Positions 1 to 64,000 of a stretch of 64,000 nucleotides of DNA are shown here, in pieces. A model generated the notes under the pieces. That model searched no databases and was not told the origin of the DNA. It saw nothing but the letters and a program-made list of their open reading frames with translations. This DNA comes from Candidatus Binatia bacterium (lineage in GTDB: Bacteria; Desulfobacterota; Binatia; UBA9968; JAJDTQ01). Made by a program: the position numbers and the translations under genes. Within the stretch, counting starts at the first letter, position 1. Each line of letters opens with the position of its first letter. Location of the stretch: the NCBI GenBank assembly GCA_951813575.1, contig OX638375.1, positions 744,001-808,000 on the forward strand, in the 5' to 3' direction.

Positions 1-446
1 GCGAAGGCACCGGCGCTGTCCCCCTCGGATTTGTGTTGCGCCCAACCGATGCCGGCGCCCGCGTAGGGAAGGACCGGGAGCCCTGCTTCATGGAATGCGT
101 AGAGTGCGTTGGCCATAAGAGAAAGAGTCTTCACCGTGGCCTTCACCTTGACCTTCCTCCCCTCCACGGTGACTTCATCCGCTTGCACACTCCGATAGCC
201 GAGTTCAAGTTCAGCTCTCAGTCCATTCCCTAGGGCGTATCCACCGGCAAGGGTAAAGCCACCGCCCGTCTTAAAACCGTACTTTCCACGGGCCCCAGTT
301 TCGGAGACCTTAAAATTTGAGTCGCGGGGCATGACAATCGCCCCGCTGACGGATGCATAGAGGCCGGGCTCCTCGGCCGCCGCAAGTCCTGCAACCGGCA
401 GTAACAGCACGAGCACGGCCAGTGCCACCGTAGACAATCTCCTCAT
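1..446 (-). CDS. Outer-membrane beta-barrel protein (partial, cut by left edge)
   Basis: The reading frame starts at an ATG at 446 and runs leftward off the window, leaving about 148 residues. It begins with a classic signal peptide: two arginines, a Leu/Val-rich stretch, and a probable cleavage near GLAAAEEP. After that come alternating hydrophobic and polar strands rich in Gly and aromatics (SGAIVMPRD, GGGFTLAGGYALG, AELELGYRS), typical of small OMP_b-brl/opacity-type porin-like barrels. It would sit in the outer membrane; its substrate or role cannot be read from this fragment. Upstream DNA is AT-richer than the rest of the window, so the gene probably has its own promoter. The C-terminal half, which would confirm the barrel, lies outside the window. 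Confidence 0.7.
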   Translation of the reverse strand, partial: MRRLSTVALAVLVLLLPVAGLAAAEEPGLYASVSGAIVMPRDSNFKVSETGARGKYGFKTGGGFTLAGGYALGNGLRAELELGYRSVQADEVTVEGRKVKVKATVKTLSLMANALYAFHEAGLPVLPYAGAGIGWAQHKSEGDSAGAF

Positions 447-596
447 GGGCTCTTCTCCTTTCTCGTTGGCCACGCCACGCCCTTCAAGCTTTGACTTCCG
501 ATTCCAAAGCCAGCCAGAGTTGCCTGCTTCTTCGGAAAACGACATCAAGGTTACGGTTAGTTATGTAATCCGTCAACCCAAAGCTAAAATGTCCCT

Positions 597-1163
597 TTGG
601 GAGGGGGGGTAGCAGGAGCAGGCACCGGCCGCGAACCGGTTCCGATCCTGGTGGTGGACGATGACCCGCAGATGCTCCGTTACGTCCGCGAGGTACCCTC
701 CAAGGCCGGCTACTCGCCGATCGTCACCGGTGATCATCGGGAGCTGTCCCGGATCATCAGGACCGAGAAACCCCACCTGATCGTGCTCGACCTGATACTC
801 CCAGGCGCCGACGGCATCGAGCTCATGGAGAGCATCCCGGAAATGGCGTATGTGCCGGTCATCTTCATCTCGGCCTACGGCCGGGACGAGACCATCGCCA
901 AGGCTTTGGAGATGGGCGCCGCGGACTACCTGGTCAAGCCCTTCTCGCCCACCGAGCTCAGGGCGAGGATCCGGGCGGCCCTGCGCAAACGAGTCCAAGC
1001 CGAACCCTTCGTACTCGGCGATCTCACCATCCACTACGAGCAGCGACGGGTGCCCGTAGCCGCCCACCCGCGCTACGTCCTGAACGAGCGCGGGGTCGGC
1101 TACCGCATGCCCTCCCTCCAAACCCCGTGGGCTGCTAGCTCCCGCTGGACGGTCCCGTCTTGA
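597..1163 (+). pseudogene. Response regulator remnant: intact receiver, deleted winged-helix domain
   Basis: The first 125 residues or so form a good CheY-like receiver. They show acidic DDD at 21-23, the phospho-acceptor in IVLDLILPG (D65), and the conserved Lys in VKPFSP (K114). An OmpR-family output domain should follow, but only its two ends remain. The entry strand GDLTIHYEQRRV is joined within a few residues to the distal segment YVLNERGVGYRMP, so roughly 80-90 residues of winged helix are missing. The only start is a TTG with no obvious ribosome site, and no kinase gene is adjacent. An internal deletion left the frame open. The call as a non-functional remnant is inferred; a receiver-only protein is the alternative. 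Confidence 0.7.
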
Positions 1164-1179
1164 AACCCGCCCGCGTACG

Positions 1180-2898
1180 TTACGGCCTGACGTCCAGCAG
1201 ACGGAGCTCCATGGCACAGGTGCCCTGCCACTCGTTCTCCCTCAGCCGGTAGGCAACGTCCACCTTGTCCCCCAGCCGCACCGGGAGCTTCTCGGGGGGG
1301 CCGAAGGCCACCGCGGTAACGGTGTGCCGGTCGTGCCGGAGCCGGAAACGCGACACCGTGTTGAAATCCCGGCGCTCGCATACCTCCACGCCGTGCGTTT
1401 CGAACACCGGCTCGGGATTGCCCACCCCGAAGGGGCCCAGTTGCCGCAGCTCCCGCACCAGGCCGAGGCTCAACTGCCGGAAGTCCACCTCGGCGTCGAT
1501 GTCGAGGTAGGGCAGCAGGTCTTCTTCGTTCAGAAGCTCCGTCGCCGCCTCCTCGAAACGCGCCGCAAAGGGCTCGAGGTTGTCCTCCCGGATGCTCAGA
1601 CCGCCGGCGTACTCGTGGCCGCCGAAACGCTCCAGCAAGTCGGCACAGCGCCGCATGGCCCGCACCATGTGGAACCCGCGGATGCTCCTTCCCGAGCCCT
1701 TGCCCTCGCCGTCCTCGAAGCCGATGACGATGGTGGGACGGTGAAACCGCTCGACGATGCGCGAGGCCACGATGCCGAGCACGCCGGGATGCCAGCCCGG
1801 GCTGCCCACCACGATGGACCAGCGGTCCTGGAGCCGCTTTTCATCGACCTGCGCCAGCGCCTCGTCCAGCACCCGCGCCTCGGTCTCCCGGCGCTCCCGG
1901 TTGTGTTCGTCCAGTTCCCGGGCGATCTCCTCCGCGGTCTCCGCGGAATCCGTGGTCAGCATCTCCACCACCTTGACCGCGGCGTCCATGCGGCCGGCGG
2001 CGTTGATCCGCGGCCCGAGCTGAAAGGCCACCGTGCCGGCGTCCACCGCGCCGGAGCGCACTCCCGCCACCTCCCTGAGGGCGACGATGCCCGGCCTGGT
2101 GGAGCTCTCCAGCTCCACCAGGCCCCGGCGCGTCAGCACCCGGTTGGTGCCGCGCAACGGCACCATGTCGGCGATGGTGCCCAGCGTCACGATGTCCAGG
2201 TGCCGCCGGATGTCGGGCACGCCGTCCGGCTCGAACCAGCCCGACTCCCGGAGACTCGCCCGCAGCCCGATGACGAGATAGAAGGCCAGTCCGGCCGCGC
2301 AGAGGCCCTTGTCGGGAAAGCCGCAGTCGGTCCGCTGGGGGTTGATGACGGCCGCGGCCGCGTCCGGCAGCCGCTCGGGCAACTGGTGGTGGTCGACGAT
2401 GACCACGTCCATGCCCAGGGTCCGGGCGTACGCCACCTCGTCGGCGTTGGAGATGCCGCAGTCGACGGTGATGATGAGCGCCACCTCGCGGGAATGGAGG
2501 TGCTCGATGCCCTGCCGGCTCATGCCGTAGCCCTCTTCGATCCGGTGCGGGATGTAGAACATGGCCTCACGGCCGATCTCGCGCAGGAACGACACCAGCA
2601 CGGCGGCTCCGGTGGTGCCGTCCACGTCGTAGTCGCCCCAGATGCAGATCCGTTCGCCGTCCCGCAGGGCGCGGCAGATGCGCTCCACGGCGTCGTGCAT
2701 GCCCGCCAGCAGGTCGGGCGAAGGCAGGTCCGTGCTCAGGCTGGAAGAAAGAAAGCGGCGGGCCGCATCCGGCTCCGCGAAACCACGTTGCGCCAGGATA
2801 CGGGCCAGCAGCAGTGGAAGCTTGAGATCCCGGGACAGGAGAGCCGCCGCGGTTTCGTCGGCCTCCTTGAGGATCCAGCGCTTCGGGGCGTCATCCAA
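1180..2898 (-). CDS. recJ: Single-stranded-DNA-specific exonuclease RecJ
   Basis: RecJ is a 5'-3' single-strand exonuclease used in recombination repair, mismatch repair and rescue of stalled forks. The 572-residue protein has the family's usual length. DHH-superfamily motifs are present: DYDVDG at 89-94, VDCGIS around 145-150 and the signature DHH at 169-171. The DHHA1 region follows with GSPGWHPGVLGIVASR and GGHEYAGGLS, then a C-terminal OB-like domain (VCERRDFNTVSRFRL). It is the most distal gene of the leftward block and its ATG lies 15 bases from the secF stop, so it is probably co-transcribed with secDF. Linkage of recJ to secDF is seen in several bacterial lineages. Confidence 0.96.
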   Translation of the reverse strand: MDDAPKRWILKEADETAAALLSRDLKLPLLLARILAQRGFAEPDAARRFLSSSLSTDLPSPDLLAGMHDAVERICRALRDGERICIWGDYDVDGTTGAAVLVSFLREIGREAMFYIPHRIEEGYGMSRQGIEHLHSREVALIITVDCGISNADEVAYARTLGMDVVIVDHHQLPERLPDAAAAVINPQRTDCGFPDKGLCAAGLAFYLVIGLRASLRESGWFEPDGVPDIRRHLDIVTLGTIADMVPLRGTNRVLTRRGLVELESSTRPGIVALREVAGVRSGAVDAGTVAFQLGPRINAAGRMDAAVKVVEMLTTDSAETAEEIARELDEHNRERRETEARVLDEALAQVDEKRLQDRWSIVVGSPGWHPGVLGIVASRIVERFHRPTIVIGFEDGEGKGSGRSIRGFHMVRAMRRCADLLERFGGHEYAGGLSIREDNLEPFAARFEEAATELLNEEDLLPYLDIDAEVDFRQLSLGLVRELRQLGPFGVGNPEPVFETHGVEVCERRDFNTVSRFRLRHDRHTVTAVAFGPPEKLPVRLGDKVDVAYRLRENEWQGTCAMELRLLDVRP

Positions 2899-2913
2899 CG
2901 TACACTGCCGGCG

Positions 2914-3810
2914 CTATCGCCTTCGGCCTTTCTCGAAGAAGAGAATCGTGGGAGTGGCCACGAAGATGGTGGAATAGAGTCCCGCCAGGAAGCCGACGAA
3001 GAGCGTGAACGCGAAGGGCCGGATCACGCCGCCGCCCAGGACCAGCAGCGCCGTCAGCACCAGCAGCGTCGTCACCGTGGTGAGGATGGTCCGGCCGAGG
3101 GTCTCGTTGATGCTCGTGTTGATGATCTTCTCCATGGAGTCGCGCCGGTACTTGCGCATGTTCTCGCGGATGCGGTCGCAGATCACCACCGTGTCGTTGA
3201 CCGAGTAGCCGGCGATGGTCAGCAGCGCGGCCACGATGGGAAGGTCCAGCTCGAAATTGGCCACCACCAGCGCCCCCAGCGTGATCAGCACGTCGTGGAT
3301 CAGGGCGACGATGGCGCCCAGCCCGAAGCGCAGCTCGAACCGGATCCAGATGTACGCGCCCATCATGATGGTGGCGAAGATGACGGACAGGATGCCCCTC
3401 CGACGCAGGTCGTCGCCGACCTTGGGGCCCACCGACTCCACCCGCAGCACTTCGTAGGAACCCTGCCCGAAGCCCTGGTCGAGAACGTTGCGGATGTCCC
3501 GGCCCACGGTGTCGATCTGGGCGGTGGACTTTTCCATGCGGATGAGATACTCGCCGGCGCCGCCGCCGCCGAAGTCCTGCACCACTCCGCCCAGCGGCGA
3601 CTGGTCCAGCGCGGCCCGCAGCTGTCCGATGGTCACCGCGTCCCCGAACTTCACGTGGACCATGGTGCCGCCTTCGAAATCGACCCCGAGATTCGGGCCC
3701 TTGGTGAACAACAGCAGCAGGACGCCGACGATGAGCACCGACGACAGGATGAAACCCCATCGGCGATAGCTCAAGAAGGGTATCCGGGTTCCCGGCTTGA
3801 TGATTTCCAT
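2914..3810 (-). CDS. secF: Protein translocase subunit SecF
   Basis: SecF is an inner-membrane accessory subunit of the Sec translocon that works with SecD and YajC to drive late export steps using the proton motive force. The 298-residue protein has a first membrane helix (WGFILSSVLIVGVLLLLF), the conserved GVDFEGGT motif after it, a periplasmic P1-like segment, and five further helices in the C-terminal half. These include the RND-type signature GYSVNDTVVICDRIREN and the INETLGRTILT loop. The gene lies 40 bases downstream of secD on the same strand. Nothing is missing compared with the family. Confidence 0.96.
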   Translation of the reverse strand: MEIIKPGTRIPFLSYRRWGFILSSVLIVGVLLLLFTKGPNLGVDFEGGTMVHVKFGDAVTIGQLRAALDQSPLGGVVQDFGGGGAGEYLIRMEKSTAQIDTVGRDIRNVLDQGFGQGSYEVLRVESVGPKVGDDLRRRGILSVIFATIMMGAYIWIRFELRFGLGAIVALIHDVLITLGALVVANFELDLPIVAALLTIAGYSVNDTVVICDRIRENMRKYRRDSMEKIINTSINETLGRTILTTVTTLLVLTALLVLGGGVIRPFAFTLFVGFLAGLYSTIFVATPTILFFEKGRRR

Positions 3811-3850
3811 AGTCTTCGTCGTCCGTGTCGCTACACCCGGGTCCCGATTC

Positions 3851-5437
3851 CTAAACGGAGAGCCTGACCAGGTTCCGCCTGGTCAGGCGGTAGTCGTAGT
3901 AGATACGCGTTCCGTACACCGCGGAGATGACCGTCGTGAGGATGCCCACGCACAGGGTGACCGCGAAGCCGCGGATCGGGCCGGTGCCGAACTGAAACAG
4001 GATGACTCCGGCGAGAAAGGTGGTCAGGTTCGAGTCGAGGATGGCCGGGATGGCGCGCTCGTAGCCCGTATCCACCGCGGACCGCGGCGACTTTCCGTTC
4101 CGCACCTCTTCGCGGATGCGCTCGTTGATCAGCACGTTGGCATCCACGGCCATGCCCAGTGTCAGGATGATGCCGGCGATGCCGGGCAGGGTGAGCACCG
4201 CCTCGAAGCCCGCGAGAATCGCCATCATGAAGAAGATGTTCAGGACCAGCGCGACGTCCGCCAACACCCCCGCGCCCCGGTAATAGGCCATCATGAAGAT
4301 GAGCACCAGGACGCTTCCGAGAATGAAGGAAAAGACCCCCTTCTCCACCGAGTCGCGCCCCAGGGACGGGCCCACTGTGCGCTCTTCCAGGATCTTCACC
4401 GGGGCGGGCAGCGCGCCCGCGCGGAGCACGATGGCCAGGTCACGAGCCTCCTGGAAGCTGAAGTTGCCGGTGATGGAGGCCACGCCGCCGGAGATCCGCT
4501 CGCGGATCTGCGGCGCGGAATAGACCCGGCCGTCCAGCACGATGGCCAGCAGCCGCCCGACGTTCTCCCCGGTGAGGCGGTCGAAGGCGGTGCTGCCCAC
4601 GGAGTTCAGCGCCAGCTCGACGTACAGGCCCTCCAGTTGATCGCCCCGGCGGACGTTGGCGTCGGCGATGGCGTCGCCGGTCATCAACGTGCGCGCTTCC
4701 AGCAGGTAGGGGACCTTCTCGCGACGCACCCCGGACGAAGCCCTGTCCTCGTAACCGTACAGCACCTCTCGTCCCGGCGGCGCACCGGACTGCTCGGCCG
4801 CCTGCACGTCTCCGCGCTCGTCCACGAGCTTGAACTCCAGCAGCGCGGTCTTGCCGATGAGCGCCTTGGCGCGCTCCGGATCCTGGATTCCGGGCAGTTG
4901 GACGAGTATGTCGTGCTGTCCCTGGCGCTGGATGGTGGGCTCGGTGACACCGAACTGGTCGATGCGGTTGCGGATGGTTTCCAGCGTCTGATCCACCGCG
5001 AAGTCACGGATGTTCTCGAGCTCCCGGGCCACGAACGCCGCCCGCAGCTCCGCTCCGTCGGCACCGGCGCTCGAGGCCGACACCTCCAGTTGCGGGAACT
5101 CGGCGGTCAGGAGCTCACGAATGCGCTCCGTGCTGCCCTGCGGGGCCGTGACCACCAGCTCCCCGGCGCTATTGATCTCCAGGCCCTTGAACGCGATGCC
5201 GCGCTCCCTCAACTCGTCCCGGAGGGCGGTCCGCATCCGCCGCATACGGTTCTCCACCGCCTTCTCCACCTCCACTTCCAGCACGAGATGCGATCCGCCC
5301 TGAAGGTCCAGGCCGAGACGGATGCCGTTCTCGGGCAGGAACCACAGGCCGGACACGAAGCTCGGGGCCAGATAGATCCCCGCTGCCCCCAAGCAGACCA
5401 CCAACAGTACCAAGCGAATGACCAGGCTTTGACGCAT
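3851..5437 (-). CDS. secD: Protein translocase subunit SecD
   Basis: SecD pairs with SecF in the SecDF-YajC complex. The 528-residue protein begins with a membrane helix (LVIRLVLLVVCLGAAGIYLAP), followed by the signature GIRLGLDLQGGSHLVLEVEV. A large periplasmic P1 head domain spans roughly 50-340. Five C-terminal helices follow, with the conserved GMAVDANVLINERIREE in the RND-like core. Order and spacing (yajC, secD, secF on the minus strand, gaps of 28 and 40 bases) indicate one operon. The length is normal for a deltaproteobacterial-type SecD. Confidence 0.96.
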   Translation of the reverse strand: MRQSLVIRLVLLVVCLGAAGIYLAPSFVSGLWFLPENGIRLGLDLQGGSHLVLEVEVEKAVENRMRRMRTALRDELRERGIAFKGLEINSAGELVVTAPQGSTERIRELLTAEFPQLEVSASSAGADGAELRAAFVARELENIRDFAVDQTLETIRNRIDQFGVTEPTIQRQGQHDILVQLPGIQDPERAKALIGKTALLEFKLVDERGDVQAAEQSGAPPGREVLYGYEDRASSGVRREKVPYLLEARTLMTGDAIADANVRRGDQLEGLYVELALNSVGSTAFDRLTGENVGRLLAIVLDGRVYSAPQIRERISGGVASITGNFSFQEARDLAIVLRAGALPAPVKILEERTVGPSLGRDSVEKGVFSFILGSVLVLIFMMAYYRGAGVLADVALVLNIFFMMAILAGFEAVLTLPGIAGIILTLGMAVDANVLINERIREEVRNGKSPRSAVDTGYERAIPAILDSNLTTFLAGVILFQFGTGPIRGFAVTLCVGILTTVISAVYGTRIYYDYRLTRRNLVRLSV

Positions 5438-5465
5438 GCCAATTTCCCCAACTACTTTCCCTTGA

Positions 5466-5798
5466 CTACTTTCCCTTGACCTCCTTGGCCCCGGCCGCCT
5501 TTTCTCCTCTGAAGAGTTGGGCGATATGGCTCCGGCTCACCCTGATCTTCACGTTGGGCGCCACTTCCAGGGTCAACTCGGTCTCCGTCAGCGCCTGGAT
5601 CTTGCCGAACACGCCGCCCGTGGTCATGACCTCGTCGTTGCGCTTGAGTTGCGTCAGCATGTTCCGGTGGTCCTTGGCCTTGCGTTGCTGGGGTCTGATC
5701 AGGAGAAAGTAGAAGACCGCGAAAATGAGCACCAGAGGCAGCATGCTGATAAAGGTGCTGGGGCCTCCTCCGGCCTGCGCATAGGCTACGTCCCACAT
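5466..5798 (-). CDS. yajC: Sec translocon accessory protein YajC
   Basis: YajC is a small single-span inner-membrane protein bound to SecDF. The 110 residues contain one N-terminal helix (ISMLPLVLIFAVFYFLLIRPQQ) with the family motif FYFLLIRPQQ-KAKDH, then a small soluble domain with MLTQLKRNDEVMTTGGVFGKI. It sits immediately upstream of secD, as in many bacteria, and downstream of tgt. A short duplicated block (tactttcccttgac twice, about 5451-5480) covers its last codons and the start of the yajC-secD gap. This is probably a harmless tandem duplication at the 3' end. Confidence 0.93.
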   Translation of the reverse strand: MWDVAYAQAGGGPSTFISMLPLVLIFAVFYFLLIRPQQRKAKDHRNMLTQLKRNDEVMTTGGVFGKIQALTETELTLEVAPNVKIRVSRSHIAQLFRGEKAAGAKEVKGK

Positions 5799-5875
5799 AT
5801 TCTCTCCTCCAAGACTTCTTCAGTGTGTCGGCAACCGACGTTCCACCGCCGCCGAGGGTCGTGCGCCGCGCGGTC

Positions 5876-6988
5876 TCAACCGGCCGTCTCGGGAAGGTTC
5901 CACACCCCGCCCGCGACGTTGTCCAGGCTCGACCGATCCCGAATGGCCCCGCGCAACTCCGCCATCAACCGTTGATAGTAGCAGACGTTGTGCAGCGTGT
6001 TCAGATAGGCCGCCAGGATTTCGCCGGCCACGTAGAGGTGGCGAAGATAGGCACGCGAAAAATGCCGGCAACCGTAGCACGGGCAGGCTTCGTCCACGGG
6101 ACGCGGGTCCCTGGCGAAGGCCGCGTTCTTGATGCTGAGCTTCCCGGTGGCGGTGTATAACGTGCCGTTCCTGGCATTCCTCGTCGGCAGAACGCAATCG
6201 AACAGATCATAGCCGGACCGCACCCCATGAATCAAGTCTTCGGGCTTTCCCAGCCCCATGAGGTAGCGCGGGCGGTCCTCCGGCAACAACCCGGCGGTGA
6301 AGCTCCCGATCTCCGCCAACAGCGCCGGCCCCTCGCCGATGCCCAACCCGCCGGCGGCGAAACCATCGAAGGGGAGGTCCCACAGGCGCGAAACGCAGTC
6401 TTCCCGCAAGTCCTTGAAGACGCCCCCCTGGACGATCCCGAACAGAGCGCTGTCACGGTTCCGGGGCGCCTCCAGCGACCGCACGGCCCAGCGAACGGTC
6501 CGATCCGTCGATTTCTTGACGTACTCCCGGTCCGCCGGGTACGGGATGCACTCGTCCAGCACCATGGCCACGTCCACACCCAACGCCTGCTGGATGCCGA
6601 CCACCTTCTCGGGGCTCAGGAAATGCGACGAGCCGTCCAGATGGGAACGGAAGGCGACCCCCTCCTCGGTGATCCTGCGCATGGACGCCAGGCTCAGCAC
6701 CTGGTAGCCGCCGCTGTCCGTGAGGATCGGCCGCTCCCACCCCATGAAGGCGTGCAAGCCGCCGAGGTCGCGGACCACCTCTTCCCCGGGCCGCAGGTAG
6801 AGGTGGTACGTGTTGCAGAGGACGATCTGGCTCGATACCTCCAGCAGGTCCCGGGGCGACAGCGCCTTTACCGCGCCACGGGTTCCCACCGGCATGAACG
6901 CGGGGGTCTCCACCACGCCGTGGGCCGTCTCCAGGAGGCCCGTCCTTGCCCGGCTGTCCGGGTCATTGTCGGTAACCGTGAATTTCAT
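5876..6988 (-). CDS. tgt: Queuine tRNA-ribosyltransferase (tRNA-guanine transglycosylase)
   Basis: Tgt swaps guanine 34 for preQ1 in GUN-anticodon tRNAs, the step before QueA in queuosine synthesis. The 370-residue protein has the catalytic-site motif LTDSGGYQVLSL, the second aspartate region NGTLYTATGKLSIKN, and a C-terminal zinc site built from CPCYGC and the later HN of YLNTLHN. I chose the ATG at 6988 (MKFTV), which matches usual Tgt N-termini. An in-frame GTG seven codons upstream (7009) is possible but has no visible ribosome site. It lies between queA and yajC, a queA-tgt-yajC-secD-secF order known from many genomes. Confidence 0.95.
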   Translation of the reverse strand: MKFTVTDNDPDSRARTGLLETAHGVVETPAFMPVGTRGAVKALSPRDLLEVSSQIVLCNTYHLYLRPGEEVVRDLGGLHAFMGWERPILTDSGGYQVLSLASMRRITEEGVAFRSHLDGSSHFLSPEKVVGIQQALGVDVAMVLDECIPYPADREYVKKSTDRTVRWAVRSLEAPRNRDSALFGIVQGGVFKDLREDCVSRLWDLPFDGFAAGGLGIGEGPALLAEIGSFTAGLLPEDRPRYLMGLGKPEDLIHGVRSGYDLFDCVLPTRNARNGTLYTATGKLSIKNAAFARDPRPVDEACPCYGCRHFSRAYLRHLYVAGEILAAYLNTLHNVCYYQRLMAELRGAIRDRSSLDNVAGGVWNLPETAG

Positions 6989-7041
6989 GGTGATGAGGCT
7001 GTCCTGCACGTAGCGGAACGAAGTCGAAGGACGGCGCGTGC

Positions 7042-8079
7042 CTAAAGGATGAGCATGGCGTCGCCATAGCTGTAGAACCGATATCCCTGTTCGATGGCCT
7101 CGGTGTAGGCGCGCCGTACCAGCTCCGTGCCGGCCAGCGCCGCCACCATGGCCAAGGGCGTGGAGCGCGGCAGGTGAAAGTTGGTGACGAGGGCGTCGAT
7201 GCCCTGGAACCGGTAGCCGTCGGTGATGAACAGGCGGGTGATGCCGGAATCAGCCGCCATCCTACCCTTGCGCCGGACGATGCTCTCCAACGTACGGGTG
7301 GTGGTGGAGCCCACCGCCACCACGCGGCGTCCTTCCGTCCGGGCCCGACGGATTCGCGCGGCCGCGGCCTCCGTCAACGTGTACCACTCGCCGTCCATGC
7401 GGTGATGCTCCACCACCCTTTCCCGTACCGGCCGGAAAGTGCCGAGGCCGACGTGCAACGTGACGTGGACGCTGTCCACCCCGCGTGCCGCCAACTCCTC
7501 CAACAGCGCCTCGGTGAAATGGAGGCCGGCGGTGGGCGCGGCCACCGAGCCGGGCATCGATGCATAGACCGTCTGGTACCTGTCCCGGTCGCTCTTCTCG
7601 ACGCCGCGGACCCGTTCGATGTAGTGGGGCAGCGGCGGCGTCCCGAGCGCGTCGAGCACCTCCCGGAAGCGTGCCGCGGGCTCGAACCGAACGCCGTACC
7701 GCCCCGCCCCGAGGTCTCCCAACACGGTCGCGGACACCCCTTGGGCAAACAGGATGCGCCCGCCCGTCCGCGGCTTCTTGGCCGCGTCCACCAGCGCGAG
7801 CCAAAGCCCGCGCGCCACGTCGAACGGCTCCACCAGCAGCACCGTCGCCCTGCCGCCGCTTTCCTTGCGTCCCTCGATACGGGCCGGGATGACCCTGGAG
7901 TTGTTGAGCACCAGCAGGTCTCCCGGCGACAGGAAGTCCCCCAGGCAGGCGAAACGGGAATGGGTGACGGCGCCCGATCGGCGCTCCAGCACCAGGAGAC
8001 GCGCCGACACGCGATCTTCGGCGGGGTACGCGGAGATCAGCGATTCAGGAAGATCGTAGGCCAGTTCTTCCAGGAGCAT
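7042..8079 (-). CDS. queA: S-adenosylmethionine:tRNA ribosyltransferase-isomerase QueA
   Basis: QueA transfers the ribosyl part of SAM to preQ1-tRNA, giving epoxyqueuosine. The 345-residue protein shows conserved segments across its length: YDLPESLISAYPAEDR at the N-terminus, LLVLNNSRVIPARI, the hallmark SVAAPTAGLHFTE near 180, VTLHVGLGTFRPV, and the C-terminal GIDALVTNFHLPRSTPLAMVAAL and YRFYSYGDAMLI. It is directly upstream of tgt (33 bases to the upstream-most tgt start), so the two queuosine enzymes are likely co-expressed. Confidence 0.96.
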   Translation of the reverse strand: MLLEELAYDLPESLISAYPAEDRVSARLLVLERRSGAVTHSRFACLGDFLSPGDLLVLNNSRVIPARIEGRKESGGRATVLLVEPFDVARGLWLALVDAAKKPRTGGRILFAQGVSATVLGDLGAGRYGVRFEPAARFREVLDALGTPPLPHYIERVRGVEKSDRDRYQTVYASMPGSVAAPTAGLHFTEALLEELAARGVDSVHVTLHVGLGTFRPVRERVVEHHRMDGEWYTLTEAAAARIRRARTEGRRVVAVGSTTTRTLESIVRRKGRMAADSGITRLFITDGYRFQGIDALVTNFHLPRSTPLAMVAALAGTELVRRAYTEAIEQGYRFYSYGDAMLIL

Positions 8080-8145
8080 GGCTCAGGGCGGCAGATCAGG
8101 GGCGGCGGCCGGGTACAAGTTACGCCGGCCGCTCAGGTTCCGTTG

Positions 8146-8910
8146 CTACGTGTCGTTTTCGTCCGCCTTCTTCAAGAAGGGCGTCAGCAGGTCTATCGGC
8201 ACGGGGAAGACCATCGTGGAGTTCTTGTCGCCGGCCACCTCCTGCAGGCTTTGCAGGAACCGGAGTTGCATGGCCATGGGCTCTTTGGCGATGACCGCGG
8301 CGGCATCCTGCAGCTTCTGGGAGGCCTGGAACTCGCCGTCGGCCAGGATGATCTTCGCCCGCCGCTCCCGTTCGGCCTCGGCTTGCCGGGCCATGGCGCG
8401 CTGCATCTCCTCCGGGAGATCGATGTGCTTGAGCTCGGTCAGCACCACCTTGATGCCCCAGGGGTCGGTCTGCTCGTCGAGGATCTTCTGGAGGTCGGCG
8501 TTGATGCGTTCCCGTTCCGACAGGAGCTGGTCCAGCTCCGCCTGGCCGCATATGCTCCGCAACGTCACCTGAGCCAGTTGCGAGGTGGCGAACAGGTAGT
8601 TGGCCACCTCCCGGATGGCCCGGTTGGGATCGAGCACCCGGAAATAGAGCACCGCGTTGACCTTCACCGACACGTTGTCCCGCGTGATGACGTCCTGGGA
8701 GGGCACGTCCATGGTGACGGTCCTGAGCTCGATCCGCTCCATCTTTTCGATGAAGGGAATCACGTAGATGAGCCCCGGACCGCGGGCAGTGACCATCCGC
8801 CCCAGGCGGAAGATGACGCCGCGTTCGTATTCCTTGAGGATCTTGATGCCGCTGACGGCAAGCCCGAGGACGATGATCAGCACAATGGCGATGGGTCCGA
8901 TTTCCAGCAT
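8146..8910 (-). CDS. Slipin / SPFH (stomatin-like) membrane protein
   Basis: The 254-residue protein has an N-terminal membrane helix ([19 protein letters not shown]), then an SPFH/band-7 domain ([27 protein letters not shown]) and an Ala/Glu-rich helical region ([21 protein letters not shown]). Slipins form oligomeric scaffolds in the cytoplasmic membrane and are usually encoded beside an NfeD-type serine protease that cleaves their C-terminus. That partner is the next gene upstream (gap 21 bases). The paired arrangement supports co-function in membrane microdomain organisation or quality control; no substrate is evident. Confidence 0.92.
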
Positions 8911-8931
8911 CCGTTTCTCCTGCGCCTCCCG

Positions 8932-10257
8932 TCAGCTCTCCCCGGCGCGTTTGACCTTGAGTCTCATCCCGTCGTATCCGACGACCTCGATCCTGTCACC
9001 CGGCTCCAGCCGCTCCGGCCCCTCGGCGGTCCAGACCTCGCCGTGAACGAACACCTTGCCCTTGAGGTCCAGGCGCTCCCGGACCTCGCCGACCTCGCCC
9101 ACAAGCCCCTCGAACCCCAGGGTTGCCTTCCGCCGCTGGGACTTGACCACGAGGACGGTCACCACCAGCACGCACGCGCTCAGGGTGCCCACCGCCGCCA
9201 AAATGATGGCGGGGTCCACCGAGAGGTCCGATCCCTCCACATCGAACAGCAGCAGGGAGCCCAGCGCCAGCGAAACCACGCCGCCGATGCCCAGCAGCCC
9301 GAAGCTTGGAATGAACGCCTCGGCCACCAGCAGACAGATCCCGAGGCCGATCAGCAACAGGCCCGCGTAGTTGATGGGCAGGACCTGGAAGGAGGCCAGC
9401 GCCAGCAACAGCGCGATGCCGCCGGCAATGCCCGGGAACAGCGCCCCCGGGTTCGAGAACTCCATGTACAGGCCGAGGATGCCCGCCATCATCAGCAGGT
9501 AGGCGACGTTGGGGTGTGCGATGATGTTGATGACCTTCTGCTTCAGCCCCATCTCGAAACGCAGGACAGTTACGCCGTTGAAATCGAGGGTGCGCTTGAC
9601 GCCGCCCACGTCCGCCTCGCGCCCGCTGGCCTGCTTGAGCAGATCGCTCACGTCCGTGGCGATGATGTCGATGACACGCTTCTCCAGCGCCTCGGTATCC
9701 GTGATGGATATGCTCCGGCGCACGGCCTGGATGGCGAACTCGGTATTGCGGCCGCGCCTTTGGGCGATGGTCTCGCTGAACGAGGCGGTGAAGTTCTCGA
9801 TCTTCTCGCCCATGACGCCCTTGACTTCCTGACCTCCGCCCGCCACCGGATGGGCCGCCCCGATGTTGGTGCCGGGCGCCATCGCCGCGATGTTGGCCGC
9901 CATGGTGATGAACACGCCGGCCGAGCCCGCCCCCGCTCCGCTGGGCGCCACGTAGACGATGACGGGCAACGGCGCGCTGAGCATCTCCTTGACGATGGAG
10001 CGGGTGGAGGACAGCAGTCCTCCCGGGGTGTCGAGCTGGATGATCAGCGCACGGGCGTTGCCCGCGTGGGCGCGCTGGATGCTCTCGCGTATGTAGTCGT
10101 TGACGGCCGGGTTGATGCCGCCGTCGATGACGATGAGGTTCACGTGGGAACCGGGGGCCGGCTCCGGGGTGGCGCCGCCCGCGCTTACGGCGGCCCAGGC
10201 CAGGCCCAGGAGCAGCAGCATCCCCCACACCCTCGATCCCGACCGCGTATGCATCAT
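8932..10257 (-). CDS. NfeD-type membrane serine protease (long form)
   Basis: The start was placed at the ATG at 10257, where ATGA overlaps the stop of the upstream uracil-DNA glycosylase gene; a signal-like helix ([17 protein letters not shown]) follows. About 441 residues: a ClpP-class protease domain ([31 protein letters not shown], and a Ser-containing [19 protein letters not shown] as the nucleophile region), then four to five membrane helices (about 230-360), then a C-terminal OB-fold NfeD domain ([26 protein letters not shown]). This long architecture is typically partnered with a slipin, which follows directly. The family cleaves stomatin C-termini in archaeal examples; the same role here is inferred. 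Confidence 0.92.
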
Positions 10258-10979
10258 CCGGGCACCGCCGTTCCGAGCTCCCGCAGGACGCTCTTGATGT
10301 CTTCCCATACGAGCCGTTTGTCCGCCGGGTTCCGCAGCAGATAGGCGGGATGGAAGGTCGGCATCAGCGGGATGCCTTGGTAATCGCGCCATTGTCCGCG
10401 CAGCCGGGAAACCGGCGCGTTGGACCGCAACAGCGTCTGCGCCGCGAACCTCCCCAGCGCGACGAGCACCCGCGGCCTCACCAGCTCGATCTGCCGGATC
10501 AGGAACGGCTCGCACGACGCCACCTCGTCGGGTTCCGGGTCACGGTTGCCGGGCGGACGGCACTTGACCACGTTGGCGATATAGACGTCCTCGCGCCGCA
10601 GCCTCATGCCCTTGGTGATGATGTCGTTGAGCAACTGTCCGGCGCGTCCCACGAATGGCTCCCCCTGGCGGTCCTCGTCCGCCCCCGGCCCCTCCCCCAC
10701 GAACATGACGTCGGCATCCGGGTCGCCCACGCCAAAGACGATGTGGGAGCGCCCCTGCCAAAGCCCGCAACGGCGGCAGTCGCCGAGAATGTCCCGAAGC
10801 TGCCGGAGATCCACGGACGCCCCGGCCTCGCCCTCACCGGACGCCGGCGCCGCATATTCCACCGGCGGCCGCGTGGCCGCGGGCAGCACCCGGATGCCGG
10901 CTGCCTGGTGCTGTTCGAGGCAGCTCCTGAGGGAGGTGGCCGCAACCGCCAACTGCTGCCGTAGCTCGAGCGTGCTCAT
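10254..10979 (-). CDS. Family 4 (type-4) uracil-DNA glycosylase
   Basis: Removes uracil from DNA in base-excision repair. From the ATG at 10979 the protein has 241 residues. An N-terminal extension of about 85 residues precedes the core, which begins with the Fe-S cysteine pair CRRCGLW. Motif A ([25 protein letters not shown]) and the segment [17 protein letters not shown] follow, with further cluster cysteines in KC and SCEPF, then motif HPAYLLR near the C-terminus. The stop overlaps the nfeD start (ATGA), pointing to translational coupling. The frame is open far upstream, but that part overlaps coaBC sense codons and lacks family similarity. Confidence 0.94.
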
Positions 10980-11080
10980 GGTAACGCGAAACAGTCTCTG
11001 ACTTCTGTTTACGCCAAACCGGATGGCATGGCAACGCCGCCGCCGGGCTCTGCAAGACCGTGTGGGGCTCGACGATGGGG

Positions 11081-12289
11081 TCAGGCGCCGCGGCGCCGGG
11101 ATTGATTCTTGTACTGGAGGAACCAGTCGTGGATTCGGTCGGCCACGGCGTCCTTGCTCATGACCGGCAGCGGGGTGGCGGTGCCGTCCCGGTCCAGAAG
11201 GGTGACGGCGTTGGTGTCCACGTCGAAGCCGCTGCCTTCCTGCGTGACGTCGTTGGCCACCAGCAGATCGAGGTTCTTCCGGTGCAGCTTGGCGCGGGCG
11301 TTCTCCATCAGGGACTCGGTCTCCGCGGCAAACCCCACGACGATCTGCTGGCGCTTGCGGGCGCCCAGCTCCGCGACGATATCCGGGTTGGGTACGAACT
11401 CGAGGCGGATGGCTTTGCCGTTCCGCTTCATCTTGGTGCCGGCGGCGGAACGCGGACGGTAGTCGGCCACCGCGGCGGCCATGAAGACCGCCGTCGCCGA
11501 GTCGAACTCGGCCAGCACGGCCTCCCGCATCTCCTCGGCCGTCACCACGGGCACCGTCCTGACGCCCTCGGGAGCGGACAACGCCGTGGGACCGCTGACC
11601 AGCGTCACCTGGGCGCCGCGCCGGGCCGCCGCCCTGGCCAGGGCGTAACCCATCTTCCCCGACGACCGGTTGGAGAAGAAGCGGACCGGATCCAGCGGCT
11701 CCCGGCTGGGCCCGGCGGTGACGACGATCCTCTCGTCCGTGAGATCCCTGGGCCGGAGCAGCCGGCGAGCCTCCTCGACGATGGCCTGCGGTTCCGGCAG
11801 ACGGCCCTTGCCTTCGTAGCCGCAAGCCAGATAGCCCGAAGCCGCCTCCATGACATGGTAGCCGGCGTTCCTCAGCTTCGCGAGGTTGGCCTGTACCAAC
11901 GGGTGCTCCAGCATGTGTACGTTCATGGAAGGCACCACCAGCACAGGCGCCCGCGTTGCGAGCACGACGGTGGTGAGGAGGTCGTCGGCGATTCCGGCGG
12001 CGAGCCTGGCGATGACGTTGGCCGTGGCCGGGGCGACCACCATCAGGTCGGCCCGGTCCGCGAGGTTGATGTGGCCGATCTCGGACTCCTGGGTGAGACT
12101 GAACAGATCGGTGGCCACCGGCGAACCGGAGAGGGTCTGGAAGCTCAGGGGGGTGACGAACTCGGCGGCCGCGCGGGTCATCACGACCCGGACGTCGCAG
12201 GAGTCCTGGACCAGAAGCCTTACCAGCTCCAGGGCCTTGTAGCAGGCGATTCCCCCGGTCACCCCCAGGACGATGTTCGGCTTTTCCAC
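11081..12289 (-). CDS. coaBC: Bifunctional phosphopantothenoylcysteine decarboxylase / phosphopantothenate-cysteine ligase
   Basis: CoaBC performs two successive steps of coenzyme A synthesis. The start was set at the GTG at 12289 because an AAGGAG ribosome site lies 8 bases upstream and the protein then begins [19 protein letters not shown], the usual CoaC start. The CoaC domain (1-180) carries the FMN-site TGGIACYK, the [19 protein letters not shown] loop and [11 protein letters not shown]. The CoaB domain follows with [37 protein letters not shown] and the K-rich KMKRNGK segment. About 402 residues, a normal length. Confidence 0.95.
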
Positions 12290-12466
12290 GGATCCGCTCC
12301 TTGATGCCCGATGGACAGAACGCCTCGCCAAAGTATCCTATTCATCGAGGGTTTTCAACATTTGGAAACTCGTGGCGCCGGATGCAACGGCGGTTCAAAC
12401 GGTTGATTTCGACGGTTCGTAGTGGTATTCGGACCAAACCCTTCCGGGACCAGACACCAGACACCC

Positions 12467-13201
12467 ATGCAAACCTTCCGGCTGTTCGTTCTGCTTCTGC
12501 TATTGCCGCTGACCATGCCCCAGCCGGCCCACGCCCAGGTCAACGGCGGGGACACGTCGGATTCCAGGGAACTGAGCACCCGGGACACGCACTATGACCC
12601 GGTGGAGTCGATCAACTACAGGGTCTTCGAGTTCAACTCGGGGTTCGACGCATTCGTGCTGAAACCCGTGGCCCAGGGCTATGACGCGGTCGTCCCGGCC
12701 CCGTTGCAGACGGGCATTCGCAATGCCGTCGACAACCTCGGCGTGATCCGGAAAGTCGTCAACAACCTGCTGCAGGGTAAGCCCCTCGCGGCCGGCCGCG
12801 AGACGGCCCGTTTCCTCATCAACACCACCCTGGGCATCGCCGGGCTCTTCGATGTGGCGGACGAGATCGGCCTGGCGCCCAGCGACCAGGACATGGGGAT
12901 CACCCTGGGGCTTTACGGGGCCAGCCACGGCGCCTATCTCGTGCTGCCGCTGCTGCCGGTGACCACCGTGAGGGACGGGCTGGGGACGGTGGCGGATTCC
13001 CTGATGGATCCGCTCGCATGGCTGACGCCCTTCTATGTCCCCTTGAGCATCCGTGCCGTGGACACGGTCAACAGCCGCGCACGGAACATGGACGCGTTCG
13101 AGGAGCTGGAACGCAGCATCGACCCTTACGGCGCGCTGCGGAACGCCTATCTGCAAATCCGGCAGCACAAGCTCGAAGAGGCCAGAGCCGAGGGGCCGTA
13201 G
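12467..13201 (+). CDS. mlaA: MlaA (VacJ) family outer-membrane lipid-asymmetry protein
   Basis: MlaA removes misplaced phospholipids from the outer leaflet of the outer membrane and hands them to the Mla pathway. The start was placed at the ATG at 12467, followed by a signal peptide ([19 protein letters not shown]). Family motifs are [69 protein letters not shown] and [10 protein letters not shown]. The predicted cleavage site lacks a lipobox cysteine (AHA then Gln), so this copy would be a soluble or peripherally bound form rather than a lipoprotein, unlike E. coli MlaA. No other mla genes are in the window. Confidence 0.9.
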
Positions 13202-13253
13202 CTCCTCGGGCCGCGGCGGGGCACGGCCGGGGCAGCCTCCGGACGTCACGAAC

Positions 13254-14366
13254 ATGGGCAAACCCTCACTCCTTTCCGGCAGGAAGATCGACCCCAGACC
13301 CATCGATGCGGCCACCACCATCGTGGACCTCATCGACGACAACTTCGTCTCCTACAACAGCGGCCGCCTCCGGGAAGCCTGTCAGCTCTTCAACGAGAAG
13401 ATCCTCGCGGATGACGTGACCGTGGGGCTGAGCATCACCGGGGCGCTCACTCCGGCCGGGCTCGGCATGACCGCGTTCATCCCGCTCATCGAGAACGGCT
13501 TTGTGGACTGGATCGTCAGCACCGGCGCGAACCTCTATCACGACACGCACTTCGCCATCGGCCTTTCCATGCACCGGGGCTCCTTCGAGGCGGACGACGT
13601 GGACCTGCGGGAACAGGGCGTCGTGCGCATCTACGACATCTTCTTCGACTACGACGTGCTCATCTCCACCGACGACTTCTTTCGCGAGATCCTGAAGGCC
13701 CCGGAGTTCCAGAAAGAAATGGGAACCGCGGAGATGCACTACCGGGTGGGCCGGTACCTCGACGAGCGCGAGAAGATCCTGGGACTCGAGCGGCGCTCGC
13801 TGCTGGCCGCCGCCTACCGGTGCGGCGTGCCGGTGTACACGTCGTCGCCGGGAGACAGCTCCATCGGCATGAACGTGGCGGCCCTGGCCCTCAAGGGCAA
13901 CGGCCTGCGCTTCGACGTCTCGCGCGACGTCAACGAATCCGCGGCCCTGGTGCTCGAGGCCAAGCGCGCGGGCGGACGCAGCGCGGCCGTGATCCTCGGC
14001 GGCGGATCGCCCAAGAACTTCCTGCTGCAGACCGAACCCCACATCCAGGAAGTGCTCGGGCTGGAGGAGAAGGGTTTCGACTACTTCATCCAGATCACCG
14101 ACGCGCGCGTGGACACCGGCGGCCTTTCCGGAGCCACGCCCGCGGAGGCGGTGAGCTGGGGCAAGGTGGACCCGGACCAACTTCCCAACTCGGTGGTCTG
14201 CTACGTCGACAGCACCATTGCCGTGCCGTTGATGACGGCCTATGCCATCGGCAAGCGGCCGCCGCGGACCCTGAAGCGCCTCTACGACACACGCGACCAG
14301 GCCCTCGAACACATCGCCGAAGAGATACGGGAGAAGTTCGGCAACGTGCCGCTGGCCCAGCGCTGA
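13254..14366 (+). CDS. Deoxyhypusine synthase-like / homospermidine synthase-like protein
   Basis: The 370-residue protein starts at the ATG at 13254, 52 bases after mlaA. It resembles the deoxyhypusine synthase family: [38 protein letters not shown] is the NAD-binding region, and [19 protein letters not shown] carries the conserved lysine that forms the enzyme-butylimine intermediate. [19 protein letters not shown] follows. Bacteria lack eIF5A, so bacterial members usually act on polyamines (homospermidine or carboxyspermidine-type chemistry). The substrate here is not determinable from sequence. No other polyamine gene is adjacent. Confidence 0.88.
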
Positions 14367-14415
14367 CGACACGGTTGCGTCCCGGCGGGTCCTCGCCCCG
14401 CTCACGCGTGCCACC

Positions 14416-15669
14416 ATGCCCACGCCCCCTACCCCCAAGGCCTTCTTCAAGGTCGTGACGCCGGCGGAGGCCCTGGAGCTGCTTCGCCAGGTGTCCGCGG
14501 TGGACTCCGAAGTCGTCGACACCGTCGAGGCCCGGGGCCGCGTCCTGGCCGAGGACCTCCATTCCCGCGCCGACCTGCCCCACTTCGACCGGGCGGGCAT
14601 GGACGGTTACGCCGTCCTGGCCCGGGACACCTTCGGCGCCAGCACCGGCCTGCCGGCCTACCTGACACTGGCCGGAACCGTGGAAATGGGCCGGGCAGTC
14701 ACCCGCCGGCTGCTTCCCCGCGAAGCCATGTGCATCTCCACCGGCGGCATGCTGCCGCCCGGGAGCGACGCCGTGGTGATGGTCGAGCACACCGAGGAGA
14801 CCGGCGACGGCGCGGTGGAGATCCACCGGGCCGCCTCGCCCTGGCTCAACGTCATACGGGTCGGCGACGACATCCGGGCCGGCGACCCGGTGTTCCCCCG
14901 CGGGCGCCGGTTGCGGGCCCACGACCTCGGCGCCCTGACCGGCATCGGCATCGCTTCGGTCCGAGTCTACCGCAAGCCGCGGGTGACCCTCGTCTCCACC
15001 GGCGACGAGATCGTTGCCGCGGACCGGGAGCCGCGTCCCGGGCAGGTGCGGAACATCAACCAGCATTCGCTGGCGGGGCTCGTGGCCGAGTGCGGAGCCG
15101 AGCTCAACGACTTGGGCGTCGTGGCCGACGACGCCGGCGACCTGCGCGCCGCCCTGGCGGCGGGACTGGACTGGGGCGACCTGGTGCTGCTGTCCGGCGG
15201 CAGCTCCATGGGCACCCGCGACATGGCGGTGGACGTGATCCGGTCGCTGCCCCAAGCGGGTATCCTCTTTCACGGCATCTCCGTCAGCCCGGGGAAACCC
15301 ACCATCTACGCCCGGGCCGCGGGGAAACCCGTGCTGGGGCTCCCGGGGTATCCGGTATCCGCGCTGGTGATATTCGATCTGTTCGCGGCACCCTTGATCC
15401 GCGCCCTGTCGGGCGAAAACCCGCCGGCCGCCGGCGCGCGGCGCAACACCGTCCGGGCCGTGATGGACACCAACGTGTCGTCCCAGACCGGCCGCGAGGA
15501 CTACCTGCGCGTCACCCTGGAACGACGCGGCGACGTGCTCCATGCCTCGCCGCTGCCGAGCAAGTCGGGCGCCATCTTCACCCTGGTCAAGGCCGACGGC
15601 ATGGTCCGCATCGACCTCAACCGCGAAGGACTCGAACAGGGCGAGGAGGTGGAGGTGCTGCTTTTCTGA
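14416..15669 (+). CDS. moeA: Molybdopterin molybdenumtransferase MoeA
   Basis: Inserts molybdate into adenylylated molybdopterin to make the molybdenum cofactor. 417 residues with the MoeA domain order: N-terminal VTPAEALELLRQV and LPHFDRAGMDGYAVLA, linker VMVEHTEETGDG, and the MoaB/Mog-like core with VTLVSTGDEIV, the GGSSMGTRDM loop and SVSPGKPTIYAR, then VLGLPGYPVSALVIF. The C-terminal beta domain is complete. A second MoeA-like gene follows 49 bases downstream, the usual tandem arrangement in organisms with several molybdo- or tungsto-enzymes. Confidence 0.95.
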   Translation: MPTPPTPKAFFKVVTPAEALELLRQVSAVDSEVVDTVEARGRVLAEDLHSRADLPHFDRAGMDGYAVLARDTFGASTGLPAYLTLAGTVEMGRAVTRRLLPREAMCISTGGMLPPGSDAVVMVEHTEETGDGAVEIHRAASPWLNVIRVGDDIRAGDPVFPRGRRLRAHDLGALTGIGIASVRVYRKPRVTLVSTGDEIVAADREPRPGQVRNINQHSLAGLVAECGAELNDLGVVADDAGDLRAALAAGLDWGDLVLLSGGSSMGTRDMAVDVIRSLPQAGILFHGISVSPGKPTIYARAAGKPVLGLPGYPVSALVIFDLFAAPLIRALSGENPPAAGARRNTVRAVMDTNVSSQTGREDYLRVTLERRGDVLHASPLPSKSGAIFTLVKADGMVRIDLNREGLEQGEEVEVLLF

Positions 15670-15718
15670 TACCCTGCTCCCTGAAACCGTTCGGAGACAG
15701 GGACACGTTCGGGGACAC

Positions 15719-17653
15719 ATGGCGCGAAAACGGTACCTCAAGAAAACTCCGCTGGAGCAGGCGCGCGAGCTGTTCCTGAGCCGCGTTGACGAGACCGGCC
15801 TGGAGGACGAGACCGTGGACGTCGGCCAGGCGCTCCACCGCGTCACCGCCGAGCCGGTGTTCGCGAAGCTGTCCTCGCCGCACTACCACGGTTCCGCCAT
15901 GGACGGGATCTGCGTGCGGGCGGAGGACACCTTCGGAGCCACGGAGTTCGCGCCCCGCGAGCTCCGGCTGCTCACGGACGCGGCCGAGCCGAGCCGCCGC
16001 TTCGCCTACCTGGACACCGGCCAGCCGCTGCCGCCCTGGGCCAACGCGGTGATCATGATCGAGCAGGTCCGGGAGGTCGACGAGACCACCGTGTCCATCG
16101 ACCAGGCCGCCACCCCGTGGCAGAACGTGCGCCTGGTGGGCGAGGACGTGGTGGCTACCGAGTTGCTGTTGCCGCGCAGCCACCGGCTGAGGCCCTACGA
16201 CCTCGGCGCCATCCTGGCGGCGGGCCACACCACGGTGCGGGTCAAGGCGCGTCCCCGGGTGGCGATCCTGCCCACCGGCGACGAGATCACCGCTCCGGGA
16301 GAGCCGGCCGCGGCCGGCCAGATCATCGATTTCAATTCCACCGTGCTGGCGGCCATGGTCACCGAGTGCGGCGGCACGCCCGTCATCTTCCCCGCCGTCC
16401 CGGACGACCCCGCGCTGTTGAAACAGGCCCTCGGCGAAGCCTTGAGGGACCATCACCTGGTGGCGCTCATCGCCGGATCGTCGGCCGGCGAGCACGACTT
16501 CACCGCCGAGGTCATCGACGACGCGGGAGAGTTGCTGGTGCACGGCATCGAGGTCATGCCCGGCAAACCCGCCGTCCTCGGGGTGGCGGCGGGCAGGCCC
16601 GTCATCGGCATCCCCGGCTACCCGGTCTCCGCAATCGTCGTCGCCCGGGAGCTCCTCCAGCCCGCCTTGCAGCGCCTTCTGGGCGCAAGCCCGGGCTCTC
16701 CCGCCCGGGTCCGCGCCGTCGCGCCCCGGAAGATCCCCTCCCGGCTGGGCCTGGAGGAGTTCGTCCGGGTCACGCTGGGGAGAGTCGCGGACAGGCTCAT
16801 GGCCGTCCCGCTGGCGCGCGGCGCGGGCGTTATCAGCACCATGGTCCGGGCCGACGGCTTCCTGCGGATCCCGGGGATGGTGGAAGGCATCAACGCCGGC
16901 GAGGAGGTGGACGTCGAGCTGCTGCGCTCACCCGAAGAGGTGGAGCACACGATCCTGTGCACGGGCAGCCATGATCTCTCCATCAGCGTGCTGGAGGACC
17001 AGCTCAAGCGCCGGGACCCGCGGCTCAAGATCGCCACCGCCAACGTCGGAAGTCTCGGCGGACTCCATTCCATCCGCCGCGGCGAGACGCACATGGCGGG
17101 CACCCACCTGCTGGACCCGGCCACCGGCGCCTACAACGTCCCGGACATCGAGCGGGTGATGCCCGGGTTGCCCGTCGTCCTCGTACACTGCGTCAAGCGC
17201 CGGCAGGGGCTGCTGATCCCCCGCGGCAACCCCAAGGAACTGTCGGGCATCGCCGATCTGGGCCATCCGGGCCTGCGGTTCGTCAACCGCCAACCAGGCT
17301 CGGGTACACGGGTGCTGCTGGACTACAAGCTCGCACAACTCCACATGAATGCGAGCGCCATCCAGGGCTACGAGCACGAGGAGTTCACGCACATGGCCGT
17401 CGCCGTTGCCGTTGCCAGCGGCCTCGCGGACGTCGGCCTGGGTATTCTATCGGCCGCCGATGCCCTTGGACTGGATTTCATTCCGGTAGGCGACGAGCAA
17501 TACGATCTTCTGATGCTGCGGTCGTTCTACGAGTCGCCCGCCGGGGCCACGCTGCTGGCCGTCATCCGCTCCGAGGAATTCCGGCGGGCCATGCACTCCC
17601 TCGGCGGCTACGACACCGGCGAAACGGGTGCCATCCTCTACGAGCAGGGATGA
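15719..17653 (+). CDS. MoeA fused to a periplasmic-binding-protein-like domain
   Basis: From the ATG at 15719 the protein has 644 residues. Residues 1-405 or so form a MoeA domain (SSPHYHGSAMDGICVRA, VAILPTGDEITAPGE, AGSSAGEHDFTAEVI, GIPGYPVSAIVVARE). Residues 415-640 form a PBP-like domain of the ModE-associated/substrate-binding type (ILCTGSHDLSISVLEDQLKR, HMAGTHLLDPATGAYNV, the LIPRGNPKELSGIADL segment, FVNRQPGSGTRVLLDYKL, VGLGILSAADALGLDFIPVGDEQYDLL). The combination is known in molybdenum/tungsten cofactor loci, where the PBP part is thought to sense molybdate or tungstate. Its location after moeA suggests a paired role; metal preference is unknown. Confidence 0.93.
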   Translation: MARKRYLKKTPLEQARELFLSRVDETGLEDETVDVGQALHRVTAEPVFAKLSSPHYHGSAMDGICVRAEDTFGATEFAPRELRLLTDAAEPSRRFAYLDTGQPLPPWANAVIMIEQVREVDETTVSIDQAATPWQNVRLVGEDVVATELLLPRSHRLRPYDLGAILAAGHTTVRVKARPRVAILPTGDEITAPGEPAAAGQIIDFNSTVLAAMVTECGGTPVIFPAVPDDPALLKQALGEALRDHHLVALIAGSSAGEHDFTAEVIDDAGELLVHGIEVMPGKPAVLGVAAGRPVIGIPGYPVSAIVVARELLQPALQRLLGASPGSPARVRAVAPRKIPSRLGLEEFVRVTLGRVADRLMAVPLARGAGVISTMVRADGFLRIPGMVEGINAGEEVDVELLRSPEEVEHTILCTGSHDLSISVLEDQLKRRDPRLKIATANVGSLGGLHSIRRGETHMAGTHLLDPATGAYNVPDIERVMPGLPVVLVHCVKRRQGLLIPRGNPKELSGIADLGHPGLRFVNRQPGSGTRVLLDYKLAQLHMNASAIQGYEHEEFTHMAVAVAVASGLADVGLGILSAADALGLDFIPVGDEQYDLLMLRSFYESPAGATLLAVIRSEEFRRAMHSLGGYDTGETGAILYEQG

Positions 17654-17691
17654 CGAGTGGGACGAGAGTGGGACGGCCGGATTCGTGATGC

Positions 17692-17778
17692 TGGTGCCGG
17701 GAGCCGGACTTGAACCGGCACAGGCCGAGGCCCGCGGGATTTTAAGTCCCGTGTGTCTACCCATTCCACCATCCCGGC
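17692..17778 (-). tRNA. tRNA-Leu (anticodon UAA)
   Basis: On the minus strand the 87-nt sequence begins GCCGGGA and ends TCCCGGC-A-CCA, giving a perfect 7-bp acceptor stem with an encoded CCA. The anticodon stem-loop GGGACTTAAAATCCC presents UAA. A long variable arm (class II) and a TTCAAGT T-loop flanked by GCCGG/CCGGC complete the leucine-type cloverleaf. It lies between the convergent moeA-PBP gene and the ABC permease gene; no integrase or duplicated 3' end is visible nearby. Confidence 0.97.
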
Positions 17779-17839
17779 GCAACGTATTCCCATTAACTTA
17801 GCGCTATCTCTCCGTCAACAGAGTTCCCTCGTACGGCGC

Positions 17840-19609
17840 TCACGACTCCTGCCGGCGGCTCATGCGGGCCACCGTCCACCGCCCGCCCACCGTGAGAATC
17901 GCCAGGACCACGATGAGCGCGACTCCCAGTGCGGCGGTTTGACCCGGATCCCCGTCTTCCCAGGTGTGCCACATGACCACGGACAACAACCAGTTCTCCC
18001 GCGTAGCCAGGATCAACGGAACGGAGAAGTTTCGCAGTGAATGGGACGCCACCCAGATCCAGCCGCCGATGAACGCCGGCAACACCAGAGGGAGGACGAT
18101 CCGCCGCATGAGGGTCAGCCATTTGGCGCCGGACACGTGGCTCGCCTCCTCCAGCTCGACGTGAACCTGGGCGAGGGCGGCGGTCATGCTGCGGCTCCCG
18201 AAGGCCACGTAGCTCACGGTCAGTCCCAGCACGATGATCCAGACCGTCCCGTAAAGATGCAGACTGCTCAGCGGCGGCTGAAGATACAGGAACAGGAACG
18301 CGATGGCGATGATGACCCCGGGAAGCGCGTGGGGCAGGAAGGTGACGGCATCGAGCACCGTCCTTCCCCTGAACCGTTTTCGGAGGATGACCCAGGCGAC
18401 GACAAGGGAAAGCAGCATGGTCAGGGTGGCGGCGCTCAGGGCCACCACGATCGTGTTGACAGTCGCATCCAGGACGTCGCTGTCGGTAAAGATCGCCCGG
18501 TAGTGATTCAGTGTCAGATCGGACAGCAGTTCCCAGGAGGGCGTCATGTAGACCGGCAGAAGGGAGCTCCAGAACAGGACGAAGCTGGGCGCCGCGATGG
18601 TCAGGCCAAAGTACAGGAGAAATACCGACAGCGCCGCATAGCGCCATTTTCCCAGCGCCACGACCCGCGGCCGGTAGCCCTTGCCGGTGATGGTGGCGAA
18701 GCGCCCTTCCTGTCTCATGGCGTACCGGTACAAGTAGACCAGGAGAATGCTGACCAGAAGAAAGGTGGCGCCCAAAGCGGCGGACAGGCCGTACTCGGGG
18801 GGCGTATACCGCTGGGTGGTATAGAAGATGTAGGTGGGGAACACGTGAATTCGCGCCGGCAGGCCGATGATCAGCGGGACCTCCAGCGACTCGAGGTGAG
18901 TCATGAAACTGTACATGGTGGCGCCGAGGATGGCGGGGGTCAGCAGCGGGATGAAGATTCCGAAGAAGGTCCTGCGGCCGGATGCCCCGGCCACCCGGGC
19001 CGCCTCCTCCAGGCTCGGGTCCATGGCCCTGAAGGCTCCCACCATGATGAGGAAGGTGGTGGTGACGCCCCGCAACCCTTCCAGCAGGACCATGCCCCAG
19101 AGGCTGTAGATGTTCAGCGGGCCGGTGGCGGTCTCCACTCCAAAGAATCCCAGGACACTTCGCATCCAGACGTTGAACAGGCCGATCTGGGGCGACAGGA
19201 GAAACGTCCAGGACACGGCGAACAGCAGTCCCGGTATGGCCATGGGGACGAGGATCAAGCCCCAGGCGACGTTCCGGAAAGGCATGTCGGTACGTTCGGT
19301 GAGGAAGGCGAACAACGTTGCCAGGGCCACCGAGAGGGCCGTGCTGAATCCGGCCAGCAGGGCCGTGTTGAAGAACATGGAGTAGGTCTGCGGGTCCGAA
19401 TAGGCGCTGGCGTAGTGTTCAAGCGTGAATCCGCCGGGATCCCAGGGGTTTCCCAGCCGAAAGCTGAAGATGATCAGGGTTGCCAGGGGTACGATCACGA
19501 GCCATACGGTCAGCAGAATGGCCAGCACGACCACGAGATGCTCTCGTGCCCACCTGAGCTTTCTCAACGCTCCATCCGAAACGGCCGATCTCGTTGTTTC
19601 CGCTTGCAT
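17840..19609 (-). CDS. ABC transporter permease, fused two-domain (FbpB/ThiP-like)
   Basis: The 589-residue inner-membrane protein holds two homologous BinPDT permease units (about 20-290 and 325-585). Each has about six helices and an EAA loop (DPSLEEAARVAGASGRRTFFGIFIPLLTP in the first, VHVELEEASHVSGAKWLTLMRRIVLPLVLP in the second). This duplicated arrangement is typical of ferric-iron (FbpB), thiamine (ThiP) and phosphonate-type importers. Its likely binding protein is at 20792-21892 on the same strand. No ATPase is adjacent; an ATPase of matching type is at 57444-58199 but about 38 kb away. Substrate unknown. Confidence 0.9.
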   Translation of the reverse strand: MQAETTRSAVSDGALRKLRWAREHLVVVLAILLTVWLVIVPLATLIIFSFRLGNPWDPGGFTLEHYASAYSDPQTYSMFFNTALLAGFSTALSVALATLFAFLTERTDMPFRNVAWGLILVPMAIPGLLFAVSWTFLLSPQIGLFNVWMRSVLGFFGVETATGPLNIYSLWGMVLLEGLRGVTTTFLIMVGAFRAMDPSLEEAARVAGASGRRTFFGIFIPLLTPAILGATMYSFMTHLESLEVPLIIGLPARIHVFPTYIFYTTQRYTPPEYGLSAALGATFLLVSILLVYLYRYAMRQEGRFATITGKGYRPRVVALGKWRYAALSVFLLYFGLTIAAPSFVLFWSSLLPVYMTPSWELLSDLTLNHYRAIFTDSDVLDATVNTIVVALSAATLTMLLSLVVAWVILRKRFRGRTVLDAVTFLPHALPGVIIAIAFLFLYLQPPLSSLHLYGTVWIIVLGLTVSYVAFGSRSMTAALAQVHVELEEASHVSGAKWLTLMRRIVLPLVLPAFIGGWIWVASHSLRNFSVPLILATRENWLLSVVMWHTWEDGDPGQTAALGVALIVVLAILTVGGRWTVARMSRRQES

Positions 19610-19729
19610 CTCTTCCAGGCTTCATGTTTTCAGTCGGAAGGCGATGTCGCACAGCTCTCGCGAGGCTTCTACTACGACGGCAGAACTTCGTTCAAGAGAC
19701 CCGCGTGGCGAACATTCGGAGGAGTAGCC

Positions 19730-20545
19730 ATGGAAATTGAACACCGATACGTGGACGTTGACGGGCTCAGGACATTTTATCTGACCGCGGGGCGCGGCCA
19801 TCCGGTGGTGCTGATCCACGGAGGCTCGCCGGGAGTCTGCGCCCTCGTCGCCTGGAAGCTCAACATGGAGCCGCTGGCCGCTTCGGGTCTTTGCCTGTAC
19901 GCGTTCGACCAGGCCGGGTTCGGACACACCGCGAACCCCAGGGACCATTCCTTCGAGTACAGGGTCGCCCACGCGCGGGCGTTCATCGACGCACTGGGGC
20001 TGAAGCGTTTCCATCTCATCGGCAATTCCATGGGCGCCTACATCGCTGCGCGGATCGCGTTGGAGGATCCGCGGGCCAAGCGTCTGGTGCTCGTGTCGAG
20101 CGGCACGCTGGCGCCCCAAGGGTCGGCCGAAGCCGCCGCCCAGGGCAAACGGCATGCCCAGGAGCTAAGGAAATACACCCCCTCTATCGAGAACATGCGC
20201 GCCGTCACCCTGAAGACGTTTTTCCACAGCGAGCTCGTCACCGAGGATCTCGTTGCGGAGCGTTACGAGATGAGCACGGGACCCCGCTTCGAAGCCATCC
20301 AAAAGCGCTGGGCGGCGCCCCCCCACAAGTCCCTGGTGGACGAGCTTCCGAACATCCGCAACAAGACGCTCATCCTCTGGGGGAGGAACGACCACGGCGT
20401 CGCGCTGGAAAGAGGGGTCTTGCTGTTCGAGGCGCTTCCCGACGCGGAGCTCCACGTCTTCAACGAGTGCGGCCACTGGGTCTTCTGGGATCAGGCGAAA
20501 CGGTTCAACAGCCTCGTCGGCGACTTCCTGTCGCAACCGGACTGA
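19730..20545 (+). CDS. Alpha/beta hydrolase
   Basis: 271 residues from the ATG at 19730, which follows a strong GGAGGAG ribosome site. It is a complete alpha/beta hydrolase fold: HGGSPG oxyanion region, the nucleophile elbow GNSMGAY (Ser near 101), an acid in WGRNDHG and the catalytic His in NECGHWVFWDQ. It resembles meta-cleavage product hydrolases (2-hydroxymuconic semialdehyde or HOPDA hydrolase type), which would fit the nearby Rieske oxygenase, but the exact C-C or ester substrate cannot be read. It points opposite to the transport and oxygenase genes around it, so it has its own promoter in the 120-base gap to the permease. Confidence 0.88.
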   Translation: MEIEHRYVDVDGLRTFYLTAGRGHPVVLIHGGSPGVCALVAWKLNMEPLAASGLCLYAFDQAGFGHTANPRDHSFEYRVAHARAFIDALGLKRFHLIGNSMGAYIAARIALEDPRAKRLVLVSSGTLAPQGSAEAAAQGKRHAQELRKYTPSIENMRAVTLKTFFHSELVTEDLVAERYEMSTGPRFEAIQKRWAAPPHKSLVDELPNIRNKTLILWGRNDHGVALERGVLLFEALPDAELHVFNECGHWVFWDQAKRFNSLVGDFLSQPD

Positions 20546-20554
20546 CGTCTTCCG

Positions 20555-20779
20555 TCACGGGGGCGCGGCGGTGCGAGCACTACGCCCCCAGCACTTGGGG
20601 GCGGCCCTGGCCGTCCCGAAAGAGAACGAGGTCTTCCCCAGAAGCCGGACGAAGCTCGGCCTTTCCTTCGCGTCAGCCGAGATGCCGACGGGCCACCAGT
20701 AACGCCGGAGCAGGTCGCCCATCGGCGTGCCTGCCCCGACGCGGGTAAGGGTTTCGTTCTCTTCCCGGGTCATCGTCAC
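20555..20779 (-). pseudogene. Rieske oxygenase N-terminal fragment (frameshifted)
   Basis: The first 48 residues or so (TREENETLTRVGAGTPMGD, then LLRRYWWPVGIS) closely match the N-terminus of the intact Rieske oxygenase at 22248-23468. At about 20636-20639 one G is missing from a CTGGGGGAAGAC-type stretch, shifting the frame. In the restored frame the family sequence EDLVLFRDGQGRPQVLGA continues until TAG at 20580-20582, where Tyr is expected. Weak CSHRRA similarity carries on for a few codons and the copy then ends against the hydrolase gene. It is therefore the first fifth of a decayed paralogue, lying 12 bases downstream of the binding-protein gene. Confidence 0.85.
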
Positions 20780-20791
20780 CGGCCGCCGGCG

Positions 20792-21892
20792 CTACTTCTT
20801 CTTTTTCGGCTTGGCGGCCGGGAGTCCGAGCAACTCCTGATACTCCCGGTTGTACTCGTCCCACTTGCGTGCACACTCCGCTCCGCAAATGGCGACGTAC
20901 TTCCCCTTGGCCAGGGGATGCTTCTTGGATGCCGGATCCCAGGGGAACCCGCGGTAGGCGTAGTCTTCGAGCACGCTCTGCCCGCCCGTGGTAATCCACA
21001 GAGCCCAGAGCTGCGTCGTTGCCGGCGTCTTCGACCACTTGGCGACGTACAGCCGCGTCCCGATCTCCAGAGGAACGGGATCCGGCAGGACGAACTTGAC
21101 GTTCTTCACGCCCTTGTCGATCATCCGGTTGGCCGTATGATAGTTGACGCCGCAGGCCAACGGATATTCTCCGGAGGCCACCTTCCGCATGATCGTACCT
21201 TGTCCCCGGGTCAGCACGGCGCCGTTGGCAACGACCCCCTTGATCCACTTCAGAATCCACTCACGGGTCTTGGGGTCATGTTGAAACGCCTGATACTTGT
21301 TGCGCGTATCGATCAGGAACTTCCCCTTCCACATGGGGTCGAGGCAGGCGTCCCAGCTCGTGGGCTCCTTGCCTTTCGGCACCAGCGTGGGGTTCCAGGC
21401 GTTGCCCCTGGCATTGCCCGTTGTGGACAGGAAATTGCCTTCGGGGTCCATGCCCCTCGGATCCAGCTTGGGCCAGCCCGCGGGGATGTGCTTGTTGAGC
21501 TCCTCGTAGCTGAAAGGAGGCTTGACGAACGCGCCCTCCTTCCAGTACTGGGCCTGGAACTCGCTGGCGATGTGCATGATGTCGTAAGGCGGGTTCGTTC
21601 CCTGCTTGTACTGGATGAGGAACTGCCCGAAGGGTCCGATGCCCACCTCCCGCTTGTACGAGATGCTCTTGATGAACGGGTAGGCCTTGCTGAAGGCGGG
21701 GAGCACGTTCTTGGTATCCGGTTTGGGCCAGTCCAGGGACATCCTGAGCTTGCCGCCGGTCTTCGCCATCTCGGCCTTGGACGCCGCCACGAGCTGCTCG
21801 TAGGCGTTGCCGGCCCCGAATGCAGACGGCACTGCGAAGAGAAAGAGCCCGACCATTGCCAACGCACACAATCCCTGTTTGCGTATCTTCAT
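20792..21892 (-). CDS. ABC transporter substrate-binding protein (extracellular, type 2)
   Basis: 366 residues from the ATG at 21892. A clear signal peptide (KQGLCALAMVGLFLFAVPSAFGAG) is followed by a PBP2-type binding protein of the iron/polyamine/thiamine-like class: LVAASKAEMAKTGGKL, PYDIMHIASEFQAQYWKEG, WKGKFLIDTRNKYQAF, GVVANGAVLTRGQGTIMRKVASGEY, and DYAYRGFPWDPASKKHPLAKGK near the C-terminus. The tail ends in lysines. It probably serves the two-domain permease at 17840-19609, although the hydrolase gene and a Rieske fragment now lie between them. Ligand unknown; proximity to a cupin and an oxygenase suggests an organic acid or aromatic. Confidence 0.85.
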   Translation of the reverse strand: MKIRKQGLCALAMVGLFLFAVPSAFGAGNAYEQLVAASKAEMAKTGGKLRMSLDWPKPDTKNVLPAFSKAYPFIKSISYKREVGIGPFGQFLIQYKQGTNPPYDIMHIASEFQAQYWKEGAFVKPPFSYEELNKHIPAGWPKLDPRGMDPEGNFLSTTGNARGNAWNPTLVPKGKEPTSWDACLDPMWKGKFLIDTRNKYQAFQHDPKTREWILKWIKGVVANGAVLTRGQGTIMRKVASGEYPLACGVNYHTANRMIDKGVKNVKFVLPDPVPLEIGTRLYVAKWSKTPATTQLWALWITTGGQSVLEDYAYRGFPWDPASKKHPLAKGKYVAICGAECARKWDEYNREYQELLGLPAAKPKKKK

Positions 21893-21915
21893 CGTCGTTC
21901 CTCCCTTTTCCGGAC

Positions 21916-22233
21916 CTATCTCTGGTACGCCTCCGCGTACCGGAGCACCTTGACCCCCTTGGGCGCCCGCGTGGGACCGTACGGCGTGCCGCCCTCGATG
22001 AACACGCACGCCCCCGCCGTATACAGCGTATCGCCGATCTCCACCTCCCCTTCGAGCACGTAGAACATTTCGTTGAACGGATGGCTGTGCACCGGAATGT
22101 CGGTGTCGGGCCCCCAGTGGCGGATCATCACCGAGGGGCCCCCGCCTTCCTTGTTGCTGTAGAGGTGCTTGGTCTGCCCGCGCGCGGTCTTGATCATCTC
22201 GACACTGTTCTCGTTGACGCTGTGGACCGCCAT
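21916..22233 (-). CDS. Small cupin-domain protein
   Basis: 105 residues forming one cupin-2 barrel. Motif 1 is reduced to VHSHPFNEMFYVLEGEVEIG (two His and one Glu as metal ligands) and motif 2 is GACVFIEGGTPYGPTRA, where the usual second-motif His is replaced by Tyr. It lies between the Rieske oxygenase and the binding-protein gene on the same strand (gaps of 14 and 23 bases), so it is probably part of that operon. Such single-domain cupins often act as small dioxygenases, isomerases or ligand-binding proteins; no specific reaction is supported. Confidence 0.85.
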   Translation of the reverse strand: MAVHSVNENSVEMIKTARGQTKHLYSNKEGGGPSVMIRHWGPDTDIPVHSHPFNEMFYVLEGEVEIGDTLYTAGACVFIEGGTPYGPTRAPKGVKVLRYAEAYQR

Positions 22234-22247
22234 GTCCCCTACCCCCT

Positions 22248-23468
22248 TCAGGATGAAGTCGAGCCTTCAAGCTCCTGGCGCTCTGCCTCGGAAACCCATC
22301 GCTCGTAGGCCGTGATGACCACCCGCTGATTCTTCCCGGGATCCCGCATGACATTCTTGGGATCACGCCCGAGCCGCACGTTCTCCATCTCCCGGAGGTA
22401 CATGCTCCGCAGGCGGATGATGCCGTCGTCGATGGTGGACGAGAGGTTCTCCTTCTCCCGGTCCACCCGCGGACCCAGGCTGTCCACCACCATGCCGTCC
22501 TCGATGAAGTGCAGCGGCGGGATATCGTAGCCGAGGACGGGGTTGTCCGAATCCCGGTATTCCTTGTAGGGCTCGATGAAGTCCTTGGCGGGCTTCCAGC
22601 GGGCGCTGAAAGGATCGCCTTCGTACTTGCCGGGATTGTCCGCGGGCTTGAACCGGACCCGCATGAGCAGCGTGTGGGTGTCGTCGATGGGCACGCTCCA
22701 GCGCGCCGCCGACACCGGAGTGCCGCCGGACGGACCCTTGAGGTAGCGGCCGCCGCTGCCGCCGCAGCTTATGCCCGGCATCAGCAGATGGTGCTCGCGG
22801 TAGTTGAACTCACCGGGCTTGTCCGACTTCCGGTAGGCCTTGTAGACGAGCCCCCACCGGGTCTCCTCGAACCCCAGATCGGGCTCGGTGCTGCGGATGT
22901 CCGGCCAGGCGCCGCCGTGGGTGAAGCTCGGGTGCACCGGGTCGAGGCCGTTCTCCACGCACTGGAGCCAGTTGCAGTCCTGCAAACCCTGCACGGTGAC
23001 GTAGGTTTCGCCGTCTCCCACGAGAAAGTCGTAACGGGGCAGAAGCGGCGCCGGTTCGGGGCCGAGATAGGCGAACACGAGCCCGCCGAGCTCCTCCACC
23101 GGATAGGCGAGCTGGCGGATGCCGTCCTTCAGCTTGCTCTCCGGAGGCTCCCCGGGGGTTTGCAGAAGGCGGCCTTCGACGTCGTACAGCCAGCCGTGGT
23201 ACCGGCATCGTACCCCGCCCGTCTCCACGTCTCCCAGGCACAGGTTCGCGCGCCGGTGCGCGCAGTAGGCCCCCAGCACCCCCACCCTGCCCTTGCCGTC
23301 CCGGAACAGCACCAGGTCTTCGCCCATGACCCTGATGAACGTGGGCCTGTCCTTCAGATGCGCCGAGATCCCCACCGGCCACCAGTACCGCCGGAGCAGC
23401 TCTCCCATGGGCGTGCCGCGCCCGGTCTGGGTGAGCGTCGCGTTTTCCTGTCGGGTCGTCATCTCCAT
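22248..23468 (-). CDS. Rieske [2Fe-2S] aromatic-ring-hydroxylating oxygenase, large subunit
   Basis: 406 residues in the phthalate-4,5-dioxygenase-like group. The Rieske centre is C69-A-H71 and C88-R-Y-H91. The mononuclear iron site lies in NGLDPVHPSFTH with H179 and H184 as ligands; D176 is the conserved acid linking it to the Rieske centre. The N-terminus (ENATLTQTGRGTPMGELLRRY) is typical of this group. No reductase or ferredoxin gene is next to it, so electron transfer must come from elsewhere. A truncated, frameshifted paralogue lies at 20555-20779. The divergent gap to grdB (153 bases) holds the promoters for both directions. Confidence 0.93.
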   Translation of the reverse strand: MEMTTRQENATLTQTGRGTPMGELLRRYWWPVGISAHLKDRPTFIRVMGEDLVLFRDGKGRVGVLGAYCAHRRANLCLGDVETGGVRCRYHGWLYDVEGRLLQTPGEPPESKLKDGIRQLAYPVEELGGLVFAYLGPEPAPLLPRYDFLVGDGETYVTVQGLQDCNWLQCVENGLDPVHPSFTHGGAWPDIRSTEPDLGFEETRWGLVYKAYRKSDKPGEFNYREHHLLMPGISCGGSGGRYLKGPSGGTPVSAARWSVPIDDTHTLLMRVRFKPADNPGKYEGDPFSARWKPAKDFIEPYKEYRDSDNPVLGYDIPPLHFIEDGMVVDSLGPRVDREKENLSSTIDDGIIRLRSMYLREMENVRLGRDPKNVMRDPGKNQRVVITAYERWVSEAERQELEGSTSS

Positions 23469-23621
23469 GATGCGCCACCTCCGGTCCGCGTTCAGGTGAC
23501 CCCCCTATAGGCCAGGTCGTCGCGGCCCGTCAAGGGTTCGCCGCCGCGCCCTTGCATGGCATCCGGGTCTTCGCTACCGTGGTCCGTGTCGTCCAGTCCG
23601 TCAAAGACAAGGAGGCCTTCC

Positions 23622-24950
23622 ATGAAACGCGTGGCACACGTCGTGAACCAGTTCTTCGCCGGCATCGGCGGCGAAGAGAAGGCGGATGTCGCCGCCGGAA
23701 CCCTCGAAACCCTGGCCGGGCCGTCGCGGGGGCTGCAACGGCTGCTGAAGGACGAGGCGGAGGTGGCGCTCACCATCTACTTCGGCGACAACCACTTTCA
23801 CGAAGAGCCCGAGGAGGCCCGGGCCGCCCTCCTGAAGGAGATCGAGGCGGCGGACGCGGAGGTGATCGTGCTCGGGCCGGCGTTCAATGCCGGCCGCTAC
23901 GGTCTGGCCTGCGTCGAGATCGGCCACATGGTCGCCACGGAGCTGGACCGCGTGTGCGTCACCGCCATGCACGAGGACAACCCGGCGGTGGACACCTACC
24001 GCCAATACCACGACCCTCGGCTTTTCCTCTTCCCCACCGCGGAGACCGCCGGCGGCATGGGCAAGGCCCTGGAGGATCTGGCGCGGTTCGTCCTCGAGCG
24101 GCTCCGGGAAGAGCCCGTGGGGGCGGCGGAGGACGAGGGCTACCTGTCCCGAGGCATCCGCATCCAGGAAGAGAGCGGCCGGACCGGAGCCGACCGCGCC
24201 CTCGACATGCTGCTCGACAAGATCGAGGGCCGGGCCTTCGCCACCGAGATTCCCATGCAGACCTGGGACCGGGTGGCGCCGGCCGCCGCGGTGAAGCAGG
24301 TGGGCAAGGCCAAGATCGCGCTGGTCACCACCAGCGGCGTGGTGCCGTGGGGGAACCCGGACGGTTTCAAGACCTTCCGCAACACCTTCTGGCGCAAGTA
24401 TCCCGTGGCGGAGCTCAAGACCATGGAACCCGGCATGTGGGAAGCCGTGCACGGCGGATACAACGTGGCCAACATGAACGCGAACCCGCTGTACGGGGTT
24501 CCCCTGGACGCCCTGCGGGAGCTCCAGCAGGAAGGGAAATACGAGGACCTCTACCCCGCCTACTACGTCATCCCCGGCAACCAGGGATCGCCCGCGGCCA
24601 TGCAGCGGGTGGGCCAGGAGATCGCGGCGGAGATCAAGGCCAACAGCGTGGACGCCGTGCTGTTGGTGAGCACGTGAGGCACCTGCAGTCGCAGCGGAGC
24701 TGTGATCAGTAAAGAGCTGGACCGTGCCGGAGTTCCCGTGTCGATGATCAGCGCCATGTTCCCGCTGGCGGAGCAGGTGGGCGCCAGCCGCATCGTCAAG
24801 GGCGTCAAGATTCCCCATCCCTGCGGCGACCCGAGCCTGCCGCCGGAGGTCGACGAGAAGCTGCGCAAGTCCATCGTCGAGACCGCCCTCCACGCGCTCG
24901 AGGAAGAAATCGAGGAGAGCACCGTGTTCACGCCGGAAGCGGCGTCATGA
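23622..24950 (+). CDS. grdB: Glycine/sarcosine/betaine reductase component B, selenoprotein (GrdB-like), TGA read as selenocysteine
   Basis: The gene starts at ATG 23622 behind an AAGGAGG site. A TGA at 24675-24677 falls at residue 352. It is not the end: the same frame continues for 90 more codons and matches the GrdB C-terminus. Around the TGA the protein reads VLLVST-U-GTCSRSGAVISKELDRAG and later IPHPCGDPSLPPE. In GrdB of amino-acid-fermenting clostridia this position is the catalytic selenocysteine of a U-x-x-C motif. Total about 442 residues, the family length. Component B binds the substrate and forms a selenium-bound carboxymethyl group with GrdE. A SECIS-like hairpin follows the TGA. 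Here UxxCxxC has become UxxCxxS. Actual decoding depends on SelA/B/C genes outside the window. Confidence 0.9.
24689..24705 (+). promoter_or_regulatory. Bacterial SECIS-like hairpin for UGA decoding
   Basis: Eleven bases after the TGA of grdB, TCGCAGC pairs with GCTGTGA (7 bp, one G-U) around a GGA loop. Stem position, short loop and a G in the first loop positions fit the general bacterial SECIS rule that the loop lies about 16-37 bases downstream of UGA. The hairpin is inside the coding sequence, as in other bacterial selenoprotein genes. Pairing was done by eye. Confidence 0.7.
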
Positions 24951-26272
24951 GCGCGAGCCGGCATGCCACGCCGCTGGAGCTGGCGGATTTCCCGGTGGAC
25001 GACCTCCGGTTCGGCGAAAAGCTGCACTACGCCGGCCGGAGACTGGAAGTGGATGAAGCCGAGCTGGTGGAGATCGCTTCACGGGACCGCAGGATCCTCT
25101 CCGCCAGGCTCGACATCGTGCGTCCCGGCGAGCGGGTGCGGGTGACCGGGATCCGCGACGTGGTGGAGCCCAGGGTCAAGGTGGACGGCACCGGCCAGGT
25201 GTTCCCCGGTATCACCAACCCGGTGGTTCCGGTAGGCGCCGGCCGTACCCACCGGCTGTCCGGCATGACCCTCATCACCACGGCCGAATACGAGGGCACC
25301 ATCCGCACCGGCACCACCGCCCAGCGAAGCGCCATCCTCGACATGTGGGGGCCGGGGGCGGAGCTCACGGGCTTCAGTCGGTTGCCGGGTCTGGTGCTGA
25401 CTTTCCGGCTCCCGCCGGACCTGATCGAGGCCGAGGCCCACCAGGCGATACAGGGCGCCGAGTACAGGGTGGCGCAACGGCTTGCCGAGGCCACCGTCGC
25501 GGCCGAGCCCGCCGACGTCCACACGCACGGCGCCGCCCACGGAAACCCGCGCCTGCCCAAGACCGTGGTCATCGTGGGCTGCATCACCGAATCGGAGCAT
25601 CTGCCCTCCGGCCTGGGCTACTACGGACTGCCGGTCCGCGAATCACTGAGCACCGTGGTTCATCCCAACGAACTGCTGGACGGCGCGGTCACGGGCAGCA
25701 CCATGAAGACCATCGCCTACTCCCCGACCACCTGGGACTGGCAAAACCAGCCGCTGGCCCTGAGCGTGTCCCGGGAGCACGGCCGCCGGCTCGATTTCGC
25801 CGGCGTGGTGCTGCAACGCATACGCTTCGAGAGCTTCCGGGAGAAGGAAGTGGCGGCGCACAACGCGGCACAGGTGGCCCGGGCGCTGGGCGCGGAGGCG
25901 GCCCTCGTCACCTGGATCGGCTCCGGCAATGCCTTCCTGGAGGTCATGCTGACCGTGCATGCGTGTGAGCAGAAGGGGATCAAGACCGTGCTGGTCACCT
26001 ACGAGTACGGCGGCAAGGACGGCGTGGACTCGCCGCTCCTGTTCTACGATGACACGGCCGATGCGGTGGTGAGCACCGGTAGCCGTGACCTTGCCCTGGA
26101 GCTGCCGCCCGCCGACCGGGTTGTCGGCGCCTACGAACGGCTCCAGGTCCTCAACTACCCCGGCGCCCCCGTGGTCTCGGCCCTCGACGCCATGAGCCTT
26201 GACGCCGTCGACGCCATTATCGGCGGCACGGACCTGTGGGGCGGCCGGAACTGGACCTGCCGGGCACACTGA
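24947..26272 (+). CDS. Glycine/sarcosine/betaine reductase component B subunit (GrdE-like)
   Basis: 441 residues; its ATG overlaps the grdB stop (ATGA), so the two are coupled. Family segments: RRLEVDEAELVEIASRD, DIVRPGERVRVTGIRDVVEPRVKVDG, PGITNPVVPVGAGRTHRLSG, GTDLWGGRNW near the end. In clostridial GrdE the proprotein is cleaved at an Asn-Cys pair and the cysteine becomes the pyruvoyl group. The matching stretch here is LLDGAVTGSTMKTIAYSP, with Ser251-Thr252 in place of Asn-Cys, so a pyruvoyl cofactor formed in the usual way looks unlikely. The alignment to GrdE is from memory. The reductase may use a different chemistry or substrate. Confidence 0.88.
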   Translation: MSASRHATPLELADFPVDDLRFGEKLHYAGRRLEVDEAELVEIASRDRRILSARLDIVRPGERVRVTGIRDVVEPRVKVDGTGQVFPGITNPVVPVGAGRTHRLSGMTLITTAEYEGTIRTGTTAQRSAILDMWGPGAELTGFSRLPGLVLTFRLPPDLIEAEAHQAIQGAEYRVAQRLAEATVAAEPADVHTHGAAHGNPRLPKTVVIVGCITESEHLPSGLGYYGLPVRESLSTVVHPNELLDGAVTGSTMKTIAYSPTTWDWQNQPLALSVSREHGRRLDFAGVVLQRIRFESFREKEVAAHNAAQVARALGAEAALVTWIGSGNAFLEVMLTVHACEQKGIKTVLVTYEYGGKDGVDSPLLFYDDTADAVVSTGSRDLALELPPADRVVGAYERLQVLNYPGAPVVSALDAMSLDAVDAIIGGTDLWGGRNWTCRAH

Positions 26273-26332
26273 GTTCATGTCCGGTCCCGTTTACGCCCAC
26301 GGACCGGGCGCCGTAGAAATCAGATGTCCGAT

Positions 26333-26361
26333 GCACGGGCGGGTTTCAAACCCGCCCGTGC
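26333..26361. repeat. Perfect 14-bp palindrome (REP-like), between grdE and VOC gene
   Basis: Arms GCACGGGCGGGTTT and AAACCCGCCCGTGC are perfect complements around a single C. A degenerate version of the same sequence (gggtggatttgagacccgccc) lies at 27877-27905, in the next-but-one intergenic gap. The pair looks like a dispersed REP-type element. As RNA it would form a strong stem without a T-tract, so it may partly terminate or stabilise transcripts rather than act as a classic terminator. Confidence 0.75.
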
Positions 26362-26418
26362 CCGCATCGCGCCACCGGCCGATACAGGCTCCCGGACCGC
26401 GTCGGGGAAGGAAACACC

Positions 26419-26880
26419 ATGCCCGTTGAAGTCATCTGTATCGACCACGTATTCATCCCCGTCCGGGACCTTGCCGCGGCCGAAGCCTTCTACGACCGGG
26501 TCATGCCGGTCCTGAGCTTCCGGAAAGGCGCGGTGTCCGACAAGGTGTCGCCACGGGCGCGTTACGACAACCACCACCTCAGCTACTGGATCGTGCTCCA
26601 GAATGATCCGGATAGTCCGGCGGAATCGCGCGCCGCCCCGGGGTCTCCGTCCCACCTGTGCTTTCGCGTGGTGGACGAGCAGGCCGTAGACCGGGCCTGC
26701 AGGGAGCTTCGGGCCGCCGGTATCGAGGCAACCGAGCCGCGGGCCTACACCCAGTACTCCCCGGACTACTACGCGACTTTCTTCTCGGATCCCGATGGAT
26801 TGCTGCTGGAGGTCATCAACTTCAACGCCAGACGCCGGCGGCGCATGTTCGATTGGGACGCGGAGGGCAAAGGCTCGTAG
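26419..26880 (+). CDS. VOC (glyoxalase/bleomycin-resistance) family protein
   Basis: 153 residues with one VOC module: metal-ligand His in ICIDHVFIPVRD, the middle strand SPSHLCFRVVDEQ with a second His, and the terminal ligand Glu in DPDGLLLEVINFN. A GAAGGAAA ribosome site precedes the ATG. Single-module VOC proteins are isomerases, dioxygenases or binding proteins; the reaction is not determined. It is the third gene of the rightward grdB cluster. Confidence 0.88.
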   Translation: MPVEVICIDHVFIPVRDLAAAEAFYDRVMPVLSFRKGAVSDKVSPRARYDNHHLSYWIVLQNDPDSPAESRAAPGSPSHLCFRVVDEQAVDRACRELRAAGIEATEPRAYTQYSPDYYATFFSDPDGLLLEVINFNARRRRRMFDWDAEGKGS

Positions 26881-26934
26881 CGCGGTCGGGAGATTCCTGT
26901 TGCCAACGACACGCCCCCCGGGATAGGAAACCGT

Positions 26935-27870
26935 ATGAAAGCCGTGCGGATACACGAGTTCGGCGGTCTCGACAGCCTCAGGGTCGAGAAGGCGCCGACA
27001 CCGGAACCCCGGGACGGCGAGGTGCTCGTGCGGATTCATGCCGCCGGCATCAATCCGGTGGACTGGAAGACCTGCGCGGGTGAAGGAGTCGCGACGCGGC
27101 TCGACGATCCGTTCCCCTTCATCCCGGGCTGGGACGTGTCGGGGGTGGTAGAGAAGCTCGGCGCCAACGTCTCCGACTTCAAGGTCGGCGACAGGGTCTG
27201 CGGGATGGTGCGCTGGCACTGGGGAGGCGGCGGTTACGCGGAATACGTCGCCGCGCCGGCCTCGGATCTGGTGGCCAAACCCGACACTCTGGACGATGCG
27301 CAGGCCGCCGGGCTGCCGCTGGCGGCCCTGACCGCATGGCAGGCCCTTTTCGACACGGCCGGCCTTCAGGCCGGCCAGACCGTGCTGATTCACGCGGCCG
27401 CCGGCGGCGTGGGACACCTCGCGGTTCAACTCGCCACGTGGAAAGGCGCCCAGGTCATCGGCACGGCTTCGGCCCGCAACCAGGCGTTCCTGCGCGAGCT
27501 TGGCGTCCACCGCATCATCGACTACAACGAGGCCCGCTTCGAAGAGGTCGCCAAGGACGTAGACGTGGTGCTGGACTGCGTCGGCGGCGATGTCCAGGAA
27601 CGGTCCTGGGGCGTTCTCAAGCCCGGCGGCATGCTGGCTTCGATTCGCGGGAGACCCAGCTCGGAGCAAGCCGCGACCCGCGGGGTCCGGGCGCAGCACG
27701 TCTCGGTCCGCACCGATCCGCCGCAGCTTCACGCCATCGCCGACTTGGCCAAACAGGGGCACCTCCGGGTCCACGTCCATGATACGCTTCCACTGGACCA
27801 GGCGCGAAAGGCCCACGAGATGAGCAAAACGGGTCATGTCCGGGGCAAGCTGGCCCTGCGGGCAGGTTGA
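26935..27870 (+). CDS. NADP-dependent oxidoreductase, zinc-free MDR (quinone reductase-like)
   Basis: 311 residues of the medium-chain dehydrogenase/reductase superfamily. The N-terminal domain starts KAVRIHEFGGLDSLRVEK and carries INPVDWK and PGWDVSGVVEKLG. The nucleotide-binding site is HAAAGGVGHLAVQLA. The structural and catalytic zinc cysteines of alcohol dehydrogenases are absent, which fits quinone oxidoreductase or enoyl-reductase members. It sits between two VOC genes in the same direction and is probably part of one catabolic operon. Confidence 0.92.
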   Translation: MKAVRIHEFGGLDSLRVEKAPTPEPRDGEVLVRIHAAGINPVDWKTCAGEGVATRLDDPFPFIPGWDVSGVVEKLGANVSDFKVGDRVCGMVRWHWGGGGYAEYVAAPASDLVAKPDTLDDAQAAGLPLAALTAWQALFDTAGLQAGQTVLIHAAAGGVGHLAVQLATWKGAQVIGTASARNQAFLRELGVHRIIDYNEARFEEVAKDVDVVLDCVGGDVQERSWGVLKPGGMLASIRGRPSSEQAATRGVRAQHVSVRTDPPQLHAIADLAKQGHLRVHVHDTLPLDQARKAHEMSKTGHVRGKLALRAG

Positions 27871-27876
27871 TCACGG

Positions 27877-27905
27877 GTACGGGTGGATTTGAGACCCGCC
27901 CCTAC
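27877..27905. repeat. Degenerate copy of the REP-like palindrome
   Basis: An imperfect inverted repeat with the same core as the perfect palindrome at 26333-26361 (GGGTGGATTT / GACCCGCCC), located between the MDR oxidoreductase and the second VOC gene. The two copies mark equivalent gaps in the cluster. Confidence 0.55.
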
Positions 27906-27931
27906 AACGCACGAAAGGGAGGGACCAAGCC

Positions 27932-28735
27932 ATGAGCACGAAGATCAAGCACCTGGCCATCGTCAGCGAGAACTACGCAATCGAGGAGAAGTTCTACCAG
28001 GCCGTTTTCGGCATGACGACCGCCGCGCGGGCCCGGATCGAGAGCGCTTCGGTGGTCAGCGACGGGTACGTGGGCATCAACATCAACCCGCGCCGCCCCG
28101 GGCGTCAGGGCGGGTTCGACCATTTCGGTTTCGAGGTGGACGACGTCGAGGCCGTGGCCGCGCGCATGCATGAGAAGTACCCGGAGGTGCATATCCTGAA
28201 ACGGCCGAGCAATCGCCCGTTCGCCGGCCTCAGCACCCACGATCCCGCCGGGAACGTCTTCGACCTTTCCCAGGAAGGGATGGAGAACCGCACGGACGTG
28301 TACGTGGACGGCGATCGCCAGGCGGACCGCTACGTCAAGCATTTCGTGCTGCGCGCGGTGGAGCCGGAGCGGGTGGCCGGATTTTACCGGGACGTCTTCG
28401 ACCTGCTGGAAACCGAGAAACCCGCGGACGATCCCAACACCTACCTGACCGACGGCCGGGTCACCCTGATCATCGCGCCCTGGAAGATCTCCGACTACGC
28501 GGGCACCGGCATCGAGCGCCCGGCACTGGACCATATCGGCTTCAAGGTGGAAAGCGTGCAGGCGGTCAAGGACCGGCTCGAAGAGCTGTCAAAGCGCAAC
28601 CCCTACCTGAGTCCGGGCCCGGTAGGCGGGGGCTCGGAGGCGGAGGCGCGCCTGGATCTGTTCGCCAAGTGCAAGTTCGGCGAATACCAGCTCGCGGATC
28701 CCGACGGGGTGATGATCGATATCAGCGAGAGCTGA
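27932..28735 (+). CDS. Two-module VOC family protein (extradiol-dioxygenase-like)
   Basis: 267 residues with two VOC modules. The first (5-125) has IKHLAIVSENY, GGFDHFGFEVDDVE and DPAGNVFDLSQEG. The second (130-265) has VKHFVLRAVEPERVAGFYRDVF, LDHIGFKVESVQ and DPDGVMIDISES. The double-module layout is that of type I extradiol dioxygenases, but the third metal ligand of the C-terminal module is Asp in a slightly altered context, so dioxygenase activity is not assured. Ribosome site AAAGGGAGGG lies just upstream. Confidence 0.87.
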   Translation: MSTKIKHLAIVSENYAIEEKFYQAVFGMTTAARARIESASVVSDGYVGININPRRPGRQGGFDHFGFEVDDVEAVAARMHEKYPEVHILKRPSNRPFAGLSTHDPAGNVFDLSQEGMENRTDVYVDGDRQADRYVKHFVLRAVEPERVAGFYRDVFDLLETEKPADDPNTYLTDGRVTLIIAPWKISDYAGTGIERPALDHIGFKVESVQAVKDRLEELSKRNPYLSPGPVGGGSEAEARLDLFAKCKFGEYQLADPDGVMIDISES

Positions 28736-28804
28736 CACATCACCGGGAGCGGGACGCCTTGCGCTCGACGAGGGCAGCACATCGGTTTCGGAAGGAGAAG
28801 TGAC

Positions 28805-29860
28805 ATGACACGCATTCTTTCAGGGACGATCCTGGCATTCGCTCTGTCGGCGCTGGCGGCAGCGCCGGCCCTGGCCGACGTATCCCTCGACGGCAAGACC
28901 GTGAGAGTGATCGTCGCCTCCAACGCCGGAGGCGGCACCGACCTCGCCGGCCGGCTCATCAACCGCTTCATGAAGAAGTACCTGCCCGGAAGCCCGCGCT
29001 TCGTGTACCAATACATGGGCGCGGGCGGCGGCAAGATCAAGGCGGCCAACTATCTCGCCAACCGCATCAAGCCGGACGGCTTGACCCTCATGAATACCGA
29101 CTCGAGCCCGCTGCAACCCCACATCCTGCGCAGGAAGGTCGTCAAGTACGACCCGCGCAAGTTCATTCCCATCGGCGGGGTCCATCGCGGCGGCAGCGTG
29201 CTGTTCGTCCGCAAGGACGCCCACAAGCGGCTCGCCGACAAGAACGCCGCCAAGGTCAACGTCGGCGGCACCAGTGGAGCGCGGGCATGGCAGGCCATGA
29301 ACGTGTGGGGCGCGGAGTTCCTGGGATGGAACCTCAAGTGGATCGTGGGCTACCCGGGCACCGGCGCGCTGGTCAAGGCCATCAGCCAGGGCGAGATAGA
29401 CATCCTGGGCACGCAGAACGCCTACATCATCAACGAGCTCAAGGAAGCGGGCGTCATCGACCTCATCGCCCAGGAAGGGACCCGCGACGCCGAGGGCTAC
29501 TCGCCGCGTTCGTCGTTCAAGGACGTCGCCATCTTCCCGGAGCTGATGGCGGAGAAGAACGTCGGCAAGCTGGCGATGGCGGGCTACGAGTCCTGGATGG
29601 GACCCTCCACCGTGGACAAGTGGCTGACGCTGCCTCCGAAGACCCCGCCGGAGTACGTCAAGGCCTATCGCGATGCTTTCCAGAAGGCCGTGAACGATCC
29701 CGAGTTCCTCAAGATCGCGCGCAAGCAGTTCAGCATCGACCTGACCTCCATGACCGGCAAGACGCTCGAGAAGCGCATCGTGCAGATCGTGGATGCGCCC
29801 AAGGAAGCCCTCGACTACGCGTCGAAGCTGCGCAAGAAGTACGACGTTCCCGAGCGCTGA
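28805..29860 (+). CDS. Tripartite tricarboxylate transporter substrate-binding protein (TctC/Bug family)
   Basis: 351 residues with a signal peptide (ILAFALSALAAAPALAD) and the Bug-family fold: TVRVIVASNAGGGTDLAGRLINRF near the mature N-terminus, VNVGGTSGARAWQAMNVWGAEF in the middle and TPPEYVKAYRDAFQKAVNDPEF near the end. It captures a small carboxylate in the periplasm and delivers it to the TctAB permease, which is encoded next on the same strand. Ligand identity cannot be read. The gene follows an AAGGAGAAG site. Confidence 0.92.
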   Translation: MTRILSGTILAFALSALAAAPALADVSLDGKTVRVIVASNAGGGTDLAGRLINRFMKKYLPGSPRFVYQYMGAGGGKIKAANYLANRIKPDGLTLMNTDSSPLQPHILRRKVVKYDPRKFIPIGGVHRGGSVLFVRKDAHKRLADKNAAKVNVGGTSGARAWQAMNVWGAEFLGWNLKWIVGYPGTGALVKAISQGEIDILGTQNAYIINELKEAGVIDLIAQEGTRDAEGYSPRSSFKDVAIFPELMAEKNVGKLAMAGYESWMGPSTVDKWLTLPPKTPPEYVKAYRDAFQKAVNDPEFLKIARKQFSIDLTSMTGKTLEKRIVQIVDAPKEALDYASKLRKKYDVPER

Positions 29861-29910
29861 TCGTCAAGGAAACCTTGATCCATCGGCGTCCCTCGACTTC
29901 GCTTCGCTAT

Positions 29911-29947
29911 GCTCAGAACGAACGGCTTTGTCCCGGTCGTTCTGAGC
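29911..29947. repeat. 11-bp inverted repeat in the tctC-tctA gap
   Basis: GCTCAGAACGA and TCGTTCTGAGC are perfect complements separated by 15 bases. They lie within a stretch (ctcgacttcgcttcgctatgc) of the sort found as dispersed intergenic repeats in GC-rich genomes. In the transcript it would form a hairpin between the binding-protein and permease cistrons and could set their different expression levels by partial termination or 3' protection. No U-run follows. Confidence 0.65.
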
Positions 29948-30002
29948 GTGGCACACGGGCACGCAGGGACGGCATGATTGCCGGCAGCCGCCGGACACCG
30001 TG

Positions 30003-31967
30003 ATGCTTGACGCCGCCTACCAAGGCCTTCTGGGCATCCTGGAGCCTCAGGCCATGCTGTTGATGGTGGGGGGCGTCCTTTTGAGCAGCGTGTTCGCCGC
30101 GCTTCCCGGCGTCGGCGTGCTGCTCATCCTCACCGTCGTCCTGCCCTTCAGCCTGACCATGAGCCCCTACCACGCCATCGCCTTCCTGCTGGGCATGGGC
30201 GCGGTCTCCAACACGGCCAACACCTTCCCCTCGGTGCTCATCGCCGTGCCCGGCAGCGCCGGGTCCCAGGCCACCATCCTCGACGGCTACCCCATGGCCC
30301 GCAAGGGCGAGGCGAAGCGCGCCTTCGGCGCCGCGTTCATGGCGTCCGCCATCGGGGGCGTGCTGGGCGCCATCGTGCTGCTGGCGTCCCTTCCGATCCT
30401 TCGTCCGCTGGTGCTGAGCTTCGGCTCGCCGGAGTTCTTCGTGCTGGTGCTGTGGGGCCTGAGCGCCATCGGCGTCCTCAGCGGCAAGGCCCCGATCAAG
30501 GGGCTCATGGCGGCCATCCTGGGGCTCCTCATCGCCACCGTCGGGGTGGACGAGAAGACCGCCATCGAGCGCTTTTCCCTGGACACCGCCTACCTGTGGG
30601 ATGGGGTCAACGTCATCCTCATCGGCCTCGGCCTCTTTGCCGTGCCCGAGCTCATCGACCTGGCCGTGCGGCGGACCAGCATCTCCGAGACGGAGAACCT
30701 CGGCAGCGGTCTCGTGGAGGGCATGAAGGACGTGTTCCGGCACTGGTGGCTGGTGGTGCGTTGCAGCGCCATCGGCGTGTGGGTGGGGGTGCTGCCGGGG
30801 CTGGGCAGCAGCGTCGCCGACTGGTTCGCCTACGCCCACGCCGTGCAGACCGAAAAACACAGCGAGCGCTTCGGCGCCGGCGACGTGCGCGGCGTCATCG
30901 CCCCCGAAAGCTCGAACAACGCCAAGGAGGGGGGCGCGCTGATTCCCACCATTGCCTTCGGCATCCCGGGCAGCACCTCCCTGGCCATCATACTGGCGGC
31001 CTTCGTCTCCGTGGGCATCCACCCGGGCAGCCGGATGCTCACGGACCAGTTGCACCTGACGCTGGCCATGGTGTGGGTGCTGGTGCTGTCCAATCTCATG
31101 GCCACCTCCCTGGCCATGGGCTTTGCCGGGACCTTTGCCCGTCTCTCGCTGCAGCCCTTCTACGTCATCGTGCCCATCACCCTGATGCTGTGCGCCTCGG
31201 CGTCGTTCGCCGCCAGCTACGCCCACGAGGATCTGTACGCGTTCCTGACTTTCTCCGCGGTCGGCTACCTCATGAAGCTGTTCGACTGGCCCCGGCCCCC
31301 GGTGCTCGTGGCCGTTGTCCTGGGCTTCCAGATGGAGACCTACCTCTGGCTCTCCATCGCCCGGTACGACTTCGCCTGGCTGCTGCGCCCTTCCGTGCTG
31401 CTGTTGCTGGCGCTGGTGGTCTTCACCCTGCTGCTGCCGGCGATCCGCAAGCGGCGTGAGCAGGCGCGGGACAATGCCCCCGCCGAAGCGCCGGACGATC
31501 CACGGCTGAGGATCGGCAACAGCCTGTTCACGCTGTGCTTCGTGGCGCTGCTGGCCTCGGCCGTGAGCCTGTCGCTGGAATGGCCGCTGCGGAGCGCGCT
31601 CATCATCTACTCCCTGGCGGGGGTCGGTATCCCGCTGGCGCTGCTGCAGATCGGCCTGGATCTCCTGCGAATCCGGCGGCACCGGACCCTCGCCGCCGCA
31701 CCCGAGGCCCCGGCCGGCGCCCCGGACGTCCTGCGCCGCACCGCGGAGGTGCTGCTCTGGATCGCCGCGCTCGTGGGCGGCATCATCCTCATCGGCTTCC
31801 ACGTGACCCTGCCCCTGTTCACCGCCGGCTATGCCTTCGTCTACGGCGCCCGCTGGCACGTGGCCGTGCTCTTGGGAGCGTTGGCCGAAGGCTACCTGTA
31901 TCTGGTATTTGATGAGTTGCTGCATGTCTTGTGGCCCGAGCCGCTGCTGCTGTCGAGCTGGAGCTGA
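30003..31967 (+). CDS. Tripartite tricarboxylate transporter permease, TctA-TctB fusion
   Basis: 655 residues with many membrane helices. Residues 1-485 are a TctA (large permease) domain: ALPGVGVLLILTVVLPF, AVPGSAGSQATILDGYPMARKG, and the TctA signature APESSNNAKEGGALIPTIAFGIPGSTSLAI. After a basic linker (IRKRREQARDN), residues 505-655 add four helices that look like TctB. Normally TctA and TctB are separate genes; here one polypeptide seems to supply both. It sits directly after tctC. A GTG immediately upstream (30000) is an alternative start. Confidence 0.92.
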   Translation: MLDAAYQGLLGILEPQAMLLMVGGVLLSSVFAALPGVGVLLILTVVLPFSLTMSPYHAIAFLLGMGAVSNTANTFPSVLIAVPGSAGSQATILDGYPMARKGEAKRAFGAAFMASAIGGVLGAIVLLASLPILRPLVLSFGSPEFFVLVLWGLSAIGVLSGKAPIKGLMAAILGLLIATVGVDEKTAIERFSLDTAYLWDGVNVILIGLGLFAVPELIDLAVRRTSISETENLGSGLVEGMKDVFRHWWLVVRCSAIGVWVGVLPGLGSSVADWFAYAHAVQTEKHSERFGAGDVRGVIAPESSNNAKEGGALIPTIAFGIPGSTSLAIILAAFVSVGIHPGSRMLTDQLHLTLAMVWVLVLSNLMATSLAMGFAGTFARLSLQPFYVIVPITLMLCASASFAASYAHEDLYAFLTFSAVGYLMKLFDWPRPPVLVAVVLGFQMETYLWLSIARYDFAWLLRPSVLLLLALVVFTLLLPAIRKRREQARDNAPAEAPDDPRLRIGNSLFTLCFVALLASAVSLSLEWPLRSALIIYSLAGVGIPLALLQIGLDLLRIRRHRTLAAAPEAPAGAPDVLRRTAEVLLWIAALVGGIILIGFHVTLPLFTAGYAFVYGARWHVAVLLGALAEGYLYLVFDELLHVLWPEPLLLSSWS

Positions 31968-32010
31968 CAAGTCGCCGCAATATCTCCGACTAGAGAAGAA
32001 ACCCCGTCCG

Positions 32011-32253
32011 ATGGCTGCCAAGAGAAGACGCACGAGCAGAAAGAAGAAGCAGGGAGGCCGCGTCTGGCTCCTGCTGCCTATCATCATACTGACCGTGCTG
32101 CTGGGGTGGCTCTATCGCGACGAGATCATGGGCCTCGCCACCTTCCGATTCAAGGGAATCGACTTCACGGGTCCCGCCGGGGAGACGCCGACCGGCGGCA
32201 AGATCCAGGAGAACGAACGGAAGGAGCTGGAGAAGATTCTCCGGAATCAATGA
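32011..32253 (+). CDS. Small single-span membrane protein, unknown
   Basis: 80 residues: a very basic N-terminus (AAKRRRTSRKKKQGGR), one helix (VWLLLPIIILTVLLGWLY), then a hydrophilic, charged C-terminal half ending in ENERKELEKILRN. The positive N-terminus suggests N-in topology with the tail in the periplasm. It follows the TctAB gene by 43 bases and may share its transcript, but no family is recognised. Confidence 0.7.
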   Translation: MAAKRRRTSRKKKQGGRVWLLLPIIILTVLLGWLYRDEIMGLATFRFKGIDFTGPAGETPTGGKIQENERKELEKILRNQ

Positions 32254-32290
32254 GTCCGGGACTCCCCTCCGCTCTCCTTCTTGGGCGGGC

Positions 32291-33370
32291 CTAGAGCCCG
32301 CTGGGCAGGTTGTAGAAGCGCTCGGCGTTGCCGGACAGCACCGCGGTCTTGTCCTCTTCGGTGAGCTCCTCGCTCTCGATCACCTCGCCCAGCTCTTCCT
32401 TGCAGAACTCGTTGTTCACCTCGTGGGGGAAGTCCGAGGAGTAGACCCAGGGCTTGTTCCCCACGGTCCTGATGGCGTGGGCCAAGTCGGGCTCATGGCC
32501 CTCGCAGCCCACGAAGATCCGGCCCTCCTCGATGTGCCGTTTCACGTAGTCGCTGACGGCCTCCCCTTCCTTGAGCTGCAGAAACTCGGCACGCGGATCG
32601 TGCTGGATGTGGGTCTCGTAGGAACGGTCGAAGCGCTCGAGACACATCAGCAGCCAGGCGACGCCCCCTTCCAGGAAGCCGATGCGCACGTTGGGGTACT
32701 TGTCGAAGATGCCGTTGAAGACGATGCCGCCGAAGGAGATCATCTGCCCGAAGGGGTGGCCCAGCGCGTGGACCGGGGCGTACGGGTGCAGGTCGTCCAT
32801 GCCCAGGTTCTCGTGCGCGCCGCCGTGGATGCCGAGGCAGCAGCCCAGCCGGTTGGCTTCTTCGTAAATCGGCCAGTAGTACTTGTGGCCCAGATGCAAC
32901 TGGATTCCCGTGGACGGCAGCATGGCGCCGCACATGCCCAGCTCCTCCACCGCCCGGCGCAACTCCTTGACCGCCTCGTCCGGCTCCTGCAACGGGATCA
33001 GCGCCACGGCCTGGAACCTCGGGCTCTTGTGGATGTAGTTCTCGGCGATCCAGTCGTTGTAGGACCGCGCCAGGTCGATGGCCCAGTCCTGGCTCACCAC
33101 CTTGCCGTAGGACAGCCCCACGGTGGGATACAGGACCGTCCGATCGATGCCCACGTCTTCCAGGAACTCCACCCAGCCCTCGAAGCCCACCTGCTGGAAC
33201 GAGCCCTCCGGGAGCTTGTGCGCGTTGGCGGAATGCAGGTGGTCGAGGGGCGGAAACGGGTTGGACCAGCGCATCTGCTGCTGGACCGCTTCCGGAAACC
33301 GGCTGGTAATGGCCTCCATGTCCTCCACCACGTGACCGTCGCCGTCAATGATCTGATACTTGTTCGCCAT
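32291..33370 (-). CDS. Amidohydrolase (ACMSD-like, amidohydrolase-2 family)
   Basis: 359 residues of the TIM-barrel amidohydrolase-2 family: N-terminal IIDGDGHVVEDMEAI carries the metal-binding H, ALIPLQEPDEAVKELRRAVEELGM lies mid-barrel, GIHGGAHENL a further His, and the C-terminal VYSSDFPHEVNNEF the conserved Asp. The family contains decarboxylases and hydrolases of aromatic-acid pathways (ACMSD, gamma-resorcylate and similar). The substrate is unknown. It is convergent with the Tct cluster (38 bases apart) and has a 260-base upstream gap, shared with the next gene rightward, in which I see no recognisable element. Confidence 0.92.
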   Translation of the reverse strand: MANKYQIIDGDGHVVEDMEAITSRFPEAVQQQMRWSNPFPPLDHLHSANAHKLPEGSFQQVGFEGWVEFLEDVGIDRTVLYPTVGLSYGKVVSQDWAIDLARSYNDWIAENYIHKSPRFQAVALIPLQEPDEAVKELRRAVEELGMCGAMLPSTGIQLHLGHKYYWPIYEEANRLGCCLGIHGGAHENLGMDDLHPYAPVHALGHPFGQMISFGGIVFNGIFDKYPNVRIGFLEGGVAWLLMCLERFDRSYETHIQHDPRAEFLQLKEGEAVSDYVKRHIEEGRIFVGCEGHEPDLAHAIRTVGNKPWVYSSDFPHEVNNEFCKEELGEVIESEELTEEDKTAVLSGNAERFYNLPSGL

Positions 33371-33631
33371 GGGTAACCCTCCCTTTTGGCCCGGTTTGTT
33401 GGCGGAGCCGGCTCCATCCCGCGGCGCAGGTGATGCCGCATCGGTTTGTTGGGGTATTAGCCCGCTCCATGAGGCTTGTCAACAAATCACCCGTGGTCCC
33501 CTGCGAGTCTGCCCGCCTTCGCGGACCGGTGGAGCCGGGGGCCCGGAACCCGTGAGCGTTGACACGTCGCCGGATGTATGCGTCAATCCCCCCATCCTCG
33601 GAAACCCTGCACCCGATCGGACACGGAAGCC

Positions 33632-34768
33632 ATGAGTTCCAAGCCCTTGCTCCTCCTCACGTGGGCGGCGTGTTGCGCGGCGATGCTCGCCGCCTGCGCC
33701 CCCGTGAACCTGAACGAAGGCCCGGAGGAAGGTTTCACCAGCCGCATGGTCACGGTGCTGAACCGCCTTTCGGAGTCCGGCAAGAGCCGCGTCATGGAAG
33801 AGATGGGACAGACCGCCGGCAGGAGGCTCGTTTTCAGCCGCACCTCCGGCACCGTCTGGAGCGCCAGCGTAACCCAGTCCTCGAGGAACCGGGCAAGGGG
33901 CCAGGGCCGGCTAGTCCGTCGACGCATCTGGGAGAACAGGATCATCGACGCGCGATACGAGGGCGCCCACCTCGTGTTCGACTACAGAAATCCCGCGTCC
34001 AGGGTCCGGGGCACCACGGCGCGAATGCCCGCGGCGCCGGGTTACCGCGTCGCCGTCGCTTCGGTGCCGGGCGTGGCCGGATGGAAGGGCGTCGAATACT
34101 TCGTCATCAACCGCGCCGGGGGATGGTACTACTCGGTCCTCCTTTCGGACATCCGTGACAACGACGACGACGACTACATGGCCCTCGGCGTCTGGTTCTG
34201 GCTCGGCGACCTCGACAACCCCGGCGACCTCCGGAAGCCCCATGTCACCGCGGTCGCCAGCGGCAGCGATCCGTTCGAGACCCGGAACCGGGACGCTCTC
34301 AAGGGCCAAGTCACCTACGAAGGCTACGCCGCGGGTGTGTATGCGGCGAAGGAGGGGACGCCCACGTTCCGTTACTTCAAGGCCGACGTGAGGCTGACGG
34401 CGGACTTTGACGGGAAACGCGTCTGGGGCGTCATCGTGAACGGCGCCGACACGTCCACCGGCGAGGCGTTGTTCGGAAAAATGGAACTGAAGAGCGGCCC
34501 CATGCGCCCCGGTATCCGCATGCCCGCCACCACCCTCTTCCAGAGCCGGTTGGACGGCACCGTGGACGGCGTCTCTCTCGCGGGGAACTGGGGCGGCCGG
34601 TTCTTCGGCAACGGCGACCTCCCCACCGACCTGCCGACCTCCGTGGGCGGCACCTTCGGGGCTGGAAGCGCGGGTGACGCCAAGGTTACCTTCATCGGGT
34701 CCATCGCCGCGTACAGGGCCGAAGCCGGGCGGCGGAAGAACCTTGCGCCCTATGTCGTTTCCCGTTAA
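33632..34768 (+). CDS. TbpB-like surface lipoprotein
   Basis: The start was placed at the ATG at 33632, giving 378 residues with a lipoprotein signal (LLLLTWAACCAAMLAAC, lipobox LAAC). The C-terminal half has a small eight-stranded barrel pattern known from transferrin-binding-protein-B-like and HupA/Slam-dependent lipoproteins: YEGYAAGVYAAKEG, ADVRLTADFDGKRVWGVI, GTVDGVSLAGNWGGRFFGNG, PTSVGGTFGAG. The N-terminal part matches no family I recognise. Nearby genes give no ligand. It could be surface-exposed in the outer membrane; function uncertain. Confidence 0.72.
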   Translation: MSSKPLLLLTWAACCAAMLAACAPVNLNEGPEEGFTSRMVTVLNRLSESGKSRVMEEMGQTAGRRLVFSRTSGTVWSASVTQSSRNRARGQGRLVRRRIWENRIIDARYEGAHLVFDYRNPASRVRGTTARMPAAPGYRVAVASVPGVAGWKGVEYFVINRAGGWYYSVLLSDIRDNDDDDYMALGVWFWLGDLDNPGDLRKPHVTAVASGSDPFETRNRDALKGQVTYEGYAAGVYAAKEGTPTFRYFKADVRLTADFDGKRVWGVIVNGADTSTGEALFGKMELKSGPMRPGIRMPATTLFQSRLDGTVDGVSLAGNWGGRFFGNGDLPTDLPTSVGGTFGAGSAGDAKVTFIGSIAAYRAEAGRRKNLAPYVVSR

Positions 34769-34837
34769 CGCGCCCGGCGCCGACCCCGGGAACCACGGAC
34801 GGTCCGGGCGCGCGCCCACGGCGGCTACGGAGCATCC

Positions 34838-35329
34838 ATGAGCTGGCTCAACCTCGGCTCCCTCGGGGGTTTGATCGCCCTGGCCTTTCTGGCCTGGGCC
34901 GCGGGCGGTTTCAGGCGTCCCGTTCCCTGGCGCACCGTGCTCACGGCCGGAGGCCTGGTGCTCGTCCTGGGCGCGGTGGTGTTCTGGCTCCCGTGGAGCC
35001 GCACCGCCCTCGTTTGGGTCAACGACACCGTCATCACCGTCCTCAGGGCCGGAAACGAGGGCGCGCGCTTCCTGTTTGGCCCGCTGGCCCTCGACCCGGG
35101 GGAGACCACCGCCGGGGGATCGCCGTCGGTGGGCTTCATACTGGCGGCTCAGGTGCTGCCCGCGGTGGTGTTCTTCGCCTCGCTCATGGCCGCCCTCTAC
35201 CACCTGCGCATCCTGCAGCCGGTGGTGAAGCTGTTCGCCCTGCTGTTCCACAGGACCATGGGCCTCTCGGGCGCGGAGTCCCTCGCCGGTTTCTACTACT
35301 ACGGCCAGAAAGGGCTCCTCGGCATGTGA
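34838..35329 (+). pseudogene. Concentrative nucleoside transporter (NupC-type), truncated
   Basis: The 163 codons match the N-terminal part of CNT permeases: opening helices (GGLIALAFLAWAAGG, VLTAGGLVLVLGAVVFWL), then the signature ANEG-type stretch as AGNEGARFLFGPLALDP, and VGFILAAQVLPAVVFFASLMAALYHLRILQPVVKLFALLF. The protein breaks off soon after the conserved SGAESLAG: intact members continue with about 240 more residues including the transport core, but here a short unrelated tail FYYYGQKGLLGM ends in TGA. Deletion of the core makes transport very unlikely. The preceding and following genes look intact. Confidence 0.7.
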
Positions 35330-35382
35330 GCGCCGCCGCCCGCCCCCTGGCCCTTTGAGATTCAACCAACGGAGGCCCTTCA

Positions 35383-36684
35383 ATGACGCGACCGACCGGC
35401 GCCTGGACGCCGCCCGACACCATCCCTCGTCCCGACGTGGTCAGGCTGTCCGAGGAGACCCTGGCCCTGCCCGACCTCCCGGTCACCCACCGCGAGGACA
35501 TCTTCCGCATCCAGGCCCTGGAAATGGACTGGGACATCGGCACCATGACCTACGAGCCCGAGGACCCGGACCGGGTCCCCATGGCCCCGGACGGGCGACG
35601 GGCCGGCATCTTCCTGCTTCACGGCGGCACGTCCGACTACAAGTCGCTGGAGCCGGTGGCCCGGATGCTCGCCATGAAGTTCGGCTTCAAGGTCACGCTG
35701 ATGACCTTTCCCGGACGCCTGTACCTGCTGGACCCCTCCCGCGACTGGCCCGGCGACACGCTGGAGCCCGACGGAACCGGGCGGACGCCGCTGTGGACCC
35801 GGGAGACCCGCATTACCCCCGACCAGTACGAGGTGGCGCGTGACGAGGCCCGGCGCGCCAGCTACGGCACCGTGATCTCGCTGGCGGCCCGGGAGGGAAC
35901 CGAGTTCTACCATCGTATGGCCGGCTGGCCCGTGGCCTTCGAGGAAGCGCTGAAGGAGAGCTGCCGCCGCGAGTTCCCCGATTCCGGGTACTCGCTCTAC
36001 GTCCACGGCCACTCCACCGGCGGACCCTTCGCGATGATCACGGCCCAGCGGGTGGCCAACGTCGCGGGCGTGCTGGGGTACGGCTCGTCGACCTTCGCCT
36101 ACATCTACACCGCCACCACCGGCGACCGGTGGGAATTCCCGTTCAACCACCTGCGGCTGCGCACCTGGCGCGACACCGCCCGCTACCTCTACGAGGGGCT
36201 CAAGGACAAGGGCTACGGCCTGCCCATGCTGATGGAGCTGACGATGGAGAAGTGGGAGGCGTCCCGGAAACGCACCAACTTCAAGGCCGAGGACTTCGTC
36301 CACAAGAACGGCGCCGGCGCGCTGGAACAGGCCGCCCGGGTCACCGCCAAACGGCTCAAGCTGGGCGCCGCGGCGGAGAAGGAACTCGTGGCCCGGTATC
36401 TCGGCTACCTGCGGGAGCTCTCCGGCCCCGGCGCCAAGCCGGTTCCTTCCGTGCTCTCGCTCCACGGCCTGGACGACGACACCGTGACCCTCCAACGCTG
36501 CTGCGACTCACTGCCCCTGTACGCCGCCATGGACCCCGCGCCCAAGGTCGCCTGCGTCTCGCTGGGCGCCGGCATCCACACCTGGGGCCTCACCTACGAG
36601 GATCTGCCGCGCGGCATCATACCGCCGGTGTGCCGTCTCTGGCACGACGCCATCGTCGGAGGGTACTTCACGCCCTGGTCATGA
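35383..36684 (+). CDS. Alpha/beta hydrolase-fold protein
   Basis: 433 residues, starting after an ACGGAGG ribosome site. The core shows an oxyanion segment IFLLHGGTSDYKSLEPVARML and the nucleophile elbow HGHSTGGPFA (Ser near 206), with a likely Asp in LHGLDDDTV and a catalytic His in GAGIHTWG. A large insertion between the elbow and the acid (about 250-345) forms a lid or helical cap. The family is widespread in environmental genomes but without a settled substrate. Its stop is followed directly by a REP-like cassette. Confidence 0.8.
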   Translation: MTRPTGAWTPPDTIPRPDVVRLSEETLALPDLPVTHREDIFRIQALEMDWDIGTMTYEPEDPDRVPMAPDGRRAGIFLLHGGTSDYKSLEPVARMLAMKFGFKVTLMTFPGRLYLLDPSRDWPGDTLEPDGTGRTPLWTRETRITPDQYEVARDEARRASYGTVISLAAREGTEFYHRMAGWPVAFEEALKESCRREFPDSGYSLYVHGHSTGGPFAMITAQRVANVAGVLGYGSSTFAYIYTATTGDRWEFPFNHLRLRTWRDTARYLYEGLKDKGYGLPMLMELTMEKWEASRKRTNFKAEDFVHKNGAGALEQAARVTAKRLKLGAAAEKELVARYLGYLRELSGPGAKPVPSVLSLHGLDDDTVTLQRCCDSLPLYAAMDPAPKVACVSLGAGIHTWGLTYEDLPRGIIPPVCRLWHDAIVGGYFTPWS

Positions 36685-36689
36685 TCCGC

Positions 36690-36872
36690 CTGGACCCCGG
36701 GTCAAGCCCGGGGTGACGCAACGGTGAGCCGGGATCGCAGAGGTGACCCGGGGTTAAAGGCCACGCAGTTCGATGGCCTTTTCGCCAGCCGTGGGGTCCC
36801 CCGCCCGTCACCCCGGGCTTGACCCGGGGTCCAGAGGCCACTCGGTTCGATAGCCTTTTCTCCAATCGTGGG
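36690..36872. repeat. REP-like cassette with 29-bp inverted repeat and internal direct repeat
   Basis: A 29-bp arm at 36690-36718 is the exact complement of 36806-36834. Within and after it a second unit is repeated in the same direction: about 36745-36797 and 36821-36872, sharing GACCCGGGGT and a TTCGATGGCCTTTTCGCC-like stretch (second copy TTCGATAGCCTTTTCTCC). The 29-bp unit recurs exactly at 40501-40529 and in degenerate form near 40572-40601 and 59242-59288. It fills the gap between the hydrolase and lipA and resembles BIME/REP clusters. Confidence 0.85.
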
Positions 36873-36887
36873 CTAGTCTGAAAATCG

Positions 36888-37778
36888 ATGACCGGCACAT
36901 CCCCGCAACCAGGACACAAACCCCCGTGGCTCAAGGTCCGGCTGCCTTCCGGCGCCGCCTACAACCGCCTCAAGGGCAACTTCCGCGGGCTGAAGCTCCA
37001 CACGGTGTGCGAGGAGGCCCGCTGCCCCAACCTGGCCGAGTGCTGGCAGTCCGGCACCGCCACCATCATGATCCTCGGGGACGTGTGCACCCGCGGGTGC
37101 CGGTTCTGCGCCGTCAAGACCGCCAGGACCGGTACGCCGGTGGACCCCGACGAGCCCCCACGCGTGGCGGAGGCCCTGGCGCGGATGAACCTCCGCTACG
37201 TGGTCGTCACCTCCGTGGACCGGGACGACCTGGAGGACGGCGGCGCGGGGATCTTCGCCGACACCATCCGTGAGACCCGGCGCCGCTGCCCGGACCTGAT
37301 CACCGAAGCGCTGATCCCGGACTTTCGCGGCGACGTCGCCGCGCTCCGGAAAGTCGTCGACGCCGCCCCTCACGTCATCGGTCAGAACATCGAGACCGTC
37401 CAACGCCTCACCCGCTACGCCCGGGACGCGCGCTGCGGCTACGAGCAAACCCTGGACGTGCTGGCCAACGTCAAGACCCTGAACTCCCGGGTCTACACCA
37501 AGAGCGCCATCCTGCTGGGACTGGGTGAAGAGGCCGACGAGGTTCTGGAAACCATGCGGGACCTGCGTGAGCGGGACGTGGACATCCTCACCCTCGGCCA
37601 GTACCTCCAGCCCACCAGGAAACACCTCCCCGTAGCCGAGTTCGTGCACCCGGACCGCTTCCGGGCCTACGAAGACCAAGGGATGCGGCTCGGCTTCCGC
37701 TACGTCGCGGCCGGCCCCATGGTGCGAAGCTCCTACCGGGCGGCGGAGTTCTTCGTCGAAAAGATGCTGGGCTCCTAG
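36888..37778 (+). CDS. lipA: Lipoyl synthase
   Basis: LipA inserts two sulfurs into octanoyl chains on lipoyl domains. 296 residues with both iron-sulfur clusters: the auxiliary site VCEEARCPNLAEC (C-x4-C-x5-C) and the radical-SAM site GDVCTRGCRFCAVKT (C-x3-C-x2-C). GQYLQPTRKHLPV and the C-terminal YVAAGPMVRSSYRAAEFF are family hallmarks. No lipB or lipoylated enzyme gene is adjacent. No ribosome site is evident before the ATG, and the upstream 200 bases are occupied by repeats. Convergent, with a 4-base overlap, to the M24 peptidase gene. Confidence 0.96.
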   Translation: MTGTSPQPGHKPPWLKVRLPSGAAYNRLKGNFRGLKLHTVCEEARCPNLAECWQSGTATIMILGDVCTRGCRFCAVKTARTGTPVDPDEPPRVAEALARMNLRYVVVTSVDRDDLEDGGAGIFADTIRETRRRCPDLITEALIPDFRGDVAALRKVVDAAPHVIGQNIETVQRLTRYARDARCGYEQTLDVLANVKTLNSRVYTKSAILLGLGEEADEVLETMRDLRERDVDILTLGQYLQPTRKHLPVAEFVHPDRFRAYEDQGMRLGFRYVAAGPMVRSSYRAAEFFVEKMLGS

Positions 37779-38950
37779 GCCGGAGCCAGCTCCGGCTCCA
37801 TGGGATAGGTGGAGAGGATCTCCGCCCCGTCGGCGGTGACCCGGAGCAGGTGCTCGAGCTTCACCGGGTGGTGGTTGATCTCCAGGGCAATGATCATGTT
37901 CGCTTCCAGCGAGAGCTCGTACTCCGGCGGGTCGTAGCCTCTGAGCCACGGCGCCTCGTAGATGCACATGCCGACGCCGTGGAAGCCGTCCAGACCCGGA
38001 AGGCGGGAGGTCGACTCCTTGCCGAAGCGCTCGAACAGCGCGGTGCACGGGCCGGGCCGGACATAACCCATCGCTTCCTGCAACGTGGCGTAGGCCTCGG
38101 CGTAACGGTCCTTGTCGGCCCGGGAGGGGGTGCCGTGGCAGAAGGTCCGGGCGAAGTCGCTGTAGTAGCCGCCGGGGCCGGACACGGTGGCGTCACAGAT
38201 GAGCAGGTCGCCCTCGGTCATCACCAGGTCCATGCCCATGGGCTCACGATGGGGCCGGATCGCTATCTGCGAGGAATCGAAGATCGAGATGAACTCGCTG
38301 CCCGCCTCGAAGCCCTGCTCCAGCAGGTACTCGAGCATCATGCGGCTCAGCCGCTCCTCCACCACCGGCGGCCTGCGGATGGCCTCGCGTACGAGGTCGT
38401 AGCCGCCCTCCTTGGCGCGGCTGGTCCAGCGGATGAGCTCCACCTCGTCCTGGGTCTTGACCACGCGCGACTCGCCCAGCGCCGGAAGCCCGTCCGCCAC
38501 ATCGAAGCCCTTGTTCCGAAGGAGATCCACGGCGCTCAGACACAGCGCGTCAATGCCGACACGCTCGCCGTTGAGACCCATGTCCGCCAGCCCGTCAACC
38601 ACGAGGTCGACGAAGTGGTCGGTGGCCACCGGCGGGCGCATGCCGAACATGTAGGCCCCGAAGCCCTGGATCGACCCCCCCTTCTTGAGCCCGGCGGCGC
38701 GCTCGCTGCCCATCAGGCGCTCGTACACCACCGGCTCGCCTTCGGCCGGCACCAGCGCGAAGCGCTGCACTCCGGCGGCGCGCAGATTGAGCCACAGGAC
38801 CGTGTTGGTGGCATAGCGGATGTTGAGCGGGTCGGTCAGCAGCAGCGCGCTCAGTCCCCGGGCTCGCATGATGCCCTGCAGACGGCCCAGACGCTCGGTC
38901 TTGAGCCGCTCGACATCCACCCCGAACGGCGACAGGTCAACATGGAACAT
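37775..38950 (-). CDS. M24 family metallopeptidase (Xaa-Pro aminopeptidase-like)
   Basis: 391 residues. The N-terminal creatinase-like domain (1-150) includes ALLLTDPLNIRYATNT. The pita-bread catalytic domain has the dinuclear metal ligands in LLICDATVSGPGGYYSDFART (two Asp), GFHGVGMCIYEAP (His), LSLEANMIIALEIN (Glu) and KLEHLLRVT (Glu). All five are present. Many such proteins in environmental clusters are dipeptidases or creatinase-type hydrolases. It lies 9 bases after the nitrile hydratase-like alpha gene on the same strand, so it may share that operon. Confidence 0.9.
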   Translation of the reverse strand: MFHVDLSPFGVDVERLKTERLGRLQGIMRARGLSALLLTDPLNIRYATNTVLWLNLRAAGVQRFALVPAEGEPVVYERLMGSERAAGLKKGGSIQGFGAYMFGMRPPVATDHFVDLVVDGLADMGLNGERVGIDALCLSAVDLLRNKGFDVADGLPALGESRVVKTQDEVELIRWTSRAKEGGYDLVREAIRRPPVVEERLSRMMLEYLLEQGFEAGSEFISIFDSSQIAIRPHREPMGMDLVMTEGDLLICDATVSGPGGYYSDFARTFCHGTPSRADKDRYAEAYATLQEAMGYVRPGPCTALFERFGKESTSRLPGLDGFHGVGMCIYEAPWLRGYDPPEYELSLEANMIIALEINHHPVKLEHLLRVTADGAEILSTYPMEPELAPA

Positions 38951-38959
38951 GGCGGTCCC

Positions 38960-39592
38960 TCATTCCGGCACGGCCGGCAGGGCGTCCATCACGCCGATCA
39001 TGCTGTCGCGGGTCACCAGCTTCTCCAACTCTTCGACGCTCAGGTCCTCGGTACCCGCCGGCCGCGCCGGGATCACCAGGTAGCGCATGTCCGCGGTGCT
39101 GTCGTGCACCCGCACCTCCACCTCGTCGGGCAACTCCAGGCCGAATTCCCGCATGACTCCTCTCGGATCGTTGACGGCGCGCTTGCGGTAATTGAAGCTC
39201 TTGTACCAGTCCGGCGGCCGGCCGAGGATCGGACGCGGGTAGCACGAGCACAGGGTGCACACCACCATGTGGCGCACACGGTCCGTGTTCTCCAGGATCA
39301 CGAACTCGTTGAGGGTGGTGGCGTCGATGCCCATTTCCGCGCACACCTTCTTCGGGTCCGCCACAAGCCGCGCCTTGAACTCCGGCTCGGTCCAGGCAAG
39401 GGCCACCAGCCTGGCGCCGTTGGCCGGCGTCCTGGACTCGGTGAGTTCCGCCTGCTGCCGGATGTCCTCCTCGGTCACCACGCCCTTCTCGATGAGAAGG
39501 GCGCGCATTGCGTACGCCCGCTTGGCCCAGTGGCTCAGCTCATGCCGTGGGCCGGCCTCGTGTTCTTCTCCGGGACCGTGCTCGTGTGCCAT
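38960..39592 (-). CDS. Nitrile hydratase alpha / thiocyanate hydrolase gamma-type subunit
   Basis: 210 residues from the ATG at 39592. The metal-binding motif is VCTLCSCYPRP with C112, C115 and C117; the Thr in CTLC is the cobalt-type signature (iron enzymes usually have Ser). In such enzymes two of the cysteines become sulfinic and sulfenic acids. The beta part is encoded by two separate upstream genes, as in thiocyanate hydrolase. Nitrile to amide hydration or thiocyanate to carbonyl sulfide are both possible; the sequence alone does not decide. An activator or metallochaperone gene is not seen next to it. Confidence 0.9.
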   Translation of the reverse strand: MAHEHGPGEEHEAGPRHELSHWAKRAYAMRALLIEKGVVTEEDIRQQAELTESRTPANGARLVALAWTEPEFKARLVADPKKVCAEMGIDATTLNEFVILENTDRVRHMVVCTLCSCYPRPILGRPPDWYKSFNYRKRAVNDPRGVMREFGLELPDEVEVRVHDSTADMRYLVIPARPAGTEDLSVEELEKLVTRDSMIGVMDALPAVPE

Positions 39593-39609
39593 TCTTCCTC
39601 CCCCGAAAC

Positions 39610-39915
39610 TCATGGACCCGCTTGCGCGGCGGGCTCGAGCCAGTGCTCGAAGATGTCGACGAAAACCTTGTCCTGGCTGGCGGCGTCGTAGCCGTCCCAC
39701 ACGTCCTTCTGGCGGAAGCCCACCAGGTAGAGCCGGACCCGCGGCAGGCCGTCGCCGCCGTGGCCCAGGGATTCCGGGTTGCGGAACTCGCCGTAGCAGC
39801 GCTCCACCCACCCGGTCTTGCCCTTGATGTAGAACGGCGTGCGCACGTGGCCCGCCTTGAAGTGGGACTTTACTCGGACCGCCTCGCCGTCCCGGAAACC
39901 CTCCTCCCCGTTCAC
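39610..39915 (-). CDS. Nitrile hydratase beta C-terminal-half / SCNase alpha-type subunit
   Basis: About 101 residues corresponding to the C-terminal SH3-like half of nitrile hydratase beta: FRDGEAVRVKSHFKAGHVRTPFYIKGKTGWVERCYGEF and VRLYLVGFRQKDVWDG. The GTG at 39915 overlaps the stop of the preceding gene as GTGA; a second GTG at 39927 is an alternative start. It is translated separately from the N-terminal half just upstream. Likely forms a complex with the other two products. Confidence 0.88.
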   Translation of the reverse strand: MNGEEGFRDGEAVRVKSHFKAGHVRTPFYIKGKTGWVERCYGEFRNPESLGHGGDGLPRVRLYLVGFRQKDVWDGYDAASQDKVFVDIFEHWLEPAAQAGP

Positions 39916-40220
39916 GGCTCGCCCCACTTCTCTTCCAGCTCCGCCACCTTCCGGTCGATCTCTTCCCGGGTCATGAACCCCTTCTCCACCAGAATCGTCT
40001 CCAGACTGGCGATCCAGCGCTCGTAGTAGCTGAGGGACAGGTACGCCTTCGAATCCATTTCCTCGCGCGCCCGCCGGGTCTCGTCGGTGCGCTTGATGCC
40101 CTTGACCCCGGCCACCTGGTTCAGGGCGTCCGCGAGAATCTCCCAGTCGTCCAACTGGTGTTGCGAACGGTCGATGGGCCCCGCCTCGGGGTCCCCGCCC
40201 ATGTCATGAGTGCTGCGCAT
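39912..40220 (-). CDS. Nitrile hydratase beta N-terminal-half / SCNase beta-type subunit
   Basis: 102 residues from the ATG at 40220, which has a GGAGG site six bases upstream. The sequence STHDMGGDPEAGPIDRSQHQ is the nitrile hydratase beta N-terminal signature (MDG/HDMGG plus early residues), and SYYERWIASLETILVEKG is the conserved helical part. The protein ends where the SH3-like half would begin in a normal beta subunit. The gene order N-half, C-half, alpha on the minus strand equals the scnB-scnA-scnC order of thiocyanate hydrolase. The upstream region is repetitive (40221-40734). Confidence 0.88.
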   Translation of the reverse strand: MRSTHDMGGDPEAGPIDRSQHQLDDWEILADALNQVAGVKGIKRTDETRRAREEMDSKAYLSLSYYERWIASLETILVEKGFMTREEIDRKVAELEEKWGEP

Positions 40221-40330
40221 GGCGTCCTCCGTGGATTTCAGCAATACGGAAACGGCGTCGGGGTGTCAAGCAAGCGGCCGGCGGTATCCGCCATGGTGGG
40301 CCACCATTCCTCCGTCCCCGGGTACCCCTC

Positions 40331-40510
40331 CCTGTCATCCCGGTGCCCCTCTCCGTCATCCCGGTGCCCCTCTCCGTCACCCCGGTGCCCCTCTCCGTCA
40401 CCCCGGTGCCCCTCTCCGTCACCCCGGTGCCCCTCTCCGTCACCCCGGTGTCCCCCTCCGTCACTTGGGTGTCCCCCTCCGTCACCCCGGTGTCCCCCTC
40501 CGTCACCCCG
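40331..40510. repeat. 21-bp tandem repeat array
   Basis: Eight complete units and a partial ninth with period 21, running from 40331 to about 40510. Unit core TCCGTCACCCCGGTG followed by CCCCTC or TCCCCC. The early units have CATCCC, the middle ones CACCCC, and one (40457-40477) is diverged (CACTTGG). The array runs straight into a 29-bp REP-like unit at 40501-40529 that begins with the same CGTCACCCCGG, so the array probably grew from that arm. In frame it reads as heptapeptide repeats on both strands, but no coding signal supports translation. Confidence 0.9.
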
Positions 40511-40529
40511 GGCTTGACCCGGGGTCCAG
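40501..40529. repeat. 29-bp REP-like unit, exact copy of the 36806-36834 arm
   Basis: Identical over all 29 bases to one arm of the cassette at 36690-36872, and followed by the same AGGC. It contains a self-complementary core (CCCCGGG and CCCGGGG around CTTGA) and so forms a hairpin on its own. An intergenic dispersed repeat. Confidence 0.85.
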
Positions 40530-40734
40530 AGGCGGTGGCCGGGTATGCTGCGAGCCCGCCACCTCTCCCCGCCTGGACCCCGGATCGAGCAGTCGGCGTG
40601 ACAATGCGAGGGGCCGCGGGGGGTTCACATTTCTTTTTTGGCGCCCGCGCGTGTAGGATGCTGGTCCACATGCCGGACGAGCACTCGATGGCCTTTTCGC
40701 CGGCGACTCGCCTCTCGACCCGGGCAGTAGACCC

Positions 40735-41277
40735 ATGAGCACACTTCCACCACGCTCCGAAATCACCCTCGTCCTGGGCGGCGCCCGCGCGGGCAAGAGC
40801 GCGTTCGCCGAAGGGCTGGCGAGCGCCTGGAAACAACCCGTCTACGTGGCCACCGCCGTCGTCACCGACGACGAGATGGCCGAGCGCATCGCGCTGCACC
40901 GGGCCCGGCGCGGCGCGGACTGGCGCACCGTCGAGGAGCCCGTGGAGCTGGCGGCCGCCATACGGCGGGAGAGTGCGCCCGGAACCTGCCTTCTGGTGGA
41001 CTGCCTCACCGTCTGGATCGGCAATCTCATGCACCACGGCCGCGACGTCGACGCCGCCCGGGAAGCGCTGCTGGAATCCCTCGCCGCGGCGGCAGGGCCG
41101 GTGGTGCTGGTGGCCAACGAGGTGGGGCTCGGCATCGTGCCGGACAACGCCATGGCGCGGGCCTTCCGGGACCACGCCGGCCGGGTGAACCAGGCCGTGG
41201 CCCGGGCCGCGGGACGCGTCTACTTCGTGGCGGCGGGCATCCCCATGACCCTCAAGGGGACGGACCCGGACTCATGA
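40735..41277 (+). CDS. cobU: Bifunctional adenosylcobinamide kinase/guanylyltransferase
   Basis: CobU phosphorylates adenosylcobinamide and activates it with GTP ahead of lower-ligand attachment. 180 residues: P-loop GGARAGKSAFAE near 15, HRARRGADWRTVEEP with the guanylylated-His region, LLVDCLTVWIGNLM, VVLVANEVGLGIVPDNAMAR and the terminal VAAGIPMTLKG. All conserved motifs are present. The stop overlaps the cobQ start (ATGA), so the two are translationally coupled. First gene of the B12 region. Confidence 0.95.
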   Translation: MSTLPPRSEITLVLGGARAGKSAFAEGLASAWKQPVYVATAVVTDDEMAERIALHRARRGADWRTVEEPVELAAAIRRESAPGTCLLVDCLTVWIGNLMHHGRDVDAAREALLESLAAAAGPVVLVANEVGLGIVPDNAMARAFRDHAGRVNQAVARAAGRVYFVAAGIPMTLKGTDPDS

Positions 41278-42743
41278 GCGCCCGGGCGCTCATGTTCCAG
41301 GGAACGGCCTCGGACGCCGGCAAGTCGTTGGTGACGGCCGGCCTTTGCCGCCTGCTGGCGCGGCGCGGCCACGCCGTGCGGCCGTTCAAGCCCCAGAACA
41401 TGTCCAACAACGCCGCGGTGACCCCCGACGGCGGGGAGATCGGCCGGGCGCAGGCCTTGCAGGCCCGGGCCTGCGGGGTGACGCCTTCGGTGGACATGAA
41501 CCCGGTCCTGCTCAAGCCCCAGGCCGACGTCGGAGCGCAAGTGGTGGTCCACGGCAGGGTCCGCGGCAACTACGACGCCCAAGACTTCCAGGACGTGAAG
41601 CAGGAGTTGATGCCGGCGGTGCTGGAGAGCTTCGAGCGCCTGCGGGCCGGGGCGGACTTCGTGCTGGTGGAGGGCGCCGGCAGCGCTGCCGAGGTCAACC
41701 TGCGCGCCCACGACATCGCCAACATGGGCTTCGCCGCTGCTGCCCGGGTGCCGGTGGTGCTGGTGGCCGACATCGACCGGGGCGGCGTCATCGCCAACCT
41801 GGTGGGCACCTGGGAACTGTTGCCCGGCCGTGAGCGCGGGCTGCTGCGCGGATACCTGATCAACCGCTTCCGCGGCGACGCCGCGCTGTTCGCGGACGGC
41901 CTGAGCGCCATCACGGCCCGCACCGGCCTGCCGTCCTTCGGCATCGTCCCCTATCTGGCCGCCGCCCTGCGCCTGCCGCAGGAAGATGCCCTGTCGCTCG
42001 ACAACCGCCGGCCGGTATCGGGCGCCGGAGAATTCCGCATCGCCGTTCCCCGGCTCCCGCACATTGCCAACTTCGACGACTTCGATCCGCTGATGGCCGA
42101 GCCGGCGGTGCGTCTGGAAATGGTGCCGCCCGGCCGCCCGCTGCCCGGCGATGCCGACCTGGTCATCCTGCCGGGCTCCAAGGCCACCATCGCCGACCTG
42201 CGCGCCTTCAAGCGCGAGGGCTGGGACATCGACCTCGAGGCCCACCGGCGCCGGGGCGGTGCGATCCTGGGCATCTGCGCCGGCTACCAGATGCTCGGAC
42301 GGACCGTGGCTGACCCCCAGGGCATCGAGGGACCGCCGGGCTCGGAGCCGGGCCTGGGGTTCCTGGACCATGAAACCGTGCTCACCGCCGGCAAGACGCT
42401 CCGACAAATCAACGGCACCGGCAAGACGGTCGGCGCCGCCTTCACGGGTTATGAGATGCACGTCGGCGAAACCACGAGCGGCGGGAGCGGACGGCCGTTT
42501 CTCGCCCCCGACGGCCCGGGACACGACCCTGGCAGCGTGTCCCGGAACGGGCGGGTCATCGGCTGCTACGTCCACGGGCTCCTGGCCGGAGACGCATTCC
42601 GGCGGGAATTCCTCCGGTCGCTGGGGGTCGCCGGCGGGTTCGGTCCGGCCTACGAGACCGCCGTGGACGAGGCCCTGGACGGGGTGGCCGACGCGTTCGA
42701 GGAGCACATCGACATCGACCGGTTGCTGGCCGTTGCCTACTAG
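41274..42743 (+). CDS. cobQ: Cobyric acid synthase
   Basis: CobQ/CbiP amidates four side chains of adenosylcobyrinic acid a,c-diamide. 489 residues: N-terminal GTASDAGKSLVTAGLCRLL P-loop-like dethiobiotin synthetase domain, RPFKPQNMSNNAAVTPDG, then a class I glutamine amidotransferase domain with the catalytic Cys in GAILGICAGYQMLG. YEMHVGET and CYVHGLLAGDAFR carry the conserved His. The stop codon lies inside a 73-base inverted-repeat element (42740-42812). Confidence 0.95.
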   Translation: MSARALMFQGTASDAGKSLVTAGLCRLLARRGHAVRPFKPQNMSNNAAVTPDGGEIGRAQALQARACGVTPSVDMNPVLLKPQADVGAQVVVHGRVRGNYDAQDFQDVKQELMPAVLESFERLRAGADFVLVEGAGSAAEVNLRAHDIANMGFAAAARVPVVLVADIDRGGVIANLVGTWELLPGRERGLLRGYLINRFRGDAALFADGLSAITARTGLPSFGIVPYLAAALRLPQEDALSLDNRRPVSGAGEFRIAVPRLPHIANFDDFDPLMAEPAVRLEMVPPGRPLPGDADLVILPGSKATIADLRAFKREGWDIDLEAHRRRGGAILGICAGYQMLGRTVADPQGIEGPPGSEPGLGFLDHETVLTAGKTLRQINGTGKTVGAAFTGYEMHVGETTSGGSGRPFLAPDGPGHDPGSVSRNGRVIGCYVHGLLAGDAFRREFLRSLGVAGGFGPAYETAVDEALDGVADAFEEHIDIDRLLAVAY

Positions 42744-42812
42744 TGGCCTGTACGCAGCCGACGGCAAAAAGACCGGCAGATTGGTTTCGATCGGGACGGT
42801 ACAGGCCACTAG
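42740..42812. repeat. Inverted-repeat element at the cobQ/cbiB junction
   Basis: A perfect 14-bp inverted repeat, CTAGTGGCCTGTAC at 42740-42753 and its complement at 42799-42812, with a 45-base spacer. It includes the cobQ TAG stop and lies between convergent cobQ and cbiB. It could be a bidirectional terminator (no clear T-tracts on either side) or a small MITE-like insertion that donated the stop codon. Confidence 0.7.
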
Positions 42813-42845
42813 ACCGGCCTGCCAGGAACCGGACCGGCTCGGAGA

Positions 42846-43811
42846 CTACACGGCGAGCGCGCACGGCACCGCTATCAACACCGCCAGGAGCAGACAAGCG
42901 CCCAGGTAGACGCGCAGTCCCCGCCGGATATCGGCCGCCGTGGCCTCCACGGCGGCCTCGCCCAGCCACGGATCGTCGGCCGCCACCCCCCGGTACCGGC
43001 GCGGTCCCGCCAGACGGAGCCCCAGCGCGCCGGCCATGGCCCCCTCCGGATAGCCCGCGTTGACCGAGCGGTGGGTGCCGCCGTCCCGCCACATGACCCG
43101 CAGGGCAACCGCCATGCGCCTCCGCTGGATCCCGGACATCGCCAGGAGGATTCCGGCGACCCGTGCGGGCACCCAGTTGGCCAGGTCGTCCAGACGGGCC
43201 GCCGCCCACCCGAAGTCGCGATGGCGGCGGTCGAGATGACCGATCATGCTGTCGGCGGTGTTGAGGGCCTTGTATGCCGCGATGCCCGGCAGGCCGAGGA
43301 TCAGCCCCCAGAGGACCGGCGCCGCCACCCCGTCGCCGAAGTTCTCGGCAAGCGATTCGACGGCGCTCCGGGCGACGCCGTGGGCATCCAGCGACTCGGG
43401 ATCACGCCCGACGATGTGCGATACCGCATGCTTGCCGGCTTCAAGGCCGTCACACTCCAGCGCCCGCGCAACGTCGGCCACGTGGCGGTAGAGGCTGTTC
43501 TGTGCGATCAGCGCAGAGACCAGGAGCGCCTCCACCCAGAACCCGCCCCACAAGCGGCTCAACCCGACGCTGGCCAACCCTCCCAGCGCTCCGAACGCCG
43601 CCACCACGGCGAGGGTTGAAGCCGCGCCCGCGAGACGGCGTGCCGGCGCGCCGAAGGCGGATCGATTCAGACGACGGTCGCAGAACGACAACACCCCGCC
43701 CATGACCACCGTGGGATGCGGAAGCACCCGGTAGAGCCGGCGCGGATCCCCGATGACCGCGTCGAACAGCATCGCCGCCAGCATCAGACATGCGGTGCCG
43801 GACAGCTCCAT
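42846..43811 (-). CDS. cbiB: Adenosylcobinamide-phosphate synthase
   Basis: CbiB (also called CobD) joins the aminopropanol arm to cobyric acid. 321 residues, an integral membrane protein with about six helices. Motifs: DAVIGDPRRLYRVLPHPTVVMG at the N-terminus, VSHIVGRDPESLDAHGVARSAVESLAEN, FGDGVAAPVLWGLILGLPGIAAYKALNTADSMIGH, and YPEGAMAGALGLRL. The next gene upstream supplies the aminopropanol phosphate. Gap to it is 3 bases, so co-transcribed on the minus strand. Confidence 0.94.
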   Translation of the reverse strand: MELSGTACLMLAAMLFDAVIGDPRRLYRVLPHPTVVMGGVLSFCDRRLNRSAFGAPARRLAGAASTLAVVAAFGALGGLASVGLSRLWGGFWVEALLVSALIAQNSLYRHVADVARALECDGLEAGKHAVSHIVGRDPESLDAHGVARSAVESLAENFGDGVAAPVLWGLILGLPGIAAYKALNTADSMIGHLDRRHRDFGWAAARLDDLANWVPARVAGILLAMSGIQRRRMAVALRVMWRDGGTHRSVNAGYPEGAMAGALGLRLAGPRRYRGVAADDPWLGEAAVEATAADIRRGLRVYLGACLLLAVLIAVPCALAV

Positions 43812-43814
43812 GGT

Positions 43815-44843
43815 TCAACGGACGACGGCGGGGACGGACGCTGCAGATGTTACCTTCAACGCCGCCGAAAGCCGGTGCAGGGCATCTCGTGAAGGCGGCA
43901 GGCCCACTCTGAGCCATCGTGGATGGCGCTCGAAGCAACGGACCAGTATTCCGTCCTCGCCAAGGCGGCGATACAGGTCGTGGGCCGCCTGCGTCTCCAC
44001 CAGCCGGAACAGGTCGGTGCCGCCCAGGACCGTCAGGCCGGCTTCCGCGAGCACGGCATCGAGGTCACGCCGCATGGCCTCCAGCCGGGCACGGGTTTCG
44101 GCGATCCAATCGGCATCGGACAGCGCCCGTCTGCCGATGTCCAGGGCGGGCCCGGAAACGGCCCACGGCCCCAGCCGGCGCGCCAGGGAGCCCACCAGCC
44201 CGGACGGGCCGGCAGCGAAGCCGAGCCGCAGGCCGGGCAGGCCGAAGAACTTGCCGAACGAGCGCATGACCAACGTATTGGGAAGAGACGGAGACGACGC
44301 CAGGCTTACCCCCGGCGCGACGTCCGCGAAGGTTTCGTCGACCACGAGCCACCCGCACCGTCCTGCCAGTGCCCCGGCGGCATCGGAGAGCACGCTCCGG
44401 TCCGTGACGCGGCCGTCGGGATTGTTGGGGTTGACCACCACCGCAACGTCGGCATCGCGACACTCTTCTAGGGCGCCGATCTCGTCCACTTGGTGGCCAA
44501 GCCGGCGCCATGCCACCGCATGTTCCTCGTAGGTGGGCGACACGACGGTGACCCTGGACCGGGGCCGCATGGTGGGCAGTATCTGGAACAGCGCCTGACT
44601 TCCCGGAGCCGCCGCCACACCGTTGGCCGGCGGGATGCCGTAGGCGTGCCGCGCCGCCTCCAGCAACGCCTCCATGGCATCCTGCTGCGGCAGGCGTGTG
44701 AGGGTTTCCGGACCGATGGCTCCTTGGGGATACGGCCAGGGGTTGATCCCGGTGGAGAGATCGAGCCACCCCGACGGCGGCTCGCCGAACGTCCGCCGTG
44801 CGGCGGAGAGATCACCGCCGTGCGTGGGTTGAACGGAACTCAC
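43815..44843 (-). CDS. Threonine-phosphate decarboxylase (CobC/CobD type aminotransferase-fold)
   Basis: PLP enzyme of the aminotransferase class I/II fold making (R)-1-amino-2-propanol O-2-phosphate. From the GTG at 44843 (overlapping the phosphatase stop as GTGA) it has 342 residues. Features: HGGDLSAARRTFGEPPSGWLDLSTGINPWPYP, VVVNPNNPDGRV, VVDETFADVAPG and the PLP lysine in MRSFGKFFGLPGLRLGFAAGP. Called CobD in enterics and CobC in pseudomonads, so no symbol is fixed here. The frame is open further upstream but overlaps the phosphatase gene. Confidence 0.92.
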   Translation of the reverse strand: MSSVQPTHGGDLSAARRTFGEPPSGWLDLSTGINPWPYPQGAIGPETLTRLPQQDAMEALLEAARHAYGIPPANGVAAAPGSQALFQILPTMRPRSRVTVVSPTYEEHAVAWRRLGHQVDEIGALEECRDADVAVVVNPNNPDGRVTDRSVLSDAAGALAGRCGWLVVDETFADVAPGVSLASSPSLPNTLVMRSFGKFFGLPGLRLGFAAGPSGLVGSLARRLGPWAVSGPALDIGRRALSDADWIAETRARLEAMRRDLDAVLAEAGLTVLGGTDLFRLVETQAAHDLYRRLGEDGILVRCFERHPRWLRVGLPPSRDALHRLSAALKVTSAASVPAVVR

Positions 44844-45412
44844 ACCCACGGCTTCGCCTCGTCCGGCCCGGAAATCGCGCCGCCCCCCGCCCAGGGCGGC
44901 TCGATGCAAATCCGGCCGCCGTAGTCGACGCGGCTCGTCCACGCGTCCGCGTGGCCGGCCCGGGCGCGGGCCGCCTTGATGACGCCGGCATGGGTCACCC
45001 ACACATGCGGCACGCCGCTGCCCGCGTAGTCGGCCAGGGCCGCACCCACCCGCTCGTACACCATCCGGACGCTCTCGCCCCCGTGGGGCCGGGCGTCCAG
45101 GAAGTCCGCCGCCCATGCGTCCAGCTCCGCCCTTTCGATGGCGCCCCACGCCATGCCCTGCCAACGACCGAAGTCCATCTCCCGAAGCCTGTCGTCCACC
45201 AGCGGCTCAAGATCCCGGGAGGCGCCGATCCGTTCCGCCAGCCGCAGACAGCGGCGCAAGGGGCTCGTCACCAACCGCTTCGCGACGGGCAGCGCCGCGA
45301 TGACGCGCGCCGCCTCCGCGCCGAACGTCGGCGCCACGTCCACGTCCGTGACGCCGTAGCAGATCCCGTCCGGGGCCGCGGGCCGCGTATGGCGAATCAG
45401 GAACAAGCGCAT
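44840..45412 (-). CDS. Histidine phosphatase, probable alpha-ribazole phosphatase
   Basis: 190 residues of the phosphoglycerate-mutase-like superfamily. The catalytic histidine is in LFLIRHTRP (RHT instead of the usual RHG), SPLRRCLRLAERIG has the second conserved Arg, the acid is in REMDFGRWQGM, and the second His is in VWVTHAGVIKAA. Within the B12 locus, next to cobS and the decarboxylase gene, the likely substrate is alpha-ribazole phosphate. It is separated by 50 bases from cobS on the same strand. Confidence 0.88.
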   Translation of the reverse strand: MRLFLIRHTRPAAPDGICYGVTDVDVAPTFGAEAARVIAALPVAKRLVTSPLRRCLRLAERIGASRDLEPLVDDRLREMDFGRWQGMAWGAIERAELDAWAADFLDARPHGGESVRMVYERVGAALADYAGSGVPHVWVTHAGVIKAARARAGHADAWTSRVDYGGRICIEPPWAGGGAISGPDEAKPWV

Positions 45413-45462
45413 GATGTCGGACCGAGCCTCCTCACCCCGAGCGACCGGTGACGGCGGACGGG

Positions 45463-46230
45463 TCAGAGCAATGCCACGACGCCGAGATAGAGCCCGATCT
45501 CGCTGGTTTGCTGCACCGCTCCGAGACAGTCACCGGTATAGCCGCCGAGCTTGCGCTCATACAAAGCGCGCATCACGAGATGGCCGGCGCCGAGCCCCGC
45601 AAGCCCCGCCACCACCACCGCCGGCGAGCTTGCGAGCCACAGCCCGCCCACCGCCGCAGCGCCGACGCCCAGGGCCAGCGCCAAGTCGCCGGGCGCCACG
45701 CCGGCCGCCACCGGCGTGGCCGTGCCGGCCTCCCGGACGTAGTCGCCGCCGGCGGCGGCCAGCACCGCGGAGGCCCGGCTGGCCGCATGGGCGGCCACCA
45801 GGAGCCACGGTATGGTGGCGGCCGGCGCGGCGCCCAGAGCCAACACCTTGGCGGCCAGCATCAGTCCGAGGCCTGCCACGCCGTAGGTACCCAGCCGGCT
45901 GTCGCGCATGATCTCCAGCGCCTGCTCGCGGCCTGGGCCCCCGCCCAGTCCGTCACAAACATCGGCGAACCCGTCCTCATGAAATGCTCCTGTGGCCAGC
46001 AGCGACGCGGCGGTGGCGAGCACCACCGCCAGGGTCACCGGGAACACCAGGTGCGCGAGCCAGAACGCCCCTCCCACCGCCCCGCCCAGCAGGAGTCCCA
46101 CCAGCGGATAGTATCGGGTCGCGGCGGTAAGACGCGCCTCGGTGTAGAGGTCCGGGAAGGGGATCGGGCAGCGCGTAAGAAACTGCACCGCCAGGAGGAA
46201 CACCGCGACTTCTTCGCGCGCCCGTCCCAT
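45463..46230 (-). CDS. cobS: Adenosylcobinamide-GDP ribazoletransferase (cobalamin synthase)
   Basis: Joins the lower-ligand nucleotide to AdoCbi-GDP in the final step. 255 residues starting at the ATG at 46230, where the cobT stop TGA shares an A (TGATG). Many membrane helices; motifs VQFLTRCPIPFPD near the start, RYYPLVGLLLG, GAFHEDGFADVCDGLGGG, MRDSRLGTYGVAGL and the C-terminal GGYTGDCLGAVQQTSE. Length normal. Confidence 0.95.
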   Translation of the reverse strand: MGRAREEVAVFLLAVQFLTRCPIPFPDLYTEARLTAATRYYPLVGLLLGGAVGGAFWLAHLVFPVTLAVVLATAASLLATGAFHEDGFADVCDGLGGGPGREQALEIMRDSRLGTYGVAGLGLMLAAKVLALGAAPAATIPWLLVAAHAASRASAVLAAAGGDYVREAGTATPVAAGVAPGDLALALGVGAAAVGGLWLASSPAVVVAGLAGLGAGHLVMRALYERKLGGYTGDCLGAVQQTSEIGLYLGVVALL

Positions 46231-47258
46231 CACCCCGGCCCGCTCACGCCCGCGCTCTCGAAGCTCGCCATATCCGAAAGCATGGCGGCCGCGCACCGGA
46301 GCACGGGCCACGCCAGCAGCGCGCCGGTGCCCTCCCCGAGGCGCATCTCGAGGTCCAGCAGGGGGCGCGCGTCAAGGGCCGCCAGCACCACGCCGTGGCC
46401 GTGCTCGGCGGACCGGTGGGCGAAGACCAGGTAGTCCCGAAGGGCCGGCGCCATCCGCACCGCCGCCAGCGCGGCCACGCCGGCGATGAAGCCGTCCACC
46501 AGCACCACCGCCCCGGCCCGGGCCGCGCCGGCCATGGCCCCGGCCATCATCACCATCTCGAAGCCGCCGTACTCCCACAACGCGTCGACGGGATCGAGGC
46601 GGGCCGCGGTGCGGCCGGCCGCGCGTTCCAGGATCGCGTGCTTGCGGGCCATGCCGGCATCGTCCAGCCCGGCGCCCCGCCCGACCAGGGAGTCCAATCC
46701 GGCGCCCGTCAACTTGTGGGCCACCAGCGTGGCCGAGGAGGTGTTGCCGATGCCCATCTCGCCAAAGGCCGCGGCGTCGGCGCCGGCCGCGGCGCCCAGA
46801 GCCTCACCGGCCCGCAGCGCGGCTTCGCATTGCGCGGCCGTCATGGCGGCCTCCACCGCCGAGTTGCGCGTGCCCGCGGCGATGCGCCGCGAGATCAGTC
46901 CGGACGCTTCCAATGGATCGCCGGCCACGCCGGCGTCCACCACCTGGAGATACACCCCGTTGGTCCGGGCGAACACGTTGGCGGCGGCACCGCCGGCAAG
47001 AAAATTTTCCACCATCTGCCGGGTCACGGCCTGGGGATAGGCCGAGACGCCCTCCCCCGTGATGCCGTGGTCGCCGGCGAAGAGGGTCAGGCGGCAGCTC
47101 CGGAGCCGCGGCGTCAGGGTGTCCTGGATGCGGGCAATCTGCATGGCCACGGTCTCCACCACGCCGAGAGCTCCCAGCGGCTTGGTCTTGGCGTCGACGG
47201 CCCCCTGAATCGCCGGGTCGAGGGCGCGGGAGACGGGCGGGACGTGGAGCACGGTCAC
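46230..47258 (-). CDS. cobT: Nicotinate-nucleotide-dimethylbenzimidazole phosphoribosyltransferase
   Basis: CobT makes alpha-ribazole phosphate from the lower-ligand base. From the GTG at 47258 the protein has 342 residues. Motifs: KTKPLGALGVVE near the start, FAGDHGITGEGVSAYPQAVTRQMVENFLAGGAA, EMGIGNTSSA, VGRGAGLDDAGMARK, and FIAGVAALAA, with GEGTGA at the C-terminus and the catalytic Glu in FEMVMMAGAM. There is no strong ribosome site before this GTG; another GTG two codons on is possible. It is 61 bases downstream of the MetE-like gene. Confidence 0.94.
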   Translation of the reverse strand: MTVLHVPPVSRALDPAIQGAVDAKTKPLGALGVVETVAMQIARIQDTLTPRLRSCRLTLFAGDHGITGEGVSAYPQAVTRQMVENFLAGGAAANVFARTNGVYLQVVDAGVAGDPLEASGLISRRIAAGTRNSAVEAAMTAAQCEAALRAGEALGAAAGADAAAFGEMGIGNTSSATLVAHKLTGAGLDSLVGRGAGLDDAGMARKHAILERAAGRTAARLDPVDALWEYGGFEMVMMAGAMAGAARAGAVVLVDGFIAGVAALAAVRMAPALRDYLVFAHRSAEHGHGVVLAALDARPLLDLEMRLGEGTGALLAWPVLRCAAAMLSDMASFESAGVSGPG

Positions 47259-47319
47259 CTTAGGGTCCGCGTGAAGGCGGCGCTTCCGCGAGGGGCGGGC
47301 CGCAAACGTGCGGGGAGCA

Positions 47320-48381
47320 TCAGCCGAGCCGGTCCCCGGCCAGCTTCGCGCCCTCCACCCGCGCCCGGACCTTGGCGAAGGCGGTATCCCGGGCGGTGGA
47401 GACGTCGTCGCCGAACGGCGAGAACCCGCAGTCATCGGTGCAGCCGAGCCCGTCGGTGCCCAGATGCTCCGCGGCTTCGAGAATCCGCTCGCAAACTTCC
47501 CGGGCGCTCTCGACCCGCGGGTCGATGGGGTCGGTGACGCCGATGAAGACCATCTGGCCGGAACGCCGCTCCCGGGCGATGATGTCCAGCACGCGGGGAC
47601 GATCGCTTTCGCTGGCCATCTGAACGAAAAACCGGCCCGCGTTGATGGCGAAGAGATCGGGCAGCAACTCGGCGTAATCGACGTCCGCGGAGTGGGTGGA
47701 GTCCTGGTCGCCGCCGGGACAGGTATGGACCCCGATACGGCCCCGTTCCGCGTCCGAGAACCGATCGAGCACCGCGTTGTTGAGTTCCACGAAAGCCCGC
47801 AGCAACCCCCGTGACGGGTCCAGCTTGCAGCACAGGCGCCCCTCGGTGAAGTCGATCTGGACGCTGTCGGCGCCGGCGTCGAGGGCCGAGCGGATGTCCT
47901 TCTCGCACTCGTTCACGAGATCGGCGATGAAGGCGTCGCGCGGATAGCCGTCGATGCCGTCCTGCGGATAGATGAGGCTGATGGCCGAAGGAGCGATGAC
48001 GGCCTGCTTCACCGGCCGGCCGGCATGCCGCTTCGCTGCGGTTACATAGCCGCCGGAATAGGTGGTGTAGCGGAACGGACCGGCGGTGAGACGGGGCAGT
48101 TGCCGCGTGTGGCCGTCCTCGAACGGGATGACGACGCCGTCCGGAGCCAAGGTGTCGAGTCCCGCCAGCGGATAGGTGGCGAAGCTCGGCTTGGACTGCT
48201 CGCCGTCGGTGATGACCGGCGACCCGGTGGCCTCCATCGCCGCCACGGTCTCCGCCACGGCCCGGTCCATGGCCTCGGCGAGGCCGGCGTCGTCGAGCCG
48301 CCCGGCGCCATGCGCGGTCATGGCGTCGATGAGATAGCCGGGGCGCGGGATGCTGCCGATGGGTTCGGTCGGGATGATCAT
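47320..48381 (-). CDS. MetE-like C-terminal (core) methyltransferase
   Basis: 353 residues, only the catalytic barrel of cobalamin-independent methionine synthase; the N-terminal half of full MetE is absent. Zinc-site features are kept: VHTCPGGDQDST (His and Cys), a Glu in the preceding strands and the terminal Cys in GCTDDCGFSPFGDD. ITDGEQSKPSF is the typical start-of-barrel motif. Short core MetE proteins in some lineages use methyl-corrinoids or unknown donors, and this one lies inside the B12 locus just upstream of cobT on the same strand. Whether it takes its methyl group from a corrinoid is an inference. It is divergent from btuF. Confidence 0.87.
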   Translation of the reverse strand: MIIPTEPIGSIPRPGYLIDAMTAHGAGRLDDAGLAEAMDRAVAETVAAMEATGSPVITDGEQSKPSFATYPLAGLDTLAPDGVVIPFEDGHTRQLPRLTAGPFRYTTYSGGYVTAAKRHAGRPVKQAVIAPSAISLIYPQDGIDGYPRDAFIADLVNECEKDIRSALDAGADSVQIDFTEGRLCCKLDPSRGLLRAFVELNNAVLDRFSDAERGRIGVHTCPGGDQDSTHSADVDYAELLPDLFAINAGRFFVQMASESDRPRVLDIIARERRSGQMVFIGVTDPIDPRVESAREVCERILEAAEHLGTDGLGCTDDCGFSPFGDDVSTARDTAFAKVRARVEGAKLAGDRLG

Positions 48382-48564
48382 GTGCCTGTTTCCTTTCAGG
48401 ATGAGGGCGAGCGCACGCCGCCAAGGTGCCGCGAGTCTAGCGAATGTCGCTATACAGAACAAACCATCGAGCGCACCGCTCTCCAACTTGACGGCCGGCA
48501 TTGCCCGGCGTAGGTTCCACGACTATCTCGAATGTCGCGCCGGCAAGGCCCGGCGGATGAACCT

Positions 48565-49527
48565 ATGCGAAAGGGAGAGCGTAAGTTGTACCCATGGCCC
48601 TTCCCGCGGACGCCGGGGGCAAGCGCCAGCGCGAGGGCGACGACGGCCCTCGCGCTGGCGCTTGCCGTGTGCGCCCTTCTCACCGCCTGCCGGCAGCCCC
48701 CGGCCGCGGGCTCCACGGCGCGCCGCGTCGTCAGCCTGGACTACTGCGCCGATCAGTACGTGCTCGGGCTTGCCCACCGCCGTGACATCCTGGCGGTGTC
48801 GCCGGACGCCGGCGCCGGGTTCTCCTACATGCGCGCCGCCGCGGCCGGGCTGCCGACGGTCCGGCCGCGGGCGGAAGACGTCCTGCTGCTCGAGCCGGAC
48901 CTGGTGGTGCGCTCCTACGGCGGCGGTCCCAACGCCCGGGGTTTCTTCGAACGCGCCGGGGTGCCGGTGTTGCAGATCGGGTTCGCCGACGACATCGACG
49001 GCGCGCGTTCGGTGATCCGGCACGCCGCCCGGGGGCTCGGCGTGCCGGAACGGGGCGAAACGCTCATCGGGGAGATGGACGCACGGCTCCGCGAGGCACG
49101 GCTCCACGCTTCCGGCACGCGAGCGCTCTACGTGACGCCGGCGGGTTACACCGCCGGCCCGGGTACCCTGGTGCACGAGCTGCTGGCGGCCGCGGGGCTC
49201 GAAAACTTCCAGTCCCGGCGCGGCTGGCGGCCGATTCCGCTGGAGCGTCTGGCCTACGAAACCCCGGACCTGGCGGCCGAGGCCACCTTCGGAGAGGGCA
49301 CCAACCATGACGACGCATGGACTCCGTTCCGCCATCCGGTGGCCCGGCGCACCATGGCGTCGGTCCCGGCGGCGCTTCTGGACGGCGCCACCACGTCGTG
49401 CGGCGGCTGGTTCGTGGCCGACGCGGTAGAGGCCCTGGCGGCGCTCCGCCCGAACACCCCGGCGCCGGAGCCCGTGGCCGGCGGCGAGGAGGGAGCGGCC
49501 TCGCTCCGGGAATCACCGCGTGACTGA
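48565..49527 (+). CDS. btuF: ABC transporter substrate-binding lipoprotein, BtuF-like
   Basis: 320 residues from the ATG at 48565; a TTG at codon 9, with an AAGGGAG site, is another possible start. Signal peptide ends in a lipobox (ALLTAC). The helical-backbone metal-chelate binding fold follows: RRVVSLDYCADQYVLGLAHR, PTVRPRAEDVLLLEPDLVVRSYGG, AGVPVLQIGFADDIDGARSVIRHAARGLG. Next to permease and ATPase genes and inside the B12 region, corrinoid is the best substrate guess over siderophores. A perfect 21-bp hairpin lies over the signal-peptide codons (48618-48666). Its stop overlaps the permease start. Confidence 0.87.
   Translation: MRKGERKLYPWPFPRTPGASASARATTALALALAVCALLTACRQPPAAGSTARRVVSLDYCADQYVLGLAHRRDILAVSPDAGAGFSYMRAAAAGLPTVRPRAEDVLLLEPDLVVRSYGGGPNARGFFERAGVPVLQIGFADDIDGARSVIRHAARGLGVPERGETLIGEMDARLREARLHASGTRALYVTPAGYTAGPGTLVHELLAAAGLENFQSRRGWRPIPLERLAYETPDLAAEATFGEGTNHDDAWTPFRHPVARRTMASVPAALLDGATTSCGGWFVADAVEALAALRPNTPAPEPVAGGEEGAASLRESPRD
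48618..48666. repeat. Perfect 21-bp inverted repeat with 7-base loop inside btuF
   Basis: Bases 48618-48638 are an exact reverse complement of 48646-48666 (core AAGCGCCAGCGCGAGGGC). The loop is GACGACG. It lies in the codons for the signal peptide, within the first 35 codons of the gene, so the mRNA would have a very stable stem close to the start. Confidence 0.9.
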
Positions 49528-50509
49528 CCGCGGCGTTCTCATCACGCTGGCGGCGGCCGTGCTGGCGGCCCTGGCCGCGGCGTGCCTGGTGGGCTCCACC
49601 CCGCTGGGACTCGACCGGGTCCTTTCCGCCCTGGCGGGAGGGGCGTCGGCCGGCGACCGCGTGGTGGTGTGGGAGATCCGGCTGCCGCGCGCGGTGGCGG
49701 CGCTGGTGGTGGGTGCGGCGCTGGGGACGTCGGGCGCGGCGTTGCAGGGGCTCCTGCGAAATCCCCTGGCTGAGCCCGGGGTTCTGGGGGTATCCGCCAC
49801 CGCCGCCCTCGGCGCCACCTTCGTCATCTACTACGGGCTCGCCAACACCCAGGCGTTCGCCTTGCCCCTGGCCGCCATTGCCGGGGCCCTGGCCGCCACC
49901 GCCCTGCTGACGGTGGCGGCCGTGCGCGTGGGCTCGGTGGTGACCCTGATCCTGGTGGGGGTCGGGCTTTCCAGCTTCGCGGGCGCGCTGATGGCGTTGT
50001 TGATGAATCTGGCCCCGCACCCGTTCTCCCTTTCCGACATGCTGAACTGGATGCTGGGAACCGTGGCCAACCGGAGCTTCGACGATCTCGTGCCGCCGGC
50101 GCCGTTCCTGCTGGCCGGTCTGGCGATCCTCTTCGCCGGACGGCGCGGCCTCTCGGCCCTGACCCTGGGCGAGGAAGGGGCGGCGGCCGTGGGGGTGGAC
50201 CTGCCCCGGACCCGGCGGCTGGTGGTGGTGGGTGCGGGCCTGGCCACCGGGGCGGCGGTGGCCATTGCCGGCGCCATCGGCTTCGTCGGCATCGTCGCGC
50301 CGCACCTGGTACGGCCGCTGGTGAACCACGATCCCGCCCGCACGCTGGTGCCGTCGGCCTTGCTGGCGGGGCTGCTGCTGGTGCTGGCGGACATCGGCGT
50401 ACGGGTGGCGCCCACCGACACGGAGCTCAAGCTCGGGGTGGTGGCGGCGTTGCTGGGGGCGCCGGTCTTCGTGTGGATCGCCGCGAGGAGGCGGACGAGC
50501 AGTGGCTGA
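49520..50509 (+). CDS. btuC: FecCD-type ABC permease, BtuC-like
   Basis: 329 residues with about ten helices. Family motifs: VWEIRLPRAVAALVVGAALG, GAALQGLLRNPLAEPGVLGVS, GEEGAAAVGVDL and AGAIGFVGIVAPHLVRPLVNHD. The gene starts at a GTG at 49520 overlapping the btuF end and its own end overlaps the ATPase start by 8 bases, so the three genes are tightly coupled. It forms the membrane channel for a metal-chelate, presumably corrinoid. Confidence 0.92.
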   Translation: MTDRGVLITLAAAVLAALAAACLVGSTPLGLDRVLSALAGGASAGDRVVVWEIRLPRAVAALVVGAALGTSGAALQGLLRNPLAEPGVLGVSATAALGATFVIYYGLANTQAFALPLAAIAGALAATALLTVAAVRVGSVVTLILVGVGLSSFAGALMALLMNLAPHPFSLSDMLNWMLGTVANRSFDDLVPPAPFLLAGLAILFAGRRGLSALTLGEEGAAAVGVDLPRTRRLVVVGAGLATGAAVAIAGAIGFVGIVAPHLVRPLVNHDPARTLVPSALLAGLLLVLADIGVRVAPTDTELKLGVVAALLGAPVFVWIAARRRTSSG

Positions 50510-51275
50510 GCTTTCGGTGCAGGACGTCGATGTGACGCTGGGACGGCACGAAGTGCTGCGCGGAGCGTCGGTACGGGTGCGTCCGGGTGAGCTGGTGACC
50601 CTGCTCGGTCCCAACGGTGCCGGCAAGACCATGCTGCTTCGGTCCGTCCTGGGCGTGGTTGATCGCGGCCGGGGCAAGGTGCGCGCGGGAGGCGACGACC
50701 CGGCCCGCCTGCCCGCGGCGGAGCGGGCCCGGCGCGTAGCCTACCTGCCGCAGTCGAGGCCGCTGGCGTGGCCCGTGAGGGTGCGGGACGTGGTGGCCCT
50801 CGGACGGTTCGCCCACGGCGTCTCGTCCGGACGGCCGCGGGGCGAGGATGCCGCGGCGGTGGAACGCGCGCTTTCCGCGTGCGATCTCCAGGCCCTCGCC
50901 GACCGCCCTTGCGATACACTCTCGGGCGGGGAGCTGTGCCGTGCCCACGTGGCGCGGGCCATGGCCGCGGAAGCGCCGATCCTGCTCGCCGACGAGCCCA
51001 CCGAAGCCCTGGACCCGCTCCACGAACATCAGGTCATGAGCCTGATCCGCGGCTACGCCGACGCCGGCAACGCCGCGTTGGTGGTGCTGCACGAGGCCGC
51101 CCTGGCTGCGCGTTTCGCCGACCGGCTGGCGTGGCTCCACGGGGGGCGCATCGTCGCGGACGGACCGCCGGAGACGACGCTGACGCCGGCGCGCATGGCC
51201 GAGGTCTACGGGGTAAGGGCCGGCGTCCGGCGCATCGACGGCGACTGGAGCGTATCCATCGCCGGCCCGGCCTGA
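50502..51275 (+). CDS. btuD: ABC ATPase, BtuD-like
   Basis: 257 residues: Walker A LLGPNGAGKTMLLRSVLG, Q-loop in YLPQSRPLAWPVRV, signature LSGGELCRAHVARAMA (Leu-Cys where Gln-Gln or Gln-Arg is usual), Walker B PILLADEPTEALD and H-loop VVLHEAALAARF. GTG start. Powers import together with the two upstream genes. It resembles the iron-chelate/B12 ATPases (FecE/BtuD) rather than sugar types. Confidence 0.9.
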   Translation: MAELSVQDVDVTLGRHEVLRGASVRVRPGELVTLLGPNGAGKTMLLRSVLGVVDRGRGKVRAGGDDPARLPAAERARRVAYLPQSRPLAWPVRVRDVVALGRFAHGVSSGRPRGEDAAAVERALSACDLQALADRPCDTLSGGELCRAHVARAMAAEAPILLADEPTEALDPLHEHQVMSLIRGYADAGNAALVVLHEAALAARFADRLAWLHGGRIVADGPPETTLTPARMAEVYGVRAGVRRIDGDWSVSIAGPA

Positions 51276-51348
51276 GGACACGCGCGCGCCTTGACACCCC
51301 GCGGGGGTGCACGTACATGGAAGAAAACCGCACCAGAAGGGAGTCGTA

Positions 51349-52287
51349 ATGAGCACTTTGATTACCGGCGTCGGCCTCGTGGGCACGGCCTTCGCCCAAC
51401 GCGCCCTGCAGCGGGGCGAGAAGATCGTGTTTTTCGACATGGCGCCCAGGATGGACTTCCTGGAACGGAAGCTGGGCAAGACCGACGTCACCGTCATCAA
51501 GGGAGACATCCGGGACCTGCCGGCGCTCATCGACGCCATGCAGACCCACAAGGTGGAGACCGTGCTGCACACCGCCGGTCTCATCGGCGGCGCGGTGGCC
51601 AACCCGGTCTACAGCGGGCTTCAGATCAACGTCATGGGAACGGTCAACGTAGCCGAGGCCGTGCGCCTCACCGGCGTCAAGCGGCTGATCCAGATCAGCA
51701 CCATGGGCGTGTACAACCGCCGCATGGAAGGCGACGATCCCATCGGGGAAGGGTTCCACCGGGGCGACGGCGACGCCTACGGCAACTCCAAGGTGGCCAA
51801 GGAGCTCATGGTGGAGGCCTACCAGCGGCTCTACGGCTTCGAGTTGATCGTGCTGCGGCTGGCCAACGTGTTCGGCTTCGGGCATTTCGCTGGCGGCTCC
51901 GCCGGCGGCGAGATGCTCCAGAGCCTGGTGGAAGCCGGCATCAAGGGCGGCGTGGCCAACATCCCGCAGGAATCGACGCGCGACTTCGAGTACGTCTACT
52001 TCAAGGACGTGGGCCGGGCCATCGAGCTGGCGGCCACCGTACCCGCACCCGCCGAGACCACCTTCAACATCGGCACCGGCGTGGTCATCAAGTTCGACGA
52101 CCTGGTGGACATGGTGCAGGGGCTGCTGCCGAAGCTGGAGGTGGAGATCATCCCCGGCAAGCCGCCGCGCTCCTCGAAGCAACCCATGGTCACGACCCGG
52201 GCCAGGGAACTCCTCGGTTGGGAGCCGGAGTACAGCGTGGAGGACGGCTTCAAGGACTACATCGAGGACATCAAATCCGCGCTGTGA
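51349..52287 (+). CDS. NAD-dependent epimerase/dehydratase (extended SDR)
   Basis: 312 residues from the ATG at 51349 (AAGGGAG site). Extended SDR fold: NAD motif TLITGVGLVGTAFAQ (GxGxxG variant, no classical GxxGxxG), VTVIKGDIRDLPALIDAM, VLHTAGLIGG, active-site YGNSKVAKEL as YxxxK (Tyr near 144), FNIGTG at the C-terminal part. It is an odd neighbour between the B12 importer and tonB; whether it acts on a nucleotide-sugar part of lower-ligand metabolism is unknown. Confidence 0.88.
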   Translation: MSTLITGVGLVGTAFAQRALQRGEKIVFFDMAPRMDFLERKLGKTDVTVIKGDIRDLPALIDAMQTHKVETVLHTAGLIGGAVANPVYSGLQINVMGTVNVAEAVRLTGVKRLIQISTMGVYNRRMEGDDPIGEGFHRGDGDAYGNSKVAKELMVEAYQRLYGFELIVLRLANVFGFGHFAGGSAGGEMLQSLVEAGIKGGVANIPQESTRDFEYVYFKDVGRAIELAATVPAPAETTFNIGTGVVIKFDDLVDMVQGLLPKLEVEIIPGKPPRSSKQPMVTTRARELLGWEPEYSVEDGFKDYIEDIKSAL

Positions 52288-52381
52288 GCTGATGTCCCTC
52301 TCCGCGGTGAGGCCTTGCCGCCTTGACAAGGCCTCACCGCACGGCTAGTGTTCCGTTCCGACGGGCGGCCTCTCGGCCGCC

Positions 52382-52554
52382 CGGTCTTCAGGTCCCTTAC
52401 GGGATAACAGGGAAACCGGTTGAAATCCGGTGCGGTCCCGCCACTGTAAGTGGGAACCCTTGCCAGCGTGCCACTGTTCCCCACCCGGGAATGGGAAGGC
52501 GGCAAGGCGGTCGAAACGGCCAGCCCGCGAGCCAGGAGACCTACCTGAAGACCG
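52382..52554 (+). promoter_or_regulatory. Cobalamin riboswitch upstream of tonB
   Basis: The closing stem P1 is a perfect 11-bp pair, CGGTCTTCAGG at 52382-52392 with CCTGAAGACCG at 52544-52554. Inside are the class I core pieces: GGATAACAGGGAAACCGGT, GAAATCCGGTGCGGTCCCGCCACTGTAA and the B12 box GAGCCAGGAGACCTACC at 52529-52545. The tonB frame begins about 40 bases after it. Such elements repress downstream genes when adenosylcobalamin is abundant. Confidence 0.93.
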
Positions 52555-52595
52555 AAAGCAACCATGCTCTCCGAGGAGAGAGAGGGGGTCTCGCC

Positions 52596-53423
52596 ATCCG
52601 TCGCCTTCTTTACTGCCTGTTGGGCTCGACGCTTTTCCACGGCGCGCTGATCTGGGCGCCTCTCCCCATGAACGCCGGAAGCGCGGGGGAGGATGCCCTC
52701 CGACCGGTGCGGGTCGAGCTCGTGGACGCGCCCCGGTCCGAGGCTCCGAGGCAGGTCGCCCGACAACCCGTTCTGACCGAAAGACCCAAGGCGGCCTCAC
52801 CGGCCAAGGCCACGAAGACACCTCCGAAGCCCAAACGGCCGCGGGCTCCGGCCCGGCCCGTGATCCGGGTCGCGAAGGCCGTGCCCACGGCGTCGAAACG
52901 AGTCCACCCGACCCCCGCCCGGACGCGGCCGGAACAGCCCCGGCCCGAACCGGCGCCATCCCCGGAACCGACGGGGTCCGCAAAACCCCCCGAGGACAGC
53001 CGCCCCGTGAACGCCGCCGCTCCGGCGTGGGAACCGGCCGCCGGGAACCGCGGAAACGTAGGCGCGGTGACGGAAGAGCATCTCACCCGGGGCCTCGCGA
53101 AAAAGACATCCCCCGACCGCGGCCTTGCGCCCGGCGCCGGCTTCAGCCCGGCCCGTTACGCGCGGACCGTGCCTCCCCGGTATCCGGGCAAGGCGCGCCG
53201 GGCCGGATGGGAAGGCACGACGGTGATCAAGGTGCGGGTGGACCCCAAGGGGGCTCCGGACCGGGTCGCGGTGGACCGGACATCGGGCTTCGACATTCTC
53301 GACGCCGCCGCCGTGAAGGCGGTCCGACGCTGGAAATTCCATCCCGCGCGGCGCGGCCTCGACGCCGTGCCGAGTTGGGTCCGTATCCCGGTGGCGTTCA
53401 AGCTGAAGGAGGACAAGCGATAG
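52596..53423 (+). CDS. tonB: TonB family energy-transducing protein
   Basis: About 275 residues. The N-terminal anchor has IRRLLYCLLGSTLFHGALIW with the SxxxH motif of TonB; a long Pro/Ala/Lys/Arg-rich spacer follows (about 60-180), then the TonB C-terminal domain with YPGKARRAGWEGTTVIKVRVD and AVKAVRRWKFHPARRG. No ATG or GTG lies in this frame between the riboswitch and the anchor. 52596 (ATC) was taken as the earliest plausible position; the first standard start is TTG at 52620, which would remove the positive N-terminus. ATG at 52564 is in another frame, separated by a GAGAGAGAGGGGG tract. ExbB/ExbD are not in the window. Confidence 0.8.
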   Translation: MRRLLYCLLGSTLFHGALIWAPLPMNAGSAGEDALRPVRVELVDAPRSEAPRQVARQPVLTERPKAASPAKATKTPPKPKRPRAPARPVIRVAKAVPTASKRVHPTPARTRPEQPRPEPAPSPEPTGSAKPPEDSRPVNAAAPAWEPAAGNRGNVGAVTEEHLTRGLAKKTSPDRGLAPGAGFSPARYARTVPPRYPGKARRAGWEGTTVIKVRVDPKGAPDRVAVDRTSGFDILDAAAVKAVRRWKFHPARRGLDAVPSWVRIPVAFKLKEDKR

Positions 53424-53449
53424 ACCACGAGTGAACCGATCCTGAGTCG

Positions 53450-53633
53450 ACCAAGACCTGAGGCCTGAAGACGGATGCCAGGGAAAGGGGTGCGAATCCC
53501 CTGCTGCCCCGCAACTGTAACGGCTACGAAAACCGCAACTCGAGCCACTGCCCGTCCGGCGGGTGGGAAGGCGCGGTGAGTAGGCCGGCAGCCGACACGG
53601 ACTGCCAGAAAGCCCAAGCCAGGAGACCTGTCC
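53450..53633 (+). promoter_or_regulatory. Cobalamin riboswitch upstream of btuB
   Basis: Core pieces are GGATGCCAGGGAAAGGGGTGCG, GAATCCCCTGCTGCCCCGCAACTGTAA around 53474-53520, and the B12 box AAGCCAGGAGACCTGTCC at 53616-53633. The 5' limit is approximate because P1 pairs less clearly than in the upstream copy. The btuB start lies 43 bases after the box, with a GGAAAGGAAG ribosome site in between. Confidence 0.93.
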
Positions 53634-53676
53634 CTCTTCCATCCACAATCCGCCTTCGCGGGAAAGGAAGATTGCC

Positions 53677-55635
53677 ATGAAGTTTCTCACCACGGGTGCC
53701 GTCACTCTTTTCGTCCTGCTGACCCTCCGGGCCGGCACCGCCAGCGCCCAGACGGCCGGCACGGGGCAACCGCCGCCAAGGCCGGCGGCCGGCGAAGAAA
53801 TCGAACAACTCCCGGAGATCGTGGTGTCGGCAAGCCGCGTACCGCTGGAAGCCAAGGCCGTGGGCAGCGCGGTCACGGTGATCACCGCCGAGGAGATCGA
53901 ACGCAAGCAGGCGCGAGTGGTGTCCGACCTGCTCCGGGAGGTGCCGGGGGTAGCGGTGCACCGGTCGGGTCCCCTGGGCACCCAGACGGCGGTGCGGATA
54001 CGCGGCGGCGAGACGGGACACACCCTCGTGATCATCGACGGAGTCAAGGTAAACGATCCGGCCGACGGCAATGCCACGTACAACTTCGGCCACCTGCTGA
54101 CCTCGAATGTCGAACGAATCGAAGTCCTGCGCGGACCGCAGAGCGGACTCTACGGCAGCGACGCCATTGGCGGGGTGATCAACATCGTCACCCGGAAGGG
54201 TCGCGGCCCCGCAACGGCGCGCCTTGGCGTGGAAGGCGGATCATTCGGAACAGCCAACATCATGACCGGCTTCCAAGGCGGGGGCGAAGGCTACCATTTC
54301 TCTCTGAGTGCCACGGGTTACAGGACTTCCGGAATTTCGATTGCCCCGGGACCGGAGAAGGATGGCTATCGGAACCAAACCTACAATGCCAGATTCGGCC
54401 TCGAATTGATGGAGGACCTGGAGCTGGAACTAACCGGCCGCTACGTGAGAACCAAACTGGAAACGGACGGTCAAAGCAGTTTCGGGGGAGCCACACCCGA
54501 CGACGGCGACGAGACGGACGGGGACCGATGGACCGGCCGGACCCAACTGAAGTACGGCCTGTTCGACGGCGCATGGAGTCATGCAGCAGGGGTAACCACC
54601 GTCCGGATGAAACGGGACTTCTTCGACGACAGCGCCGGCAGTCACAACAGGTTCGACGGCAGGAGGTTGCATGTCGACTACGAGACCAACGTCTTCTTTG
54701 ACACCCCGGCCGGGATCGAAGCGACCCATGCCGTGACTTTCCTGACCGAACGCGGGAAGGATTCCCACGTCACCGGCGACACCAGACCCAACTTTACGAA
54801 CCAGAGCTATTCGGGCGAGTACCAGATGGGGGTCGCGGACAGGCTCTTCTTGTCCGGCGGCGTTCGCCACGATGACAACGAGCGCTTCAAGAACACCTCC
54901 ACCTACCGGCTGACGGCCGCGTACTTGCATACCGCCAGCGGGACGCGACTACACGGCAGCTACGGCACCGGGGTCAAGAACCCCACCCTGTCGCACTCCT
55001 TCCAACGGTTCGGCCGGCTCGGTCCGAACCCCGACGTGCAGCCGGAGAAAAGCAAGGGTTGGGATATCGGGGTCGAGCAAGACCTCCTCGAAGGTCGCCT
55101 CTCGACGGATCTGACGTACTTCAACAGCCGGCCGACGGATCTGATCTACTGGAATGACGCCGGCACCACCGACTTCAACGACGACTTCTACGACAACCTG
55201 GAAGGCACCTCCAGGATTCGCGGCGTGGAGTTCAGCGTCAAGGCCAAGCCGGCGGAGGGAGTGAGCCTGGCCGCCCAGTACACCTACACCGACGCAAAGG
55301 ACGCACAAGGCCGGCCCCTCAGACGGCGGGCCAAGCATATCGCCAGCGCCAACGCCGGTTACGACCTTCTCAACGGCCGGGCCGCCATCGACCTGGGCAT
55401 CGACTACAACGGCAAGCAGGTGGACCAGTACCATAGCCCCAAGGTGCCGTCCTATGTCCTCGTGAATCTGGCGGGCAAGTACAGCGTCACCAAGGGGGTC
55501 GAGTTCTTCGGGCGGATCGAGAACCTCTTGGACAAGGACTACTATGAACTCCGTTCTTTCGAGATGCGGGAATTCCAGACCACGGGCATCGGCTTCTTCG
55601 CCGGCATTCGGGGAACCTTCGAGCTGCCCAGGTAA
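53677..55635 (+). CDS. btuB: TonB-dependent outer-membrane receptor, BtuB-like
   Basis: 652 residues with signal peptide (LFVLLTLRAGTASAQ), a TonB-box region (EQLPEIVVSASR), plug domain (VITAEEIERKQ, DLLREVPGVAVHRSGPLG, RIRGGETGHTLVIIDGVKVNDP, RIEVLRGPQSGLYGSDAIGGVINIVT) and a 22-strand barrel whose last strand ends in Phe-Glu-Leu-Pro-Arg. The riboswitch directly upstream, and tonB beside it, indicate corrinoid uptake. Takes vitamin B12 across the outer membrane for hand-over to BtuFCD. The stop is 3 bases from the end of the convergent adenine deaminase gene. Confidence 0.94.
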   Translation: MKFLTTGAVTLFVLLTLRAGTASAQTAGTGQPPPRPAAGEEIEQLPEIVVSASRVPLEAKAVGSAVTVITAEEIERKQARVVSDLLREVPGVAVHRSGPLGTQTAVRIRGGETGHTLVIIDGVKVNDPADGNATYNFGHLLTSNVERIEVLRGPQSGLYGSDAIGGVINIVTRKGRGPATARLGVEGGSFGTANIMTGFQGGGEGYHFSLSATGYRTSGISIAPGPEKDGYRNQTYNARFGLELMEDLELELTGRYVRTKLETDGQSSFGGATPDDGDETDGDRWTGRTQLKYGLFDGAWSHAAGVTTVRMKRDFFDDSAGSHNRFDGRRLHVDYETNVFFDTPAGIEATHAVTFLTERGKDSHVTGDTRPNFTNQSYSGEYQMGVADRLFLSGGVRHDDNERFKNTSTYRLTAAYLHTASGTRLHGSYGTGVKNPTLSHSFQRFGRLGPNPDVQPEKSKGWDIGVEQDLLEGRLSTDLTYFNSRPTDLIYWNDAGTTDFNDDFYDNLEGTSRIRGVEFSVKAKPAEGVSLAAQYTYTDAKDAQGRPLRRRAKHIASANAGYDLLNGRAAIDLGIDYNGKQVDQYHSPKVPSYVLVNLAGKYSVTKGVEFFGRIENLLDKDYYELRSFEMREFQTTGIGFFAGIRGTFELPR

Positions 55636-55638
55636 CCG

Positions 55639-57402
55639 TCACTCGGCCAGCAGCGGGACGATGCGGCGTTCCTTGGCGCGCACCAAGCCGCGGCCGGTGA
55701 TGCGGAGTTCCGGGAGGGTGACGAAGGTCAGGAAACAGAGGGCGTAGAGCGGCTTCGAAAACGTGCTGCCCCGCTCTCTCAGGGCCTGCTGCACGGCGGC
55801 GAGCTTCTCGCCCACGTCGTGCCAGGGTTCCAGGGAGAAGAGGCCGCCGATGGGAAACGGGATCTCTTCGAGGACGCGGCCCTTGTCCACCAGGGCAACG
55901 CCGCCGCCGGATTCCAGCAGGAGATTGGCGCAGTAGGCCATGTCGTAGTCGCTTGAGCCCGCTACCAGCAGCGTATACTCGTCGAGGTTGACGGTGGTGC
56001 CCACCGCGCCGATGTCCGCTCCCAGGCCCCGGATGAAGCCGAAGGCGGGGCTGAAACCTTCCCGGCGGTCGAACACCGCCACCTTGAGGAGATCGTTCTC
56101 CACGTCCGCCGGAATGACCCCGCCCGCGCAAGCCACCTCGACGACTCGTTCCCGGGTGATGGTCTGGTTGACGAGATCCATCACCCGGACGCGGGCGCGG
56201 GAGTCCTCGCAGCGGATCCTCATGTCGTCGGCCGCCACCGGCAGGCGGAAGGCGGTCTTGAGCCCCATGCCGTCGGGAAAGGGAGGCGGGACGGCATCCA
56301 CTGTGGACTCGCCGTCCTCGGCCAGGAGCTCGCCGCCGATGAACGTGGCGCCCACGCTCACGGTTTCCAAGTCGTCCAGCAGCACGAAGTCGGCGAAGCG
56401 TCCGGGCGCCAGGCCGCCGATGTCCTGTTCGAGGCCCGAGTACGTCGCCGGGTGCAGCGTAGCGGCCTGGATGGCCCTCGCCGGGGCGAGCCCGCATTCC
56501 ACGGCCCGCCGGATCACGTGGTCCATGTGGCCGTGCGCGGCCACGTCGTCGGGAGCCATGCCGTCGGTCACGAGGATCAGCCGGCCGGTGTCCACGCCGG
56601 CCGCGAGCAGCGGCTTGAGGGTGGCTTCCAGGTCCTGGCGGAAGGAACCCTCCCGCAGCATGGTCCAGTAGCCCAGCCTCAGCCGTGCCAGTGCGTCCTC
56701 ACCGCTGATGGGCTCGTGGCACGACGACACCGAGGCGGCGGCGATGGCGTTGAGGCGGCGGTCCCGGGCCCCGGCGGTGTGGCCGTGGACGATCTTGCCC
56801 CGGCCGAGGGTCATGTCGATGCGCGCCAGCAGGTCCGGGTCCCCCTGCACCAGCCGGAGCCAGGAGACCACCTCGCCGAGCCCCAGCACGCGGGGATCCT
56901 CCAGGGTTTCCGCCACCTCCCGGTCGGAGAGTGATTCGGTGCGGCACAACAGCGGGTCCTGGGGCGCCGCCATGGAGATCAAGGTGTAGACCCGGAGCGG
57001 GTGGGCCGCCACCTCGTCCAGGAAGAGCCGCATGCCGGCGAGGCCGAAGGCCACGGTGTGCTCGTCACAGGAGGCCATGAGCGCGGTGGTGCCCCGGGGC
57101 GCGTAGGCCTGCAACAGCTCGAACGGGCGGCAGAAGTGGCCGATGTGGGTGTGGGCGTCGATGAAGCCGGGGGCGATCCACCGGCCCCGGGCGTCGACGA
57201 CCCGGGTCTCCTCGCCCCGCGTGTGGTCTGCGCCGGGGCCCACGTAACAGATCCGGCCGCCGCTCACGGCCATCTCCAGGCCGTCCAGCACCTCGCCGGT
57301 GTAGACGTTGACCAGTCGCCCGCCGGTCACCACCTGGTCGGCCTTGACCTCGCCCATGCTGGCCCGGATCAGTCGCTCGATGGTCTCTCTGTTTTTCTCC
57401 AT
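55639..57402 (-). CDS. ade: Adenine deaminase
   Basis: Converts adenine to hypoxanthine. 587 residues: the amidohydrolase barrel with metal ligands in DAHTHIGHF and HGHTAGARD, ILVTDGMAPDDVAAHGHMDHVIR with the conserved Asp, and ATLHPATYSGLEQDIGGLAPGRFADFVLLDD. A C-terminal adenine-deaminase domain (LVNQTITRERV, GFIRGLGADIGAVGTTVNLDEYTLLVAGSSDYDM, VLEEIPFPIGGLFS) distinguishes it from other amidohydrolases. Length matches AdeC. It has its own transcription unit facing btuB. Confidence 0.94.
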   Translation of the reverse strand: MEKNRETIERLIRASMGEVKADQVVTGGRLVNVYTGEVLDGLEMAVSGGRICYVGPGADHTRGEETRVVDARGRWIAPGFIDAHTHIGHFCRPFELLQAYAPRGTTALMASCDEHTVAFGLAGMRLFLDEVAAHPLRVYTLISMAAPQDPLLCRTESLSDREVAETLEDPRVLGLGEVVSWLRLVQGDPDLLARIDMTLGRGKIVHGHTAGARDRRLNAIAAASVSSCHEPISGEDALARLRLGYWTMLREGSFRQDLEATLKPLLAAGVDTGRLILVTDGMAPDDVAAHGHMDHVIRRAVECGLAPARAIQAATLHPATYSGLEQDIGGLAPGRFADFVLLDDLETVSVGATFIGGELLAEDGESTVDAVPPPFPDGMGLKTAFRLPVAADDMRIRCEDSRARVRVMDLVNQTITRERVVEVACAGGVIPADVENDLLKVAVFDRREGFSPAFGFIRGLGADIGAVGTTVNLDEYTLLVAGSSDYDMAYCANLLLESGGGVALVDKGRVLEEIPFPIGGLFSLEPWHDVGEKLAAVQQALRERGSTFSKPLYALCFLTFVTLPELRITGRGLVRAKERRIVPLLAE

Positions 57403-57443
57403 GGACCTTGCTTCAGGTTGAGCCGTTGCCGTAACATGGCCGC

Positions 57444-58199
57444 GTGACGAACCTGGTGCTGCGCAACATCGGCAAGCGTTTCGGGCCGGTGACCGCCGTG
57501 GACGGCTTCGACCTCGCCGTGGACCAGGGGGAGTTCCTGGTCATCATCGGCGAGAGCGGCTGCGGCAAGACCACGCTGCTGCGCATCATCGCCGGACTGG
57601 AGACCCCGGACACCGGCGAGGTCCTCATCGGCGGCGTGCCGGTGAACGACGTGCCGCCCGGTCGCCGGGACGTGCAGCTCATCTTCCAGAGCTACGCGCT
57701 TTGGCCCCACATGCGCGTGTTCGAGGACCGCAAGTACGCCAACCTCACCCTGCCGCTGCGGATCCGCAAGTGGTCGGTGGGGGCCATCCGCGAGCTCATC
57801 CGGCCCCTGGCCAAGGCCCTCAACATCGAGGAGCAGCTGTTCGACCGCAAGCCCCCGGAGCTGTCCGCGGGCCAGCAGCAACGGGTGGCCCTGGCCCGGG
57901 CCATGACCACGTATCCGCGGATCATGCTGATGGACGAACCCCTCAGCAATCTCGACCCGCCCAACCGCCGCCGGGTCCGGGCAGAGATCCGCGCGTTCCA
58001 CAAGGAACAGCGCCTCACCACCCTTTTCGTCACCCACAACCTGGAGGACGCGCTGGAACTGGGCGACCGCATCGCGCTCATGCACGAGGGACGCCTGGAG
58101 CAGGTGGGAACGGCCGAGAGCCTCATGCGGCACCCCGCCAACGAGTACGTCAGCGACTACTTCCGCGTCCGGCCCTCCTACGGCGTACCCTTCCAATAG
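57444..58199 (+). CDS. ABC transporter ATP-binding protein (MalK/PotA-type core)
   Basis: 251 residues starting at a GTG: Walker A VIIGESGCGKTTLLRIIAG, Q-loop QLIFQSYALWPHMRVFED, signature LSAGQQQRVALARAMTTYP, Walker B RIMLMDEPLSNLDPPNRRRVR and H-loop LFVTHNLEDALELGD. It lacks the C-terminal TOBE regulatory domain of MalK/PotA (usually 350-plus residues). No permease is next to it. It might serve the two-domain permease at 17840-19609, which lacks an ATPase, but the distance makes this a guess. Confidence 0.9.
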   Translation: MTNLVLRNIGKRFGPVTAVDGFDLAVDQGEFLVIIGESGCGKTTLLRIIAGLETPDTGEVLIGGVPVNDVPPGRRDVQLIFQSYALWPHMRVFEDRKYANLTLPLRIRKWSVGAIRELIRPLAKALNIEEQLFDRKPPELSAGQQQRVALARAMTTYPRIMLMDEPLSNLDPPNRRRVRAEIRAFHKEQRLTTLFVTHNLEDALELGDRIALMHEGRLEQVGTAESLMRHPANEYVSDYFRVRPSYGVPFQ

Positions 58200-58214
58200 T
58201 CCGCGAGAAACGCC

Positions 58215-59204
58215 TCAGATCTTGAACGCCTCGCGGGTGTTGGACGCGTAGAGGCTCTCCAGGTCCACGGGGTTCTTGATCACGCCTTGCTCCAGCAAAT
58301 AGGAGTGAAAGGTCTCCAAAGTCTTGCGGTTGCTCTCGAAGCCGTAGGGCCAGTAGTCCTCGCCCATGAGGTCCACCGTCTCCTCGTACTCGAACAGGTA
58401 CCAGAGTTGGTGCGTGCGCAGCACGTTGGTGTCGTAGATCTGCGACACGCACAGGTCCTTGGCCTGGCAGAACGCCTTGTAGAGGTTCTGGGTCACCCAC
58501 GGGTGCGCCTCGTGGATCTCCCGGCGCACCACGATGCAGTGCATGATGGGGAACAGGCCGGTGCGGCGGAAGTAGTCCATCTCCGCGGCGCGGCAGTCCT
58601 CGAAAAGGCGGGTGATGCCCGGGGCCCGCCGCACGAAGCAGGACGGCATGCGCGCGGACACCAAGGCGTCGATGTCGCCCTTCTCCAGCATGTCGTCGAG
58701 GGTCCGCTCTTCCTCGGTGTCGATCTCCACCCCGGCCGGAGCGTCGAAGGGCACCCGGTCCTTGCGTCCCGGCTGCTCAACCCCGCCCTGGATCCAGTGA
58801 ACGTCCTTCGCTTCCACGCCGTAGTCGTGCTGGAGCATCCCCCGGACCCACACGGACGCCGTCATGGTGTACTCGGGCACGCCCACGCGCCGTCCCTTGA
58901 GGTCCTCGGGCTTCTTGATGCCGGACGCCGTGTTCACGAAGATGCAGCGGTGGCGGAACATGCGGGAGGGGAACACCGGGATGGCGATGAACGGCTGGTG
59001 GCCGCGGGAGGCGTCCACGTGGTACGCGCCCATGGACATCTCGGCGGCGTCGAACTCCTGGAAATGGAGCATGCGCCAGAAGATCTCCTCCACCGGCAGC
59101 GCCACGTAGTTAAGATCGATGCCCTCGGGCTTCACCAACCCGTCCTTCAGCGCCCGGGTGCGGTCATAGTCCTCACATGCCAGCGTCAGCTCGATGTTCC
59201 CCAT
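58215..59204 (-). CDS. 4,5-dihydroxyphthalate decarboxylase-like (NMT1/THI5 superfamily) protein
   Basis: 329 residues from the second ATG (59204), four bases after a GGAGGA site. It has no signal peptide. Segments NIELTLACEDYDRTRALKDG, PEGIDLNYVALPVEEIFWRML, EFDAAEMSMGAYHV, AIPVFPSRMFRHRCIFVN, LKGRRVGVPEYTMTASVWVRG and GGVEQPGRKDRV closely resemble the Pht5-type 4,5-dihydroxyphthalate decarboxylases, which share a fold with ABC binding proteins. Lack of an export signal favours a cytosolic enzyme. The Rieske phthalate-type oxygenase is far away (22248-23468), so a shared pathway is possible but unproven. Confidence 0.84.
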   Translation of the reverse strand: MGNIELTLACEDYDRTRALKDGLVKPEGIDLNYVALPVEEIFWRMLHFQEFDAAEMSMGAYHVDASRGHQPFIAIPVFPSRMFRHRCIFVNTASGIKKPEDLKGRRVGVPEYTMTASVWVRGMLQHDYGVEAKDVHWIQGGVEQPGRKDRVPFDAPAGVEIDTEEERTLDDMLEKGDIDALVSARMPSCFVRRAPGITRLFEDCRAAEMDYFRRTGLFPIMHCIVVRREIHEAHPWVTQNLYKAFCQAKDLCVSQIYDTNVLRTHQLWYLFEYEETVDLMGEDYWPYGFESNRKTLETFHSYLLEQGVIKNPVDLESLYASNTREAFKI

Positions 59205-59241
59205 CATTCCTCCGAAATCACCTTTTTGCGCGGCCCCTTCT

Positions 59242-59288
59242 CTGGATCCCGAATCAAGCCTGCCCCGGGCCTGACCCGGGGTCCGGGA
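59242..59288. repeat. Degenerate copy of the REP-like 29-bp unit
   Basis: Intergenic sequence with GCCCCGGGCCTGACCCGGGGTCC, sharing the CCCGGGCxTGACCCGGGGTCC core of the units at 36806-36834 and 40501-40529, preceded by an inverted half (TGGATCCCGAATCAAGCC). It lies between the decarboxylase-like and aminotransferase genes, both on the minus strand. Confidence 0.7.
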
Positions 59289-59296
59289 CGACGTTT

Positions 59297-60472
59297 CTAC
59301 AGTTTCGCGAGGCTCGCCTCCATGCGGTCCATGGCCTCCTCGATGTTCTCGTAGGAGTTGGAGTAGGCCAGCCGGATGTATCCTTCGCCGTAGCGGCCGA
59401 AGGCGCTGCCGGGCACGGTGGCCACGTAGGCGTCTTCCAGCAGGTGCATGGCCACATCCTCGGACGACCGGCCCAGGGCGCCGATGTCGGGGAAGGCATA
59501 GAAGGCGCCTTCCGGCACCGCGCACTCGATGCCCTTCATGGCCCTGAGCCGCCGCAGGATAAGCTCACGGCGCCGGGCGAATTCCAGACGCATCTCTTCC
59601 ACGCAGCCCTGCGGCCCCTCGTAGGCGGCCGCGGCACCGTACTGGCCGAACGAGGTGGCGCACAGCACCGTATACTGGTGAACGCGGATGAGTACGTCCA
59701 TGAGGTTCCGGGGCGCGGCGATATAGCCCAGGCGCCAGCCGGTCATGGAGTAGCTCTTGGAAAAGCCGTTCACCACCAGCGTGCGCTCGCGCATGCCCGG
59801 CAGGATTCCGATGCTGTGGTGCTCGGCGCCGTCGTACAGCAGCTTCTCGTAGATCTCGTCGGACAGCACCAGCAGGTCATGCTCCCGGGCCAGCGCCGCC
59901 AGCGCCTCCAGACGGCCCCGGTCGAGCACCGCGCCGGTGGGGTTGTGGGGGCTCATCACCACCATCATGCGGGTGCGCGGCGTCACCAGGCGCGCCACGT
60001 CGTCCGCGTCCATGCGAAAATCGTTTTCCGCCCGGAGCGGCACGCTCACCGGCACGCCCCCGCCCAAGGTGACGCAATGGAAGTAGTTGAGCCAGGACGG
60101 GTCCGGCACCAGCACCTCGTCACCCTTGTCGATGAACGCCATGACGGCCATGAACACCGCCTCGTTGGCGCCGATGGTGACGGCGATCTCCCCGTTCTCG
60201 TCGAAGTCCAGCCCGTTGTCCGAGCGGAGCTTGGCGGCGATGGCGCGGGTGATCTCCGGCACGCCGTAGTTGGAGGTGTAGTGGACCTTGCCTTCGTCCA
60301 GCGCCTTTTGGGCCGCCGCCTTGATGTGGCCCGGTGTGTCGAAATCGGGGCGGCCGATCTCCAGGTGGATCACCGGCTTCCCCTCTCCCTCGAGCTCCCA
60401 CGCCCGTGCCATCATCTTCCGAATGCCCGAGAACGGCACCCCCTCCATCCGCCGTGCTTGCCGCGTCATCAT
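59297..60472 (-). CDS. Class I/II PLP-dependent aminotransferase (AspC-like)
   Basis: 391 residues from the ATG at 60472. The fold-type I aminotransferase motifs are IHLEIGRPDFDTPGHIKAAA, YTSNYGVPEITRAIA, MSPHNPTGAVLD, the PLP lysine in VNGFSKSYSMTGWRLGYIA, and the C-terminal Arg in GEGYIRLAYSNSYENIEEAM. Close to aspartate/aromatic aminotransferases of subgroup Ib; specificity not determined. It begins 10 bases after the KDPG aldolase stop on the same strand, so both are likely in one unit with the SDR and hydantoinase genes. Confidence 0.9.
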   Translation of the reverse strand: MMTRQARRMEGVPFSGIRKMMARAWELEGEGKPVIHLEIGRPDFDTPGHIKAAAQKALDEGKVHYTSNYGVPEITRAIAAKLRSDNGLDFDENGEIAVTIGANEAVFMAVMAFIDKGDEVLVPDPSWLNYFHCVTLGGGVPVSVPLRAENDFRMDADDVARLVTPRTRMMVVMSPHNPTGAVLDRGRLEALAALAREHDLLVLSDEIYEKLLYDGAEHHSIGILPGMRERTLVVNGFSKSYSMTGWRLGYIAAPRNLMDVLIRVHQYTVLCATSFGQYGAAAAYEGPQGCVEEMRLEFARRRELILRRLRAMKGIECAVPEGAFYAFPDIGALGRSSEDVAMHLLEDAYVATVPGSAFGRYGEGYIRLAYSNSYENIEEAMDRMEASLAKL

Positions 60473-60482
60473 TCGCCTTGGG

Positions 60483-61133
60483 TCAGGAAGCGGAGGCGGA
60501 CAGCGCCTCGTCCACCAGCGCCACGAACTCCCTGGACTTGGCCACCAGACCGTCATGGCCCTCCCTGGCCAGCACGTCGGCCAGAAAGGCGCTGCCCAGG
60601 ACGATGCCGGTGACGCCCAAGGTCGCGTATTCCGAGACGTTGTCCTGGTTGACGCCGCCCGAGACCATGAACCGTGCTTCGGGGAAGGGTCCCAACATCT
60701 GCCGGATGAAGTGCGGCCCGCCGGCGGTGTCCGCCGGAAAGATCTTCACCAGGTCGGCGCCGGCGCGCAACGCCCGTACGATTTCCGTCGGCGTCGCCCC
60801 GGCGGGGATCGACGCCACCCCAGCCTCGCGGCAAAGCGGCACCAGGTCCAGCTCCAGGCTGGGCGAGACGATGAAGCGCGCGCCCGCCTCGATGCCCGTG
60901 TGGGCCTGTTCCTCGGACAGCACGGTGCCGGCGCCCACGTGCACCTGGCCCTCGCCTGCCAGCGTCCGGATGACCTCCGCCGCCCCGGGGACGGTGAAGG
61001 TCACCTCCACGAACCGCACGCCGGCCTCGCCCACGGCCCGGGCGGTGGCCAGGGCCTCCTCCGCGGTCCTGGAACGGATCACCGCCACCAGGCGGTGCGC
61101 CTGCATGGCGGTCATCAACTCCGTCTTGGTCAT
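60483..61133 (-). CDS. eda: Bifunctional 2-dehydro-3-deoxyphosphogluconate / 4-hydroxy-2-oxoglutarate aldolase
   Basis: 216 residues of the class I KDPG/KHG aldolase family: N-terminal HRLVAVIRSRTAEEA, FVEVTFTVPGA with the catalytic Glu region, HVGAGTVLSEEQA, SPSLELDLVPLCREAG, and ADLVKIFPADTAGGP with the Schiff-base Lys. RFMVSGGVNQDN follows. Cleaves KDPG (Entner-Doudoroff) or related keto acids; in this catabolic setting a sugar-acid or keto-acid breakdown role is likely. 13 bases downstream of the SDR gene. Confidence 0.92.
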   Translation of the reverse strand: MTKTELMTAMQAHRLVAVIRSRTAEEALATARAVGEAGVRFVEVTFTVPGAAEVIRTLAGEGQVHVGAGTVLSEEQAHTGIEAGARFIVSPSLELDLVPLCREAGVASIPAGATPTEIVRALRAGADLVKIFPADTAGGPHFIRQMLGPFPEARFMVSGGVNQDNVSEYATLGVTGIVLGSAFLADVLAREGHDGLVAKSREFVALVDEALSASAS

Positions 61134-61146
61134 GGAAGGTCCCTGC

Positions 61147-61914
61147 TCAGCTCAGGCTCAGCCCGCCGTCCACCAGCAGGGTCTGGCCGGTGACGAAATC
61201 GCCGCCGGTGATCAGGCCCAGGATGGCGCCCGCCACCTCTTCCGGCTTCCCCACCCGCTTGAGCGGATAGTTGGCGGAGGCGCGGTCGATGATGTCCTCG
61301 TAGTCCGCGCCGTAGTGGTCGCGCATCCACTGGGTGTCCGTGAACGCGGGCGCCACGGCGTTGACCCGGATCTCGGGCCCCAGGGCCACGGCAAGGCCGC
61401 GGGTCAGGTAGATGAGCCCGGCCTTGGCGGTGCCGTAGGCCAGCGACGACATGGTGGAAGGGGCGATAACGCCCGAGATGGAAGACACGTTGACGATCAT
61501 GCCGCCGGCGGCTTTCAGGTGCGGCGCCGCCGCCCTGGCGCACCGGTAGGCGCCCTTCACGTTGACGTCGAGGGTCATGTCCCAGATCTCGTCGGTCAAC
61601 GCCTCCATGTCCGTGATCGGCACCCAGCGGGTGATGCCGGCGTTGTTCACCAGGACGTCCAGGCGCCCGAACCGCTCCACCGTCCGATCCACCATGCCGC
61701 GCACGTGGCCGTCGTCCCTCACGTCCCCGTGCACGCACAGCGCCTCGGTGCCCAGCTCCCGCACCTCCGCCGCCAGGCCCTCCGCCTGGTCCTTGGCAGA
61801 CCGGTAGTTGATGGCCACCCCCGCCGCTCCGGCCCGCGCCAGCTCCAGGACCGTCGCCCGGCCGATGCCGGTGGCCGCCCCGGTGACGAGGGCGATGCGT
61901 TCGGAAAGAATCAC
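61147..61914 (-). CDS. SDR family oxidoreductase
   Basis: 255 residues from a GTG at 61914 that overlaps the hydantoinase B stop (GTGA). Classical SDR: ALVTGAATGIGRATVL, DVLVNNAGITRWVP, IVNVSSISGV and the YxxxK catalytic pair in LAYGTAKAGLIYLTRG; C-terminal GGDFVTGQTLLVDGG. It resembles FabG-type 3-oxoacyl reductases and sugar dehydrogenases; substrate unknown. The frame is open well upstream, but that part is antisense-like low-quality sequence inside hyuB. Confidence 0.93.
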   Translation of the reverse strand: MILSERIALVTGAATGIGRATVLELARAGAAGVAINYRSAKDQAEGLAAEVRELGTEALCVHGDVRDDGHVRGMVDRTVERFGRLDVLVNNAGITRWVPITDMEALTDEIWDMTLDVNVKGAYRCARAAAPHLKAAGGMIVNVSSISGVIAPSTMSSLAYGTAKAGLIYLTRGLAVALGPEIRVNAVAPAFTDTQWMRDHYGADYEDIIDRASANYPLKRVGKPEEVAGAILGLITGGDFVTGQTLLVDGGLSLS

Positions 61915-63635
61915 GCGTTCTCCCGCAACTCCCGCGTCGCAGCCTCGTCGATCACCCATTGCTCGGGCAGCCGCACCTTCTCGTCGTCCCGGCCGGTGAA
62001 GCGCACCACCACGCCGTAGTCCCGGGCGGCGGCCTCGGGGGTAATGTAGCCGTAGACCACGTCCGCGCGGACGCGTTCGGGATCGCGTTGGAAGGGCTCG
62101 CCGTAGCCGCCCCCGCCGGGATGGTTCAACTGGACGCTGCGGTCGCCGCCCAGATGGGTCTGGGCCTTGGGATTGGGGCGCTCGCCGCCGTCGAGGATGA
62201 ACTCGCCGGGGAGCCCCGGACCGCCGCCCATGATTCCGGGGGCGGCGTAACGGGTGCGGTCGAGGATGCCGTTGACGCTCCACTGGCCGTGGGCGCGGTT
62301 GGCGAACTCGGTGAACTGGCCGAGGCCGCCGCGCCAGGTGCCGGCGCCGCCGGAGTCCACCCTGAGCTCGCGCCGGCGCATGACCAGCGGCGACAGGCTC
62401 TCGATGACCTCCGCGGGCACGCCCGCCACGCCGCTGGGGAAACCCACGGCGCTGAGCCCGTCCTTGGTGGGGCGCGCACCGGTGCCGCCCACCTGGAACA
62501 CCGTGAGATTGAACGAGGGGTCCTGCCCGCGCCACACGCTGAGCCAGATGGGGTCGGCGCTGGGCGCCATGAGCTTTCCCGGAAGCGCCTTGGCCAGCGC
62601 GGTGAACACCGCGGTGGGCACGAAGTGCCCCACGGTCTGCCGCGCCGCCACCGGCGCTGGTTCGTTGGCGTTCAGGATGCTCCCCTCCGGGGCGCTCACG
62701 TGCACCGGCCGGAAGCTGCCCTCGTTGTGGGGCACGTCGGGGTAGATGGCTGCCTTGGCCGCGAAGCTGGCGTAGGCGTGGGTGTAGTTCATCACCACGT
62801 TGATGCCGCGGTGGCTCTGGGGCGACGAGCCGGTGAAGTCGATGAAGATCTCGTCTCCCCGCACCTCCAGCCGGGTCTTGATGTAGATCGGCTCCTCGAA
62901 GCCGTCGCTCCAGGTCTCCCCTTCCCACGCGCCGTCCTCGAGCTCCGCGATGGCCGCGCGCACGGCCCTCTCGGAGCGGCTGATGATCTCCTCGGCCACG
63001 GGATCGAAGCTGTCCAGCTCGAACTCGTCCATGGTCTCGATGAGCGCCCGGCCGCCGGCGTCGTTGCAGGCGGACTGGGCGTAGAAGTCACTGACTACCT
63101 CGTGAGGCAGCCGGACGTTGGCGCGGATCATCTTGAGCAGGATGGGGTCCGGCTCGCCCGCGTGAAACAGCTTCATGATGGGGATCCGGAGCCCCTCCTC
63201 GTACACCTCCCGTGCCTCCGCGGAGAGGATGCGGCCGCCGATGTCGGCGGCGTGGCAGGTGTTGGCGAAGAACGCCACGAGTTGCCCGGCCCGGAAGATC
63301 GGCGTGGTGATGGTGATGTCGTTGACGTGTCCGGCGGTCTGCCACGGGTCGTTGGTGATGAGCACGTCTCCCGGAACCAGCGTTTCCGCCGGGAACTCCC
63401 GCAGGAAGTGTCCCATGGACGTGGCCATGGCGTTGATATGGCCCGGCGTGCCGCTCACGGACTGGGCCACCATGCGGCCCTTGGTGTCGAAGAGGCCGCA
63501 GGCCAGGTCCTGGCTCTCCCGCACGATGGTGCTGAAGGCCGTGCGCATGAGCGCATCCTGCTGCTCGTTGGCCACCGACAGGAGCCGGTTCCAGATGACC
63601 TCGAGGGTCACGGGATCGATGACGGTCTTACTCAT
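61911..63635 (-). CDS. hyuB: Hydantoinase B / oxoprolinase family protein
   Basis: 574 residues: N-terminal DPVTLEVIWNRLLSVANEQQDALMRTAFSTIVRESQD, then DVLITNDPWQTAGHVNDI, CHAADIGGRI, GINVVMNYTHAYASFAAKA, and the C-terminal RVDSGGAGTWRGGLGQ. This is the beta subunit of ATP-dependent N-methylhydantoinase, acetone carboxylase or 5-oxoprolinase-type enzymes. It overlaps hyuA by 8 bases, which is normal for the pair. The exact cyclic-amide or ketone substrate is open. Confidence 0.92.
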   Translation of the reverse strand: MSKTVIDPVTLEVIWNRLLSVANEQQDALMRTAFSTIVRESQDLACGLFDTKGRMVAQSVSGTPGHINAMATSMGHFLREFPAETLVPGDVLITNDPWQTAGHVNDITITTPIFRAGQLVAFFANTCHAADIGGRILSAEAREVYEEGLRIPIMKLFHAGEPDPILLKMIRANVRLPHEVVSDFYAQSACNDAGGRALIETMDEFELDSFDPVAEEIISRSERAVRAAIAELEDGAWEGETWSDGFEEPIYIKTRLEVRGDEIFIDFTGSSPQSHRGINVVMNYTHAYASFAAKAAIYPDVPHNEGSFRPVHVSAPEGSILNANEPAPVAARQTVGHFVPTAVFTALAKALPGKLMAPSADPIWLSVWRGQDPSFNLTVFQVGGTGARPTKDGLSAVGFPSGVAGVPAEVIESLSPLVMRRRELRVDSGGAGTWRGGLGQFTEFANRAHGQWSVNGILDRTRYAAPGIMGGGPGLPGEFILDGGERPNPKAQTHLGGDRSVQLNHPGGGGYGEPFQRDPERVRADVVYGYITPEAAARDYGVVVRFTGRDDEKVRLPEQWVIDEAATRELRENA

Positions 63636-64000
63636 AGTCGAACTCTACGATCACGTTCAGATTATCGTCAACCCGGGCATGGCTGCGGGCGGTCACCACC
63701 AGGGTGGACTCCCGCTCCTCCACGATGGCGGGCCCCGGGAAGGTCATTCCCGGCGTCAGGGCGTAACGGTCGTAGACCGCGGTATCGACGAACCGTCCCC
63801 GGCCCGCGGAGTACACCGGGCGCGTGCCCTTCTGCGCCTTGGCCCCCACGGCCCTGGTACCCCGGGTCGAGAAGTTCAGCGGCTGCTCCGGCCCCCTGGC
63901 CACCACGCGCCAGTTGATCACCTCCACCACCACGTCCGGAACCGTCCGCCCGTACATGCGCTCGTAGGTGCGCTCGAAGGCCTCGGTGATGGCGTCGAGA
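63628..64000 (-). CDS. hyuA: Hydantoinase A / oxoprolinase family protein (C-terminal part, cut by right edge)
   Basis: The last 123 residues or so of a hydantoinase A protein; the rest lies off the window. It ends GMTFPGPAIVEERESTLVVTARSHARVDDNLNVIVEFDYE, the standard C-terminal segment with PGPAIVEE and the final strand. The frame continues to the right edge with LDAITEAFERTYERMYGR. It is directly upstream of hyuB and translationally coupled by an 8-base overlap. Confidence 0.9.
   Translation of the reverse strand, partial: LDAITEAFERTYERMYGRTVPDVVVEVINWRVVARGPEQPLNFSTRGTRAVGAKAQKGTRPVYSAGRGRFVDTAVYDRYALTPGMTFPGPAIVEERESTLVVTARSHARVDDNLNVIVEFDYE

Follow-up and report, generated by a model that had tools for sequence, protein, structure and literature searches.

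An open reading frame of a Candidatus Binatia bacterium that is interrupted by a TGA codon raises the question of whether it is a broken gene or the gene of a selenoprotein and, in the latter case, what reaction its product could serve in this organism. Glycine-reductase chemistry, to which the frame points, is known mainly from anaerobes gaining ATP from acetyl phosphate. The window, i.e. the whole stretch of 64,000 nucleotides that was analysed, covers positions 744001–808000 of a single-contig genome of 4.21 Mb. A haem-copper oxidase (COX1) is encoded in the same genome, which bears out the respiratory setting supposed in the initial annotation, and the lineage is probably oxygen-respiring. 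Judging from the naming style of related metagenome-assembled genomes (MAGs) and from the sponge preference reported for some Binatota (PMC8262859), the organism may be associated with a sponge.

Read directly, the frame (23622–24950, + strand) starts at ATG 23622, just downstream of a Shine-Dalgarno sequence AGGAGG (23610–23615, + strand), meets the in-frame TGA at 24675–24677 (+ strand) and continues to a terminal TGA at 24948–24950 (+ strand). The resulting grdB-like product has 442 residues, the recoded UGA corresponding to Sec352 in the STUGTC site of LLVSTUGTCSRSGAVISKEL. Read through the UGA, it matched the profile TIGR01918 with 435 bits (cut-off 65) over residues 3–436 and PF07355 with 362 bits (cut-off 22). 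Since these matches span the whole frame, both halves belong to one GrdB, as the initial annotation had proposed. TGA was found at the selenocysteine site in all 41 distinct GrdB copies retrieved by motif. In a fuller set of 51 copies, which includes six references (clostridial, enterococcal or Photobacterium), TGA was read directly in 37, and the remaining 14 each contained exactly one in-frame TGA, with the site in the same alignment column. A sense cysteine codon in close relatives would have pointed to a nonsense mutation; instead, TGA stands in every copy, the hairpin described below is kept, and in relatives 91% identical the frame is open on both sides of the TGA. A general reassignment of TGA was rejected, since neighbouring genes and grdB itself end in TGA.

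Downstream of the UGA, a SECIS-like hairpin, TCGCAGC-GGA-GCTGTGA, was located at 24689–24705 (+ strand), its first paired base lying 12 bases after the UGA triplet; the consensus is TCGCAGC-GGN-GCTGYGA. When 18 distinct sequences were compared, the seven pairs were kept in 99.2% of cells and two pairs showed compensatory change, i.e. on both sides, whereas pairing fell to about 15% when the partner was slid by one base. In the 3′ arm, 35 of the 41 copies encode alanine by GCT and five by GCA, the latter all bearing a matching CGCTG 5′ arm. These two codons are rare elsewhere, occupying together 12% of the alanine positions in the upstream parts of the same grdB genes and 6% in the genes of the window. 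By folding energy alone, the SECIS stretch did not reach significance (z −0.16; the DNA is GC-rich), and for that reason the pair and codon evidence was used in its place; judged by this evidence, the hairpin is under selection.

The genome furthermore contains a tRNA-Sec with the anticodon tca and a selA-selB-selD cluster near 2.68 Mb. SelA and SelB scored 585 and 379 bits, respectively, against their profiles, and SelD is of the selenocysteine type and bears an in-frame TGA of its own. The supposition that this organism decodes UGA is thus backed by the presence of tRNA-Sec, SelA, SelB and SelD as well as by the hairpin. That the in-frame TGA is a nonsense mutation or a sequencing error, with two short proteins being made, was rejected as having practically no probability, because the TGA is conserved in all GrdB clades of the order between frames open on both sides, the hairpin 3′ of it is under selection and the selenocysteine machinery is complete. 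On the sequence evidence it is close to certain that the seeming stop codon is read as selenocysteine and that the enzyme gene is intact; annotation can easily mistake such genes for split or broken ones. The full-length profile match, the selenocysteine in a UxxC site with a SECIS hairpin and the paired GrdE place the product in the GrdB-type selenoprotein B superfamily (TIGR01918/PF07355).

The paired gene, at 24947–26272 (+ strand), encodes a GrdE-like component B subunit (PF09338, 297 bits) and overlaps the end of grdB by four bases, ATGA, its start codon being shared in part with the terminal TGA. In the Clostridioides difficile GrdE, the cysteine at residue 242 becomes the pyruvoyl group (PMC9908766), and the pyruvoyl cysteine of the Acetoanaerobium GrdE is residue 242 in the alignment. 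None of the 50 Binatia GrdE proteins aligned has a cysteine at this position, which is occupied by methionine in the window protein. Cys212 is conserved in 31 of 32 members of the window-type clade and is a new feature of that clade. The betaine GrdI and fluoroacetate FarE are also without processing cysteines (PMC10838667). It may be GrdB that carries the carbonyl thought to bind glycine (PMC9908766), and the loss of the cysteine from GrdE is therefore no proof of a non-amine substrate. A fourth GrdE-like gene of the genome, with no GrdB beside it, lies at 2.820 Mb (L033, 7677–8978, − strand). Its product is 62% identical to the window GrdE, and it adjoins a short-chain dehydrogenase gene and an amidohydrolase-like gene.

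It had been supposed that grdB stands here apart from the usual grdA/grdC/grdD set. This was not borne out: in addition to the adjacent GrdE-like gene, the same chromosome carries grdA at 2.892 Mb, having a CFVU site with an in-frame UGA, and next to it grdC (505 bits against a cut-off of 450). In the sister family, moreover, window-type grdB, grdE, grdC and grdA form one B-E-C-A string (G032, G090, G103 and G114; loci L130 and L131). The search for the remaining components, as suggested in the initial annotation, hence recovered GrdA and GrdC, but GrdD (NF040747) had no match in the own genome and exceeded its cut-off in none of 118 genomes of the class, and tblastn with the Enterococcus GrdD gave nothing beside any Binatia grdA. 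Most of the aligned Binatia GrdC proteins end roughly 35 residues before the Enterococcus GrdC. GrdD could have diverged past detection or been replaced.

Of the same 118 genomes, 20 encode a full-length GrdB, and 19 of these also have GrdA; leaving aside one 22-bit partial match, GrdA was found in none of the 98 others (Fisher p 5e-21, a value overstating the weight of the co-occurrence, since the genomes are related and do not count as independent). It is chiefly from this pattern that GrdB is taken to work with GrdA. A non-catabolic selenoprotein, which might for example detoxify peroxides or thiols in a cell exposed to oxygen, would accord with COX1 in the genome and with the reported peroxidase activity of GrdB (Grobe et al. 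2007), but the constant pairing with GrdE and the co-occurrence with both GrdA and GrdC make it very improbable, as does the expansion of copies into diverged clades, which suggests differing substrates.

That expansion is evident in the own genome, where two further GrdB-GrdE pairs, both with TGA, lie at 1.377 and 2.588 Mb, and three GrdB and four GrdE-like matches are kept in the genus members G000, G024, G060, G084 and G106. In sister-family loci one GrdB gene is often accompanied by two or three GrdE-like genes, and in a large MAG of the same order (G127; 8.3 Mb, 9% contamination; loci L127, L128, L129, L132 and L133) 27 GrdE-like matches were counted, some few being fragments. The lineage has copied and rewired a glycine-reductase-like machine. 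In G127, several of the GrdE-like matches stand in series with GrdB-like genes, in which TGA is kept, and with binding-protein genes. The second GrdE-GrdB pair of the genus (L014 4736–10129, L093, L094, L097 and L099) is directly followed in most of these genomes by TctC- and TctA-like genes, and L014 has a thiolase-type gene downstream of the pair. Many genomes of the class, e.g. in loci L059–L068, encode short proteins matching only positions 202–345 of PF07355; they occur outside the order with full-length GrdB and may be of the UGSC type or belong to another small family.

Downstream of grdBE in the window, two genes for VOC-family proteins (PF00903; 26419–26880 and 27932–28735, both + strand) are accompanied by genes for a TctC-like periplasmic binding protein (28805–29860, + strand; PF03401, 24.4 bits, just below the cut-off of 27) and a TctA-like transporter membrane protein (30000–31967, + strand; PF01970, 387 bits). 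All four remain downstream of grdBE in most relatives of the genus, and the latter two are candidates for substrate uptake. Genes for a Rieske protein, a cupin, a binding protein and an ABC permease are divergent from the grd genes in several, not all, relatives, and sister-family loci have genes for NMT1-type and type-8 binding proteins between their grd genes. Periplasmic binding proteins reach 1.9 per 10 kb near grd genes against a background of 0.9, a density inflated by several query proteins coming from the same loci. The link of binding proteins to grd genes is thus a weak one, and it suggests substrate uptake. Eleven TctC-like binding-protein matches follow one another in tandem in a sister-family genome (L138 5935–19990; G039:C1). 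Elsewhere in the window there are two cobalamin riboswitches about 1 kb apart (52373–52562 and 53456–53649, + strand), a second MoeA-like gene directly after the first (15542–17653, + strand), which by eye has a binding-protein-like C-terminal part, and a sole tRNA, tRNA-Leu (taa), at 17692–17778 (− strand).

From what the sequences contain, namely the recoding signals, the partner genes, the co-occurrence with GrdA, the lost cysteine and the lack of a detectable GrdD, we infer a reaction, substrate class, product and acyl acceptor. The preferred reading, to which we assign a probability of roughly 0.6, is that UGA recoding yields a GrdB-family selenoprotein that would form with GrdE a component B cleaving an imported alpha-substituted carboxylate and feeding GrdA/GrdC. 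In the family chemistry, attack of the selenolate on the alpha carbon gives a carboxymethyl-selenoether, which is reduced with protein A and ends as a thioester on protein C (PMC10298544, PMC13188914). In the window system, GrdB and the overlapping GrdE-like subunit would make up the substrate-specific component B, possibly joined by the GrdE-like protein encoded at 2.82 Mb in what would presumably be a two-GrdE complex. The selenolate of Sec352 would attack the alpha carbon of the imported carboxylate and expel the substituent, and the carboxyalkyl-selenoether so formed would pass to the selenoprotein GrdA and be reduced, with an acyl thioester arising on GrdC. Because GrdD was not found, the acyl group would probably leave GrdC differently, perhaps by transfer to CoA, instead of ending as acetyl phosphate via GrdC/GrdD. 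As GrdE lacks the pyruvoyl-forming cysteine, an amine bound to the pyruvoyl group as a Schiff base is probably not the substrate, a situation resembling that of betaine or fluoroacetate, and the targets are probably small imported acids other than glycine.

A wider reading, tentative and given somewhat less than even odds, is that oxygen-respiring Binatia possess a previously undescribed branch of the family, in which many exchangeable GrdB/GrdE modules tied to uptake proteins would serve one GrdA/GrdC hub without GrdD and pyruvoyl, cleaving C–X bonds of diverse small acids to acyl-CoA or free acid, not to acetyl phosphate. If this is true, the selenoether mechanism would have been reused, without GrdD or pyruvoyl and in a lineage that encodes a haem-copper oxidase, as a general breaker of C–X bonds in small acids. 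The genes of the window system offer a concrete means of testing which substituents such enzymes can remove.

With regard to known systems, the PDB contained no sequence relative of either subunit. The AlphaFold models, built from small alignments, were poor (pLDDT 65 for GrdB and 48 for GrdE), and a PDB fold search with the GrdB model gave no credible match, so that no structural argument is made. D-proline reductase PrdAB (TIGR04480, TIGR04483) is remotely homologous in both subunits (85 and 27 bits); however, PrdB matches the C-terminal half of GrdB only, whereas the window frame is a full-length GrdB. PrdA makes its pyruvoyl group from Cys421 (PMC9908766). Another comparable system is the fluoroacetate reductase FarBE (NF053623; PMC10838667), which consists of GrdB and GrdE relatives without pyruvoyl processing and is thought to use GrdA and GrdC (PMC10838667). 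A reductive dehalogenase of this type would agree with the match of the GrdE-like subunit to the FarE model and with the lack of pyruvoyl cysteines in FarE (PMC10838667), but it is unlikely, given that the match, 107 bits, is far below the FarE cut-off of 675 and that the neighbours differ, a radical-SAM farC and a farA-type antiporter not being recognised among those scanned. Furthermore, FarB is said to be without the CxxC residues, whereas the UxxC of the window protein retains one cysteine.

The known component B of glycine, sarcosine and betaine reductases (GrdBE, GrdFG and GrdHI; TIGR01918, PF07355, PF09338) shares with the window system full-length homology of both subunits, selenocysteine in UxxC, paired genes and both GrdA and GrdC in the genome. 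The window GrdB is 35–42% identical to the clostridial GrdB/F/H, and the betaine reductase GrdI also lacks the pyruvoyl cysteine, all of which would fit an ordinary component B feeding the usual pathway on betaine, sarcosine or glycine. Such an enzyme nevertheless appears rather doubtful, since the proteins fall far under the equivalog cut-offs of GrdB, GrdF, GrdH and GrdG and no GrdD was detected in the 118 genomes. The published motifs of glycine GrdB and sarcosine GrdF (taken from PMC9751293) matched four of six reference proteins and no Binatia protein, and in the tree the window-type GrdB proteins form a clade (24 rows, 100/100) apart from the references, including the two of the betaine type. 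No description of Grd genes in Binatota was found in the open-access literature searched and, judged on that literature, the component B proposed here appears to be a variant of the Grd family not previously described. Compared with the known component B, it is without the glycine/sarcosine motif, the pyruvoyl cysteine and GrdD and forms a clade of its own; the second cysteine of the known UxxCxxC is a serine in the window GrdB, and, unlike the known systems, the sister genomes often have two or more GrdE genes per GrdB.
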